This document shows positions 1 to 64,000 of a DNA stretch of 64,000 nucleotides, piece by piece. Numbering within the stretch: the first letter of the stretch is position 1; every line of letters starts with the position of its first letter. Where the stretch lies: contig NC_080423.1 of the NCBI RefSeq assembly GCF_029873635.1, positions 105,009,773 to 105,073,772 on the forward strand. Direction: 5' to 3'. The position numbers were made by a program, and so were the translations under genes. This stretch comes from Malania oleifera (Eukaryota > Streptophyta > Magnoliopsida > Santalales > Ximeniaceae). The notes under the pieces were generated by a model, which ran no database searches, was not told where the DNA came from, and saw only the letters and a program-made list of their open reading frames with translations.

Positions 1-505
1 ATTTTTCATTCAACTAAGTGTTCCAACAATTTCATAATATGATTCATAAGTTTAATTCTATGATGGTTATTAAAATTTTGAATATCAATTTTGTTTTTGT
101 GTATAGGTATTAACATGTTTTTCCTCCATTCATCTAGCACTTTCTTGGGCTTTATAATAGTGTTGAATAGATTAGTTAACCATATACTTCCATTATCTCC
201 TAGACATTTCCAAACTTCAATTGGGATATTATCTAATCCTATAGTTTTTTCATTTTTCATCTTTTTTGTAGGCAACTTAATTTCAGTGACTCTAATTTTG
301 TGAATAAATGTCAGATTTTTAGTCTTTCCTCTTCTGTCACTTTTAAGTTTAAGGTTTCAATTTGGCTTTCATTAAACAACTTTTTAGAGTAGCTTCTCCA
401 TCTCTCTTTTATGTCTTCTTCTTTAACTAAGACATTATCATGTTCATTCTTTACATGTTTGTAATAATAATAGTACCAAACTAGTCTTCTTCTGATTCTG
501 AACAA
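1..505 (-). mobile_element. RTE-type LINE reverse-transcriptase remnant (truncated by window edge)
   Basis: Two minus-strand reading frames (505-311 and 275-6) carry consecutive pieces of a plant RTE/non-LTR retrotransposon ORF. The upstream piece has the linker motif DIKERWRSYSKKLFNE that precedes the RT. The downstream piece has an RT palm segment with DNIPIEVWKCLGDNG, EWRKNMLIPIHKNK and NHHRIKLMNHIMKL, a degenerate form of the family's usual motifs. The reading frame shifts between the pieces, so it is not functional. The 3' part runs off the window start. It lies directly upstream of the PPR exon, in what looks like the intron or 5' flank of that gene and in antisense orientation to it. 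Confidence 0.85.
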
Positions 506-548
506 CTCCTAATCATTCATTTTTAATGAGTTGTTATACTGAATTTAG

Positions 549-1863
549 GTATGAAGATGCTCTGAAAGTATATGAGGAAATGGAAACTAAAAATATCCAA
601 GCAGATCATGTCACATGTTCTATTGTGATAACGGTCATGAGGAAAAATGGCCAGAGTGCCAAAGATGTGTGGGAATTCTTTGAAAGAATGAATAGGAAAG
701 GAGTCGGATGGAGTTTGGAAGTTCTGGGTTCTCTATTGAAATCATTCTGTAATGAGGGGCTGAAAAAGGAGGCTCTTATTATCCAGACAGAAATGGAGAA
801 GAAAGGTATATTACCGAATGCAATTGTATATAACACTTTGATGGACGCGTATGGTAAGTCCAATCGAGTTGAAGAAGCCGAGGGCCTCTTTGTTGAGATG
901 AAGGCAAAAGGGATCACGCCCACCACAGCATCCTTTAACATCCTGATGGATGCATACAGCAGAAGAATGCAGCCAGAGATCATTGAGAAACTGCTACTAG
1001 AAATGGAGGGTATGGGTTTGGAGCCTAATGTAAAATCATATACATGCCTGATTAGTGCTTATGGGAGGCAGAGGAAGATGAGTGAAAAGGCTGCAGATGC
1101 GTTCTTAAGGATGAAGAAAGTTGGTATAAAACCAACTTCACATTCATATACAGCTCTTATCCATGCATATTCGGTCAGTGGCTGGCATGAGAAAGCTTAT
1201 TCAGCATTTGAAAACATGCAAAGAGAAGGAATAAAGCCTTCTATAGAAACCTATACCGCTCTACTTGATGCATCTAGGCGTGCTGGTGATACCGAAATGC
1301 TGATGAAAATTTGGAAATTAATGATCAGTGAAAAGATTGAGGGGACAAAAGTGACCTTCAACATTCTTCTTGATGGATTTGCTAAACAAGGTCGCTATAT
1401 TGAAGCAAGAGATGTAATATCTGAATTCGGGAAGCTTGGCTTGCAGCCAACCTTGATGACATATAATATGCTGATAAATGCATATGCACGAGGTGGGCAA
1501 CATTCAAGGGTACCACAACTGTTGAGGGAGATGGCTACTCTCAATCTAAAACCTGATTCTGTTACTTTTTCCACCATAATTTATGCCTTTCTTCGTGTTC
1601 GTGATTTTAAGATGGCATTTATTTATCATAAAAAGATGTTGAAAAGTGGTCAAGTACCAGATGCCCAATCTTATGAGAAACTTAGGGCAATTTTGGATGT
1701 AAAAGCTGCAATAAAGAACCGGAAAGATAAGCGTGCCATGCTTGGCATAATAAAGAGCAGCAGGGGTTTCTCGAAACAGAAGAAGAAAGGGACAAAAGAT
1801 GAATTTTGGAAGAACAAGAAGCGGCGATTGAGAACTAATAACTTCACTCATGTCAATCATTGA
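549..1863 (+). CDS. EMB1006: PPR protein, EMB1006 (At5g50280)-like, 3'-terminal exon
   Basis: An open frame of 438 codons built of about ten tandem 35-residue P-class pentatricopeptide repeats. Typical repeat cores are VYNTLMDAYGKSNRVEEAEG, SYTCLISAYGRQRKMSEKAA, SYTALIHAYSVSGWHEKAYS and TYNMLINAYARGGQ. It ends in a lysine/arginine-rich tail containing KDEFWKNKKRR, the arrangement I remember for EMB1006, an embryo-essential chloroplast-targeted RNA-binding PPR protein. The family is about 720 aa, so the transit peptide and first repeats are missing; they lie upstream of the window. An in-frame ATG occurs at 526, but an acceptor (gaatttag) ending at 548 followed by GTATGAAGATGC gives a better match to the family, so I start the exon at 549 with a split codon. 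The stop is TGA at 1861-1863. No frameshift is seen, so this exon looks intact despite the LINE beside it. Confidence 0.85.
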
Positions 1864-4800
1864 TGATGGTACTATTAGAAATTTTGAATCCTAATGTTAC
1901 ATCAAGGAAAGTTATGTAAGATTGATGGGTGGGTTCAGTTGGCTCACCTGCACAAATAGTCTATCTTCAGTTTGAGATATAATGGTTTATCCTTGAAATG
2001 TTGTGGATTTTGTACGGGATGGCTGCCATATTAAGGCCCCATATTAGCTTTGAAAGGAGGAGGAATGGAGCCATACAGAAGTTGTATCTTGAAAAACCTT
2101 CAGAAAACATTTGTCATGCTTTGATTAGCAATGTAATGGTTGCAGTGACCTCATGATACTGCCAGGTGATGATCCCACTTCATACTAAGATTTATGTGGA
2201 AAATTCTTTTGCTCCTTCGCTTCCTTGCATAGAACGCACTGCTGTCTTTTATATTTAATTCTGATTTAGCCTTTTTTTTTCCTTAAAATTGTAATTCTAA
2301 ATTTACCTGCCACCTCATAAATATGAAAAGCCAATCCTTGCCAGTGGTTAATGCAAAACTGCATTCTCACTAGTCTAGCTGGAAAAGATATAGCCATGAG
2401 ATATTTAATTTAATTTTTCATTTTTTGGCCTTTTTTGATCTGTCATTTCATAAATAGCATTAGTATAAATGTTTTGAAATCCCTATCTCCCTCTCCTTTT
2501 CCTTCTTTTTTTAATTAAATGCATTCATTCTGTTTGGCAGGATTTCTTTGCAAGAGTAAGCCAAGCATATAGCTAAGTTTGGGAAGCTGGTTCACTCATA
2601 GAAAACTGTGCTTGAGCTTCTTTTCAATTTGAAAAAGGTCAGTCAGGAACTTGATGGTTAAAAAGTAGTCCCCCCTATTGCATAGATGGCCTTTGTGAAC
2701 TGCTTTCCATTACAATTTGGAAGACAGTTGCCTGTTTTTGGAGGGTTAACTTGGATGCATCCTTTGGAGGTACAATGAATGGACTGATGGCAACACGTTG
2801 ATTGTTTTCTGTTCAGGCTTCATGGCTTGGCTGATTGTGGGACAATAAATATTATTGTCTGTATCCTTGCCATTCAGAGTGGTTTGATATGTTTCTTCAA
2901 TTTTTTTTTATTGCTCTAATATTATCAAATTGTATATTTGTAAAAGGAAAATCATATGTTGATTGTGGAGAAGTATGTTTACGTAAAAGAGAAAATGTTC
3001 GTACATACCCTGTTTTCATTGAGCAATGTGTTTGTGTATTTTCCCTCCCTCAAACATCTCTGAGACACCGTACAGCTCTTTCCCTCACTCAAATGTGATG
3101 CTTTCCCTCTCAAAAGAAGCCCTCATGCAGTTGATGTTCTCCATCAATGTTCCTGATGTCAGTGTTGCGACACATTGATTGAAGTGGTGAGAGGGGGGCA
3201 TGTTCATGCCCCGTTCTGGCTTCATGCATTCTATTTTATCACTCCTGCTTGTTATCAGTTGATTCTCTGTCTCATTCTTTCCACATCTCTCTCTCTCTCT
3301 CATCTTCCACTGAACTGTTCTGTTGGGTTCACAGGTGCTTGCCGACAGAGCTGATAGTGGTTGACCCTTGTCATCCAAGCGGTGGTTCTGAGGTTTTTCC
3401 TTCATTATCTGTTTTTATTTTTTCGAATTTTAAATTTTTTGCTGGATTCTCATCGTTGTCTCCCCGTCCTCGTTTCCCTTCCTATTATGGACAAAAAATA
3501 TCAGTCTAGGTGTACCAGATCAAGCAACTGACTGAGCTAGCGGCTGGAAAGCAACTGCCAGTAGTCTCTCTCTCTCTCTCTCTGGACTTTCTACGGCAGT
3601 TTTTAATGTTTATTTTAGGGCTTTTCTAGGGATATACTGATCCAGCATTTCAGAGGTTTACTAGCCCAGCACATCAGGGATTTACTTGTATGTGTCTTTA
3701 TTCATGAGCAGACTCATTTTGCCATTATTAATTTAGTTAATTTCATCCATCTGTTGAAAGACAACTCATCTAAGGACGCCCGTTTGAAATCCAAAATCTG
3801 AAACACTTCAATCTGGCATGCATTTTTATTCATGGCTGGGCATTAAGTGGCTGATGGCATCATTACAGAGCCATTTACCTACATGGAGCTTCAAGTTTTA
3901 AGTATTTTCATACACGTTTCTCTGATTTCAGAAGCAAAGAATTCATGTGATATCATGTTATCCTTAAACAAACATGTGTGTATGGTTCTTGAATATGCAC
4001 CTGTGAATTTTTTGTAGAGAACGAGACATGTATTTTTTTTTTAAGGGGGTGGGGGGTGGAGTTGTAAATGTCCTGCCTACTGGTTGAATATACTACTGTG
4101 ATATGTCTCGTGGTTGTTTTGGGTTGCTTGCAAATTTTTGTTTTGGATTATACGGGAAATAACAGCAATGTTAGAAATATTAATAGTGAAAATTTGGCAG
4201 CTCAACAGTGAAAATTTGGAAGGTTTACTTCATATTAAGCATGCTTGGTCTGTGTATTCATTCATAATGTTGTTTTCAATGCAAAGACATAACTGAAAAC
4301 ACTGATGCAAGTTGCACAATCTTCAATTTGGTTGCCATTTCTTCTCTTGGTTGCAAATTTGTAAGTAGCATTTTAGCACCTTTCTTTTTTGCTGCTAATA
4401 ATTGACCATATCTCATTCCATCTTCACTGCCTATATCTAATAAGTAGGTTAAGAGGCACTGCAGTATAGCGCCTTTTGGCTACTACTAAATGGCTTTCTT
4501 CTGCCTGTTATTACTCTTGAGAATTCTTGTCTAATTGGTTTTGCAAGCATGGCATATAATTAATTTCATAATATTAGTGATGCTATTGATAACCTGCAGT
4601 TGTTTATATGCTTTTGTATTAGCTAATTAGCTTCTAGCCTCTGTGGCAAGGACTACTGGAATATTCATATAGATCCGATACTTGCAGCTGCTTATGACTA
4701 TCCCACTTTTGACTTTTTATTTGGTCTTGCCAGATTAATTGGCAGATAAATTCGAGAGAAACACTATTGAGCAGCACTCGCTGTGATCTATGTAGTTGTT

Positions 4801-5247
4801 ATTATACATTTACGAATCTGTGGAACAAAATATAACTGTTATTCACTGATCAAAAAAGCCAATAAAACCTATATCTATGCTGCCATTCAATCCTGTAATG
4901 ATGTGAGACTTTTAATTCAACAGAACTTATGATATATTCTTTTGTGTGCCTGACATGCTGTGCAGATGATCTCTTCATGACAGGATGCATTTTTAACTGT
5001 TTGTCACTGGTATTATTTGTTGCTTGCTTGCTTGTTTTTTCATTGAATGAAGCTTTAATACGGTTTGTGCGACTTAGGGATACTATTTTGTTCATTATTT
5101 AGCACCTCAACTGGTTTGTGTTGGAAGGAAAATCAGTGAACTCCCCTTAAAACTTCATGCATTGTGCATCTTAAATTAGTTGTTGGTTTTGAATGTTTCT
5201 CTAGTATGTATCTTTCCTTTATTAGAGAATATGCAGGTAGCAATTGT
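1864..5247. other. 3' flank of PPR gene, no gene recognised
   Basis: The first few hundred bases are presumably the 3'UTR of the PPR gene. The rest is AT-rich non-coding sequence. All open frames are short (under 110 codons) and have no recognisable motif. Pure CT microsatellites occur near 3287-3301 and at 3565-3583. I see no RNA gene or transposon terminus in this stretch. Confidence 0.5.
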
Positions 5248-5655
5248 GGCCCTTTTTGATGTGAAAAATAGTTTTTATTTCTCATTTTAGTATTCAGAAA
5301 ATTATTTATAAAAGAAAATAGTTAATTTTTCGTTTATATAATATTTGTATGAAATAATTGAACAGTAAAATGTTTTGGCACTCTTTGCTTGTGAAAATAG
5401 TTCTCTTTTATTCTGATTTTTCAAATAATTACAAAAAATGTCACTTTGTTTTCTAATTTTTTAAATTTATATAAAAAAAGTTAGAAAAGTTGTTTTTTTT
5501 AATTGCTTTGAAATCCAGAAATAAAAAATACGAAATTATTTTGCACATTTAAATACTCTTTATTTTTTACTTTTTAATGTAAATTTTGAAAAACTAAAAA
5601 CTAAGCTTAAATTATTATAATAATGGAAGATGTTTTCCACAACCAAACGGGCCCC
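5248..5655. mobile_element. Possible MITE with imperfect terminal inverted repeats
   Basis: The left edge reads GGCCCTTTTTGATGTGAAAA. The reverse complement of the right edge reads GGCCCGTTTGGTTGTGGAAA. These match at most positions and continue as AT-rich sequence. The length (about 400 bp), the AT-rich interior and the GGGCCCGTTTGG-type terminus fit a non-autonomous plant DNA transposon. No clean target duplication is visible, so the class is left open. Confidence 0.5.
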
Positions 5656-6374
5656 CCTATATTGTTGCTCAACACAATTATCTTTTAGCTGCTAGTGTGT
5701 ATTGGTGAACACAATTCTGTACATTCTCTTATTTTTATAGTAAAAATCTGTTCTATCCATAATATGCATATTCTATATTTTTCCAAAGAATTGCTTTTAA
5801 TGTGCTGCCATTTTAGGAAAAGAACTTATATTTTTATTTTCGTGTGTTTAAAAAAAAAAAAAACTTGATTTGTGCTTTTATTTTGTAGAAATATTTCAGA
5901 TGTTGATAGCTTCAAAATATATTTTTGGCTTACCAAATTGTTTGTTTGCTAGCTTTTCTTGAAAGTATTTTGTTAATTTTTATTGAGCAAATGAGATTTC
6001 ATTGTTTATTCTCTTTTAATCTCTTTTAATTAGGTGGATTCGAGCCTCTTGAAACCGAACGAACTAAAGGTTTCACTTTAGTGTGTTTGTGAACCAAAAT
6101 TGATATGAATTTTTCAGTTAACCGATGGACCAGTTAACAAGCGGTACAATTTGGTTATTTGATTCGAACTGATTTTCAAACCATTATAATTTTTTTTTAA
6201 AAATAAAATAAAATATTTTATTTAGATTTTAATTTAGTGTGTGCATTTACACTTTATTTATATAAATTAATTTATTAAAAAAATATTTGTAGATACTATT
6301 TTGTAACTTTAAGATATATTATATATTATTATATAATAATATATAATATAATAATACATATTATAAATAAATAC

Positions 6375-6675
6375 AGATGCTATAGAAGATAAGATAAGGT
6401 AGGGACGACTTAGATGGTATAGACGCTTGCAACGTAAGTCACATAGTGTACCTGTGAGAAAGAGTGACTTAGTTACTGTGAGGGGCAATAGAAGGGGTAA
6501 GGGTAGATTTAAAATAACTTGAAAGGAGATAGTGAGTAAGGATTTAATATTTTTAAATCTATCAAAAGAAATGGTCCATGGTTGCATAAATTGGCGGAAA
6601 ATGATTTATATAGCTGATTCTATCTAGTGGGACTAAGACTTGGTTTTGTTGTTGTTTGTTGTTGTAAATAAATAT
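6375..6675 (+). mobile_element. 3' end of an RTE-type LINE (5'-truncated, decayed)
   Basis: Reading + with frameshifts and stops, this stretch resembles the C-terminal end of plant LINE ORFs, with weak matches to GRLRWYG, VPVRKSDLVTVRGNRRGKGR and LSKEMVHG. It is followed by a non-coding tail with GTGGGACTAAGACTTGG and then TTG-type repeats (TTGTTGTTGTTTGTTGTTG), the usual 3' terminus of plant RTE LINEs and the Au SINEs that share their tails. Only the last ~300 bp remains. The flanks (about 6030-6180 and 6690-6830) contain accGGTT-rich sequence that may belong to an older element it entered. Confidence 0.7.
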
Positions 6676-8171
6676 AAATATCGGTTCATTGGTTCATGAA
6701 CATAAGACAGGTAAAAAAGGACATGGAAATAGAGCAGGGCAAATCAATTAACCCAAGTTGCCGGTCAATTCTTATCAAAATTTTGGACCGGATTGGTTTT
6801 CAAATATTTTTTAGTTCTATAAAGTTGGCAACCATGTTATAGAATATACCTCATGCATCTCAACACAAGCTTTCGTGATTTGTGTTTCAACATTTGGAGT
6901 TCAAATTTGGGTAAGTGTAAAACAAAATGGTATAAAGTTTTATTTATATTTACACAAAGTTCAAATTTAATACGTGACGTTTACTCTCTCAATCGTAGTT
7001 TACATGTACATGCATCGGAAGATTCCACTCTGTTTTTCTTCTTGGGTGTGAGACAAAACCAATAATTAATCACATCAAATCGGTGAAGAAAATTTCTTTG
7101 GGCATCAATGCAATGAGGAACAAAACAACTTGGGTCAGTTCTATTATCTAAAACTCACTTTGGCTTTGTAATTTTGTCATGATTTTGAGTGGTTATGTTG
7201 TTATTCTTATCCTTAATGTTGTTTTATTCCTCTGTTTCTTCTCTTGGATTATGCAGGGATGTTGACAGCTTCCATATTTTTCATTATCCTCTTTGGTACC
7301 TTTTCCCTCTGGCCTCTTCTTTGTGTTTAGTCGGTCGCTTTTTATTTATTTATTTTGAAATGGCATTGGATTAGTCAGATCGGTCGAATGAAAAACTAAA
7401 CCAGCCTCTTGTTTGGTTGAATCCAAACTCAAAAAAATCGACTTGCTAAAGAATCATTCAAAGTCGATGAAAATTCAGGCTTCTCGAATTGATTTACAAC
7501 TAGTTTTGCTAAATAAATGTTAAAAATATGCAAAATATGTGTTGTATTTATCGTTAACGAACATAATATTTTAGAATCAATTATTTAAGGTTAAGTAAAT
7601 AACATTTGTTTACAAATGAAAATGTGATGTGGTCATGATTTTGAAATTTGGATGTGTGACTAGTTTCGTAAAGTGATGACCCATTGATGAGTGAAGATGT
7701 CTTATAGAAAATGCAAAATGCTTCATAAAGTATAATTGTTACAAATTCAAAAGTATTTTAAATACCAAATCAAAAGATCCTAAACTATCATATGCAAACA
7801 AATATTCAAGTAATACAACTGAAAAATCTCAGGTTATCACGGTTATCAGATATCAATCAATTTTCAGTTGCACAGGTTTTCGACAATTTAGCAACCGATA
7901 GAATCGTCAATGGTTTGGTAAAACCGATGAAACCGTTGACGATTTTCTCCTGAATATCTTTCTGTCTGAAACAGTTAAAGTAACTGTTGAAGGGTATATA
8001 GAAACCATCGATGGTTGGCTGGAAAACTGCAGTTTGCTTTATAAAATCAATGGTTAGACCAGTAACATGATTACAATAAAATACTCTTCAAATATAATAA
8101 TAAGACAAAAAATAGAGAACGTAAAACTTGTTTCAATACAAAAGTCATTTATGCATACATACACACACACA
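6676..8171. other. AT-rich intergenic sequence without recognised gene
   Basis: No convincing coding frame. Around 7880-8060 there is a cluster of short palindrome-like motifs (atCGTCAATGG, aaCCGTTGACGATT, accATCGATGGTT), comparable in style to the palindrome arrays in the LTRs further on. This may be a fragment of a different LTR family. A short CA repeat lies at about 8160-8170. Confidence 0.4.
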
Positions 8172-8213
8172 TCACTTGACAGGTGCACTTTATAAAGTGC
8201 ACCTGTCAAGTGA
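8172..8213. repeat. 42-bp perfect palindrome
   Basis: Two 21-nt arms with no spacer, beginning TCACTTGACAGG and meeting at TTTA|TAAA. I checked each of the 21 base pairs; the symmetry breaks at 8171/8214. It lies just after a CA repeat in AT-rich intergenic DNA. It could form a cruciform or hairpin. It may be the collapsed relic of a foldback element; no function is shown by the sequence. Confidence 0.9.
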
Positions 8214-9608
8214 CTAGTTTTGATTGAATTCGCTTGGATCGGTTAGTCCGATATAAATATAAATATAAAAAAATTCTTTATGCTATGATTGAATTGGGTG
8301 CAAGTTTCTATGGACTAATTAAAGGTCTTCATCTTCAATTAGTCATTCCATTTCTTCTTCATGATTTCATATAGATGTATTGACAAATTGAAGTGAGATG
8401 AGATAATGTTGGTCGGTGCCACTGCCTCCACATAAATTATTAGTCTTACTGATTTATCATTATTATTTATTGAAACCCCATCCCTCCCACTTCCATCTCC
8501 CTTCCATTTCCATTTCTACTTCTATTTCTATTTCCATTCAATGTTGCCTTCAAACAATCCTACCCCTTCAACACGAGTGGCTAGGATTGTCGATGCTTAC
8601 TTTATGTTTTGGTATATAAGGAAATGTGATTCGGCAAAATGAAATTGAATTTATCATTTGATTTTTTAATATATTTTTGTTTTCATTTTATTTCATTCTG
8701 CAAGTCAAATATGTTGTCTAGTATTTATCATCTAAAAATAAAATAAAATAAAATTTGACATTTTAGTTTTCAAATTGATTTTATTTAATTTTGTTTTTAT
8801 TTCATTTTGTTACATAGATGATGAAATAGAGGTAACATGATTTGGGCCTCTTTATTTCCTTAAAATTATTGTAGAGAGTAATTTTATTATTGTGATTGCA
8901 TTTATTAGGGGTGACATTGACACATGATGCGTCAAATTTTGAATATTAGAAATTATTGCATAATTTGGAAAATTAAGTAGTCAACAAAAAAAAAAAATGC
9001 ATTTAGAGTGTCATGTGCATATTATGTTAAAGAGAAAATTAGTTGTGAACAATTTCTTAAAAAATTATGAAAATTGTCACGTATTTTTAATATTTTGAAA
9101 TTTACATAAAAATTAAAAATATTTTTGATAATTTTTTTCAAAATTTTTATATTGATGTTCAAAACATAAAAAAGGAAATATTAGTTTTATATCTGTAATA
9201 AACTCTCGTCTTCTTTTTCTACCTTTATTTTTTAAAATAGATTAAATACGGTAACCGACGAATTAAAAATCATTGATGATAGAAATTGTTGAAAGGAGGT
9301 CATTTGATGTGTTTTTTCAAGGTAGATTTGACCTAGCATTAACAGAGTAATAATAAATTCAACCCTATTAATTCACCTACAAGAAAAAGGCAACAAGAAA
9401 ATAGAGTGTTTCCTTTTGAATGTAATTTTTTTTTTGTCTCATACAATGAACAATTTATTTTGATATTTAATTAGCAAAAGCAATAACAAGGATGTTGCCC
9501 ATTTGATGTGCCTTGCCATGCTTGCACTCATCCATATCATCAATGCCCCTTAGAAAAGAGAATATTTATTACATTTTGTTGAGAAAGAAAAAATATGAAG
9601 AAATTTAC
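8214..9608. other. AT-rich intergenic sequence, nothing recognised
   Basis: Very AT-rich, with homopolymer runs and short open frames only. I found no gene, tRNA, terminal repeat pair or target duplication here. Confidence 0.4.
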
Positions 9609-9710
9609 AATAACAACAACAAATCTTAAGTTTCAGTAGGTGAGGTCGGTTATATGAATCCTTTTGTGTCACTTCACCCTATCAAAAGTGTTTTCTTTTA
9701 TTAGATTTAT
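9609..9710 (-). mobile_element. Au-SINE / RTE 3'-tail fragment
   Basis: On the + strand it reads TAACAACAACAAATCTTAAG, then a GTAGGTGAGGTCGGTTATAT-like block, then GAATCCTTTTGTG. This is the reverse complement of the 3' end shared by plant RTE LINEs and Au SINEs (..GGTCGGCTACATGGATCC.. with a TTG tail). Only about 100 bp is recognisable, and it is degenerate. It is probably a SINE or a severely truncated LINE. Confidence 0.6.
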
Positions 9711-10077
9711 AAAATTTGACAAAATTTTACGTTGGTTATAAGTTAGCTAACACAATTTTGCTCCTTTATCTGACTTGGGACGGGATAAGGAAAGTAAGAA
9801 TTTTTTTTTCCCATTATTTAGTTATGAAAGAAAGTAAGAAAGAAAATAAAAATTACATCAAATCAATGAATAAAATTTGGTATAGTGAGAAAATATAATA
9901 GAAAATAAGTTTTTTCCTTATTTTTCTTTCGATTTCTTTCCTTAACCAAAATCCTTGATCCAAATGGACCCTAGAGCATTGTTGTATAGACCTGGAAAAA
10001 ATAATAATAATAATAAAATAAAAGAAATAAGAAAAAGAAAAGAAGGAAAAGGAATTATATTAAGGAGTATCAGCAAG

Positions 10078-10275
10078 AATTTGTCGACAAACCCAAGGTT
10101 CTCGTCGACGAACATCCTTCTAGATCCCGTAGACAAAGTACACGTGTCTCGTTGACGAGAAGATACTGAGAGCAGGAAATTCAGGCCATTAAGGTTTCGT
10201 CGATGAACTCATCATTTTCATTGACGAACACCCTTCTTTGACTCGTTGACGAGTACACGTGTCTCGTCGACGAAG
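10078..10275. promoter_or_regulatory. Array of TTCGTCGACGAA-type palindromes upstream of the LTR A TATA box
   Basis: Eight copies of a 12-bp self-complementary motif, each with zero to a few changes (for example CTCGTCGACGAAC, TCGTTGACGAG, TCGTCGATGAAC), spaced about 20-40 bp apart. The array ends just before a TATA-like sequence (about 10293). Equivalent arrays sit at the same place in the other three LTR copies (about 14810-14975, 17155-17405, and 44037-44170 on the other strand). The position suggests enhancer-like sites in U3. That is inference. Confidence 0.7.
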
Positions 10276-12172
10276 TCATGTGGCAACAGTCTATATATAT
10301 GTTAAGAATAAGATTTTCAGCAAACATTTCATTTCTTTCTTCCCTCTCTCTCTCTCTCTCTTTCTCTCTTTCTCTACTTTGGCTCTCCCTCCTTTTCTCT
10401 TTAGATCCAGTTCCGTTTTTCCCCGTTTTGACGATCGGAAGTTACCACGATGATCTCGAGGAGATTTTCTACAACTTGGCCATATCGGATTGCTGCTTTG
10501 GGGTGCTTGGGTACTATCCCAAAATCAGGGTAAGTAAGTTATTTTATGGTTTATGTGATTATTTAGTATATGTGAACCCAGGAAAGGTGTTAGATGGTAA
10601 TATACTGGGGTTTGAGTTGTTTGAACTAGGGTTAATGGGATTTCAGGGTTTGGAGTTCTGAACGCCGCAAGCTTGACTTAGGGTTTTCTACAAGCTTCTC
10701 AAAAAACAGGTAAGGGAATAAATTAAGTCAGGATTTTAAAAAAAAAATAATGTTTATTATTTGCAGCATATGTTTCAAAAATTTATTTATGAATTAATTT
10801 AGTTTTTAGGAATACCGGTGTTGAACAGAGAAAATAGATTTTATAACATGTAATAGTATAATACAGAGTAGAACTCACTCATGTGGCATGAGTATAAGTT
10901 TAATGTTATAACAACATGTCAAAATATGTTATTATTTCATAAAATAAGTATGATTTTACAGTAATTTTCAGAAAGATCATAAACAGTACAGAAACTAAGA
11001 TATATGCAGTATATTGTGTAATGACAGCCAGCGTAGATGCAGTGTAATGATAGCCGGCGCAGATGTTGTGATATGACAGTTAGCTTAGATGCCGTGATCA
11101 GTTTTAATATGAAAATTTATTTAGAAATTATGAAATGACGGCTTCTATTTAGAAATATGTAAAAGTCATATTTTATTTTAGAAATATGAAAATGTTATTT
11201 ACGAACAGAAATATATTATGTGAAATGTATTATATAGTAACAGAACCCGGATGGTTACGTATGTTATGAGCACGATACCGTTGCTAGCTAGTCAGATCGG
11301 AGAGTAGGATACCCAATGTGTGTCGACCCGTTAAAGGTTGACGAAGAGTAAGATGGGCGGACCAGATTGGTGTATAGCTGACAATGCAACCACACTATTC
11401 AGGAAGTGTGGGTTGGAGACCAATTAGCCCCGCAGTGTAGGCGATGAGTAGGATACCCTCTATGTACTGACCCGTTAGAGGTTTGACGGAGAGTAGGATG
11501 GGCATGCCAAGATGGGTGGGCAATCGTGCGTAGATATGCCATGTTTGACCTAACCTGGTAAGCCAGCCAGCGTTAAGTCCAACCTACGAGCCGCACAACT
11601 CAAATCATGCGAGGTTAATTCATGATATGCAGTTATACATCTAGGGTATCATTTCAGTAATATACAGATTTAACAGACAATTTAAGTGATACGAAAATTC
11701 ATTATGATATAGGAAGATTATGTATATAAGTACAAATTTTCATATGTTATCAATTACAACTTAAGATAAATAAATATATATACAATTTGCAATATATGTT
11801 TATAACACGATTGAAGTCATGTTGTCACATAATGATATTAGTCTATTTCTCTTACTGAAAGGTGTCTCACCCTAGCATTACAAATATTTCAGGAAACCCC
11901 GACAGACGAGTGGAGTGAGCTTCGTGATAGAGGAGTTCGTTGGTATTACCTCAGTTACAGGGTAAGTAGTCGAGTCGGAAACAAGATGGATTTTTGGGGT
12001 GTATATGTGTATATGTAGAAACAGTGAAACTCTGGTATTATATATAAGTTAGGTATGTTATAGTTCTGCTATTTAAATGACATGTATGTATAAACTGGTA
12101 AATTCCTAGTACCTATGGGTCCGGATTGACTTTGACTACATTTTATGATATCAGAGTATTAACTGTATGTTG

Positions 12173-12173
<1 letters not shown>

Positions 12174-12206
<33 letters not shown>
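12174..12206. repeat. (AAT)n microsatellite
   Basis: About eleven AAT units just inside the 3' end of solo LTR A. Confidence 0.9.
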
Positions 12207-12207
<1 letters not shown>

Positions 12208-12508
12208 TAGTAGAAATTGGGGTCATTACAGTTGTAGTTTACTTTTTTTTTTAAACTCTTTTTCTCTCTCTCAAATACATATTCGAACACATTTTATACG
12301 ATGATTCTCATAGAGATAGATGTGTATTTGTCCAAAGTCCAACCCCCATTTTCTCCTATTTAAGGATTCAAATTTTCAATATCGCACAAGATGATTGCTA
12401 AACTCACAAACTCATATCAACTTGCTCATTCTCCTTATAATATAAAACGTACCACGTTGTTGGATATACTTTTGCTTCTGTTAATTATTGTAGCCTGGGA
12501 GTATATAT

Positions 12509-13132
12509 GTGTGTCCCGCAATGGATATACAATGTAGAGTCAGAGGGGGGTGATTGACTCTTTTTACGTATATTAAATTTTTTCTACAAAATAAAATATA
12601 TTAGCAAGATGGCAAGCAGTTATATCACAATATACAAAATATAAATCATGCACAAGATAATAAAATAAAGAGTAGGGAGAGAAAATCAACACCGGTATTT
12701 TTACGTAGTTCGACTCCAAGCCTACGTCCATGCCTTAGCACCAAGCAAAGGATTCCACTATCCACTATCAATGCTCCTTCCTCGGAAGAACAAGCCTTGC
12801 AACTCGGGTACACAACCCTATGTGTGCCCCACAGCGGATATACAATGTAGAGTCAGAGGGGGGTGATTGACTCTTTTTGCGTATATTAAATTTCTCTACA
12901 AAATAAAATATCTTAGCAAAATGACAAGCAATTATATCACAATATTCAAAATATAAATCATGCAAAAGACAATAAAATAATGAGTAAGGAGAGAAAATCA
13001 ACACTGGGATTTTTACGTGGCTCAGCTCCAAGCCTACATCCACGCCTTAGCACCAAGTCAAGGATTCCACAATCCACTATCAACGCTCCTTCCCCGGCGG
13101 AGCAAGCCTTACAACTCGGGTATATAACCCTA
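12509..13132. repeat. Two-copy tandem duplication, ~312-bp unit, in an LTR-like repeat
   Basis: Unit 1 (12509-12820) and unit 2 (12821-13132) both begin with a TGTGTGxCCC-type block followed by GGATATACAATGTAGAGTCA and AGAGGGGGGTGATTGACTC, and end with CAACTCGGGTA(C/T)A(C/T)AACCCTA. They differ by scattered substitutions and short indels. The AGAGGGGGGTGA and ACGT(A/G)G(T/C)TC..AGCCTAC(G/A)TCCA motifs are common in a widespread class of non-coding plant LTR-type repeats. Sequence of similar origin seems to continue to about 14746 and again at 16822-17075, where an AACATTCTCCCCATTTTTT motif typical of these repeats appears. Confidence 0.75.
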
Positions 13133-14746
13133 CACTTGGGAACAAATCCCTACTTGCTCACAAAGAGCCTTTACCAAGCGGCTCACCAAGAACCCTCGCA
13201 ATGGTTCACAAAGAACTTTACACAAAGTAGATGATTACAATGAGAATGCTCCTTGAATGAGCAAATATTAAATACGAAACAAACCTCACACTTCTCTCTC
13301 AAGAATTGTATCAAACAAGATTGGAGAACAAGAGAGATGAGCACTTGTGAATATGAATTAAGATGCAATGTGCTAGGTTTTGGAATCAAGGATATTTTTC
13401 ACTATAAGCTTGTATAAATCATCAAAATCATGTCTAAACAAGCCTAATAGCTTGTATTTATAGCCAAAATACCCAAATAGTCGCTATTGGACTGTTGGGA
13501 GCAATTCCCAAACAAAACTAGCCATTTTTGCTTGTTAGTGTGTAACGCCCCAACCTAGGTCTGTTAGGGAGCACTGCGTCTTTCCTCCTCCACCTGGACT
13601 AGACAACAAGAGGTGGGCGCCTTATTAGACTAATGATTGGCCCCATAGACCAACACATATCCTTCAGAATGTTTCGTCCTCACTCACACACTTCGTGAGA
13701 AAACTTCCCAGAAAGTTACTCATCCCAAGATTACTCCAAGCCAAGCACGCTTAACCGTGGAGTTCTTACGGGAAGGCTCCCGAAAAGAAAGTTGCACCTT
13801 ATTGATATGGGTAGTAACATATAATCTTTTTAAACCTTTATTCCATGGGGTATCGCATAGCGTCATTCTTCCTGTTAGGCTCGTCGACTAGTTTCAACTA
13901 GTCACTAGTCGACGAATGCCCTATTGTCTCGATGAGTGCCCTAAACTAGAAAAAGTAATCAACATGAAAGTTGTGAGATTTTTTCCTAACTTTTCAGGGA
14001 CACCAAGATAGTCCTTTTTGGACTTTTTAGCAAAAGTTATGCCCCAAATACCGAAAGGTGTTTAGGAAATTTGATAGATGCATAACTGAGATTTTAAACC
14101 CAACCGAAAAGCCTTTTAATCACTTAAAACATTCTTGGACAAAAGTATATAAAATATATAAAGTCTAATAAAGATTAAAACTTATCCAAGTGAGTTTCCA
14201 CTTAAATATAAGATATTTGGATTTATGAAAACATCTTTGAAAGATCATTTGATATCTTATATGCTTAGAATGTCCTTTATAAAAAGTATTTGACTTCTTT
14301 GAAGTTTTAGGACATTAACCATGCTTTGATAAGACCGAGACCAAGTATGAAGATGTTCAAAATACCAAGATGTTGAAAACTTGTCCCTTTTGAAAAGATA
14401 TTTTGAGTTTCAGATTCTTTTGGCAAACTCTTTAATTTTAACTTTGAAAACTATGAATTGAGTTTTTGACTTTTAGTGCAATATTATAAACTCAAGTGTC
14501 CTAGTAAGTATGCATTGGCTCAACTCTTGCTCAGAAATCATGCAAGAAACACACCTGTAAGAGTTACAACATAGACTACCTCAAACACTCCCCAAATACA
14601 GATAAGACTACATTAAGCTTCCTTTGGTCATGCTTGGGTCCTTCCGAGTACGTGTTTATTTGATCTTTCCTTCTTGACATCTACTCGGTCTAACATTTGC
14701 CTTCGATCTAGTACTTCATGTACGAGTACTTGTACTAAACATGATC
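13133..14746. mobile_element. Non-coding LTR-type repeat sequence, interrupted by solo LTR B
   Basis: This continues the repeat above and includes a TGTAACGCCCCAACCTAGG block at about 13542, a frequent plant LTR motif, and a CTCGTCGACTAGTTTC/ACTAGTCGACGAA inverted pair near 13881-13917. No protein domain is detectable. The segment resumes after solo LTR B at 16827, following the duplicated TGATC. I could not find its outer termini, so its class is uncertain. Confidence 0.4.
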
Positions 14747-16821
14747 TGTGACAACCCGAATAAATATGGAATTTAAATAATAAAGAAGAAAGGAAATACC
14801 TAGAGGACTCGTCGACGAACACAGGGAATTCGTCGACGAGGCTAGAAGAAAATTCATCGACGAAGACTGAATTTCATCGACGAAGAAATACCGAGAGAGG
14901 TTTTGAGCCAATTGAATTTAGTTGACGAAATTAATGAAGGATTCGTCGACGAATGACGTGGCTCGTCGACGAATCTAGTTCTATATACATCAAAAATCCT
15001 ATTTTTAACTTCACCCTTAAGCTAACTCTCTCCTCTCTCTCTCTCTCTCCCCCCTTCGGCCCTTTCTCTCTCTCTCATCGATTTTGGGCGAGACTTACAC
15101 TGGATCGACAATCTAAAGTCACCACGACACTCCTGGGGAAGTTCTCTCCAAATCTGCCAGAGCGGATCGTTGGTGAAAGCAATTTGCGAATCATCCCTAA
15201 GTTGAGGTTAGGATTTTTAAGCCAAGTTTGGTCTTATGATAGTTGTAGGAAATGATATACACGCGAAAATATTGAGGTTTAATACTGGGAATTTTCAGTT
15301 TTAGGGTATTGATTAGGAAATCCTACGGGGGTTAGACCAAGATATTTTAGGGGTTTTCTTAGTAGTCAGGTAAGGGAATAAACTAAAGCAGTTACTTTCC
15401 ATGCAAATTATTATTAATTATGAGTAAATTTATTTTCAGAAAAGCATATATAATATTTGTATATTATGGATGAAATCTACGTTTGGGAAATACTGCTATT
15501 ATGTTGAAATGTATATGTATGTATGAGATGCCAAAGAATTACGATTTTTAGAATAAGAAGTATGATTTTATACAGTACATGTGTGGCATGAATATTATTT
15601 TACATGAAATGTATTATGATATGAAAGATTTTATGAGCAAAGTATGTTTTCAGGTATTATGAAAAGATATATTATGTTATGATGATTTTGACGAATACAT
15701 GATAATTGATTTATTTTCAGAATGTATATACCTGAAATGATTCCGACGCGAGGTCGTGTAATTATGTTATGTTCGGCGCGAGGCCTTAATTATGTTATGT
15801 TCGGCGTGAGGCCTTAATTATGTTATGTTCGGTAGGAGGCCGTAATTATGTTATGTTTGGCACAAAGCCGTAATTATGTTATGTTCAACACGAGGCCGTA
15901 ATTACGATATGTTCGGCACGAGACTGTAATGATGTTATATATGATCATGTATTATATGTTATCAGGACCCGGATGTTAGTTTAGTTTAGTTTAGTTCAGG
16001 GGCTCAGTACTGTAGCTTATAGATCAGATGTTTATGATCAGATTAGTGCTAACCACCCCATGAGGGGGTAAGAGATGGATAGTCGATGTGGCTTTCAGTA
16101 GAGTGTGGACGTCCACCTGGCAGTCCGGACCAGGGTGTAGTGGGCCCATCGTACTTATAAACATATTTGACTCGGCAATGGTCAGCTAGCCATTGTCGGG
16201 TCCCACCTTCGGGCTACACAACCCGTCATGGGGGGTAATACATGACACCAGCTAGCTATTCATCCTGGATATATTTTCAATATGATAGTTATAATAGATG
16301 TTTTATGTATGTTATGATTTATTAACAAATATGAAAGTTTATGATTATCTAGTATGATATGATGAATATTTATAGAGTTATGAAATGTACTATATATGTA
16401 TAAGTGCCTTAAATATTCATGTTACCACGTATTTAGTTTATTTTCCCTTATTGAGAAGTGTCTCACTCCCGAACATTAAATGATTTTTAGGAAACCTAGA
16501 GAGACCGGCGGGTTAGGGCCGCCATTGAGTGATTGGAGCTTCCCTACTAGAAGGGTAAGCGTTGAACTAGGATCAAGAGATTTTTGTTGTATGACCCTAG
16601 TGTTATTTTAACTTTTTTTTTTTTAGGTTGTATATAGGAACAGTAATTTGATGATATAGTAAACTCTGGTATTATGTTTTATGGTTGGATGTTTGAGATT
16701 TTATACTTACTGTTGCTTAGGTTTCCGCTGTGATTGACAGGTGTCCCCGTTACCCATGAGTTCGGGTTGACTTTTCCATTTACTATGTTATATTTTATAT
16801 TAAGAAATTGAGGTTGTTACA
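14747..16821 (+). mobile_element. Solo LTR B with perfect 5-bp target duplication
   Basis: Starts TGTGACAACCCG and ends GAGGTTGTTACA. It is flanked by TGATC at 14742-14746 and 16822-16826. It is 2075 bp, in the same arrangement as copy A: seven TTCGTCGACGAA-type palindromes (about 14810-14975), a CT-rich leader (about 15025-15080), AGGTAAGGGAATAAACTAA near 15366-15387, a 28-bp minisatellite of about seven units (15745-15935), and the conserved block (about 15960-16260). No internal retrotransposon region is attached. Confidence 0.88.
15745..15935. repeat. Minisatellite, 28-bp unit, about 7 copies, in LTR B
   Basis: Tandem units of the form AATTATGTTATG then TTCGGCGCGAGGCCTT, with a few substitutions in each. 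It occupies the position where LTR A has a 26-bp array and LTRs C and D have a different array of about 29 bp. Confidence 0.88.
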
Positions 16822-17075
16822 TGATCTGCAAAGATAGGAAAATACTAGGAACAATATATAAGTTAATATCATCAAAACACTTTAAACAATGATGGTGTAG
16901 CCACCAAGGCTAACATTCTCCCCATTTTTTATGATCTCTAACCTATTACTAATTTACTTAATCTTTACATTCATATTTATACTTACTATGGCTTGATATG
17001 TAAAGATAAGCTAACCTATAACTACTAATGGGTTGTTATCATCAAAACAAGACAATTAAGTTTAGGTAGCCTCTA

Positions 17076-20000
17076 TGTAGTGACCTGAAGAATAATATTA
17101 TTTAAATAATAAGGGGGAGAGAAATAGAATCAGAAACAGAAAAAGGCTGTAGATATTGTCGATGAACGCTCCGCGTTCGTCGACGACATTGCATTTTGGA
17201 GAATAAAATAATTTTAAGGAAATTACCAAACTTCGTCGATGAATACAGGGTTTCGTTGACGAAGGTCTTAAGGATTTCGTCGACAAGAAAATATCGAGAG
17301 ACGGTTTGGGTTGCTCTAAATTTTGTCTACAAATACAGGGCTTCGTTAACGAATTTACTGAAATATTCGTAGACAAGAAAATACAGGGTAAGGCTTCGTC
17401 GACGAATGATCCTGGGGAAGTTCTCTCCAAATCTGTTGGAGTGGATCGTTGGTGAAAGTTAGGTGGAAACTATTCCAAATTCAGGGTAAGGCTTTTTACT
17501 CAATATTTGAAGTTTTGACAGTTGTAGAAAGTGATATAATCGTAAAAATATTGAACTTTAGTTCTGAAAAATTCTGTTTCCATGGGTGTTGAATTGGAAA
17601 CGTTGGGGATCATCTCAGAGTTGAGGTAAGACTTTTTAAGCCAAATTTGGCCTCAAGATAGTTATAAGAAATGATGTATGCATGAAAATACTAAAATTTA
17701 ATACTGGCGGTTTTCATTTTCAGGGTATTGGTCAGGAAATCCTACCGGAGGGGGGGGGGTAGACTAGATTGTTTTGGAGGCTTCCTCGGTAGTCAGGTAA
17801 GGGGATAAACTAAGCTAGTTCTTTTTGGAAAAAATGTATGTATATATATATGAGTTATATTTGGGAAAATACTGCTTAAATAATGTTATGTTGAATACGT
17901 GGAAAGTATGTTTAGTGTGGCATGAGTATAAAACGTTGGAAATACTATTTTCTGGAAATGTGAATGATACGGATTTTTTTTATGATGGGAAAATCGGCGT
18001 ACGGGCCGAGGTCTTTTTTTATATGTTTGCTGACGTACGGGTCGTGTTATGTGACTAGGCCTGGCAAAATGGGTCATAACCCATCGGGTCACCCGGACCC
18101 GTCCGTTTAAAACGGGTCCAGGTTTAAGAAAGTTAACCCATTTAATAATTGGGCGGGTCACGGATTAACCCGTTTATAAACGGGTTAAGTGGGTTTGGGC
18201 GGGTCACTTGTTAATTTCAGTTCAGTGCTTCTTCAATTCTTCTCACACGCGCACGCCTCACCCTCACGGTTCACACTTCACAATCACACACACTTAAAAA
18301 AAATAAACCCTAAGGTAAAGTTCCCCTTCCCGACTCCCTAACTCGCACCGCGCCTCTCTAGTCTCCACTCTCTAGTCTCCTCTTCTGGCGCCTAGGTCGT
18401 CTCTCTAACCTCTTGTCCACGACATCTTCTTCGTCCCCAGCGACTTCAACCCCACTCACAGCCACCCCGGCAACATAGCCAAACGTCCCATACCATAATT
18501 CCTAGAGCAGCAATTGTGAACCGGCACACCCCCACGATCTCAACACCGGAGCACAGTTGCCGTCGTCACCCTTCGTCTCCAACAAGGTCCTGGACGAAAA
18601 TGTCATCGCTAGCCTCCAGTCTCCACTCTCCAGTCTCCTCGTCTGGCCAGCTCCACCTCCACAGACCACTTCTCCACACACGTCAACCCCCCCCCAGCTC
18701 CACACACCATTTCTTTTTATTTAGAAATTAATAAATAAAATGCAGTTTTTTTTTGAAATGTCATTATATATGAAATTTTAAAAAATTATATATTTTTAAA
18801 CGGGTGACCTGTTACCCGCCCGTTTATTGAATAGGCGAGTTAGGGTTGGCATGTGTATGGTCCGTTTAACATCGACCCGTTTATGATCCGGCCCGTTAGT
18901 GACCCGCCCAAACCTGACCCGCCCGCCCGTTTTGCCAGGCCTATATGTGACTGTGATTTGCCAGCGTACGGGCTATGCTATGTTTGCCGGCGTACGGGCC
19001 ATGCTATGTGACTGTGATTTCGTAGCGTACGGGCTGTGCTATGTTTTGCCGGCGTGCGGGCCGAGCTATGATAAAATGTGTAATATCAGCGTATGTGCTG
19101 ATGATTTTCATGATACACGAATATATGCAAAATGATATGATTGATGTGAGAATAAATGATATGAAATATCTATGTGTCACAGTTTTAGTATATGCTATAT
19201 GATATCAGAACCTGGTTGGCTTGATCTAAGTTAGCACTTGCACGGTACCGTTGCTATGTGTCCGTTGTCTTCGTGATCATGATATTTGTGTTAACGCCAC
19301 TGTACGGAGTGGTGTGAGATTGGATGGTCGATGTGGTTATTAAAGAAGTGTGCTGTGATCGCCCCTGGTGTACGGACCAGATCTGGCAGACCTATTGGAC
19401 CTACAGACTACTGTTTGACTTGGTAGTGGTCGGCCAACCATTGTCAGGTCCTGCCTTCAAGCCACACAACCCAGTTATGTGGGGGTAATACATGACAACT
19501 GCCAGTTAACCTACCAAGATTGTTTTTATGTTATTAGAACTATATGAGATGAGGTATGTTTATGTAAATGCAATATGTTCTGCCATGATTTGATACACAT
19601 ATGTTTTCCTAGATTTGACAAACAGTACTGAATATGTTATATATGATATATGTAGAACACATAATACTCATGTTGCCACACACTAGTATAAGTTTATTTC
19701 TCTTACTGAAAGGTGTCTCACCCCTAAATCTTATAAACTTTTCAAAAGCCCCAGATAGGAGAGCGGGAAAAGCCCTGCTAAGTTAGTGCTGTGTATCTGT
19801 CCTTTTTGAAGGGTAAGTTTTGTAGGGACAGTTAGATTTTTGGAGAAATGTCCCTAGGTCTTATTTTTGAGATGTATATATATGAAAATACTGTGGACTA
19901 TAGCAACTCTGGTATATTGTATTATATGGTATTGAGATGTACATTTTTGTATGTTTTCTGCTGCTAGGGCTTCTGTTGTATGTTTTGATATATCCCTGGT

Positions 20001-20104
20001 ACCCATGGGTCCAGGTGGATTGTGACCTACTGAACTGGAATATGGGAAATGTGCTATTGATATTATCAAAAAAAAAAATGTGGAAAAATGAGCAAGTCGT
20101 CACA
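17076..20104 (+). mobile_element. LTR C of the same family, interrupted by a hAT element
   Basis: Starts TGTAGTGACCTG and ends CAAGTCGTCACA. Without the hAT insertion and its extra 8-bp repeat it is about 2.13 kb. It has nine degenerate palindromes (17155-17405), but the usual TATA/CT-rich leader between the array and the CTGGGGAAGTTCTCTCCAAA block seems to be missing. Junctions CAGGGTAAGGCTTTTTA and CAGGTAAGGGGATAAACTAA follow. A minisatellite of GTACGGGCC-containing units is split by the hAT element. The 3' end closely matches copy D. The flanks (CTCTA and CTTTT) are not a convincing target duplication. It lies only 254 bp after LTR B. Confidence 0.75.
18056..18943. mobile_element. Non-autonomous hAT element (888 bp) with 8-bp target duplication
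   Basis: Perfect 14-bp terminal inverted repeats TAGGCCTGGCAAAA / TTTTGCCAGGCCTA, extended by GGGT- and CGGGTTA-rich subterminal repeats. It is flanked by TATGTGAC at 18048-18055 and 18944-18951. The 8-bp duplication and the CCTGGCAAAA terminus are typical of plant hAT transposons. The interior (about 18240-18720) is GC- and CT-rich and resembles a promoter plus 5' leader, not a transposase ORF. The copy is therefore probably an internal-deletion derivative mobilised in trans. It sits inside the minisatellite of LTR C, whose units contain TATGTGAC. Confidence 0.93.
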
Positions 20105-22820
20105 CTTTTGTTTTTATGCAAGAAATCATAATTTTAAAAGTCACCTAATTATGATTTTGCTAACAACAAATAGTATTTTTAGGGCCCATTTGCATCAAGG
20201 ATTTGTTGGGAGAAAGGAAGGAAAAGAAAAATAAGAAGAAAATTATTTTTTCATTGTGTTTTTCTTCTATACCAAATATTATGAAAAAATGAAAATTATT
20301 TTAAGATAACTAAAAATTTAAAAAATCAAATGTTAATAATATGTAAAATTAATTTTTTTGTTCATTAATCTGGTATAAATATTTTATTTTTTCCTCACTG
20401 TCAATAATAAATCAGATATGAAAAATAGAATCCTTTATATATTTATTTCCTTTTTCTAATATTTTTAAAATTTAAAATGGGATATTAATGAAAAGCAAAA
20501 AAAAAAAAAAATGACAATGGTTTCTCTCCTTTTTATTTAGGTGATAAGAGAGCAATTTATTTTGTATCTTGTTCGGGTGGCGTGGAATAGATAAATATTT
20601 AATATCATTTTAATTTACTTTCTAGTCTATTTAAAAAGAAATTGCAAGAAAAGTAGTATTTTTTCCTCTCTTAAAACTCTCAATTTTAGGAGAGATTCAA
20701 AAAGGGATTCCCACCTCCTTTTCATTAACTTCTTAAATAAATGATTTTGGAGAGAGAAGTTTATTTATCTTCTAATTTTTTCAATCCAAATAAAATATCA
20801 CCAACATAGAACTATCATTCTACAAATTATCAAGTGGCTTTAATTAATTAAATTAATAGATTATAAAAAAAACGAACAAAATTTCCTTATAGAACTAGCA
20901 AGTAATGAAAGATAAATAAGCACGTCATCTTTGGACACCATACATGGAAAACAAAAAGATGAATAAATGTAATGTATTTCTTGTCAAAAAAGAAAACAGA
21001 AAAGGAAATAAAAGATGGAGAAGGTTGACAATTTTAAATTTAAAAATCATCTACTATACTTATGCGTTAGAATATAAATTTCAAGCATTGAATTTAAAGT
21101 TATATGAATTTTGATGAAATTTAATATAATTTTAAATTATATTTTGTCTAAGTTTGGACAAGTTCAAATATAAGATTTGAACTCTGACCTTACTTTTGAG
21201 GTGTGAAATTTTGAATTCATATAGAATACTGTATAAAGTTTTAGTAATTTTCTTCTAAATCATACAAATTCAAATTCAAGTCATGAAATCTATACTTCAA
21301 AGCACTACCTATACTTCCTAACACATAATAAATGTCCATTAATCAAAATAAAAATATAAATAAAATATGGGCAAAACACTAAGGGGGTTGTTAAAATTTA
21401 GCAATTAGTGATGAATCTTGAATGCAATTCTGAATCTGAATATAATTGGAACTAGTTTCTAAATTTGAATGCTGAATAATTTTAGTTGTTTGATAATTAA
21501 CCTCTGAATATATGTATTTTTTTTTTTCAGTTTTAATCTTCTAGACTAATAGGGAAAACTTATTTGTTAAAATTAATAAATATTTTTTATATCATTTTTT
21601 TAATATATACCAGAAATAATGTGTCTCAAATACAAAACATAAAACAATAATTGAAAATATTTTCTAATGTGAATACTTTAAAACATAAAATATTATTTAT
21701 TGTGAAACATAAGAAATTATTTTGTCTAATTAAAACTTCAACTAAGCACTTACTTTTTCTCCATTTTTTTTTTCCCTTTAGTTCTACAAAAAAATCAATT
21801 TTATAATTTCCATCGATATATCTAATATTTTGATCCTTTATATATATAAAGAAAAATCTCAGCAAATCCCTGCAAAAGAAGTAGGAGAGTTAAAAATTTA
21901 TTGCATTCATGGTTTTTTTTTTTACCATGAGCTTGAATTCACTAGAGAGTAGAGTTCATTTTAATATGTAAAAAAAAAAAATTGAATCTTTCTAAAATTA
22001 AAAGTTATACTAGTTGGAGATAATTCAAGTAAGATGAACCTTTACGAATCACATTTTGAGATATTGTACAGTAGTAGATAAATCAAAGCATAATTAGCCA
22101 AAAAAAAAATAAAAATCAGAACATAAATGAAAAGAAAGAAGGAGAAGGAGAAGAAGGGAAAGAACATGCAAGTGTCGAAGGAGCAAAGAGAATGTCAAAG
22201 AAAGATAGACAACCCTAAAGGTGCTCGTTTAGCAATGAAGAGATGAGAGATGTGAGAGCTTGGAGAGATAGGATATGAATCATTTAAGTGATCATGGAAA
22301 GAGAGCCATTGCTGTGTAATTTGTGTCATTTTTAGAGATAAAAAGGTCAAAAAAGCTTTTAATTTTTGTACTTTTATCGAGTTAGCACTAGGGTGATTAT
22401 TGATTCTCTTGAAGACAATTCAAAATTATTTTAGAGGGTAACCAAACAACATTAGTTCATTAAATTTTGGATTATTAAGAACCCGACTTCTATATAGAGA
22501 CCATCCTAAGTAAAGAAGAAAAAAATAAATATTTTATGGACCATAAAATGGATACATGGAAATTCGGTATGTAATAAAAAAAAAAATATTTTATGAGGTA
22601 AATAAACATGTTATGAGAAGTGTTTGAGAGTTGTGATGCCATTTGTCATATTATTTAAAAAAAAGAAGAAGGAAGAAAGATAAAAAGAGATGGGCGTATC
22701 TTGGTAATTTCAAGTACAAACACCGAAGCCCTAACACGGGCAAACCAGAGCGGGAATTGAAAAAGGGCCGGGGTGTAAGCCCAAGACAAGGAGCGCGCAA
22801 CACTGGAAACTCGCTCCACC
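20105..22820. other. AT-rich intergenic sequence upstream of MRF1-like gene
   Basis: No convincing coding frame. A Tourist-like terminus, TTAGGGCCCATTTGCATCAAGG, lies near 20178, and a weakly matching inverted end lies near 20790. A related inverted end (CCTTGATCCAAATGGACCCT) lies near 9953-9972 beside LTR A, so this may be a MITE family. A purine-rich tract lies at about 22130-22165. Confidence 0.4.
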
Positions 22821-22827
22821 GCCAAAG

Positions 22828-22899
22828 CCACGTGGAAGCCCCTAGATATGTATCCAAAACCGATGACGTGTCCTCGTAACCGTAGCCTCCCTATTTAAA
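22828..22899 (+). promoter_or_regulatory. Core promoter of MRF1-like gene: G-box, ACGT element, TATA-like box
   Basis: A palindromic G-box CCACGTGG (22828-22835) and a second ACGT-core element TGACGTGTC (22864-22872) precede a TATA-like TATTTAAA (22892-22899). Sequence then becomes pyrimidine-rich, with CT repeats near 22965-22983, as expected of a plant 5' leader. Such ACGT elements bind bZIP or bHLH factors; which ones act here is not shown. Confidence 0.55.
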
Positions 22900-23509
22900 C
22901 TCCCAACCCGACGCCTCACGCCCTCTCCCACTCTCTCTTCATTCTAATCCATTTCATTTCCCTCATCTCTCTCTCTCTCTCTCTGACTCTTTCTCTGTCT
23001 CTCTCCATTGGGCGATTCACGAACACAAGAGCACAGAATCACAGTGACGAGCAATTCTTTTGAATATCTAGGGTTTCGATCTGGCTTAGTGCGTTTCTCC
23101 GGCGAGCGAGTGCGCTCTCTCCGCTCGCGATTCCGAGATCCGGTTGGTTCTCCTGTCTTGGCTCGAGATCCGGGCCAAGCACAGAAGAATCCGCGAAGGA
23201 AGATCTCTGCGACTCCCGTCCTGGATTAGGGCTTCCGGTCGATCAGTCTCCTCCTCACCGGTTCTCTCCGCTCCAACTGCAGAGAGGTGTATTTTTTTTT
23301 TTATCTCTTTTTGTGTTTTTGGAATGGGAGGTGTAGTGCGTGTGTATGTAGAGTTGATGCGTCTTTTTTTTCATTTATTGATTTGATTTCGATTATTTCA
23401 TTTTATTGAATTTTTTCTTACGGGGAAGGAATGAAATGGTGGAAAGGTTGCGCGGTTGTGTGATGTTGGTGATCTTATTTTTATGTTTGTGTAGGATTTG
23501 TGAGTGTAA

Positions 23510-26327
23510 ATGGCTTCAAACGAGGGGTTTCTGACGAATGAGCAGAGGGAATTGTTGAAAATTGCGATGCAGAATGCGGAGACTTTGTCTTCCTCTCCGA
23601 AGTCCCCAACTTCTTTGCTTTCTGAGCATCCTTTAAAAGTTCCGGCAGGTGGCAAGGCACCCACGACTGGGATTGCCGTGAGGCACGTGCGGCGCTCGCA
23701 CTCCGGGAAGTTGGTGCGAGTGAAGAAAGGTGAGTGGTTTAGCGTTTTCTTGTGCTTTAAGTTGTTGGCAAGCCTTGCGTGCCTTCTTTTTGTGTTGAAG
23801 CTTGGATGGATTGTGATGGCACGAGGTGCCTTACTCGCCGTAGATTTATCATCATCAAATAAAATATTTATGTATGAGTTGTTTCACTTGTTCAGTTTGC
23901 ATTTTTTTTTCTTCTCATCTCTCTGGATGTCTTTAAGCAACAAGGATCCATTAACTTTAATGCTCCTTTTACATGTTTCTAGTAATTAATTAAATTTTTA
24001 TGTTGAGGAGGATCTTTAGGAAATGCTTAATTCACCTTAACTAGCTGTCTATTCGTTCATTGAGATTGGCAGGTCCTCTCCTGCCCTAAAATCATAGATC
24101 CTTTAAGCACTCTCAGAGAAGTTTGGTGTTAAAGCTTGTGGTCTGCCAATTGTTTTACCACTAGAAACACATGCCTGCACAAAGTACTGAGTAGATGTAT
24201 GGTGTTAAGGTTAATACCCATGGCTCTAATAGTCTAAGGACTTGTGTATGGGTTAAGGAGGCAGTATGCCATATGTTATGCTTTGAATGGTTGGTAGGAA
24301 ATGGACCATATATATTTGAGTCAAAATTATGCCAAAACTAATTACCCACATACAATTCATTTCTTGCCCTTTATGTTTGTCGAAATATTTGTTCTATAAC
24401 CATCATTGGTTGTGCAAAGGAGCCGTTCCCAATTCGTCCCCCGAACGACACGCGACAACTTGCTCATGCCGCGAGAGCAGCTTGAGTAGTCCATCGATAG
24501 CCGATAGTTTTGAGACTAGGACCTCTGTGCCCAGCCCTCAGAGCCAATCATTTTCCTGAGGTTATGGATCCATTTTTCTTACTTCCCTTATCTGCATTGT
24601 TCCATTGACTAGAGGTTGTTCACCTTGGATGCCTAATGCGGTTGTGAGTACAGTCGGGTGTGGGTGGCATTTGGTCCTTCGGATTTCCAAGGGCCGCCAA
24701 CGGCGCACTGAACACCACGCGACGTGCGGTGTTGTTCCAGCTACTGTACCCTACCTCCGGTTGAGTTGTTTCTAAGGTGGGCAGGTTGTTAAACAGAAAA
24801 GATAAATCTTCTCGAGGCCCACGACGACGTCTCTTGACTTCCTAACGTTACTGTTAGTTGCCACATCCCGATTCAGGAATTTTAACCTAATTTTCTTTCG
24901 AAGTTCGCGCACTCATCGCTATTAAACGGGCTTTCCCTGCTTCTTAAGATTGATTAATCCATGTGCAAGTGCCGTTCATATAGAACCTTTCTCCTTTCCG
25001 ACTTTCAAAGTTTTCATTTGAATATTTGCTACTATCATAAAAATTTGTATCGACGACAATTCCACCAAAGCTCACATCCAAGGTTTTGCAGCAACCGCGT
25101 GCCCTCCTATTCATTGAGACTTAGAAGTTGTCTCGATGGTCGAGTTTAGGTTGTGCGTTTTAGCACCATCCATTTTCGGGGCTAGTTGATTCAGCAGGTG
25201 AGTTATTACACACTCCTTAGCAGATTTCAATTTCCATAACTACCATCCTACTACCTTAATCGACCAACATCTTTTGTGGGTTCCAAGTTAGCGCGCAATT
25301 AGGTATCGTAACTGGACTTTCGGTTCATCCTACATCTCTAGTTTTGCTTACAAAAGATGACCTACTTGCAGCTATCGATTTCATAATATGACTTAACAAA
25401 GTAGTCATGTTGTTTTATCTATTTAAAGTTGGAGAATAGGTCGAGGGCGTTGCGCCCTCGATGCCTTTAATCATTAGCTTTACTTGATAGAATTCGACAA
25501 AGTTTCAGCTATCTTAATCGACCAGCACCCTTTATGGGTTCTATATTAGCGCCCAGCTAGGTACCATAACTCGACTTTCGGTTCATTCTGCATCTCTAGT
25601 TTTGTTTACAAAATGTGGCCTACTTGGAGCTACCGATTCCATAACATGGCTCAACAAAATAATAATGTTGTCCTACCTATTTAAAGTTTGAGAATAGGTT
25701 GAGGGCATTACGCCCTTGATGCCTCTAATCATTGACTTTACTTGATAGAACTCGACAAAGTTTCAGCTATCTTGAGGGAAACTTTGGAGGGAACCGGCTA
25801 CTAGATGGTTTAATTAGTCATTTGTTCCTATACCCAAGTTAGATGAATGATTTGCACGTCAGTATTGTTGCGAGCCTCCGCCAGAGTTTCCTATGACTTT
25901 GCCCTGCTCAGACATATTTCGCCATTTTTTGGGTCCTGGTAGGTATGCTCACATTCGAACCCTTCTCAGAAGATTAAGATCCGTTAGCGGTGCAACCCAC
26001 AAGGGGATCTCGCCAATTATCTTCCTTACGCTTTACGAGTTTGCTCCTCATTTATTGACTTGCACACATGTTAGGCTCCCTAGTTTGTGTTTCAAGACGG
26101 GTCGAATGAGGAGCCCGCAGGCCGATGCTCGGAGCACGCAAGTGCATAAGCACGTTATAACAATGTGCACTACCCACCATGATCATAATAATGACATCTT
26201 CACAAGCATATCAATAGTCTGGGCTTGGGACACTACCACATCCGCATCGGTCCACATCCCGAGTCGATCGGTGGACTAGCTTATCATCGTTCCACATCAA
26301 ATTCTCTTTTGACAATTTCAATCATTG

Positions 26328-26366
<39 letters not shown>

Positions 26367-26506
26367 TGGTACTAGTTGCTATTTGTCTCTTGCCAATATT
26401 TAGCTTTGGATGGAATTTACCATCCAATTAGGGTTGCATTTCCAAACAACCTGACTTGCCAACAGCGCCTCGTAATGCAACGGTCCTAGCACGATGGGAC
26501 TCTCAT

Positions 26507-26540
<34 letters not shown>

Positions 26541-29500
26541 TGGTTCGTCGCCGAGGACGCTTCTACAAACTACAATTCGAACAACTTTACTGTCCGATTA
26601 TAAAGTTGGGATCTTCCCAGTTTGCTCGTTGTTACTAAAGAATCCTTGTAAGTTTCTTTTCGTTCGCTTATTGATATGCTTCAATCCAGAGGATAGCTTC
26701 GCCCGGCTTGAGGGTACCTGCCTGGGTGTCACATGATGCGTCACCCTAAAGCCTGTCTTAAAATATTTTGGACAACGACACTTTTCTAGTGCACTCGATG
26801 CATTTATTCATCTGTTTGCAACATGCGTGGAGATGATCTTTTAACTAATGATTTTTAGTGTATTATAACAATGTTGGATTTTGGATAGTGGAACTTAACT
26901 GGGTACTCACATTTTATTTATTGGTGTCTTTATATGAAGATTGAGGATTACATTTGTACATGTATGCCAATTATCTATTTGCAGCAATTGATGCTTCATA
27001 AATATTGCTTTAAATGGTTGGTGAAATTTATTTTTCTTTCATAGTGAAAGGGAAATTTTTTAAGAATGGGAACAAGATACAAGGGAAATAAGACAATTCT
27101 CCTAAAAGAATAAAAATGAGAAAGAAAAACTAGGGGAGAAAATCAATTAAAGACAGCCATACATTCAAGTCTGCGATTAGTCATTACAAGTATTTTTTTA
27201 GAAAAATATTTTTTTTAGAAAATACTTATTTTCTTAAAAAATAAAGTTGTTTGGAAAAATAATTTTTGAAATAAGTACTTATTTGAGTGTAAACCAAACA
27301 CTAATTATTGACACAAGTACATTATGAAATTACTTTTTTACGAAATACTTATTTTTTAAGACGTGCTAAACAAAGGCTATAATATTGCTTCCAATTTTAT
27401 TTTTATTTTGAATTTTTTTTGACATAAAAAAGATATATCCATTATTCTTTCCAAAATCTTTGTAGTTCATACGTTTCTAGTGGATACCTGTGCATATTGC
27501 CAATTAATAATTTGTATCTTAATATTTTTTGTAATGTTGATCTAGTTCTGACTGATGTATATTTCAATTTTTTTTTTGACTATAGTGTACCCAACTAATC
27601 AGATTTTTTTTTTTGGGGGGGGGGGGGGGGGTGTTGCGGCGCTTTTCATGCTGTTTTCTCCTTTTCAAATTGGTGGTTAATGTTTTCCATTCAGCTGCTA
27701 TCTGGTGCTGGGGGTTTTCTACTAAACAAATTGAAGATGATGTGAAGGAAAAAGGAAAAACATTTTTGAGAAGAAAAAAACTTGTTCCTCTCCATCAAAT
27801 CACTTTCGAGATATCTGTATTTTCATTCTCATTCCTTGGTCTGCAATTATCCCCATTCTGTGTAGCACTAGGTTCCTTGTGACATATTTTTAATGGCATT
27901 ATGCTACCAATAAATGCTAAAGATCCTAGCTAATCAAGGTTTGGTACAAACGATCAAATGTGGCACATTTTTGTTTCAGATTGTTAATAAACGATCCAAG
28001 GTTTTAATTCAATAATTTTCTCATAACATAATTTTTTTGAGTATACCCCTAATGTTCCACTTTTCAGAGCTTATAATGTTCTGCAATCCTGTTCTTGTTC
28101 CACAAACATGTTCTAGGTAACATTGGTTTAACCTCAAGGAGTCATTGATTCATGAAACTATTTATATGAACTGAAAAGATTGATTCTAACTTATGTGTCC
28201 TAGAATTTTATGTTAGACTTTGTGGAGAATAAGTTTGCCTTTATGTGCTCAATTTGTAATTTTCTTATTTGTATCAATGCATGCATACATGGACTAGTTG
28301 GAAATATCTGCCTGATTTGAAATTGGGGTCTCTATGAAGCTGCATAAAGGGAGAATGCATGTGTGCTTGGGTTTCACTAAATTATTTTATATATTTTTTT
28401 GACTCCAGCACAGTGCAAAAAATAATATGACTAATATTGAAATGGTGATCTGTTTTTTGCTGTTAAAGTGTTGAATTTACTTGCCTAGTTTGTATTTGGT
28501 AGTATGAAGGCTTTATGTGGTTTTCTGCTCTGTTGGTATTGATTAGCTGCTCACCATTTATGTAATGGTCACAGATGGTGCTGGTGGGAAGGGCACATGG
28601 GGGAAACTTCTTGATACTGATGGTGAATCGCATATTGATAGAAATGATCCCAACTATGATAGCGGCGAGGTAACTGTTTTTATATTTTATTTATTTTGCC
28701 TTTTGTTTGGATATTCTTATTATGGTAGATATGCCTTTTCCTCTTAAGAGAATTTAGCATGTGCTTTTCTGCAGCATACTCCTGGTTGGAATGGAGCAAT
28801 AGCTTGTGTTCTAATCTTCTTGTACTCATGCTTACTTTCACTTTAGCTCATGCAAAGGAAATGAGACTAAAACTATTCATTTGTGCATTAATTGCTTTCT
28901 TTCTGCAGGAACCATATCAGCTTGTTGGGTCAACCATCTCAGATCCTTTAGATGACTACAAAAAAGCTGTTGTTTCTATTATAGAGGAATATTTTAGCAC
29001 TGGTGATGTGGAATTGGCAGCATCTGACCTCAGGGAACTGGGCTCAAGCCAATATCATCCCTACTTTGTTAAGAGGCTTGTTTCCATAGCCATGGACAGG
29101 CATGATAAGGAGAAGGAGATGGCTTCAGTACTGCTTTCAGCTTTATATGCTGATGTCATCAGCTCAGCCCAGATTAGCCAAGGATTTGTCATGCTGCTTG
29201 AGTCTGCCGATGACCTTGCTGTAGACATTCTGGATGCCGTTGATGTCCTTGCTTTGTTTGTTGCCCGTGCCGTGGTTGATGATATCCTCCCGCCGGCTTT
29301 CCTCACCAGGGCAAAGAAGACTGTCTCAGAATCTTCTAAGGGGCATCAGGTTATTCAAACTGCTGAGAAGAGCTATCTCTCAGCTCCACACCATGCTGAA
29401 CTTGTGGAGCGGAAATGGGGTGGTAGCACCCACATTACTGTCGAGGAAGTGAAGAAAAAGATTGCTGATCTGCTGAGGGAATATGTGGAGAGTGGCGATA

Positions 29501-30735
29501 CTTCTGAGGCTTGTAGGTGCATACGGGAGCTGGGGGTTTCTTTCTTCCACCATGAGGTTGTGAAGAAAGCTTTAGTTCTTGCAATGGAAATCCGAACAGT
29601 GGAATCATTGATCATGAAACTACTAAAGGAGGCTGCGGAGGAAGGCCTGATAAGTTCAAGTCAAATGGTAAAGGGTTTTGCTCGGTTGGCTGAGAACCTT
29701 GATGACCTTGCTCTTGACATTCCTTCTGCAAAATTGTTGTTCCAATCCCTAGTTCCCAGGGCAGTCTCTGAAGGATGGCTTGATGCTTCAGTTTATAACC
29801 CCGCCAGTGAAGATGGAGAGGTGCATGTAGATGAAGAAAAGGTCAGGAAATTCAAGGAAGAGGCTGTGACCATAATCCATGAATATTTCCTCTCAGATGA
29901 TATTCCAGAACTCATCCGAAGCCTTGAAGACCTAGGGGCACCTGAATATAACCCAATTTTTTTGAAGAAGCTAATCACGCTTGCAATGGACAGGAAGAAC
30001 AGAGAGAAAGAGATGGCTTCTGTCCTATTATCTGCCCTTCACTTTGAGTTATTCTCAACTGATGACATAGTCACTGGCTTTGTCATGCTCCTGGAATCTG
30101 CAGAAGACACAGCCCTCGACATCTTGGATGCTTCAAATGAGCTCGCTCTGTTCTTGGCTCGGGCTGTGATCGATGATGTCTTGGCTCCTCTAAACCTGGA
30201 AGAGATAGGCAGCAAGCTTCTGCCAAACTGCAGCGGGAGTGAGACTGTTAATATGGCTCGGTCCCTCATTGCCGCCCGTCATGCTGGGGAGAGGATCTTG
30301 AGATGTTGGGGTGGTGGTACTGGCTGGGCCGTGGAGGATGCGAAGGACAAGATATTGAAGCTTTTGGAGGAGTACGAGAGTGGGGGTGTTGTAGGGGAAG
30401 CTTGCCAGTGCATTCGTGATCTTGGGATGCCTTTTTTCAACCACGAGGTGGTGAAGAAAGCACTGGTCATGGCCATGGAGAAGAAGAATGACCGGATGCT
30501 GGATCTGCTGCAGGAGTGCTTCAGTGAAGGGCTGATCACCATTAATCAGATGACCAAAGGTTTCACCAGGATCAAGGATGGGCTTGATGATTTGGCTCTC
30601 GACATCCCAAATGCAGCAGACAAGTTTGATTTTTATGTGGAGCATGGCAAAAACAAGGGCTGGCTCCTTCCAACTTTTGGGTCGCCCTCCTCAGATGCCA
30701 CAGCTTTAACCACATCCACTGCTGTGGTTTCTTGA
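23510..30735 (+). CDS. MRF1: MA3-domain translation regulatory factor (MRF1-like), complete
   Basis: Three coding exons, 23510-23729, 28575-28669 and 28909-30735, join in frame to 713 codons plus stop. A non-coding first exon appears to end at 23286 (donor GTGTAT), with the next exon starting at 23495. The N-terminus has a basic [20 protein letters not shown] stretch and [16 protein letters not shown], both typical of plant PDCD4-like MRF proteins. Four MA3 domains follow at roughly residues 120-242, 283-404, 420-541 and 583-704, recognisable by alternating motifs such as [19 protein letters not shown] and [14 protein letters not shown]. Known MRFs bind eIF4A and ribosomes and act downstream of TOR/S6K; MRF3/ECIP1 is a paralogue. 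Length and domain count are normal and no lesion is seen. The name MRF1 rests partly on the neighbouring At5g63200-like gene. Introns are 4845 and 239 bp. Confidence 0.93.
24412..26715 (-). pseudogene. Nuclear 25S rRNA gene fragment, degenerate, antisense in MRF1-like intron
   Basis: The minus strand follows the 5' two-thirds of nuclear 25S rRNA. Landmarks on the + strand, in antisense order: GGAGCCGTTCCCAATTCGTC (24420), CGCCAACGGCGCACTGAACA (about 24693), GCTAGTTGATTCAGCAGGTG (about 25180), GACGGGTCGAATGAGGAGCC (about 26097), TTCCAGGGGACTTGGGCCTG (about 26523), and CTTATTGATATGCTTCAATC (26667), which marks the 5' end of 25S. The 3' third of 25S is missing. Many C-to-T and G-to-A changes and small indels show long decay as non-functional, probably methylated DNA. 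A 258-bp segment is present twice. Upstream ITS2 or 5.8S could not be recognised beyond about 26715. Short open frames here are not genes. Confidence 0.93.
25255..25770. repeat. 258-bp tandem duplication inside the 25S rDNA pseudogene
   Basis: Copy 1 is 25255-25512 and copy 2 is 25513-25770. Both start CTTAATCGACCA and end GTTTCAGCTATC. The left entry into copy 1 and the right exit from copy 2 are continuous with rDNA order; only the middle junction is novel. The copies have since diverged at many positions, so the duplication is old. Confidence 0.85.
27604..27631. repeat. T11-G17 homopolymer junction
   Basis: Eleven T followed by seventeen G in the MRF1-like intron. A very similar T9-G15 run occurs at 37569-37592 in copia element A. 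Long G runs are rare in plant DNA and may be replication slippage or an assembly or base-calling artefact. Confidence 0.9.
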
Positions 30736-32038
30736 GTCTGTGTTTTCCTCAGATGCTCAGCTTCTTTAACATCCAAAGACATCGTTTCCTGGGGGAAAAA
30801 CTGTTTTCTCTATAATGTATGTTGTTGCCTTTCTCTCCATTTTCTATTCGTACTATCTGGAGCCGTCGCTGCTGCGCAGCGATGTGCGAAATGGGAATAT
30901 GGAATGTTTGAATTCCTCAAATCTTTTATTTTATTTTATTTTTTTTTGGAATTGGTTCTGGTGATCATCAGTTGGGAACTCCTAGTACCAGTTTATGTAA
31001 AAAGGGTTGGGTCATTTTGGTGTTCTAATGACATAGTTTCTAGGCAAATGCAGCATCAGAAAGCATGTTGGTTTATATCATGCTTCTCTTGTGTCAGATA
31101 AGGATGCAATATTTTGTTGTTAGGATCATAACTTTTCATTTAAAAATTAAGTTCCAGAATTGTGTTGTGTTGCTTTGCTTCTATATTTGTTATGGGAATT
31201 GGATTATCCGTAGCTCAATCCATGATATTCTGGAATTTGTTTGAAGTTGAGTTTGATCTTTTTGGTCACCTTTTCTTCATTTTTTTAGAGTGCGGGCTAG
31301 CTGTAGCGCATTTGTTGGATGCTTTGGAATCTATGCTTAGATATAATATAAATTTATATTAAAATTTGTCCACATTCACATCTGCATCTGAAATTATTTT
31401 TATTTTGAGTATCTAAATTATATTTAACATTAAAAAATTATTATCAAAGTAATTTATATTTTTTAAAATAAATTTTTATTTAAATCATTTTACAGAAAAT
31501 TTTTGATACCTTGTTTGGTAAATTGTTTGAGTGATTATAAGTTCAATGATGATCATAATCTTCTCATCTTTAGCAAAAAATTGTTTTTAGAAACTTATAA
31601 AAAATATCATCTTATTTTTAATTGTTTAATATTTATATTTGGATAATAAAATGTAAAAAAAGAAATTCTGGAGTTTTTTATGTGAATGCTAAAATATTTA
31701 AAAATAATGCTTTGCTTAATTATTAATTTTCAAAATAAATAGTGAAAAATATTTTACACAGCAATCTGAATTTTAAGATTTTCATTGTAGTAGTAGTAAA
31801 TAGGATTGTATGAATAGTTTTTATAAAAAAATGTAATATAGAAAATCCTTATTTAAATAAACCTAGTTTAATAATTATGGTTGGGTTCAACACTTCAACC
31901 CCTTCCTCCCTCTCTCTCTCTCTCTCTTTCTTTAAAAGACCAAAAACCAAACGTCGTCGTTTGAATCAGTTTTTATCCTGTTCACCGATCAGCAATCACT
32001 CCTCTTCGACCTCTTCCCTCGTCTGTCCCAGCTGCGAA
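30736..32038. other. Intergenic region between MRF1-like and TPR genes (3'UTR, AT-rich spacer, 5' leader)
   Basis: The first ~300 bp are probably the MRF 3'UTR. From about 31380 to 31830 the sequence is very AT-rich, with a tTTGTTTGGTAAATTG block near 31512 that may be an eroded MITE end. A CT-repeat leader (31906-31934) precedes the TPR gene start. No separate gene is evident. Confidence 0.5.
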
Positions 32039-35000
32039 ATGTCAGAACTGCCGGAACGGCCACCGCCCGCCGCCGCCCACCGACGCCCACTCCCTATAAA
32101 ACTCGAGCCTTCTACCACCGACGAACCTTCGAGCAGGCCGCAGCCCCTCAAGGTCGTCGTTTTAGCTGATCTCAACGTCGATCCTCCTGAAATCGACGAC
32201 GACGATACCGTCCACGTCCCTGCCCCTGATATCGCCAGGTTTCGCCCCTGTTATTGCTTTAACTGTTATTCTTCATCTTTGCTTTTTCTATTTGATTGTT
32301 TGTTTCTCTGATGGGAATGATTGGTGCAGTATTTGATTTTGCTGAGAAAATTGAGGAGAAGAATGGAAAATGAAAATTTCAATGACAATCGCTACGAGTT
32401 TTTGCGCTATTAAAAATTTGATTGCACTTAAGTCAACTGAGCTAAATTGTTGTGTTGGGCTCAGCAAGGGGGCGGAGCTTTAGGTTTCTCCCGTCCTAAT
32501 TATTCAAAATTTAAAGATTGAGAATTCTAATTTGTTTTGCGCTCCTGCATTTTTGGAGAACTGCTGTGAAAGTTTTTCGCGAAAAAATGTAAAAATTTGG
32601 CTAGTGAGGAAATACTCTGGAAGCTAGAATTCAGTTTTGATTTTTTCATATCCAGTTTTCCGAAACGAATTAGAAAATTTCCATTCTGTTTTCCAGTTTT
32701 TCAACATTTGCATAAGAAAATCTGAGAACATATTTCTAATGTATTTTCATGTTCTCCCTATGAAGGCTGGGAAACTGGGAAGCAAGTTTGCATTTCAGAA
32801 GTTCTTCAAAAAATTTTGGCATTAGAAAATGAAAACTATTATCCTTAAGTAAACAGGCCCAAATGATTTAGCGTGGTAAATTCCCAAGTGTGCAAGGAAA
32901 TTTTTGGAAGTTTTTTCCCCAAGAAACATATGAAGTTTTCATGTGAAAGGATATCTGACTGAATAGCAGACAGCATAATTTTTTTCCAAAATTACTTCAA
33001 ATCGTCCATTGAATTAGTGACCTTTATGCTACCATTGGTTGTGAGAAAAAGAAGGGAAAACAAAAAGCTATTTATTTTTGTTTGCCACCCCCGGGGGAAG
33101 GGTTGGGCGTAAATGGAGATTTCAACATAACATGCCAACTCATGGCATTAATTTTGGTTAATTGGAAATATTTTCTTTCTTGTCTTTCATAAGATCATTT
33201 TTCTATTTATTTTTTTCTTGCTTCTTGCCAAAGAAACATTGAAGAAAAGAACCCTGAACACGTTGATGGGAGTTTTTGCTGGAGGCTAAAATTAAATGCA
33301 TGCTGCAGAGACAGAATTGCTTGAAATAAAGTGACTAAAGCAACTGATAGCGGATGCTAAAAACAACTCAAAAGAAACATTGAAGAGAAGAACCCTGAAC
33401 ACATTGATGGGAATTTTTGCCGGAGGCTAAAATTAAATGCATGCTGCAGAGACAGAATTGCTAGAAATAAAGTGACTAAAGCAACTGATAGCGGATGCTA
33501 AGAACAACTCAAATGTGCATTGTGACTTAATGTACTCATTTTATTTTGCAGGTTGATTAATGATGAGAGCAGTCAAGACAAAAGTACTCTGATGAGCAAA
33601 GAGACTGATACAGCAGAAGGAGAAGGTAAACGCTTAAACAAATTGGGGAAGTGCCGTTCAAGGATTAGTAAGGTAGAGGGTCTTGACTGTGGAGCTGATG
33701 CAGATGCTGATCAGCATTGTCAAGGGGCTCCAGCAACTCGCGAGGAGAAAGTCAGCAGCCTTAAAACTGTAAGTTTCCTTCTTAGTCATTCAAAAAATTT
33801 CCTCACCTTTTTATATTTTTTCTCCACCTTTCCAGTCATGAGTTTTACGGGTTCAGGACCTAGTTAGCTTCTTTCCTCTTCTGTAAGTTATTGAGTAAAT
33901 TTAAAACCTCCTTAACTAAATTTCATGAGATACAACAACCTATTGTCTTCCTCTGTTTGACAATTTTCCTCTTTGGTTCAGCCCCTGTGTTTTTTTGGGG
34001 ATTGCAATTGCCTTACCTTGCAATCCCTTCCTTTAGCCTCTGGTGGAGGGAAATGCACGATGATTTCTTTGTTCATCTTAGTCTTATCCCTGTGAAGTTC
34101 TTGGCTCCATGGCCTCATTTAATATGGTTGATTTTAAAGTTAGGGTACATGTTTTTGATGCATGTGGCAGTGGGAGTTTTGCTCGTAATGACAAAAAATT
34201 TCCTTCTTTTGGTATTCTTCTTTGAGTGTTTTAGTGGCCCAAAAAAAAAAGAAAAAACTTGTCTGGCTCTAGTTATCAGCCATTTTTGAAATTTTGACAT
34301 AAATTATCATGGAATCAATGTACTAATTAATCTGTGGGCATTATTTGAGAATTCTGCTTCATTTTATACATGACGTAAACAAGTGCATGCGTGCAGGGTT
34401 TGGTACATATTGCGAGGAAGATGCCAAAAAATGCCCATGCTCATTTTATACTTGGCTTAATGTATCAGAGATTGTGCCAACCACAGAAGGTAAGCTAACT
34501 TATTCCTTTTGTTGTGGCTGGAATGCATGCTGTCACATCTACTTACTCCTCTTATAAGTTAATTTTAGGCTGTTTTAGCATATGAGAAAGCAGAAGAGAT
34601 CTTACTTCGCTCTGATGAAGAGATTGACAGGCCAGAGCTGCTTTCATTAGTTCATATTCACCACGCACAGGTGCTTTGGTTCTTATTAGCTACTTATATA
34701 CAGACAGTGCATCCTATATTCTTTTAGTTGCATACTTGCAATGGTTGCCGATCCAGATCACATGTTTCATCATTTGTGTAGTGCCTTCTGCTAGGAAGTT
34801 CAGGGGACTATGGTTCAGATAAAGAACTTGGATCTGAAGAGCTAGAGGAAATACTCTCTAAATTGAAGGAGTCAATGCAAGAAGATGTTAGACAGGCAGC
34901 TGTATGGAACACTTTAGGCTTAATACTTCTTAGAACTGGCCGTCCACAGGTATGATTACCTTCTTTTTCTTGTTCTTATCATAGGAGTTATGTTCTCTTT

Positions 35001-38000
35001 TCACTGTCTAATATGGACCTTGTGATGTTTTTCTAGAGCGCCACTTCAGTTTTGTCATCTTTGTTGGTTCTTGCTCCAAACAACTTGGATTGTCTTGGAA
35101 ACCTTGGGATTGCTTACCTTCAAAGGTACAAGTTTATTATTATCTCCTTTCCGTCTAGTTATCTTTGGAAGATTCTGGGAAACGAAAACAATAGGCAAAT
35201 GTCATAAGTGGGTAATTGAAAATGAAAACTGTTAAGGCTTGATATGGTCCATAGTCAAACAACTTTTAGGTAAAATGGTAATCTAACATGGTAACAGAGC
35301 CATGGTTGCCATGAGGTCTTGGGTTCTAACGTTATTGCTCATGTTTATTATAAGTTTGTTAAAAAGTTCTCTCTTTCCAATAATGGGTGTTATTCAGTGT
35401 TTGTTTCTCTCCACATGCAATTGGGATGCATGTGTAGGGGAGTATTAGGGCTTGATGTACACAGTTGGTCCACAGCTAGCTTAAGATTCCAGGTAAAGTG
35501 GTAATCTAACAAGAAGCAATTTAGATAAGTTTGAGAAGTGTTTCAAGAATGTTACAAGATGCACATAGAAAGCATTTATTAAAGCTTGATATGTGTAGAA
35601 ATCCCGAAGATTATTAGAAATTCCGAGAATAAAGGGTCAATAATACGAGAGATTGTATAGGGATTTATTGGGCAGATTTTATGCATTTATTTTAGGCAGA
35701 TCTTTCCTTGTTAATATGTGGTTGTATTATGTAGAGAGTTTGGGTTGTACAAAAATTATTTAAGAATTACAGAAATTATTCATTCTGATTGCATGGTATC
35801 AGAGCTAAAAGATTAAACTTAGCTATCAATGGCGGAAACTGCCGGCCAAGCAGAGGTTCGATGATCTTTGAATCTCACGAGGGGGAGAACGAAGCCATCT
35901 CCACCATGGGCTCAACAGGATTCGACATCTTGTCCTTCCAGCGCACGGTGGAGAAGATGAATGGCAAGAAGTACCGAGAATGGGCACAATCGTTCAAACT
36001 TGTGATCGATGGCAAGGGAAAGTTGGGATTTCTTACTAGCGAGACTCGGAGACCTACCCAACCGAAGCTTTTGCCCTTCGGAAATGGAAATCAGAGAACT
36101 CCATGGTCATGGCGTGGCTAGTAAACTCCATGAAGTCGTCGATCGGGAGGACCTATCTCTTCCTACCATCGGCGAAGGAAGTTTGGGATGTCGTCCGTGA
36201 GACCTACTCCGACGTCGAGAACTCGTCCCAATTCTTCTAGCTTAAGACGAGACTGTGGCGGATGAAACAGGGAAAAAGGGTTGTTACGAATTATTATATG
36301 GAGATGATTGCTCTTTGGCAGGAACTCGATCTGAGTTTCGAAGAAGAGTGGGAATGCTCGAGAGATAGTGTTCGATATAAAAAAAACGCCTCGAAAATGA
36401 ACGGGTGTTTGAGTTTCTTGCTGGTTTAAATCGGACCCTTGATGATGTCCGTGGAAGAATTCTGGGTCGTCGTCCCTTACCATCAACACACGAATAGTTC
36501 TCTACCTTTCAGACTTCGGGTTATTCTTCCACAAATAGTTCTTCAGGTTCTTTAGCCCAAAGAGGTAATTTTTTGCAAGCCTTGAGTATAAATTCTAGAT
36601 CCAAAACTCCTCGGATTATTGATTCTGGTGTTTCTTACCACATGACCGATGCCTATCATCTTTTCTGATCATATTCACCCTGTGCTGGAAATTTGAAAGT
36701 TAAAATTGCAGATGGATCACTTTCGTCTGTCACAAGCAAAGGGAATATCCGACTCTTTGACTCCATCACACTGGAGTCCATTCTTCATGTTCCTAATTTA
36801 TCCTGCGACTTACTATTTATTAGCCAGTTAACTAAAAATTCCAATTGTTCTGCTATATTTCTTCCCTCGCATTGTGTTTATCAGGACCTATCATCGGGGA
36901 AGACGATTGGCAATGCTAAGGAGTATGAGGGAGTCTACTACTTTGAGGAGGCTATTGTGAATGAACAATGTCAAATTGCTAGTTGTGATTCTGCGTTTGT
37001 TCCTAAGGATAGTAATATTTTGTTATGGCATTTTAGAATGGGTCATCCCAATTTCCAATATTTGAGACAATTATTTCCTTCCATTTGTTCGAATAAAATA
37101 TCATTTAATTTTCAATGTGAGATTTGTGAAATTGCAAAACACCACCGTACTTCTTTCCCAAAGTCCAAATACAAACCAACCTCACCGTTTACTAAGATTC
37201 ACAGTGATGTATGGGGCCCATCTAACACTCTCAATCATACCCACACAAATGGTTTGTTACTTTCATTGATGATCACACTTGTATTTGTTGGGTATACTTG
37301 TTGAAAAATAAAACTGAAGTGCGTTCTGTGTTTATCAATTTTCATTCCATGATTCAAACACAATTTCACAAAAAAATTCAAATTATGCGTACAGATAATG
37401 ACACTGAATATTTTAATTGTATTCTGGGAAATTATTTACAAGAACATGGAATAATACATCAAAGTTCATGTGTCGACACACCCCAACAAAATGGGGTTGC
37501 CGAACGAAAAAACAGACATATCCTTGAAGTAGCTCGTGCATTGTTGTTTACTACCAATATGCCAAAAATTTTTTTTTGGGGGGGGGGGGGGGTATGCCAT
37601 TCTCACAGCTACATATCTCATTAATAGAATGCCTAGTTGAGTTCTCTCTTTTGCTTCACCTCTTAAAAAATTCCAAGAATTTTTTCCAAACTCCCGTCTT
37701 AGCTCAAATCTCTCTCTCAAAGTGTTTGGTTGTACTGCTTTTGCCCATATACGTCATCAACATAAACTGAATCCACACGCCCTCAAGTGTGTCTTTCTTG
37801 GCTATTCTCCTACCTAAAAAGGGTACAAATGTTATGATCCTGCAACAAAAAGGGTATTCGTTAGTCTCGATGTTACTTTCTTTGAAACTATTCCTTACTT
37901 CCAAAAGCCCTCGTTTCAGGGGGAGACTTTGGGTAGTAAAGAAGCTCAAGTTTTGGATTTCAATACCTTTATTACTGCAACTGAACCTGTCCTAAACACT

Positions 38001-41000
38001 GAGCCTGTCATTGCACAACATTGAGCTTGTCTTGAAAAATGCTTCTAACCTGCCAAATATAGAAGAAAACTTGAATTTAGGGGGAGATGCAGGAAAACAA
38101 TATAACAAGGAGATACTTGTCTACTCAAGAAAGCCAAAATTAAAGGACACAGAGAATCTCATACCTGAAGCACCAAAAGAGTTGGAATTGGTGATAGATC
38201 CAAGCAACCATGAGTCTTCATCTACTCCTGATCAGGTAATGTCTTCAAGTAATCTTGAGTCCTCCTTTGATAAACCTGCACAGGATGATCTCAATTTACC
38301 CATTGCTCTCAGAAAACAAACTTGGTCATGTACTCTCCATCCCATTTCCAAATTCATGTCTTACAATACTTTGTCTACAAGGTGTCATGTTTTTACCTCT
38401 AATCTTGACAATTTAAAAATTCCAAAGAATATTCAGGAAGCCCTTGAGATCCCTGAATGGAGAGAGGCAGTTATGGAGGAAATGTGTGTCTTGAAAAAAA
38501 AAAGGAACGTGGGATGTGATAAATCTACCAAGGGGAAAGAAACCAGTGGGCTGCAAATGGGTGTTTATTGTGAAACACAAAGTTGATGGGACAATGGAAC
38601 AGTACAAAGCCCGCTTTGTTGCAAAAGGGTTTACTCAAACCTATGACATTGACTACATAGAGACCTTTGCACCTGTGGCAAAACTGAATACCGTCCGAGT
38701 TCTCCTAGCCTTGGCTGCCTACCTATATTGGCCATTCCAACAACTTGACATCAATAATACTTTTCTGAATGGCGAATTAGAAGAAGTCTTACGATACCAC
38801 CAGGATTTTGTAAAAGGGGTGAAGAAAACAGAGTATGCAAACTCAAAAAGTCCCTGTATGGACTCAAATAGTCTCCAAGAGCCTGGTTTGATAGATTTAC
38901 AGAGGTGATTAGGAGCCAAGGATATCGGCAAGGACAATCTGACCATACTATGTTCTTCTGACAGTCTGAAGATGGGAAGAATACAATTCTGATTGTATAT
39001 GTCGATGACATCATCATAACTGGAGATAACATAGCAGAGATGGACAGGTTGAAGAAAGTCTTGGCCACTGAGTTTGAGGTAAAAGATTTGGGACAAATGC
39101 AGTATTTTTGGGGATGGAAGTTGCTAGATCAAAGAAGGGAATTAGTGTGTCTCAAAGGAAGTATGTCCTAGACCTCCTAACTGAAACCGACATGCTTGGG
39201 TGCAAACCAAGCGATACCCCCATTGAAGTAGGAAAAAGAAGAGAAGACATTGGAAAACCTGTTGAACGAGAAAGGTGTCAGGGATTAGTTGGCAAACTAG
39301 TTTACTTATCACACACTAGACCTGACATCGCATTTGTAGTGAGTGTGGTGAGTCAACACGTGCATTCGCGGAGGGAAGGTCATCTAGAAGCAATGTACAG
39401 GATTCTTAGATATCTCAAGGGATCTCCGGGCAAAGGACTATTCTTCAAAAAATGTGAAAGCAAAGAAGTAGAAGTCTTTACATATGTCGATTGGGCAGGA
39501 TCAACAGAAGATAGAAGATCCACTTCCGGGTACTGCACCTTTGTATGGGAAAACTTGGTTACTTGGAGAAGCAAAAAACAGAACGTTGTGGCCAGAAGTA
39601 GTGCTGAAGCAGAGTTTTGAGCAGTGGCGCAAGGGATATGTGAAGGACTGTGGTTACTAAAGCTCTTGGAGGAGTTACATGTCACGGTAAAGTATCCTAT
39701 CAAACTCTACCGTGATAACAAAGCAGCCATTAACATCTCTCTCAATCGAGTCCAGCATGACAGAACCAAACATGTAGAAGTGAACAAACACTTTATTAAG
39801 GAAAAAGTTGAAGAAGGAACCATTTGCATGACTTATGTCCTTACCAAAGAACAAACCACCGACATTTTCACCAAAGGACTACCTTGACAAAGTTTTGATG
39901 ATTTCACATACAAGTTGGATATGATAAACATTTATGATCCAACTTGAGGGGGAGTGTAGAAATCCCAATGATTATTAGAAATTCCAAGAATAAAGGGTCA
40001 ATAATACGAGAGATTGTATAGGGATTTATTGGGCAGATTTTATGCATTTATTTAGGCAATTCTTTCCTTGTTAATATGCGGTTGTATTATATATAGAGTG
40101 TTGGGGTTGTACAAAAATTATTTAAGAAATACAGAAATTGTTCATTCTGATTTCAATATGCATTGTTGGTCACAACCGAACAACTTAAGCTTTTAGGTGA
40201 AGTGGTAATCTAACATCATTTATGGACATTATGTGACAAGTAGGAACTATGGAATACACTATTTAAAAATTTATAAAAATTTTAAAGAAACACACACCAT
40301 TTTCTTCTATGCGTGTTGCTAATGTGATATCCAGTCTCGGATCTAGTCAGCATCCCTGAGAGGGTCTGCTTGTCAGAATGCATGCAAAGTGAATAGGTGT
40401 CTCCGTAATCTGAGCTCTGGGAAGCCCTCTAATGCTTAAGTCAACAAAGCTCAAGGTAATAAGGGGAAGGATTTTTAGGATTGGGATGGCATTCCTCTCT
40501 TTAGGTGATGTACTCGTTGTTTATGGTTGAAGGGTAACATTACAAATCTGAATGTTGATGACAAATTTTTTTTCGATCGGTAGAAAAAGAATATATTAAA
40601 GGGGCATCAAGGGGATGCTGATGACAAATAACAGTTGATCAACGATGACTGCCTCATTGCTATTTTGGCTCCACATTATCCAAAAAGCTTAGTGCTTGTT
40701 TGGCCAAGGTTATGAATATAGAAAAGGTTTCTATATTTGGAAATGTGGGATACAAAGACTACACAAAATTCGCCTTTTGTTTGGTGTTTTCAAGAAAACC
40801 TTTTTAAAAATGTATTTGACAAAACCCATAGAAATACAGGTTTTTAGGAAAGGATTTTAAGGTGTTTCTTGTGTTTTCAAACATAGTTTTCTTTGCACAA
40901 TGAAAACACGGGTTTTAGGGTCTGACAATTTTTTAGCAATAATAGTAGTAATAATTATTATTGTTGAAAAACAAGGTAAAATGGAAGACCTCACTTCAAT

Positions 41001-44000
41001 GGTAGGTCTCTCACTCTATTTATAATATCTGTCAAGTACTATATCTATTACCATAATACCGTTACTAACTCGCACTTACTAACATAACTCTAACACACAA
41101 TAATAATGCTAATGACTAAATAACCATTAACACTCTCCCTTAAGTTGGAGCATATATATCATATGCTACTAACTTGTTACAAATAAATTTCACACGAGCA
41201 CCTCTGAAGGCTTTTGTGAGCAAATTAGCAGGCTAAAACTAAGGCTTCACATGAGTGGTCGTAATGAGCTTCTGTACAAGTTTCTCTCGAATAAAGTGGC
41301 AATCAACTTCAATATGCTTTGTTTGCTCATGGAAGACCGAGTTGGAGGCAATATGAATAACAACTCGATTATCGCAGTTCACACATCAACTCCATAGGCC
41401 GAGTATATGGAAAGCCTAGTTCTTTCAGCATGTTCTTCAACCAAACAAGTTTACATGTAGTCCATGCCATGACTCTCTACTTTGACTCAGCACTTCACCT
41501 TGCCACTATAGTTTATTTCTTACTTTTCCAAGACACCAAGTTGGTACCGACAAAGATACAATACTTAGTTGTGGTTCTTTGCTCGGAAGGCAACTCTACC
41601 CCCTCTGCATCTATATATCCTTGAATGTAAGTGTGACTCCAATCCTGATAGAAGAGACCTCTGCTTGGTGCACCTTTGAGATATCTCAAAATGCGAATTA
41701 CTACATCCTAGCTACTTGCTCTTGGTGAATCGAGAAATTGACTCACAACACTTGTTGAGAAGGATATATATGGTTGAGTGACTATGAGAGAATTCAACTT
41801 TGCAAAAAGTCTTCGATGCCATCCTGGGTTAGACAACAAATCACCTATATTTGGCACTAACTTACTATTGAGATCCATGGGCGTATCAACGAATTTGGAT
41901 CCGAACTCCCCATCTCATCTAAAAGATCATGAACATACTTCCTTTGTAAAAGACAGTTCCCATATAAGATCTTGATACTTCAGACCTAAAAAGTACTTCA
42001 ATTGTAACGACCTGCTCATTTTTCACATATATATATATATATATATTTTTTTTTTTTTCTCTTTTTATATCAATCAACATCAAACCAAATCCACACATCA
42101 CACATACCAGCTCAGCAGGTCACAATCCACCTGGACCCGTGGGTACCAGGGATATAATAGAACATACAGCAAAAGCCTACGTAGCAGAAAATATAAAATC
42201 ATATACGTCTCATCATAATGTGCATAACACATACCAGAGTTACTACTATCACTATCTCACAGTATATACATCTCAAAAATGGAATCTAGGGACAATTCCC
42301 ACAAAACCTAACTGTCCCTACAAAAAACTTATCCTTCGCAGAGGGCAGATAAACAACACTACTTCTGCGGGGCTTTTCCCGCTTTCCTATCCGGAGCTCC
42401 TGAAAAGTTAATAAAATTTAGGGTTGATACACCTCTCAGTAAGGGAAATAAACTAATACTAGTGTGTGGCAACATGAGTAATTCGTGTTCAACATATATC
42501 ATATACAACACATTTAGTACTGTTTCATCAAATCTGTGAAAACATATATATATATATATATCTCAACAAAGCAGAACATACTGCATTCTCATAATATATC
42601 TCAACTCATGTCATAATAATAATAACATAAAAATCATCCTGGTGGGCTAGCTGGCTGTTGTCATGTATTACCCCCACATGACTGGGTTGTGTGGCCCGAA
42701 GGTGGGACCTGACAATGGTTGGTCGACCACTGTCAAGTCGATAGTCTAGTCTATAGGTCCGATGGGTCTACCCAGACTGGTCCGTACACCAGGGGCGATA
42801 ACAGCACACTTCTCGAAAATAACCACATCGACCATCCAATCTCACACCACTCCGTACAGTGGCGTTAACACAGATATCATGATCACGGGGATCATGGACA
42901 CATAACAACGGTACCGTGCAAGTGCTAGCCTAAATCAAGCCAACCAGGTTCTGATATCATATACATATACTGAAACCGTGATACATAAATATCTCATTTC
43001 ATTTATTTTCACATCAATCGTATCATTTCACATATATACATGTATCATAAAAAAAATCATCGGCCCGTATGCCGGTATTTCTCATTTTAACATAGCTCGG
43101 CCTGTACGCCAGCAAATCACATAGTACAGCCCGTACGCTGGCAAACCACATAGCACGGCCTGTACACCAGCAAATCACATAGCACGGCCCGTACGCCGGC
43201 AAACATATCCACATATATATATATATATATATGTACAAAAACATCTCGGCCCGTACGCCGATTATCCCTCATAAAAATCCACATCATCCACATTCCTAGA
43301 AAATAGCATTACACAATATTTTTACTCATGTCACACAGTAGATTTTCCACATACTCAACATACGATCATTTTCACAGTATTTTGCAAATATAAAACATAC
43401 GTATATATAAACATATACATTTTCCATAAATCAAATGATAACTATATATATTTATAAGCATTTTCCAAAACAGTACTAGCTTAGTTTATCCCCTTACTTG
43501 ATTCCTGGAAAGCTCCTAATAAAATTGCCCCGCACCCGCAGGGTTCCTAACTCAACACCCTGAAAATGAAAAATCTCAGAATTAAAGTTCAGTATTTCGA
43601 AACATACAATATTTTCCTCAACTACCAAAAACTCAAATATTGGGTAGAAAGTTTTCACCCAAAAGCATTCAAGTTTAACACCTGAGGGGTTTCCTGTCCA
43701 ATACTCCGAAACTGAAAACCTCCAGTATTAAACTTCAGTATTTTCATGCGCACAACATTTCTTCTAACTAGCGCAAGACCAAATATGATTTAAAAAGCCT
43801 TACCTCAACTTTGGGATGATTTCCAACTAGCTTTCTCCCACGATCCGCTCCAGCAGATTTGGAGAGAACTCCGTCAGGAACGTCGTGGTGACTTCGGATT
43901 GTTGATCTGATGACTGGTGGGGCCGAAAATGTAGAGAGAAGGGAAAGAGAACCGTAGAGAGAGAGAGAGGAGAGAGAGATTTCTAAAAAAAATGATATTT

Positions 44001-47000
44001 CTCCCGGATTTTCGTATATATATAAAACAGGATTTTGTCGACGAGCCCGACCTTCGTCGATGAGTCCTTCACAAATTTCGTCGACGAGACCCTGTATTCG
44101 TCGACGAAATTCAGGCTACCCCAGAACCTCTCTCGGTATTTTCTCGTCGACGAGGCCCTATGTTTGTTAATAAAGTCTACGGCTTCCTTCCGTTTCCGGT
44201 TTCCATTTCCCTTTCCTTATTAATTAAATTTCATTTTTAAATTCAGGTCGTTACATCAATGGTCCCAAGTCATAGGTTTGAAAGTTACTTTGTAGGAAAA
44301 GCTTTAGGTCTTGAATGCCTCGATCATCATCACTAGTGATCACGATGTCATCCACATACACAATAAGCAAATATTGTCAGACAGAGGCCAAACTCAAGTA
44401 CTACAACACTAAATTAGCCCAACCATGCTCTGGGAGATTGTTTTAATCTACGCACACACTGAGCTTGACTCCCTTGAGCAACAAACTCGGGCAATTGCTC
44501 CATTTAGACCAGATTACCATGTAGGAAAACATTCTTCACATCTAATTGACGTTGAAGCCAATGACAAGTAGTGGCTGAAGAGATGAACAAACATACCGAG
44601 ACAAGTTTAGTGACCGGAGAGAATGTGTCTGAATAATCCAAATGGCACTCCTGAGTAGATCCTTTAGCAATAAGGCTGGCCTTCAAACGAGCCACAAAAC
44701 CATCAGGATTGACTTTCACATTGTACACCCAACGACAATCAACCACAGACTTATTAGGAGGAAGAGATACCAAATCCCAAGTGTCATTACCATGTAGTGT
44801 ACGCATCTCTTCAACCACTGCAATCCTCCACCTTGAATGGGATAGGGCTTCAGAAATAGATTTTGGAAGAGCAACAGAAGATATGGTACTAACAAAACAG
44901 TATACAAGGGTGACAAGAAATCATAACAAACAAAATTAGAGATTGGATGTTGGTACAAGTGCATTTACCTTTCCGAACAACTATGGGAGGATCAACATCA
45001 TGGGAAATAAGATCATTGACTAGGGAACTAGAGGCGGTGTAATAAAAGCTGGAAGTGGCTCTCCTCCCTTGAGTTGTCATGTGTATACTTGCAAATTGGG
45101 ATGATCCAAGCAAAGGGAAGACTCAAACTTAATGAAGATGTAGGAGGGTTGGGCACAAATAATAGGTTGGGATTTGGAAGGCAAGGCAGAAGAAGGGACT
45201 CATCAAGTTCAATAGAGCTCAAAGAATCAGAATGGTATAGTGTAGACTGAAAAAAAGTGACATTAGCAGAGACAAAGAATTGATGTAAAGTAGGCTATAA
45301 CTTCAATATTCCGTTTGAGTATAGAAATAGCCCCGAAAAATACATTTGATAGCATGAGGATCCAACTTATCCATTCCTGGAGTTAATTGATGGACAAAGG
45401 TCAAAGGACACACTATCGAATATACGAGGAGGAAGGGAGAATAAAGGAGCCTTTGGGAAGATAATTGAATATGATATTTTATCACCAAGGATAGAGGATG
45501 ACATTTTTGTTGATGGGGGAGCAAACTGTGAGCACAACATCACTCCAAAAAACTTTGGGGACATTCATTTGATACAATAGGGTACAAGTGACTACAAGAA
45601 TATGTCTATTTTTTGTCCTGAAACTCCATTTTGTTGTGGAGTGTGGGCAAAATAAGACTGACAGATCATACTAGAATTAGTCATATAGGTAGTGAATTGG
45701 GTACTAAAGTACTGTAGCATTATCACTACAAAGTAACCTGGCTAGTATATCAAATTGAGTCTTTATTTGAGAATAGAAGGCACAAAATACATTAAGCAAC
45801 TTAGAACTATCTTTCATTAAATATAACCAAGTCATCCTGGAGTATTCATCAAGAAATGTAACAAAGTACCATAACCCCAACTTTGACATCACACAACTAA
45901 GACCCCAAATTATTGGAATGGACTAGCATGAAAGGACTAACCACCTGTTTGTTGACCTAGCAAGCAAAGGGAAGACAATGATGTTTTCCCAATTAACAAG
46001 ACTCTCACTCAAGATTAACTCAATGTAGGAACTTGCTGTTTCAACTTGTCCAAGGATGGATGATCAAGGTGACAATGGATTTGAAGTGGTGTAGCTGCGG
46101 TTGTACAGGCGATGGGAGGAGAAAGCCACTTAAAGTAGTAAAACCCACGAGCCTCACATCATGTGTCCATTGTCTTTCTCATCTTCATATCCTCAATAAC
46201 CACATAATCAGGAAAGAAAGTGACAGAACAATTTAGTGGCTTTGTAAGCTTTTTAACTGACATGAAATTGAAATGAGATTTAGAAATGTATAGAACATAA
46301 AAAAGAGAGATGGAAGGAGTAGGATTTACTGCTCCTATCCCCGTAACTGCAATAGTGGACCCATCAGCAAGGGTAACCTGGGGTAGATTTTTAGTACCAG
46401 AGGGCAGAAATGACATTGTTTGCACTTGTTATATGGTCAATAGTAGCAGAATCGATAACCCAAGGATTAGTGGGAAAGATACCAGAGGACATACAAATTG
46501 TAGGATTAACTTTTTGGGCAAGAGATGCAATGTGATAAGATGCTTGTTGAGACGATTAATACTGTAGAAACCTTGAATAGTCCTCCTCTGATGTAGTCAC
46601 AGTATGCAGTTCACTCAAACTAGTGACAAACGAGGGAACCATACTTTTGGGATTTGTAGACTCCATCCCAACACTCACAAACTTAGACTAATGATAACAA
46701 GAATGATTGCTGGAACAATTGAAACAACCACGATCAAGGTGACCCACCATGAACGAGTCACAAATAATCAGTACAAGGCTGCCACAACACCAAGAAACTC
46801 AGACACAGCCTGAAGAAATCAACACACAGCATTGGAACGAGTGGAGAGGTGAAGTTGGTGAACCACCGAACTACCATGGACAAATCACCAACAAACTTGC
46901 AGAAAACAGCCTCACAGAAAACAGCTATGAACACTACCACTGCTCCAAGAGACTCACCAATGGCCTTTACTAACTCCGAACAACAACTAACAGATTACCA

Positions 47001-50000
47001 CCAGTGCATGGTCAAAACAAAGATTGGATCTTTGACCAAAACACATGCCCAGTAGCTTGATATTTGGCAATGGAAGGAATTAAAACATTGAATAAAAAAC
47101 ACAACAACTCAATAACCATTGACAAACAGCGTCATGAAACATCAAAAAACCATTCCTTGGGTACCACACATGAGCAATTTAAAAAGGTGAGATCTTTGGA
47201 CAAAAAACATAACGAAAAACTCCATTAATATGTTTATAGAGGGATGTGGGCACTGCTGGATGAATTCAGGCCGAAAACATCCCCGAAAGTGGCTTCATGC
47301 ACCGGAACGTGGGGTTGGCCCTGGCAACCTTCAACCAGCACGTGAGGGCACATGGGGCATTGCCTGGAGATGGGGTTTCAGTGGGGAAGGGGGGCAGATT
47401 GGCAGTGTCTGGTTGGGTGACTATGGTGTTATTTCTGCAAAATCTGTAATAGGTTTTTTGTTCCTGAGCTGGCAGTGTCCCCCAGGAAATTTCCAGCGAC
47501 TGGTCTGACTTCTGGCCGCTGCTGTCTGTTTTCTAGGGCTGTAGTTTTGCTGAAATTCTTCTATGATGGTAGACATGCAGCAGATTTAGGGTTTTAGGCT
47601 CCAGTTTTGGTGGTGGTTGTAACAATTAGGGTTTAAGTTTCAAAATCATGCTCTGATACCATGTTGAATAATTGGGTAAAATGGAAGACCTGACTTCAAT
47701 GATAAGTCTTAATAACCTTACTAACTCACACTTACTAGCATAACTCTTAACACATGATAAAATTGCTAAATGACTAAAGAACCATCAACAATTATTATTA
47801 ACATTATTATTTTATTAACAAATTTCCACTTGGATCAGCCTTAACTACATGTTATTCCACTATTTTCATTTTCAGAAACAATTTTGAAATCAGCTTACCT
47901 AGCACATTTTTTAGTTTAGAAGTACGTGATATCATGTTTTTTCATTTTTGAAAATATCAATATGGAAACTCATTTTTGGATCCTTAGCCAAACAGGCCCT
48001 CAAGGTCTTATGAATTGGCTCACAAATGCATTTCAAAATAGCCAACACTTCCTTTCATGTTTACCCCCATATTACATATAAAGAGAGAGACAATTTTGAA
48101 CTTGAATAACAAAAAAGTGCAGAAAGACTAGCTGGGAAAAAGAAGTGTAGTGCATTGTACGCAACACAAAAACATAAGTCATAAGACTTGAACCTAGTAC
48201 ACCCTGGATCAAAAAATGCAATACCATAGTCTATGCTAGACTACTAATCTCCTATAAGCCTCACTATTAGGAATTTAGCCCAACAAGTCTAAATATCCAT
48301 TCCAATGACCTTGATTAATCCTAATGACTTAAACAATGACTATAATTTCTTGAAAAAATTACATGTATTTTATAATTTTTTAAAGTTTTCTTTGTGAAGA
48401 AATGGAAGTTAATGAGTGAATGTTATGGATTGAAAAGGCATAAATATAGTGTAAACAGTGCAGAGTTGAATGAGTTATTTTTTAGAAATTTCAAGAATGC
48501 TGTGCTTCCCGCTTACATCCTTTGGACCAATATCCATTATTTGATGCGTTTGTATTTTAGCCAGTGGAAGCACTTCAGATATTCAGAAACATGTCAAGGC
48601 AAGGTCCTAGCTTGAATAAGCAATGATGTGTGGCCTTGAATTTTTGTTTCTGTACAATCAAGTGACTATGCACATATATGCATTGCGCTGCGTGTTTAAT
48701 CAAGTTGATTTTTTCAACATTTTCACATCACCTACATTGCATTTTATGCTGTCACTTTTTTAGTCATCTTCATTCAAATTAGAGAAAGCAGTTCTATATG
48801 AAGCTTTCATCTTCATTGAAACCAAGCAAGCGTACGCAAGTAGGCTGTGAATACAAAGATTTTGCTTTATAATATTCTTTAATGTATTAAAGGAAAAAGG
48901 GAATGATGAAAGATAGCGATTTGAAATTAATGTAAAAAATCACTAGATATGGTCTAGAATTTTATGATATGATAGTGGTTAGTGATTTGTAGTTATAACC
49001 TATATCTATTAATCCAACCATACCCGCCATAAATAATTGGGTTAGGGTACACTCATATAATTATATAGGTCATAAATGAGTGACCCATTTAGACAAAAAA
49101 ATTAAATGGATGAAAATGGGTGTACCTACTTAACCTATCAACCTATTTAAATTTTTAACATTGTTAATTATAATAGATTAATAGTAATGCATCACATTTA
49201 AAGCTGTACGTAATTATGTTATTAGTTCGGTTAAGATATTTACGCGATTACATAATTATTTACATACGTAATTGATTTAGTTTGGTTGTCTAAATTGATT
49301 AATATGTATGTACATAATTGCTTAATTGGTTTGGTTCAGTTATATACATAATTATGTATGTAATAATAATATTGATTGCACCTCTCAGTTGAAACTAAAT
49401 TACGTAATTGCATAACTAATGCTATACTTCAAATATCTATATACGTAATTACATAATTATGTAACTGTTGACAGCTCTTTTTGAATATGTATGTAAATTA
49501 TGGCATTGGGACCTCTCCATTGAAACTAAACTATTTAATAAGTAATTATTTACATAATTAAAACTATAGTTTTGAAATCTTTGTACATAATTACATAATT
49601 ATGGACTTTAAATATGTATGTAATTAAGTAATTTATGAATCGACATAAATGTTTTAGTTTAGTTATCTAAAACAATTAATATGTATTTATGTAATTGGTT
49701 CAATTTAAATATGTACGTAAGTGGTTTAATTTGATATGCATGTATGCAATTATGTAATTGGTTCGGTTAGATATATGCGCAGTTATATATGTATGTAGTT
49801 ATAATGTTTACTGCACCTATCATTTGAAACTATGCATGGGCTCACACTCACACTTTGTGCTTGCTCTGCAATTTTTTTTCTAAAATTTTATATTTATTTT
49901 AAGAATATAATAGAGGAAATGAATAAAAGTTGAAGGGTATACCAATTTGATTAGAAGAGTAGTTATGATTAATTATAAAAGTGTTTTAGGGCAGTTATGA

Positions 50001-53000
50001 GAGGCCATGGGGGTGTTTTGGGACAACTATAGATAGTTATAGGAGTTTAAAAACTAGACCAAGAAAGGAGAATCCCATTTCTAATAGTAGAGATTAAACT
50101 ACGTGTCGACACCTGACTCAGGTGACCCATTTATTGTGAGCAAGTTTGGTAACCATTTTGAAAAATGTGTAAAGTATAGAAAACCAAACCATCAGTTCTC
50201 GAACTCACCTTTTATTTTGAAAATGGAGTCGCCACTTTATATTATTTTTTGATAAGGTAAAAATAAAGGAAAAAGCTTTCAAAGAGTTGAGTTTGAGAGT
50301 ACCTTTGTGAATAGGAAAGGTAACCCATTAATTCTTTAAAATAAGAATTAAGAGATTAACACCCTATATCACTCGTTCTCAGAATGGTTACTGTATTTGC
50401 ATTGTGTACGTGTCTCTCTTAAAAAGATAGAGTTTTTTGACATTGAATTTTCAAGAATTTTTGCAAAAAATGAGAGGAGGCATGGGCTGGTTGAACACCC
50501 TCAGAGGCTGATCAATCGTGCTTTGCTCTCAGTAAAACCGGTTGGCTGTCTCCTAATGGGCAGTAGACTGCCTAAAGTAAGTGGCCACCCACTTTTTTTT
50601 TTTTCCAGAAAAATCATGTGGTCAACCTAAACCTTTGAAATGACTTTCATAAGGTTTGTGCAGATGCTTTTGCCTTTTGAAGATCCTACTACTTTATTGC
50701 CTTTTCAATTTGCAAAAAAAATTTGAAAAAAACACACAAAATTCACGAAAAAGAAAGATAAGTTTTTATTTTATTTTATTTTTAATAGTTATGGCTACAT
50801 CCATATTGAAATAGACTGACTACAGACCCAAAAATAGAGAGATCAAGCCATTTGTAGCTCCCAAAACATTTTTAAATTTTACTTAGAAACATTTTGGGTT
50901 TTAAAAGAAACCTCGACTTTTTGGAGAAAAATCAATATTTTTAGCAAAAAACATGATTTTCCAGAACACTCTAAATTTACAGAGCCTTAAAATCACTGAA
51001 ATTTTAGAAAAGAAATCCATTTTCCACCCTCAAGTTGTATCGTGGGTCATCATCTTGAAAAATGATTTATTTTTTAAAATAAATTTGAGTTATTGGTTTT
51101 TTGGTGGGAGAACCACAAAACTCACTTTGAAAACGTATGAATTCTAGGAAAAAGTTATTCTAAAAAAGTGTCCAAAAGCACATCATGGACATTCATTTTA
51201 GAAAAAGACCTTTTTTTTATTTTATTTTTAAAGAAGTTCTTGAAGAAAAATGACTTTTTTAGTTTTTTAAGGAGAAAACCATAAACTAATATCATTCAGA
51301 CAACCAACAGACTCAACCAAATACTCTAGTGTGTGTATAAACGCTAAGGTATCTCAAGAGACCAAGGAAAAGTCTAGAAAAGGACCAAAAATGACCACTG
51401 GACTAGGATGTCAACCGTACCTTAAGGGTTGGTCAACCGGTCGGTCTGCAGATGGTTGACCAGCCCTAAAGGCGCGATTGACCGCTTGTATGCACATTTC
51501 ATAAATTCACAAATTTTGTGCATGTTTTTAAGAAATCAATGCATTAACCCTACACTAGACCTAGTTGACGTGTTAACATTGGAAATCAGCATGCATGCGT
51601 GAGAAACAGTATAGAAAAGTTTTGCAAACTCATTTAGACAAATTGTATTTTCTTGAAAAGAGTCGTGGAAATCAATTTGATTGTAAAACATGGATGCTTT
51701 TCTTCACCAAAACGGTGAGAACACATTACTTTTTCATGAATTTGAACTCAGAACATTGAGCTACATGAAAAACTTCAACATACACATTTTTGCATGCATA
51801 ATGAAATGTGAACTTGGGACTTGAAAGAAAATGGTAAGAGGATTGACCTAAACACGAAATTTCTTGTAGGTATAGTGGGAAAAACACTTTCACAAAGAAT
51901 GGAAAGATGAGATGAGAAACAAAGCAATGAGAGAATAAGTGTTTTCTCTCCAAAAACCAAAGTTCTGGTTTCTTCTCTAAAGATGGAAGAACACTGTTTT
52001 TTCTTCAACAAAGCCTCTCTTTTCCCTTGCTATGGCATGCAAGAAATTGCCCCTTGTATGGTCTATTTATAGACCATGCAAAAGGGAGGGAAAGGAAGTT
52101 GGAAATTTTTATGTTAAAATTCAAAATTCCAACTTCCAAAACCACCAACTGAAAACTATCAATTCCCTGACTCGTTGCTTGACTCGTGGCAACAGCTAGA
52201 ACACATGGTCCACCCAAAACAATTAGCCAATCAGAAGCAAAAAAAATCAAAAGTTAAATTTTAACTGAACTGATTGACCACCCTATAGAGGGCCAGTCAT
52301 CCGCCTTTTAGTGGCCAATCAACCGCTCTGTGCAATTTTTATTTCTTCCTTTGTTTTAGTTTGATTTTCAAATTGTTTAGCTGATTTATTATTTGTTTGG
52401 TTAAAAAATGACTACCGACGCTACGAAATTGCATAATTACTACTATAATTTGGACATTTTTAATTAAGCAACAAGATAATCCTCAAGGATGGCAGGAAGA
52501 TGTGGTGACAATAATGTCTAAAGCTATAAGTTTCACCTCCAATATCCAACAATTGGCTTCACTTGTTTTAAAATTAAAAGGGTAAATGGGTTGACCCATG
52601 TGTAAATCAGTAGGATCATGAATGGGTCAAATCATTTTATATAAATGGGTCATAGATGGGTAAATTTGCCACTAAATTCACTAATGACTTGACCCACCGT
52701 TACCCATACCCTCCCATTTTACATGTCTAATAGTAGTGAAGTCATATATTGCCTGTTGTAACTAAAAATATATACTATGACCGTGATAAGAGTACAAGAT
52801 ATGTTGAAAGTATGAGATTATGGATTTCTTATTTGTCAAGGATGTCTTTTTAGCACTTGGTTTTAGTTACCTTCCTTTTTCTTATAGAAGTCACGAGTTA
52901 TGAGACCCCCTCCTGCAATTTCATTGCTTTCTTTTTCTTTATGATCTGGGAAGTACTTGGGCATGAATATGTTAATACCTATCTGCATTCATAAGTTTAT

Positions 53001-55948
53001 CCTTCCTGCTGCATGCTTTCAAGAGTTTGTGCAAACAACTGTTTCTTTAGACTAGAAGTTTCTCTTGGTTTCCCTATTTTTACCTATATTTAAAATCATC
53101 AGCAATTATTCTGTTTTCAGTGGGAATTTGGGGCTCTCAGAAAGATGTTTCCAAGATTTGATCTTGAGAGATCAAAACCATCCTGCTGCTCTCATTAATT
53201 ATGCTGCCCTTCTTTTGTGTAAATGTGGCTCGATTGTTGCAGGTAAGATCTTGATGGGTTTTGACTTCTTCATGATCTAACCTTGAAGACATGTTATTTT
53301 TCAGCTTGGCTTGTTAAATGGGAGGGAGTTATTTCATTTCTTGTGGATTTTGCTTCTTCTTAATATCATTTTCTATTTACGGAAACCCTTATGTTAGTTT
53401 CCTTAATCTAAGGTGCTGGGGCAAATGCTGATGAAGGAGCTTCTGTAGATCATGTTATAGCTGCCAATGTTGCAAAGGAGTGTCTGTTTGCAGCAATAAA
53501 AATGGAACCTAAAGCAGCACATATGTGGGCAAATCTTGCTAATGCGTATTATCTGACCGGCGATCATAGAAGTTCTGGAAAGTGCTTGGAGAAGGTGTTC
53601 AATGTTACATTCATTTATATCTTCCCATTTTCATGTCATTCGTTTGTTTCTTTATTCATTTTAGTGGCAATGATTTTCCCCCTTTGTTTGACATTAAATT
53701 ATCAAAAAGTTCAGGCAAAATAATTTAGTGTAACTTTTAATGGTTCTTTAATATTTTATTTGATGGAAGAATTAACAAGCTTATAGTCAAAAGGCATCAG
53801 ATCTGCTACTTCAAGTTCACATATTTATGTGCATGATTATATTTAGTTGTGCATGTATCTATCTATGCATGGTGTTATGGTGTTGGCCTAATTCCAGTGA
53901 GGTATTGTCAGTTTTGGCCCACTTGTCTCACAGTTTTGTTCTATAAAAGGCATCTCACATAGTTGGGGCTGAACCATCCTTATAAGCCCAAGATCTCCTT
54001 AGCACACATCCAATGCGAAACCGCATAGATAGGGCTCAATCTAAAGTACATTAAGTTCATGGTTGATATTGTGCTCTAGGATTTTTATTGGCTTGAGCAA
54101 TTACTGGTTGCATGTTACCAGGCAGCAAAGCTGGAGCCCAATTGTATGTCTGCACGGTATGCTGTTGCAGTCCACCGAATTAAGGATGCAGAAAGGCTGC
54201 AAGATTCTGGCGAACAGCTTTCTTGGGCCAGTAATGAGATGGCTTCAATACTTAGGGAAGGAGATTCTGCTCTGATTGAACTTCCTACAGCATGGGCTGG
54301 GTTTGCCATGGTCCACAAGGCTAAACATGAGATAGCGGCGGCATATAAAACTGAACCAGATGAGTTGATGGAGATGGAAGACCATGCTCTGCACAGTTTA
54401 AAGCAGGTTTTTTTTTTCCTCTGGTTTTCCTTCTGTATTCTGAAGCTGCTGCTACTTTCACATGATATTAGTTTGCACTTGTATTTCCCATATTTAAATA
54501 CCCTGGCTTCTCTTTGGGGCCACCACCAAGTCCACATTGATGAAGGTATCAGTTGGTGCTGAATATATTGGTCCTCTTCTTCGTTTTGGCAGACGTTCTG
54601 CTTTAATATTTTTTAATGCCAAGACATGATGCATGATTATCTAAGCAGAATAACACTGGGAGTCATTTATAAAAGCCCTGTGGTGCACATTCTTTAGATA
54701 CTGGATGGTAATTATTATCATTCAACAGTTTCTATTATTCTGTGTATTGTGTCAAGATTTTGTACATCCTGATGTAGATCATTGTAGCATTGTACATCTT
54801 ATTTCATTGCCACACTCATGAAGGTTCCTTATATTTTGAAAATATAAAGGAAGGTAAATATTGCTGCCATCCTTGCTAATTAGGAAGATAAATATATCTG
54901 ATTGAATAATATTGTTATGTTGTTTGGAGCATGGGCTTGTGCCTTGTGACTCATCTCCTGTCCCCCACCCTCCACTGGAAAGGCCAAGGGTCAACTCCTG
55001 CTGGGGCTGAGGTTGTGTATCTGTGCGTTTACCTTAAAAAGTTGTTTATGCTGCTGACAGCCATTCAATCCTCTCCTCCCGGTTATATATAATATTTTTT
55101 TAAAAAAATTTAAAATCTTATTTTCTTTTGCATACATCTTCATCCAACTGAAGGCTAGGAGTACCAGGGTTCATTTATGTAACCAACCACACCCCCCCTC
55201 CTCCTCTCAACTGCTTGGTAAAATTGTATCATGTAAAAGCAGGCCTGAAGGATGTATGAATCAGTTTTCTTCAACAGAACATCTGCACTCTAATTATATC
55301 TCTTTGTTTAAGTAAGGCAATATCAGAGGACCCAGAAGACACTGTGCAGTGGCATCAGCTCGGTCTTCACAGTCTCTGTACCCAACAATTCAAGATGGCA
55401 CAGAAGTACTTGAAGGCTGCCATTGTTCGTTCCAAGGACTGCAGTTATGCTTGGTCTAATCTTGGTATACTCAATATCAACCACTTCTCTCTATTTTTTT
55501 CTCCAACTTCCTAAGTTTCAAATGGTGTGCTTACCATGACCGGGGATTGAGATTACAACACACTTCATATCCAGGTATATCATTGCAGCTATCAGAGGAA
55601 CTCTCACAAGCCCAAGAAGTATTCAAGCGGGCCTTGTCATTGGCGATGCCTCAACAGGCCCATGCAATATTTTCGAATCTTGGAGTTCTCTGCCGGCAGC
55701 AAAAGCAATATGAACATGCAAAAGCCATGTTCACAAAGTCTCTTGTACTCCATCCTGGCTATGCTCCTGCCTATAATAATCTTGGCCTTGTATTTATTGC
55801 TGAAGGTCAGTGGGAGGAAGCCAAGTTCTGCTTCAACAAAGCCCTCCAGGCAGACCCATTGCTGGATGCTGCCAAGTCCAACTTCATTAAAGCTTCGGCC
55901 ATGTCAAGAGCATGTTTGGGTACTCATTCTTCTCTGCTCCAAGCATAA
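32039..55948 (+). CDS. TPR-repeat protein, At5g63200-like, complete 11-exon gene
   Basis: Eleven exons join in one frame of 659 codons plus stop: 32039-32238, 33552-33768, 34397-34489, 34569-34670, 34782-34949, 35037-35125, 53121-53242, 53413-53594, 54122-54406, 55317-55464 and 55575-55948. Nearly all introns have clear GT/AG ends. The N-terminus is acidic and proline-rich ([20 protein letters not shown]). TPR units follow, for example [82 protein letters not shown] and [20 protein letters not shown]. Such helical repeats bind other proteins; no catalytic domain is present and the role of this plant family is not established. The family length is about 650 aa. An upstream in-frame ATG at 31877 lies in the CT-rich leader and is less likely. 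Intron 6 is enlarged by transposons, yet every exon is intact. Confidence 0.92.
33230..33512. repeat. 141-bp tandem duplication in intron 1 of the TPR gene
   Basis: Copy 1 (33230-33370) and copy 2 (33371-33512) both start AAAGAAACATTGAAG and include GAACCCTGAACAC, ATGCATGCTGCAGAGACAGA and GATAGCGGATGCTAA. Only a handful of substitutions separate them, so the duplication is recent. The second copy ends about 40 bp before the exon 2 acceptor, so it lies where the branch point and polypyrimidine tract would be. Confidence 0.92.
35594..35793 (+). repeat. 5' LTR of copia A
   Basis: 200 bp, TGTAGAAATCCC to CATTCTGATTGCA, followed immediately by the tRNA-Met primer-binding site. Confidence 0.95.
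35807..36690 (+). pseudogene. copia A gag and protease region, broken
   Basis: Gag-like sequence is readable in pieces: [20 protein letters not shown] near 35938 and the [11 protein letters not shown]-type continuation. Frameshifts follow around 36060-36260. A protease active-site triplet in the context [17 protein letters not shown] lies near 36617-36667, followed by a TGA. No intact frame exceeds about 110 codons. Confidence 0.75.
36693..37990 (+). pseudogene. copia A GAG-pre-integrase and integrase, broken
   Basis: Frame 36693-37304 contains the zinc-binding GAG-pre-integrase motif ([19 protein letters not shown]) and the first integrase aspartate (HSDVWGPS). After a frameshift, 37298-37590 carries the second aspartate ([10 protein letters not shown]) and the glutamate region ([13 protein letters not shown]). 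A T9-G15 tract (37569-37592) breaks the frame again. Beyond it, integrase C-terminal sequence continues in another frame with two further stops, at about 37636 and 37816. Confidence 0.85.
38011..39887 (+). pseudogene. copia A reverse transcriptase and RNase H, broken
   Basis: A linker (38011-38586) leads to RT motifs: [17 protein letters not shown] and [13 protein letters not shown] near 38536-38645, and a [10 protein letters not shown] catalytic box near 38997-39026 in another frame. The RNase H part (39108-39887) has [30 protein letters not shown] and [11 protein letters not shown] single TGA at 39618-39620 interrupts it within SAEAEF, at a position where a CGA-to-TGA change is the simplest explanation. 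Several frameshifts occur between 38590 and 39110. Confidence 0.9.
39955..40155 (+). repeat. 3' LTR of copia A
   Basis: 201 bp, TGTAGAAATCCCAATG to CATTCTGATTTCA, preceded by the polypurine tract and followed by the ATATG target duplication. Confidence 0.95.
40567..40615 (-). mobile_element. 49-bp LINE 3'-tail insertion with 14-bp target duplication
   Basis: A T-run (minus-strand poly-A) followed by CGATCGGTAGAAAAAGAATA and TTAAAGGGGCATCAAGG. Read on the minus strand this is the end of a LINE 3'UTR with its A tail. It is flanked by TGTTGATGACAAAT (40553-40566) and TGCTGATGACAAAT (40616-40629), differing at one base. This is what target-primed reverse transcription that stopped very early would leave. 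Confidence 0.75.
40962..41132 (-). repeat. 3' LTR of copia B
   Basis: 171 bp, TGTTGAAAAACAAGG to CCATTAACA on the + strand. Confidence 0.92.
41216..41990 (-). pseudogene. copia B RNase H and RT 3' part, broken
   Basis: The minus strand gives [16 protein letters not shown] near 41640-41700 and a [18 protein letters not shown] stretch near 41515-41570, both RNase H landmarks. It also gives the RT thumb segment ([14 protein letters not shown]) near 41935-41995. Stops and shifts lie between them. The RT coding sequence continues on the other side of solo LTR D. Confidence 0.85.
42003..44255 (-). mobile_element. Solo LTR D, inserted in the RT region of copia B
   Basis: 2253 bp with ends TGTAACGACCTG and CAGGTCGTTACA, flanked by perfect TCAAT at 41998-42002 and 44256-44260. 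On the minus strand it reads in the order of copies A-C: palindrome array (44170-44037), CT-rich leader (about 43985-43930), junctions AGGTAAGGC (about 43805) and CAAGTAAGGGGATAAACTAA (about 43480-43500), GTACGGGC minisatellite (43260-43060), conserved block (about 42955-42645), and the end shared with copy C. No internal region is attached. RT sequence is found directly on both sides. Confidence 0.93.
43060..43260. repeat. Minisatellite in solo LTR D, ~29-bp unit
   Basis: Tandem units of the form CGGCCCGTACGCCGGC followed by AAATCACATAGCA, about five clear copies, flanked by a (AT)n run near 43213-43232. It corresponds to the array in LTR C (about 17995-19075) in opposite orientation. Confidence 0.88.
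44300..44965 (-). pseudogene. copia B reverse transcriptase 5' part, broken
   Basis: The catalytic box [12 protein letters not shown] is encoded by the complement of 44338-44372. Frame 44818-44504 has the finger motif ([29 protein letters not shown]) and the palm start [13 protein letters not shown]. Stops follow between about 44400 and 44500. Confidence 0.88.
45300..46430 (-). pseudogene. copia B protease/pre-integrase/integrase pieces, broken
   Basis: Frame 46425-46159 matches the stretch after the protease site ([28 protein letters not shown]). Frame 45892-45704 is integrase core ([20 protein letters not shown], then LLCSDNA). Frame 45524-45303 has the integrase C-terminal motif [14 protein letters not shown]. 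All are separated by frameshifts or stops. Confidence 0.85.
46431..47649 (-). pseudogene. copia B gag/leader region, strongly decayed
   Basis: Between the primer-binding site and the protease segment this is where gag should lie. I can follow no continuous Gag or zinc-knuckle motif on the minus strand. Open frames on both strands are short and unconvincing. Confidence 0.5.
47662..47790 (-). repeat. 5' LTR of copia B
   Basis: 129 bp, TGTTGAATAATTGGG to CCATCAACA. It aligns with the other LTR except for an internal deletion, and abuts the tRNA-Met primer-binding site. Confidence 0.9.
48003..49000 (+). other. TPR intron 6 sequence, nothing recognised
   Basis: AT-rich intronic sequence with short open frames only. 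No transposon terminus or RNA gene identified. Confidence 0.4.
49195..49840. repeat. AT-rich degenerate repeat array with TACGTAATTA motifs
   Basis: Dozens of variants of TACGTAATTAC / ATGTAATTGGTTCGGTT in both orientations. A longer landmark (CACCTCTCAGTTGAAACTAA and close variants) recurs at about 49380, 49511 and 49819. The style resembles the subterminal repeats of plant hAT elements. I could not find matching termini. Confidence 0.6.
50100..52400. mobile_element. Probable non-coding LTR-type repeat
   Basis: Contains GTGTCGACACCTGACTCAGG (50103) and ATGGAGTCGCCACTTTATAT (about 50224), motifs common in a widespread non-coding plant LTR class. It also contains clusters of GGTTGACC/GGTCAACC half-palindromes (51410-51490, 52265-52335), again reminiscent of the palindrome arrays in LTRs A-D but with a different core. 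No coding domain or clean terminal duplication was found. Confidence 0.4.
52560..52735. repeat. Repeat rich in GGGTCA/TGACCC, possible hAT subterminal region
   Basis: Repeated AATGGGTCA, GGGTTGACCCAT and TTGACCCACC motifs ending in CCCATTTTACATGTCTA. A similar stretch lies at 49010-49150. The two may be arms of one old element separated by later insertions, but I found no matching termini or 8-bp duplication. Confidence 0.35.
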
Positions 55949-57620
55949 ATTATACTTAAATGATGGTTTGTCGGTTTCTCTACCCTGGAATGGGTTGTAA
56001 AACTGTACATCTTTGTTTACAAGGAAGCCAAAAAAAAAAAAAAGAAGAGCAGCAGCAGCATTCGTCCTGTAAATTTTTTTTAAAAATAAATTTTTTTAGC
56101 AAAATTGAATATGCCTTTGTCATATAAAATATAAAATGAGCAAGCTGTCCTTTTAACCTGCTTCATGCCAAAACTTGAATTCCTCTCTTCCTCTCCATCT
56201 CCATATGCCCTCTTCGGCCCTTTCTTGGGCCGTACTGGGGCTGCCATCAGCAATTTTTGCCGCCGAGGGTAAGTCTTCTTCCTTGTTCTAATACCATATT
56301 TTTTTTGTCTCCCATCTTCAATCTAAACTATCCCTTTTCATGGTTGATGTTTTCTTTTTCTAATAAAATAGGTCTGTTTCTTCACCAATTAAACTTTTCT
56401 CTCTTTTAGTGGAAGTTAATCCTCTCTCCCATTGCTAGTGTATTGTTGCTTCGGTGCTCAAGTCCATCAGGTTCCACAGATGGTTGCTGTTTCTCTAGCC
56501 TAAAAATGTTGTATAGGAAGCACATGAACTTTTCAAGATACTATAGTTTTAAATGAAATTTTTGCTAAAGAGAGAGAGATGCAAACCCGGGATCATTGCT
56601 ATTAGAGTCCCACATTGGATGTGTACTAGAGAAATCTTGAATTAAGGATAATTTGGATTTGACTTTGTGAGAAACTTTTTATAAGACAAATTTGTCAGGC
56701 TAATGGGCTAAAGCAAACAATGCCTCACGGAAGTTAAGCTCAAGCCTGTTACAATACAATCCCACATTGAATGTATACAAGGAAAAATTTAAACTTATAA
56801 GATGATTTGATCTCTAACCATGTGAGACACCTTTTATAGGACAATCCATGATATTAATGGGTCAAAATGGACAACATTTTCCCAGAGTTAGGCCTAAAAT
56901 CATTACAATTGCCGTGGTGAAAGTATAGGCATGATTTTGTAGTTAGAAGAGTCATCATTGAGGGCCAAAATCATGCTCATTTTCTATGTAAATGCAGTAT
57001 GGCTAATGGCTATCTTGTAAATCAATTTTTTTCCCTTTTCCAGAAAAAGGGTTTTAAGGTGAAGGTCAAAGGATGAACATAACAAAATGATCTTGAGATT
57101 CTACGAACTCATATCATGGGAGCATTCTTCATGTGACCCCTTAAGTCGTTTTCCCCTTTGTTTTTTCGGTATTGGAACTGAGCACACCAGCATTCTTTTC
57201 TGTGATGATAATAACTCAACTAACTGGTGATCCTATCTGCTCGGATGTTTCTAAGTGATACACAGCGGACAATTTGTTGGCAAGTTCACACAAGGCCTTA
57301 GATTCAGACCAATCACTGAAAACTCAATTTGTTTTTAAGGAGGACCATAGATTGATTCAAGGGAACCCCCTAGGATGATTTTAATCATGATGTTGTGGGC
57401 TGAATTTTGGGTCTTTTTTAAGCTTATAAAAATTTCGCATCTGGAGGTTTTGATATTGGGTATCTGAACAATTTGCAGCTATAGATTTCCTTACACCGTG
57501 ACAGTAATTTCTGAGCACAAAAACTTGAATAAAAATTTTAAATCTCATCAAAATGAATTAAACAAAACAGGTAAAGAGATGAGAATGGAAGATCAAAACA
57601 TGGGGGGTTATTAGGCCTAG
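55949..57620. other. 3' flank of TPR gene
   Basis: The first 100-200 bp are the likely TPR 3'UTR, with an A14 run near 56027 and an AAATAAA-type signal near 56084. Between about 56600 and 56900 two related blocks start with TCCCACATTG(G/A)ATGT and contain (T)TTTTATA(A)GACAA(A/T), a known style of short plant repeat. No gene is evident. Confidence 0.5.
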
Positions 57621-58160
57621 TGTCACGGACCCCCAAAATGGGACTCAAGTAAGGGCCGTGTGGCACTCGTTGAGAGCTCTCCCTCGACAAGTCAGCCAAC
57701 TCTCACACGTTCAAGCCTGCAGGCACGAGCACCAGGTGAGTCTCAATACTCAAGGAAAACAAGGAACAATAGGATTTCACAGGGGCAATATATTCTTATA
57801 CACCGAATAAGACTATAACAATCAGAGACATCATAATCCAAGGCAACAGAACACCACAATGAAAAGAAACTAATTGTATTATTCATTACAAGAAGAATCA
57901 ACCAGACAAGCGAGAACACAGATATTCATATATTCAATTCTAAATCCCTGAAGAATACAATTATAGAAGTATATAAGAACCCTTTTCCACCATTAACTGG
58001 TAAAAATTATTCGCTACCCTCAATACTTTACTCCTGCGCCTTTTCACGTCTTCGCGTCCGTCCGCCACCCTCTGCTCTCCGTTCACTCTGCCCGCTTTTC
58101 CTCGTATGCCCAGTTCTTAGTGTGTTCCTCCCCCCTTTATTCCTGGTATTAACGTGTCAC
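57621..58160 (-). repeat. 3' LTR of the gypsy element
   Basis: Recognised by its match to the right LTR for about 380 bp. Beyond about 58000 it diverges or the other copy is deleted. The inner boundary is an estimate near GTGTCACCC. Confidence 0.6.
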
Positions 58161-58410
58161 CCTCAATTACCAGGTCCCCGTGCTTTCCACTCTTTATCCC
58201 TTTCTATCCCCTTTCACTAACCCATCCTCCCCACCATATAGGACGTCCTCGTCGATGGTTGTTGTGCGGCCTTTCTCACTCTATGGATGGTCGATTGTAG
58301 ATGTCGTTGACTACGAATTTGGAAATCTTCAATATTCGTTATGACCATGAGATGAAGGTTGGCGATTTTTCCCAAACCATTCTTTTCTTCCCTCAGTCCT
58401 AACCACTGAA

Positions 58411-59600
58411 CTAGAAATTTGTGTGAAGACCATCTAGATGAAGATCTGTCTGAATGAATCTCCCGGACCCGTGAGATAGGATTCGCCTTAAGAAATTGTT
58501 TGATCCCTTAATTTGTCGGTTTTTTTGAGTATCTGCGTCATCGTGTGGAATGGCTTTAAATTTGCTTACATGAAACACGGACGGAATGAGGTATGTGCTT
58601 TCATCCACTCGGGTTGTCAAGGCCTATAAGATGCAGTCCCACCTTTTCGATTACTCTGATTGGACCTTGTAACGATCGTAATAGCCTTTTATCCTTACCA
58701 CGAAGAAAGCGAAATGTCTCCGGCAGAGCACTTTTCAAGAACCAGATCTCCAGCTCAAATTGTTGTGGTCTCGTCCTTGTAGCCCTTTCTTCAGACGCTT
58801 TGTGCTTTTTCTAACTGAGCTGGGTGGATTTCGATGTTTTGCAACCAATTTTGTGAATTGGTAGGCTTTGGGCCAATTTCCTTGTATGGACCATCCAGAT
58901 GGTGTGGAAAGGAGAGTCGGTGTGACTGTCACAATCTAAAAGGCTTATTAGTTGAGAAGATTCAAGAGTTTAAAACAGAATCTTGCCGGGTACGTAAAGG
59001 TAACCAATTCTTCTGCTTGGAGGACAAAATGTGCAAGTACTCTTCTAGAATCCATTAAACGTTTTTCAGGTTTGACCATCTAGTGTGGGGGATTCCGCTC
59101 GTGGAAGACTGAGGTTGACCAGAAAGCGAAGAGTCCCCCAAATCCCCCGTGAATCTAACCCTTATCAATAATTAGCTTCTGGAACACTAATATTTCACCA
59201 CATGCTTGAAGAATAACTGAACCGTATCTCTGCTGAAAACGGCTCGAGAATGGTACACAAAAGTTGCATACTTTGAGAATCGGTCAATTAACAAAAAGAA
59301 TTGTGTCAAACTACTCTACTTTGGCGACGAGGAAATGAAATCCAAAGAGACACTCTCTCTATGGGCCAGCAGGAACTAGCCATGGCTCCAATAACCTGAG
59401 GTCTTCTTCTTTCTACCTGTCTTGTTGACAGACAAGCATGTTTTAGTATAAAAACTCATTAAACATCTTGCCATATTCGGCCAATAGTACCACTGGTAAT
59501 TCAAGCATGGTTCTTCGCCATCCAGGAGACCAGACCACACGTACATGACACTCTTCCAGTAAGGGTTTCCCTCACGTTCAGCTCTAGGCACATAGACTCT
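58411..59600 (-). pseudogene. gypsy integrase and C-terminal tail, broken
   Basis: The zinc-binding H2C2 region is visible as YYWPNMARCL and NKTGRKKK in frame 59591-59376. The tail motif PSVFHVSKFK, usual near the end of plant gypsy integrases, is in frame 58620-58411. The catalytic triad cannot be followed, because frameshifts separate the pieces. Confidence 0.75.
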
Positions 59601-59799
59601 CCTGCCCTAGGTTCATTATCACGGTCCATCTTTACCATAATTGTCGTGTATTCCTTAGTCTATTAGTTTGCTTAGTGAAGGCGCCGCGGGTCTGTACTTA
59701 ATGTGCTTGATAAGATCTTCAAAGGTAGCGCCAACCTACTAGTTGATAGACTGACTGATGATTTTCAATGCTGCAATTCAGTTTTTCTACCTTAAAGCG

Positions 59800-60900
59800 T
59801 TCGGCCACTTATTCATCTTCCCCAACTTTATATTCAAAAGCAAAAATAAAATTTAGCAGGCTCTCCTGCCCACGGGCTTGTTTGAAGTTAGTATAGGTTT
59901 GGACAAAAAAATGAGTAATGTACAATATCGGTTTTACCACAATTTGGACCCCAAAAGATAGTGTCCTCCACCCCGAAGACATCGTACCACTACGAGAAGC
60001 TCCTATTCCGTGCTGTATAGTTCCGTTCGTCACGACTTTTCTATTTTAAAAATAACTGGATGCCCTGCCTGCAGAGAACCTCCCTAATGCAAAGTCGGAA
60101 GCATCTACTTGCACTTCAAACGGTTTGTCACATCAGGAAAGATTGCACAGGATTCTCCTCAATTCTGTTCTTAATTCAAAAAATGTGATTGACACTATTG
60201 TGACCACCCCCACGGTACCCCTTCCTACAGTAAATTCGTAACAATACAACTCTTCTCAGAGTACCCCTCATAAAAATAGTCGGGGTTAGTAGTTGCTAGA
60301 CCACGAAGATCGCAGTTTTCTACGGATGTAGGTGCTCGCCACCTCCTGATAGTTTTACTTTAAGACCATCGAATCTAGCCCTCCTCAAGATATGCCCCAA
60401 GATTTAATAAGCTTCTGAGCGAAAGCACACTTCTACCCTTTACTATAACTGAACTTCTTTGAGTTTTGAAAAACTTTCGAAGAGATTTTATGTTCTTCTA
60501 AGGAGCGTTGATAAAACCAGCATGTCATCAAGCGTAAACAACAACAAAAGATCACGTAGGACCGAAAAAACTGATTTCATTAGAGAACAAAAGGTAGAGG
60601 GTGCATGTTAGCAAAGGCCAATGACAAGGAATTTAAATGTTCCATACGCGTTGCAAAGTGGGTCTTCGGTTCATTCTCCCTCAACAATGCGCCTTGATGC
60701 AATCCCGACTCAAGTCCAGTTTCTGTGTGAATGAAATATCTAGGTGTACTAACTGCGTAAAAAAGATCAGCAATTAGTGGAAATAGGATACTTGTTGCGG
60801 CACGTCACCTTATTAAGAGCCCGATAATCTATACATAAGCGCAAACTACCATCTCGGTTTTTCTGTGAAAAATAACACTGGGCCCCAAAAAGTGCTTTGA
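59800..60900 (-). pseudogene. gypsy reverse transcriptase and RNase H, broken
   Basis: The complement of 60795-60880 encodes [21 protein letters not shown]-type RT sequence with a one-base shift. Further along, the complement of about 60510-60535 has the DDM catalytic context, again with a frameshift just before it. RNase H remnants lie at 60033-59809. Confidence 0.75.
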
Positions 60901-63076
60901 AGCGGATGATGAACCTTGCTGCAATAAGGATCATTCAGTTGCTTCTAAGTTCAGCTAACTCAGCTGGCGGCCATGCGATAAGAGGCCACGTGCTGGCGCT
61001 TGACTCCGGCACAAAGTTCAATTTCGTGGTCAATCTTCATCGACGGTGGTTAAAACCCTCGGTAAGTGGTCAAGGATCCCTCCTTGAATCTTTTAAAATT
61101 TCCTTTAATCAAGTGGATATTTCCCTTACTTCGCATTCTTCTGAGATATTGGATAGAACAACGAAAGAACGATAGAGTTCTCCCCTTTTTACTCCCTTTT
61201 TGAATTGGAGGGCGGAAAGCAACTTTTTCATCGAAATTGTGTAGGAGAGGGGACCGCACAAGGTGCCTTACCATTATCACAGGGACAATTCCAAAGCTGG
61301 GATCGGCATTGAGCGTGTCACTTTAAGACAAAATTCATCCCCAACACCACATCAAAGGTTGTCAAAGGGGTGCCAAAGTGAAATCAACTGTTCCAAACAA
61401 TGATCCCATTGGCATGCCCGTAGGTACCACCAACCGTGTTAATGCGTGGAGAATTCACTACTTTTATCATTGCAAACATCTTTATCTACTTGCAATTCAC
61501 CGTTGAGATTCAGAATAAGCAAATGAAATATGGGTGACCCTGTATCATCATGACCTGATTTTTCCATTCCAAAAAGAGATCAAATACAATTAGTACCTTC
61601 TCCTGAGGAAGTGTTGTGTATTACTAGACGCTCTAATGCCCCAAAAAAACTCAAGGCGCCAACCATATACGGTTGTTCTTATGGAATTGCTGGTCGAGGT
61701 TTCGATTTCCCCTAGAATGGGGGCCTTATAGCATTCAAAGCTTAACGATCGGGGCGGGACTCCGCCACTCGATGGAGCCATGACAAAAAAAAAGACAAGA
61801 GATCGGTCGACGTCTCCAACACCCGCTCGTCCAGCCCTCCAATCTATTCATGGGAGCTATTTATCTTTACAAGACTATTGTCTACCTATCCCTTCCACAA
61901 TTTGTTGGACTATACACTTTGTTGGGACGGGAATCATTATTGGCGGATGTAGGGAAATTTGTCTTCAGAATAATGAAACTCATCCAACTATCAACAGAAG
62001 AGAGGGACAAAAGAGAGATAACCAAGCACCTTGAAGACGTATTTCATTTCTTGGCAATGTCTTAAAAAAAAACCTCAGAAGAAAATGATCGTTTATCGAT
62101 CAGTCATGTCTCACAATGTCCAACTCAAGGCTTGGTATTTCCTTACATAACTCTTCGAGCCAGTCTGTCAATTCATTACTTTGCTACTTTGCAGTACCAC
62201 ATTTTGTGAAGAATTGGGGCCTTCAACAGCCTGTTCTCAACCCTCCCATTTGTTTTAATGACACATTATTGTTACTGACATCATTCCATTTAGTCTCAAC
62301 ACAATTTTGCATTACAACCAGGTTATAAGTTGCCATATTGCCGGTTTATTCATAAATCCATAGGAGCACGTGAAGTAGTTGTGTTCCACATAAAGAAGAA
62401 ATTGTCTAGCTCCTTTGCATCTTGTGTACCCCCAAAAACTTTAGGTTCCGGTTTACCTTCCATCGAGATCTCAGTTGGAGTGCAAATGCGCCATCGGGCT
62501 AACTGTGCACTGCATTCACTTTAGCAGGAGATTCTTGTTAAATCACTCCGACTTGACCCGCACTTGGCACATTGCCCATTCTCCTTCAAATCTCCTTCAA
62601 AGCAGTAATGGACAAAACTTTAACATCTTCGTCAAGGAAAGGAAATCAAGATTATCAGTGCTTCCGTAAGGAGGGCCTAAGCTCTATTGGTTCCCGTCTA
62701 GGACGAAGAGATGGCAATGCTGCCTCAAATATGTTGTAGCCTGCTCTCAAAAAGGCGTTCCAACCTGCTCGATACTCTTTTTGGAGGCATCAAGTTATCT
62801 TGGGTTTTCCATGGTGTTTCAAACTTGGAATCACGAATTTTTCAGTTACTCAAGTCTCTATACGAACTTGGATACCCCATAGAGATTTCTCGAGGGTTTC
62901 TTCGGCGGACTCAAGCTCTGTTGACACGCCTTTCTCTTTTATCAAAGTTGCCACCAACCCTAGAGGTCACCGAACGTTGTCTCCTAGGGTTACAAGTTTT
63001 GTATTAAGGCCTAAATGCGTTCTCACTCTTCTGACTTATTCTCATAATCCAACGCACGGTGCTCGCACACATTGTG
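60901..63076 (-). pseudogene. gypsy gag-protease region, strongly decayed
   Basis: Located between the primer-binding site and RT, where gag and protease should be. A cysteine-rich scrap (GQCAKCG) at the complement of about 62555-62578 may be a zinc-knuckle relic. Otherwise only short unconvincing frames occur. Confidence 0.5.
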
Positions 63077-63090
63077 CTCTTGATACCAAC

Positions 63091-63471
63091 TGTTCACGGA
63101 ACCCCAAAATGGGACCCAAGTAATGGCCTGTGTGGCACCTCGTTGAGAGCTCCCTCGACAAGGTCAGCCACCTCTCACACGTTCAAGCGCAGGCACGAGC
63201 AACAGGTGAGTCTCAATACTCAAGGAGGAAAAAAAAAGAAAAATTAGGATTTACCTAGGAGCATATATTCTTATACACGAATAAGACTTATAACAACCAG
63301 AGACATCATAATAAGGAACAGAACACAATGAAAAGATATACTTGTAATATTCATCTACCAGCGAACAACACTACAAGCGATAACACAGATATTCATATAT
63401 TCATTCTATATCCCTGAAGAATACAATTATAGCAGTATCTCACTCTCCCTTTTCCCCATTACATTGTCACA
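63091..63471 (-). repeat. 5' LTR of the gypsy element, apparently shortened
   Basis: Begins TGTTCACGG next to the primer-binding site and matches the left LTR to about 63445. A putative end GTCACA falls at 63471, about ten bases from the stop codon of the neighbouring minus-strand gene. Confidence 0.65.
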
Positions 63472-63480
63472 CCCTAACAT

Positions 63481-63604
63481 CTAGCTAACATATTGCCTCT
63501 CAAGAAGGCTTCCACAGAATGCCAAATCAAACCGTTCCTCTGGAGGATCCCCAATGCAGTCAAAAACTGCATCAGCATTTAAGAAGTCCTCATCGGCTGT
63601 ATAC
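63481..63604 (-). CDS. CbbY-like HAD phosphatase, last exon (At3g48420-like)
   Basis: The complement of 63604-63481 is preceded by a good acceptor (GGTTGCAG at 63605-63612). It encodes YTADEDFLNADAVFDCIGDP followed by PEERFDLAFCGSLLERQYVS and a TAG stop (63481-63483). This C-terminus is what I remember for chloroplast CbbY-like HAD hydrolases (xylulose-1,5-bisphosphate phosphatase in Arabidopsis). The first base completes a split codon. Upstream exons lie beyond the window, or in 63605-64000, where I could not identify one. The catalytic DxD motifs are not in this exon, so the name rests on C-terminal similarity alone. Confidence 0.65.
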
Positions 63605-64000
63605 CTGCAACCAAGGATGAGCAATGTCAACACAAATTTAGATATTTACATAATTGTTGCAAAACATAATCCTAATGGTCAAGGAACATTGGAGATTAAA
63701 AAGGGAAAAGGATTAAAAAAGAATAGGGGAAGTTGGTGCTAGAAACAAGCTTTAGGTGTAAAGCCCCACAAGAAAGCATGAAAAGGAAGCACACACACTA
63801 ATATATTACTTTGTGCTACGTAGCTGCATAAGCGGAATGTGCGTAGAACAGTAATGTTTTTGTTTTCGTTGGGGGGTGTGTGGGGGGTACGGAGGGTGGG
63901 GCTTTGAAGTCCAGCATGCTGGTTTCCTTTGGCAGCATTTTGGTTTATTCGCTACTTTCCCACCAAAAGAAAGGAAAGAAATGTTGTCATAACACCAACA
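63605..64000 (-). other. Intron sequence upstream of the CbbY-like last exon
   Basis: Starts with a pyrimidine-poor branch region and contains no recognisable exon. A G-rich stretch (GGGGGGTGTGTGGGGGGTAC) lies near 63870. Confidence 0.4.

Follow-up and report, generated by a model that had tools for sequence, protein, structure and literature searches.

The array of 12-bp palindromic boxes (YTCGTCGACGAR, with three CpG each) near the 5′ end of four LTRs, A–D, is interpreted here, with moderate confidence, as an upstream promoter-enhancer (U3) belonging to an LTR retrotransposon family of the Ty3/gypsy type, probably a chromovirus, in which the boxes are most likely sites for one dimeric host protein. 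The LTRs lie in the window, i.e., the 64,000-nt stretch of Malania oleifera DNA that was analysed, which has a plant-type gene content (PPR, MA3, and TPR genes together with a copia remnant). A U3 enhancer with about eight dimeric-factor sites is suggested because of the position of the array before the TATA box, its layout, the bZIP site that it often contains, and the likeness of the palindromes between lineages.

Box arrays in four LTRs of the window

All four LTRs have TG..CA ends, and their 5-bp target duplications are exact in B and D, carry one mismatch in A, and are weak in C (Table 1). They are taken as solo LTRs since the list of window ORFs contains none of at least 150 aa within them and a comparison of the window against itself revealed no second LTR with which any of them would form an intact element. 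Among 16 more LTRs with both ends, six show an exact 5-bp duplication, the end pairs having been picked for the best match (another 15 entries were without a found end). LTR D appears, by eye, to sit in a copia-like pol remnant. Identity among the four LTRs is 49–75% in a forced global alignment; whole-LTR alignment with MAFFT handled the array poorly owing to its repeats, and later comparisons were therefore anchored on the boxes. A DNA transposon with subterminal transposase-binding repeats is rejected because of the TG..CA ends, the 5-bp duplications, and the PBS-bearing relatives described below.

Table 1. Positions in the window of the solo LTRs, their box arrays, and the TATA box of LTR A.
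Feature	Position	Strand	Description
Solo LTR A	9983..12230	+	2248 bp; ends TGTATAGACC...GGTCATTACA; flanks ATTGT/GTTGT, one mismatch
Array in LTR A	10080..10274	+	8 boxes; starts 10080, 10101, 10126, 10148, 10196, 10217, 10242, 10263; spacing 21-25-22-48-21-25-21; ACACGTGT separates boxes 3-4 and 7-8
TATA of LTR A	10292..10297	+	17 bp past last box; CT-rich stretch next
Solo LTR B	14747..16821	+	2075 bp; ends TGTGACAACC...GGTTGTTACA; flanks TGATC/TGATC, exact
Array in LTR B	14808..14973	+	7 boxes; spacing 21-24-20-45-24-20; TGACGTGG between last two; TATA at 14982, 8 bp past last box
Solo LTR C	17076..20104	+	3029 bp; foreign insert near 18058-18942; flanks CTCTA/CTTTT, imperfect
Array in LTR C	17155..17406	+	9 boxes; without TATA or CT-rich leader downstream
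Solo LTR D	42003..44255	-	2253 bp; ends TGTAACGACCTG...CAGGTCGTTACA; flanks ATTGA/ATTGA, exact
Array in LTR D	44034..44154	-	5 boxes; spacing 46-20-24-19; TATA 9 bp past last box

A sequence-only reading of this DNA had described a palindrome array with seven to nine boxes in each of four LTR copies. The array itself proved real: the window contains 26 sites within two mismatches of TTCGTCGACGAA against 0.89 ± 0.91 expected, and none of 100 shuffles reached 26. The box counts are, however, 8, 7, 9, and 5 in A, B, C, and D when up to three mismatches to YTCGTCGACGAR are allowed. Furthermore, when clusters built around perfect 10-bp palindromes were sought de novo, all four arrays were recovered and 20 shuffled windows yielded no cluster; the sole other cluster in the window, CGTAATTACG at 15757–15906, is a 28-bp tandem repeat within LTR B. 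The placement of the array upstream of a TATA box, claimed for all four copies, applies to A, B, and D but not to C, in which the last box nearly abuts a GGGGAAGTTCTCTCC block that in B sits about 160 bp after the TATA. The last spacer holds the bZIP site in B and ACACGTGT in A, D has neither, and C has lost the region. Two other palindrome clusters, from which it had been suggested that the design may have arisen more than once, fail the cluster scan: CATCGATGG, near 7880–8060, amounts to one exact and two 2-mismatch sites at 7905–8053, and GGTTGACC, near 51410–52335, to loose matches scattered over 1 kb. Repeated origin within the window is thus unsupported at these two places.

Several other features of the window stand out. 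The insert of about 890 bp within LTR C (18058–18942), with inverted ends AGGCCTGGCAAAA.../...TTTTGCCAGGCCT, resembles a small DNA transposon insertion. A second tandem array of 26–28 bp units (e.g., GTAATTATGTTATGTTCGGCACGAGGCC) is found mid-LTR and differs per LTR (15758–15938, 11016–11079, and 18944–19070). The bodies of A–D, from about +450 to +1870, contain by eye a splice-donor-like GGTAAG and an acceptor-like TTTTCAGG, as if a leader were spliced within the LTR. A further element start, TGTAACGCCCC, occurs at 13541–14746, where two sites at 13880–13916, CTCGTCGACTAG and CTAGTCGACGAA, are inverted and have a GTCGAC core; LTR B, and possibly also C, may be nested in that element. Two tandem copies of a 312-bp unit with 88% matches occupy 12506–13132, and the loose GGTTGACC/GGTCAACC words at 51409–52330 could be a decayed Sirevirus-type CGGTCGACCG array.

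Genome-wide abundance and sampled copies

In the same assembly (1.49 Gb, 510 contigs), the exact word TTCGTCGACGAA occurs 37,861 times against 67 for its reversed control. The form with the central CpG changed to TpG/CpA, TTCGTTGACGAA, is present 17,681 times (8,777 + 8,904; control 67 + 69), and the three possible substitutions of T5 (equivalent to A8 on the opposite strand) sum to 1,877 (922 + 955; control 174 + 196). The junction of the LTR end with a tRNA-Met-type PBS, GGTCGTTACANNTTGGTATCAGAGC, was counted 1,451 times (727 + 724; reversed control 0) and an LTR-body 15-mer 2,675 times (1,329 + 1,346; control 2 + 1). Exact-pattern scans gave no match in prokaryote contigs and none for the LTR body in viral contigs; the box-pair pattern gave 13 stretches in viral contigs, with a GC of 0.60–0.75, which are taken as chance.

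Further comparisons draw on 45 arrays located within roughly the initial 2.5 Mb of contig C1, defined as clusters of at least four boxes at two mismatches with overlaps removed, most of the loci having been picked for an exact box. They are not all separate insertions, given that a single element has its LTRs in L038 and L044, as another probably does in L033 and L034. Arrays were oriented by score, and at least two TATA-less ones (L040 and L044) are misoriented judging by their spacers, which for L044 is confirmed by its LTR partner; both are absent from the 25 TATA-proximal and 24 distal quartets (of 68) used below, as far as the listed spacers show, and the effect of misorientation on the decay spectrum is to swap C>T and G>A, nothing else. 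Array-less copies as abundant and young as the array-bearing ones, which the sequence-only reading had named as an outcome that would speak against its proposal, did not appear in this sample as judged by numbers: 29 of 31 LTR bodies carry at least three boxes upstream, a fraction biased by loci that were mostly box-chosen, and so do boxes stand upstream at all five places at which the body 15-mer was found regardless of boxes in the first 2.5 Mb of the contig. One of the two box-less bodies, L044:8092, lies in the portion of a 3′ LTR beyond an insertion, and its array is at L044:5103–5438.

Identity of the element

The array, the LTR end, and the PBS occur together in L037 and L038. Downstream of the L038 LTR, L044 contains RVP_2, RVT_1 (below cut-off), RT_RNaseH, and SH3_Tf2-1 in Ty3/gypsy order as separate open pieces, with integrase read from the SH3_Tf2-1 domain and not from the integrase core. 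The LTRs of this element are 87–89% identical, and an insertion interrupts the 3′ one. Additionally, the gag pieces of L048 and L050, loci which were found via the PBS junction and whose arrays were not seen, match Retrotrans_gag, while Ty3_capsid is above cut-off in L050 only. By these sampled relatives, the family is assigned from its coding pieces to Ty3/gypsy.

A 43-aa tail at L044:4709–4837 matches Pfam Chromo with an E of 0.014, below cut-off, and has weak sequence matches in the PDB, of which the best (E 0.022) is an uncharacterised chain and the other seven are M-phase phosphoprotein 8, chromodomain Y-like, and chromobox proteins. Judging by these matches, the tail is likely a chromodomain and the family is probably a chromovirus, which we take, as a guess, to belong to the Tekay/Del clade.

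Layout of the array relative to the TATA box

Adjacent boxes in the 45 further arrays are spaced 19–21, 24–25, or 44–51 bp apart in 278 of 307 cases, and at least one 20-24-20 quartet, with 1–2 bp of play per spacing, is present in 44 of 49 arrays when those of the window are included; the gap between quartets is about 46 bp. Distances from the TATA were taken from the 29 of 49 arrays in which a TATA begins no more than 18 bp from a box, a set that excludes most of a second subfamily. Relative to the last box, box 7 lies 19–21 bp before it in 28 arrays, box 6 43–46 bp in 28, box 5 63–67 bp in 24, and box 4 108–115 bp in 27. In 27 arrays, the TATA starts 7–11 bp beyond the last box (8 bp in 20), and in two it starts 17–18 bp beyond it, whereas the distance from the LTR start to the last box is variable (SD 50 bp in the 26 of 29 with a found start). 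In the second subfamily, the gap is about 50 bp and the TATA lies 18–20 bp past the last box, and LTR A is similar. No TATA was within reach in 13 of the 45 further arrays.

In 15 of the 25 TATA-proximal quartets, TGACGTG(G/T), in the form of TGACGTGG or TGACGTGT, occupies the spacer before the last box. The last spacer contains an ACGT core in 17 of these 25, against two of 24 distal quartets, and eight of the 25 are without it. Across the 45 arrays, TGACGTG stands forward 15 times and never in reverse with respect to the assigned orientation. TGACGTGG is described as a plant promoter element of bZIP proteins, namely the TGA1 and G-box binding factors, in the excerpt at hand of PMC3438128; here, it is one element inside the array, and the boxes themselves are devoid of an ACGT core.

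The palindromes might alternatively act as RNA. By base pairing between adjacent boxes, the U3 part of the transcript would form hairpins that contribute to some stage of the life cycle or are a source for small-RNA silencing by the host, much as has been suggested for Sireviruses of maize. Consistent with such a role, each array of the window folds better than all 200 of its own dinucleotide shuffles (z −5.47, −4.49, −3.11, and −4.74), and the portions seen of PMC5311732 and PMC10760457 describe palindrome regions of Sireviruses as small-RNA hotspots; the maize elements, treated there after Bousios et al. 2016, resemble the present ones in bearing palindrome clusters in the LTR regulatory region, although motif and superfamily differ. 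Palindrome arrays fold anyway, however, and the folding score is no independent evidence for a function of the RNA. Compensatory change within boxes, tried as proof of RNA structure, is unclear and does not support it, since only two of six pairs were slightly above shuffles (P 0.055 and 0.03; 386 boxes). Moreover, a fixed TATA distance is expected of a promoter and less so of an RNA hairpin. We regard the RNA role as unlikely.

Conservation between lineages and decay in place

Pairwise identity is 0.77–0.84 for the boxes, 0.40–0.56 for within-quartet spacers, and 0.28 for random words. Spacers as conserved as the 12-mers, the other outcome that the sequence-only reading had named as speaking against its proposal, are thus not seen in the sample, where it must be considered that boxes were selected at no more than 2–4 mismatches, which favours conserved ones. 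Selection by one half of the palindrome, which removes this bias only partly, leaves 0.55–1.55 bits per position in the other half and at most 0.51, mostly below 0.3, in the flanks. Conservation likewise extends to a ACCGAGAG-like stretch that follows the distal quartet (identity 0.705).

This likeness between lineages contrasts with change in place, for which one LTR pair and one likely pair are available. In the L038/L044 pair, the boxes differ at 21 of 96 bases (16 CpG transitions), the spacers at 13 of 94 (four), and the rest at 9 of 146 (two). The corresponding values for L033/L034, which have the same orientation and lie 7.3 kb apart, are 15 of 84 (eight), 20 of 151 (four), and 18 of 128 (one). 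Without CpG transitions, boxes and spacers differ at 5 of 96 vs 9 of 94 bases in the first pair and at 7 of 84 vs 16 of 151 in the second, i.e., the boxes change about equally to the spacers or somewhat less. Three further sets of nearby arrays, whose orientation or distance shows them not to be LTR pairs, have boxes that changed less than the spacers (16 of 120 vs 35 of 132 and 15 of 96 vs 26 of 143 bases) or to about the same extent (12 of 101 vs 11 of 106). After insertion, no clear protection of the boxes is seen, and overall they change the most; therefore, their likeness between lineages stems from replicating elements, by selection or by homogenization. Boxes are probably kept by selection while elements replicate and eroded once these are inserted.

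A functionless, minisatellite-like expansion within the LTR, spread by the success of the family, is a further explanation. The two quartets resemble a duplication of about 110 bp in some LTRs, such as LTR A with similar spacers in both, and arrays of up to 12 boxes occur in the 45-array sample. Tandem duplication nevertheless predicts spacers as alike as boxes, which is not observed, and the boxes are more different than spacers within LTR pairs, yet less so between lineages, so that such an origin without function appears very improbable. With respect to the enhancer reading itself, recopying of quartets or homogenization could keep both layout and boxes alike for a while. Also at odds with it, some spacers are kept too (the 0.705 stretch and TGACGTG), and not every spacing corresponds to a whole number of helical turns. 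With a turn of 10.5 bp, the eight sites are distributed all around the helix (Rayleigh R 0.03), the 20–21 bp pairs being approximately in phase and successive pairs not.

The changes within boxes are concentrated, and not spread along the motif as had been stated. In the inner 10 bp of the window boxes, 27 of 28 changes fall on CpG positions, 23 of these being C>T or G>A, and the four T/A positions are changed in 1 of 116 instances. The 386 boxes agree, with 284 transition-type and 38 other changes at 2,316 CpG positions and 26 changes at 1,544 T/A positions; C>T or G>A at CpG positions makes up 284 of 348 inner changes. Erosion of the boxes after insertion presumably proceeds through methylation. 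The proposal that the array is a repeated methylation target accordingly gains a decay spectrum that fits methylated CpG, although the decay may be a consequence and is in itself no proof that methylation is the function.

These features lend themselves to another explanation, namely a small CpG island, formed by the boxes, that acts as a switch through its methylation and is recognised by a CpG-reading or demethylating host protein rather than by a classical sequence-specific activator. CpG observed/expected exceeds that of the flanks (150 + 160 bp) in all 45 arrays (median 1.87 vs 0.82), the boxes have a median of 19 CpG per 100 bp against 2.1 in the spacers, box decay is mostly CpG transition, and RM boxes of Sireviruses likewise define CpG islands in the sections seen of PMC2829016. 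CpG readers, however, need neither the rarely changed T/A positions nor a 12-bp word or fixed spacing, and we consider it improbable that the island as such is what is read.

Comparison with known palindromic arrays

The same palindromic-box design is in print for Sireviruses, which are Ty1/copia elements. In the parts available of Bousios et al. 2010 (PMC2829016), their LTRs are reported to carry palindromic repeated motif (RM) boxes, at least eight per RM-bearing element, in the upstream LTR half, where the boxes form their CpG island before the TATA, which follows the island by 37 bp on average. According to the same parts, a CGG-CCG core signature is found in 12 of 13 RM boxes, and the RM is called Sirevirus-specific and absent from the classic Ty1/copia elements of that paper. 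As far as this description goes, the two systems share palindromic, CpG-rich boxes clustered upstream of the TATA in the LTR, and a GTCGAC core is common to the Vitis Sirevirus RM, CGGTCGACCG, and the box YTCGTCGACGAR. In contrast to the RM, the present box lacks the CGG-CCG signature, the sampled coding pieces are those of Ty3/gypsy and not of copia, the quartet layout is absent from the RM description in those parts, and many copies have a bZIP site in the last spacer. Membership in the Sireviruses is rejected because of the Ty3-type coding pieces (L044, L048, and L050) and the box core. By analogy, the two designs may share a working principle.

The reading of the boxes as binding sites of a dimeric factor is supported indirectly by their 12-bp edges, the spacing from the TATA, and the likeness between lineages despite decay; no plant factor with a TCGTCGACGA site was identified. 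The PLACE entry CBFHV (RYCGAC), a CBF/DREB-type site in the excerpt consulted of PMC4482647, fits the GTCGAC core on both strands; it is a loose 6-bp match, which the 12-bp palindrome and its T/A positions exceed. Literature on palindromic arrays in Ty3/gypsy, Tekay, and other plant LTRs, represented mostly by titles and the beginnings of abstracts, does not describe this family, box, or layout at that level, and searches with the letters of the box returned only papers with unrelated titles.

Proposed mechanism and implications

In the enhancer model that we favour, each 12-bp box would be bound by one host protein as a dimer, and typically eight such sites, arranged in two quartets at a fixed distance from the TATA and often joined by TGACGTG, a bZIP site, in the last spacer, would drive transcription of the element RNA. 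Elements that keep their boxes would replicate, leaving boxes alike between lineages while spacers drift. An inserted copy would presumably be silenced and methylated, whereupon the three CpGs of each box would turn into TpG/CpA.

A bolder version, which is possible but rather doubtful, envisages a methylation-gated, eight-site composite enhancer with a fixed grammar, invented independently or retained in the Ty3 lineage. The dimeric host protein would bind the CpG-rich boxes only when unmethylated and would work with a bZIP protein at TGACGTG; the activating CpGs would then be those that methylation destroys, which would provide a built-in decay clock for each insertion.

If the enhancer model is true, a 12-letter word that recurs exactly at least 37,861 times in a genome of 1.5 Gb would be a largely transposon-borne binding site, and one 12-mer at fixed spacing would offer a handle for finding the host protein behind a successful retrotransposon. 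The palindromic-box promoter design of Sireviruses would likewise extend to Ty3/gypsy elements, and the contrast between parts that are alike between lineages and yet change fastest in place could flag functional parts in other transposon promoters.
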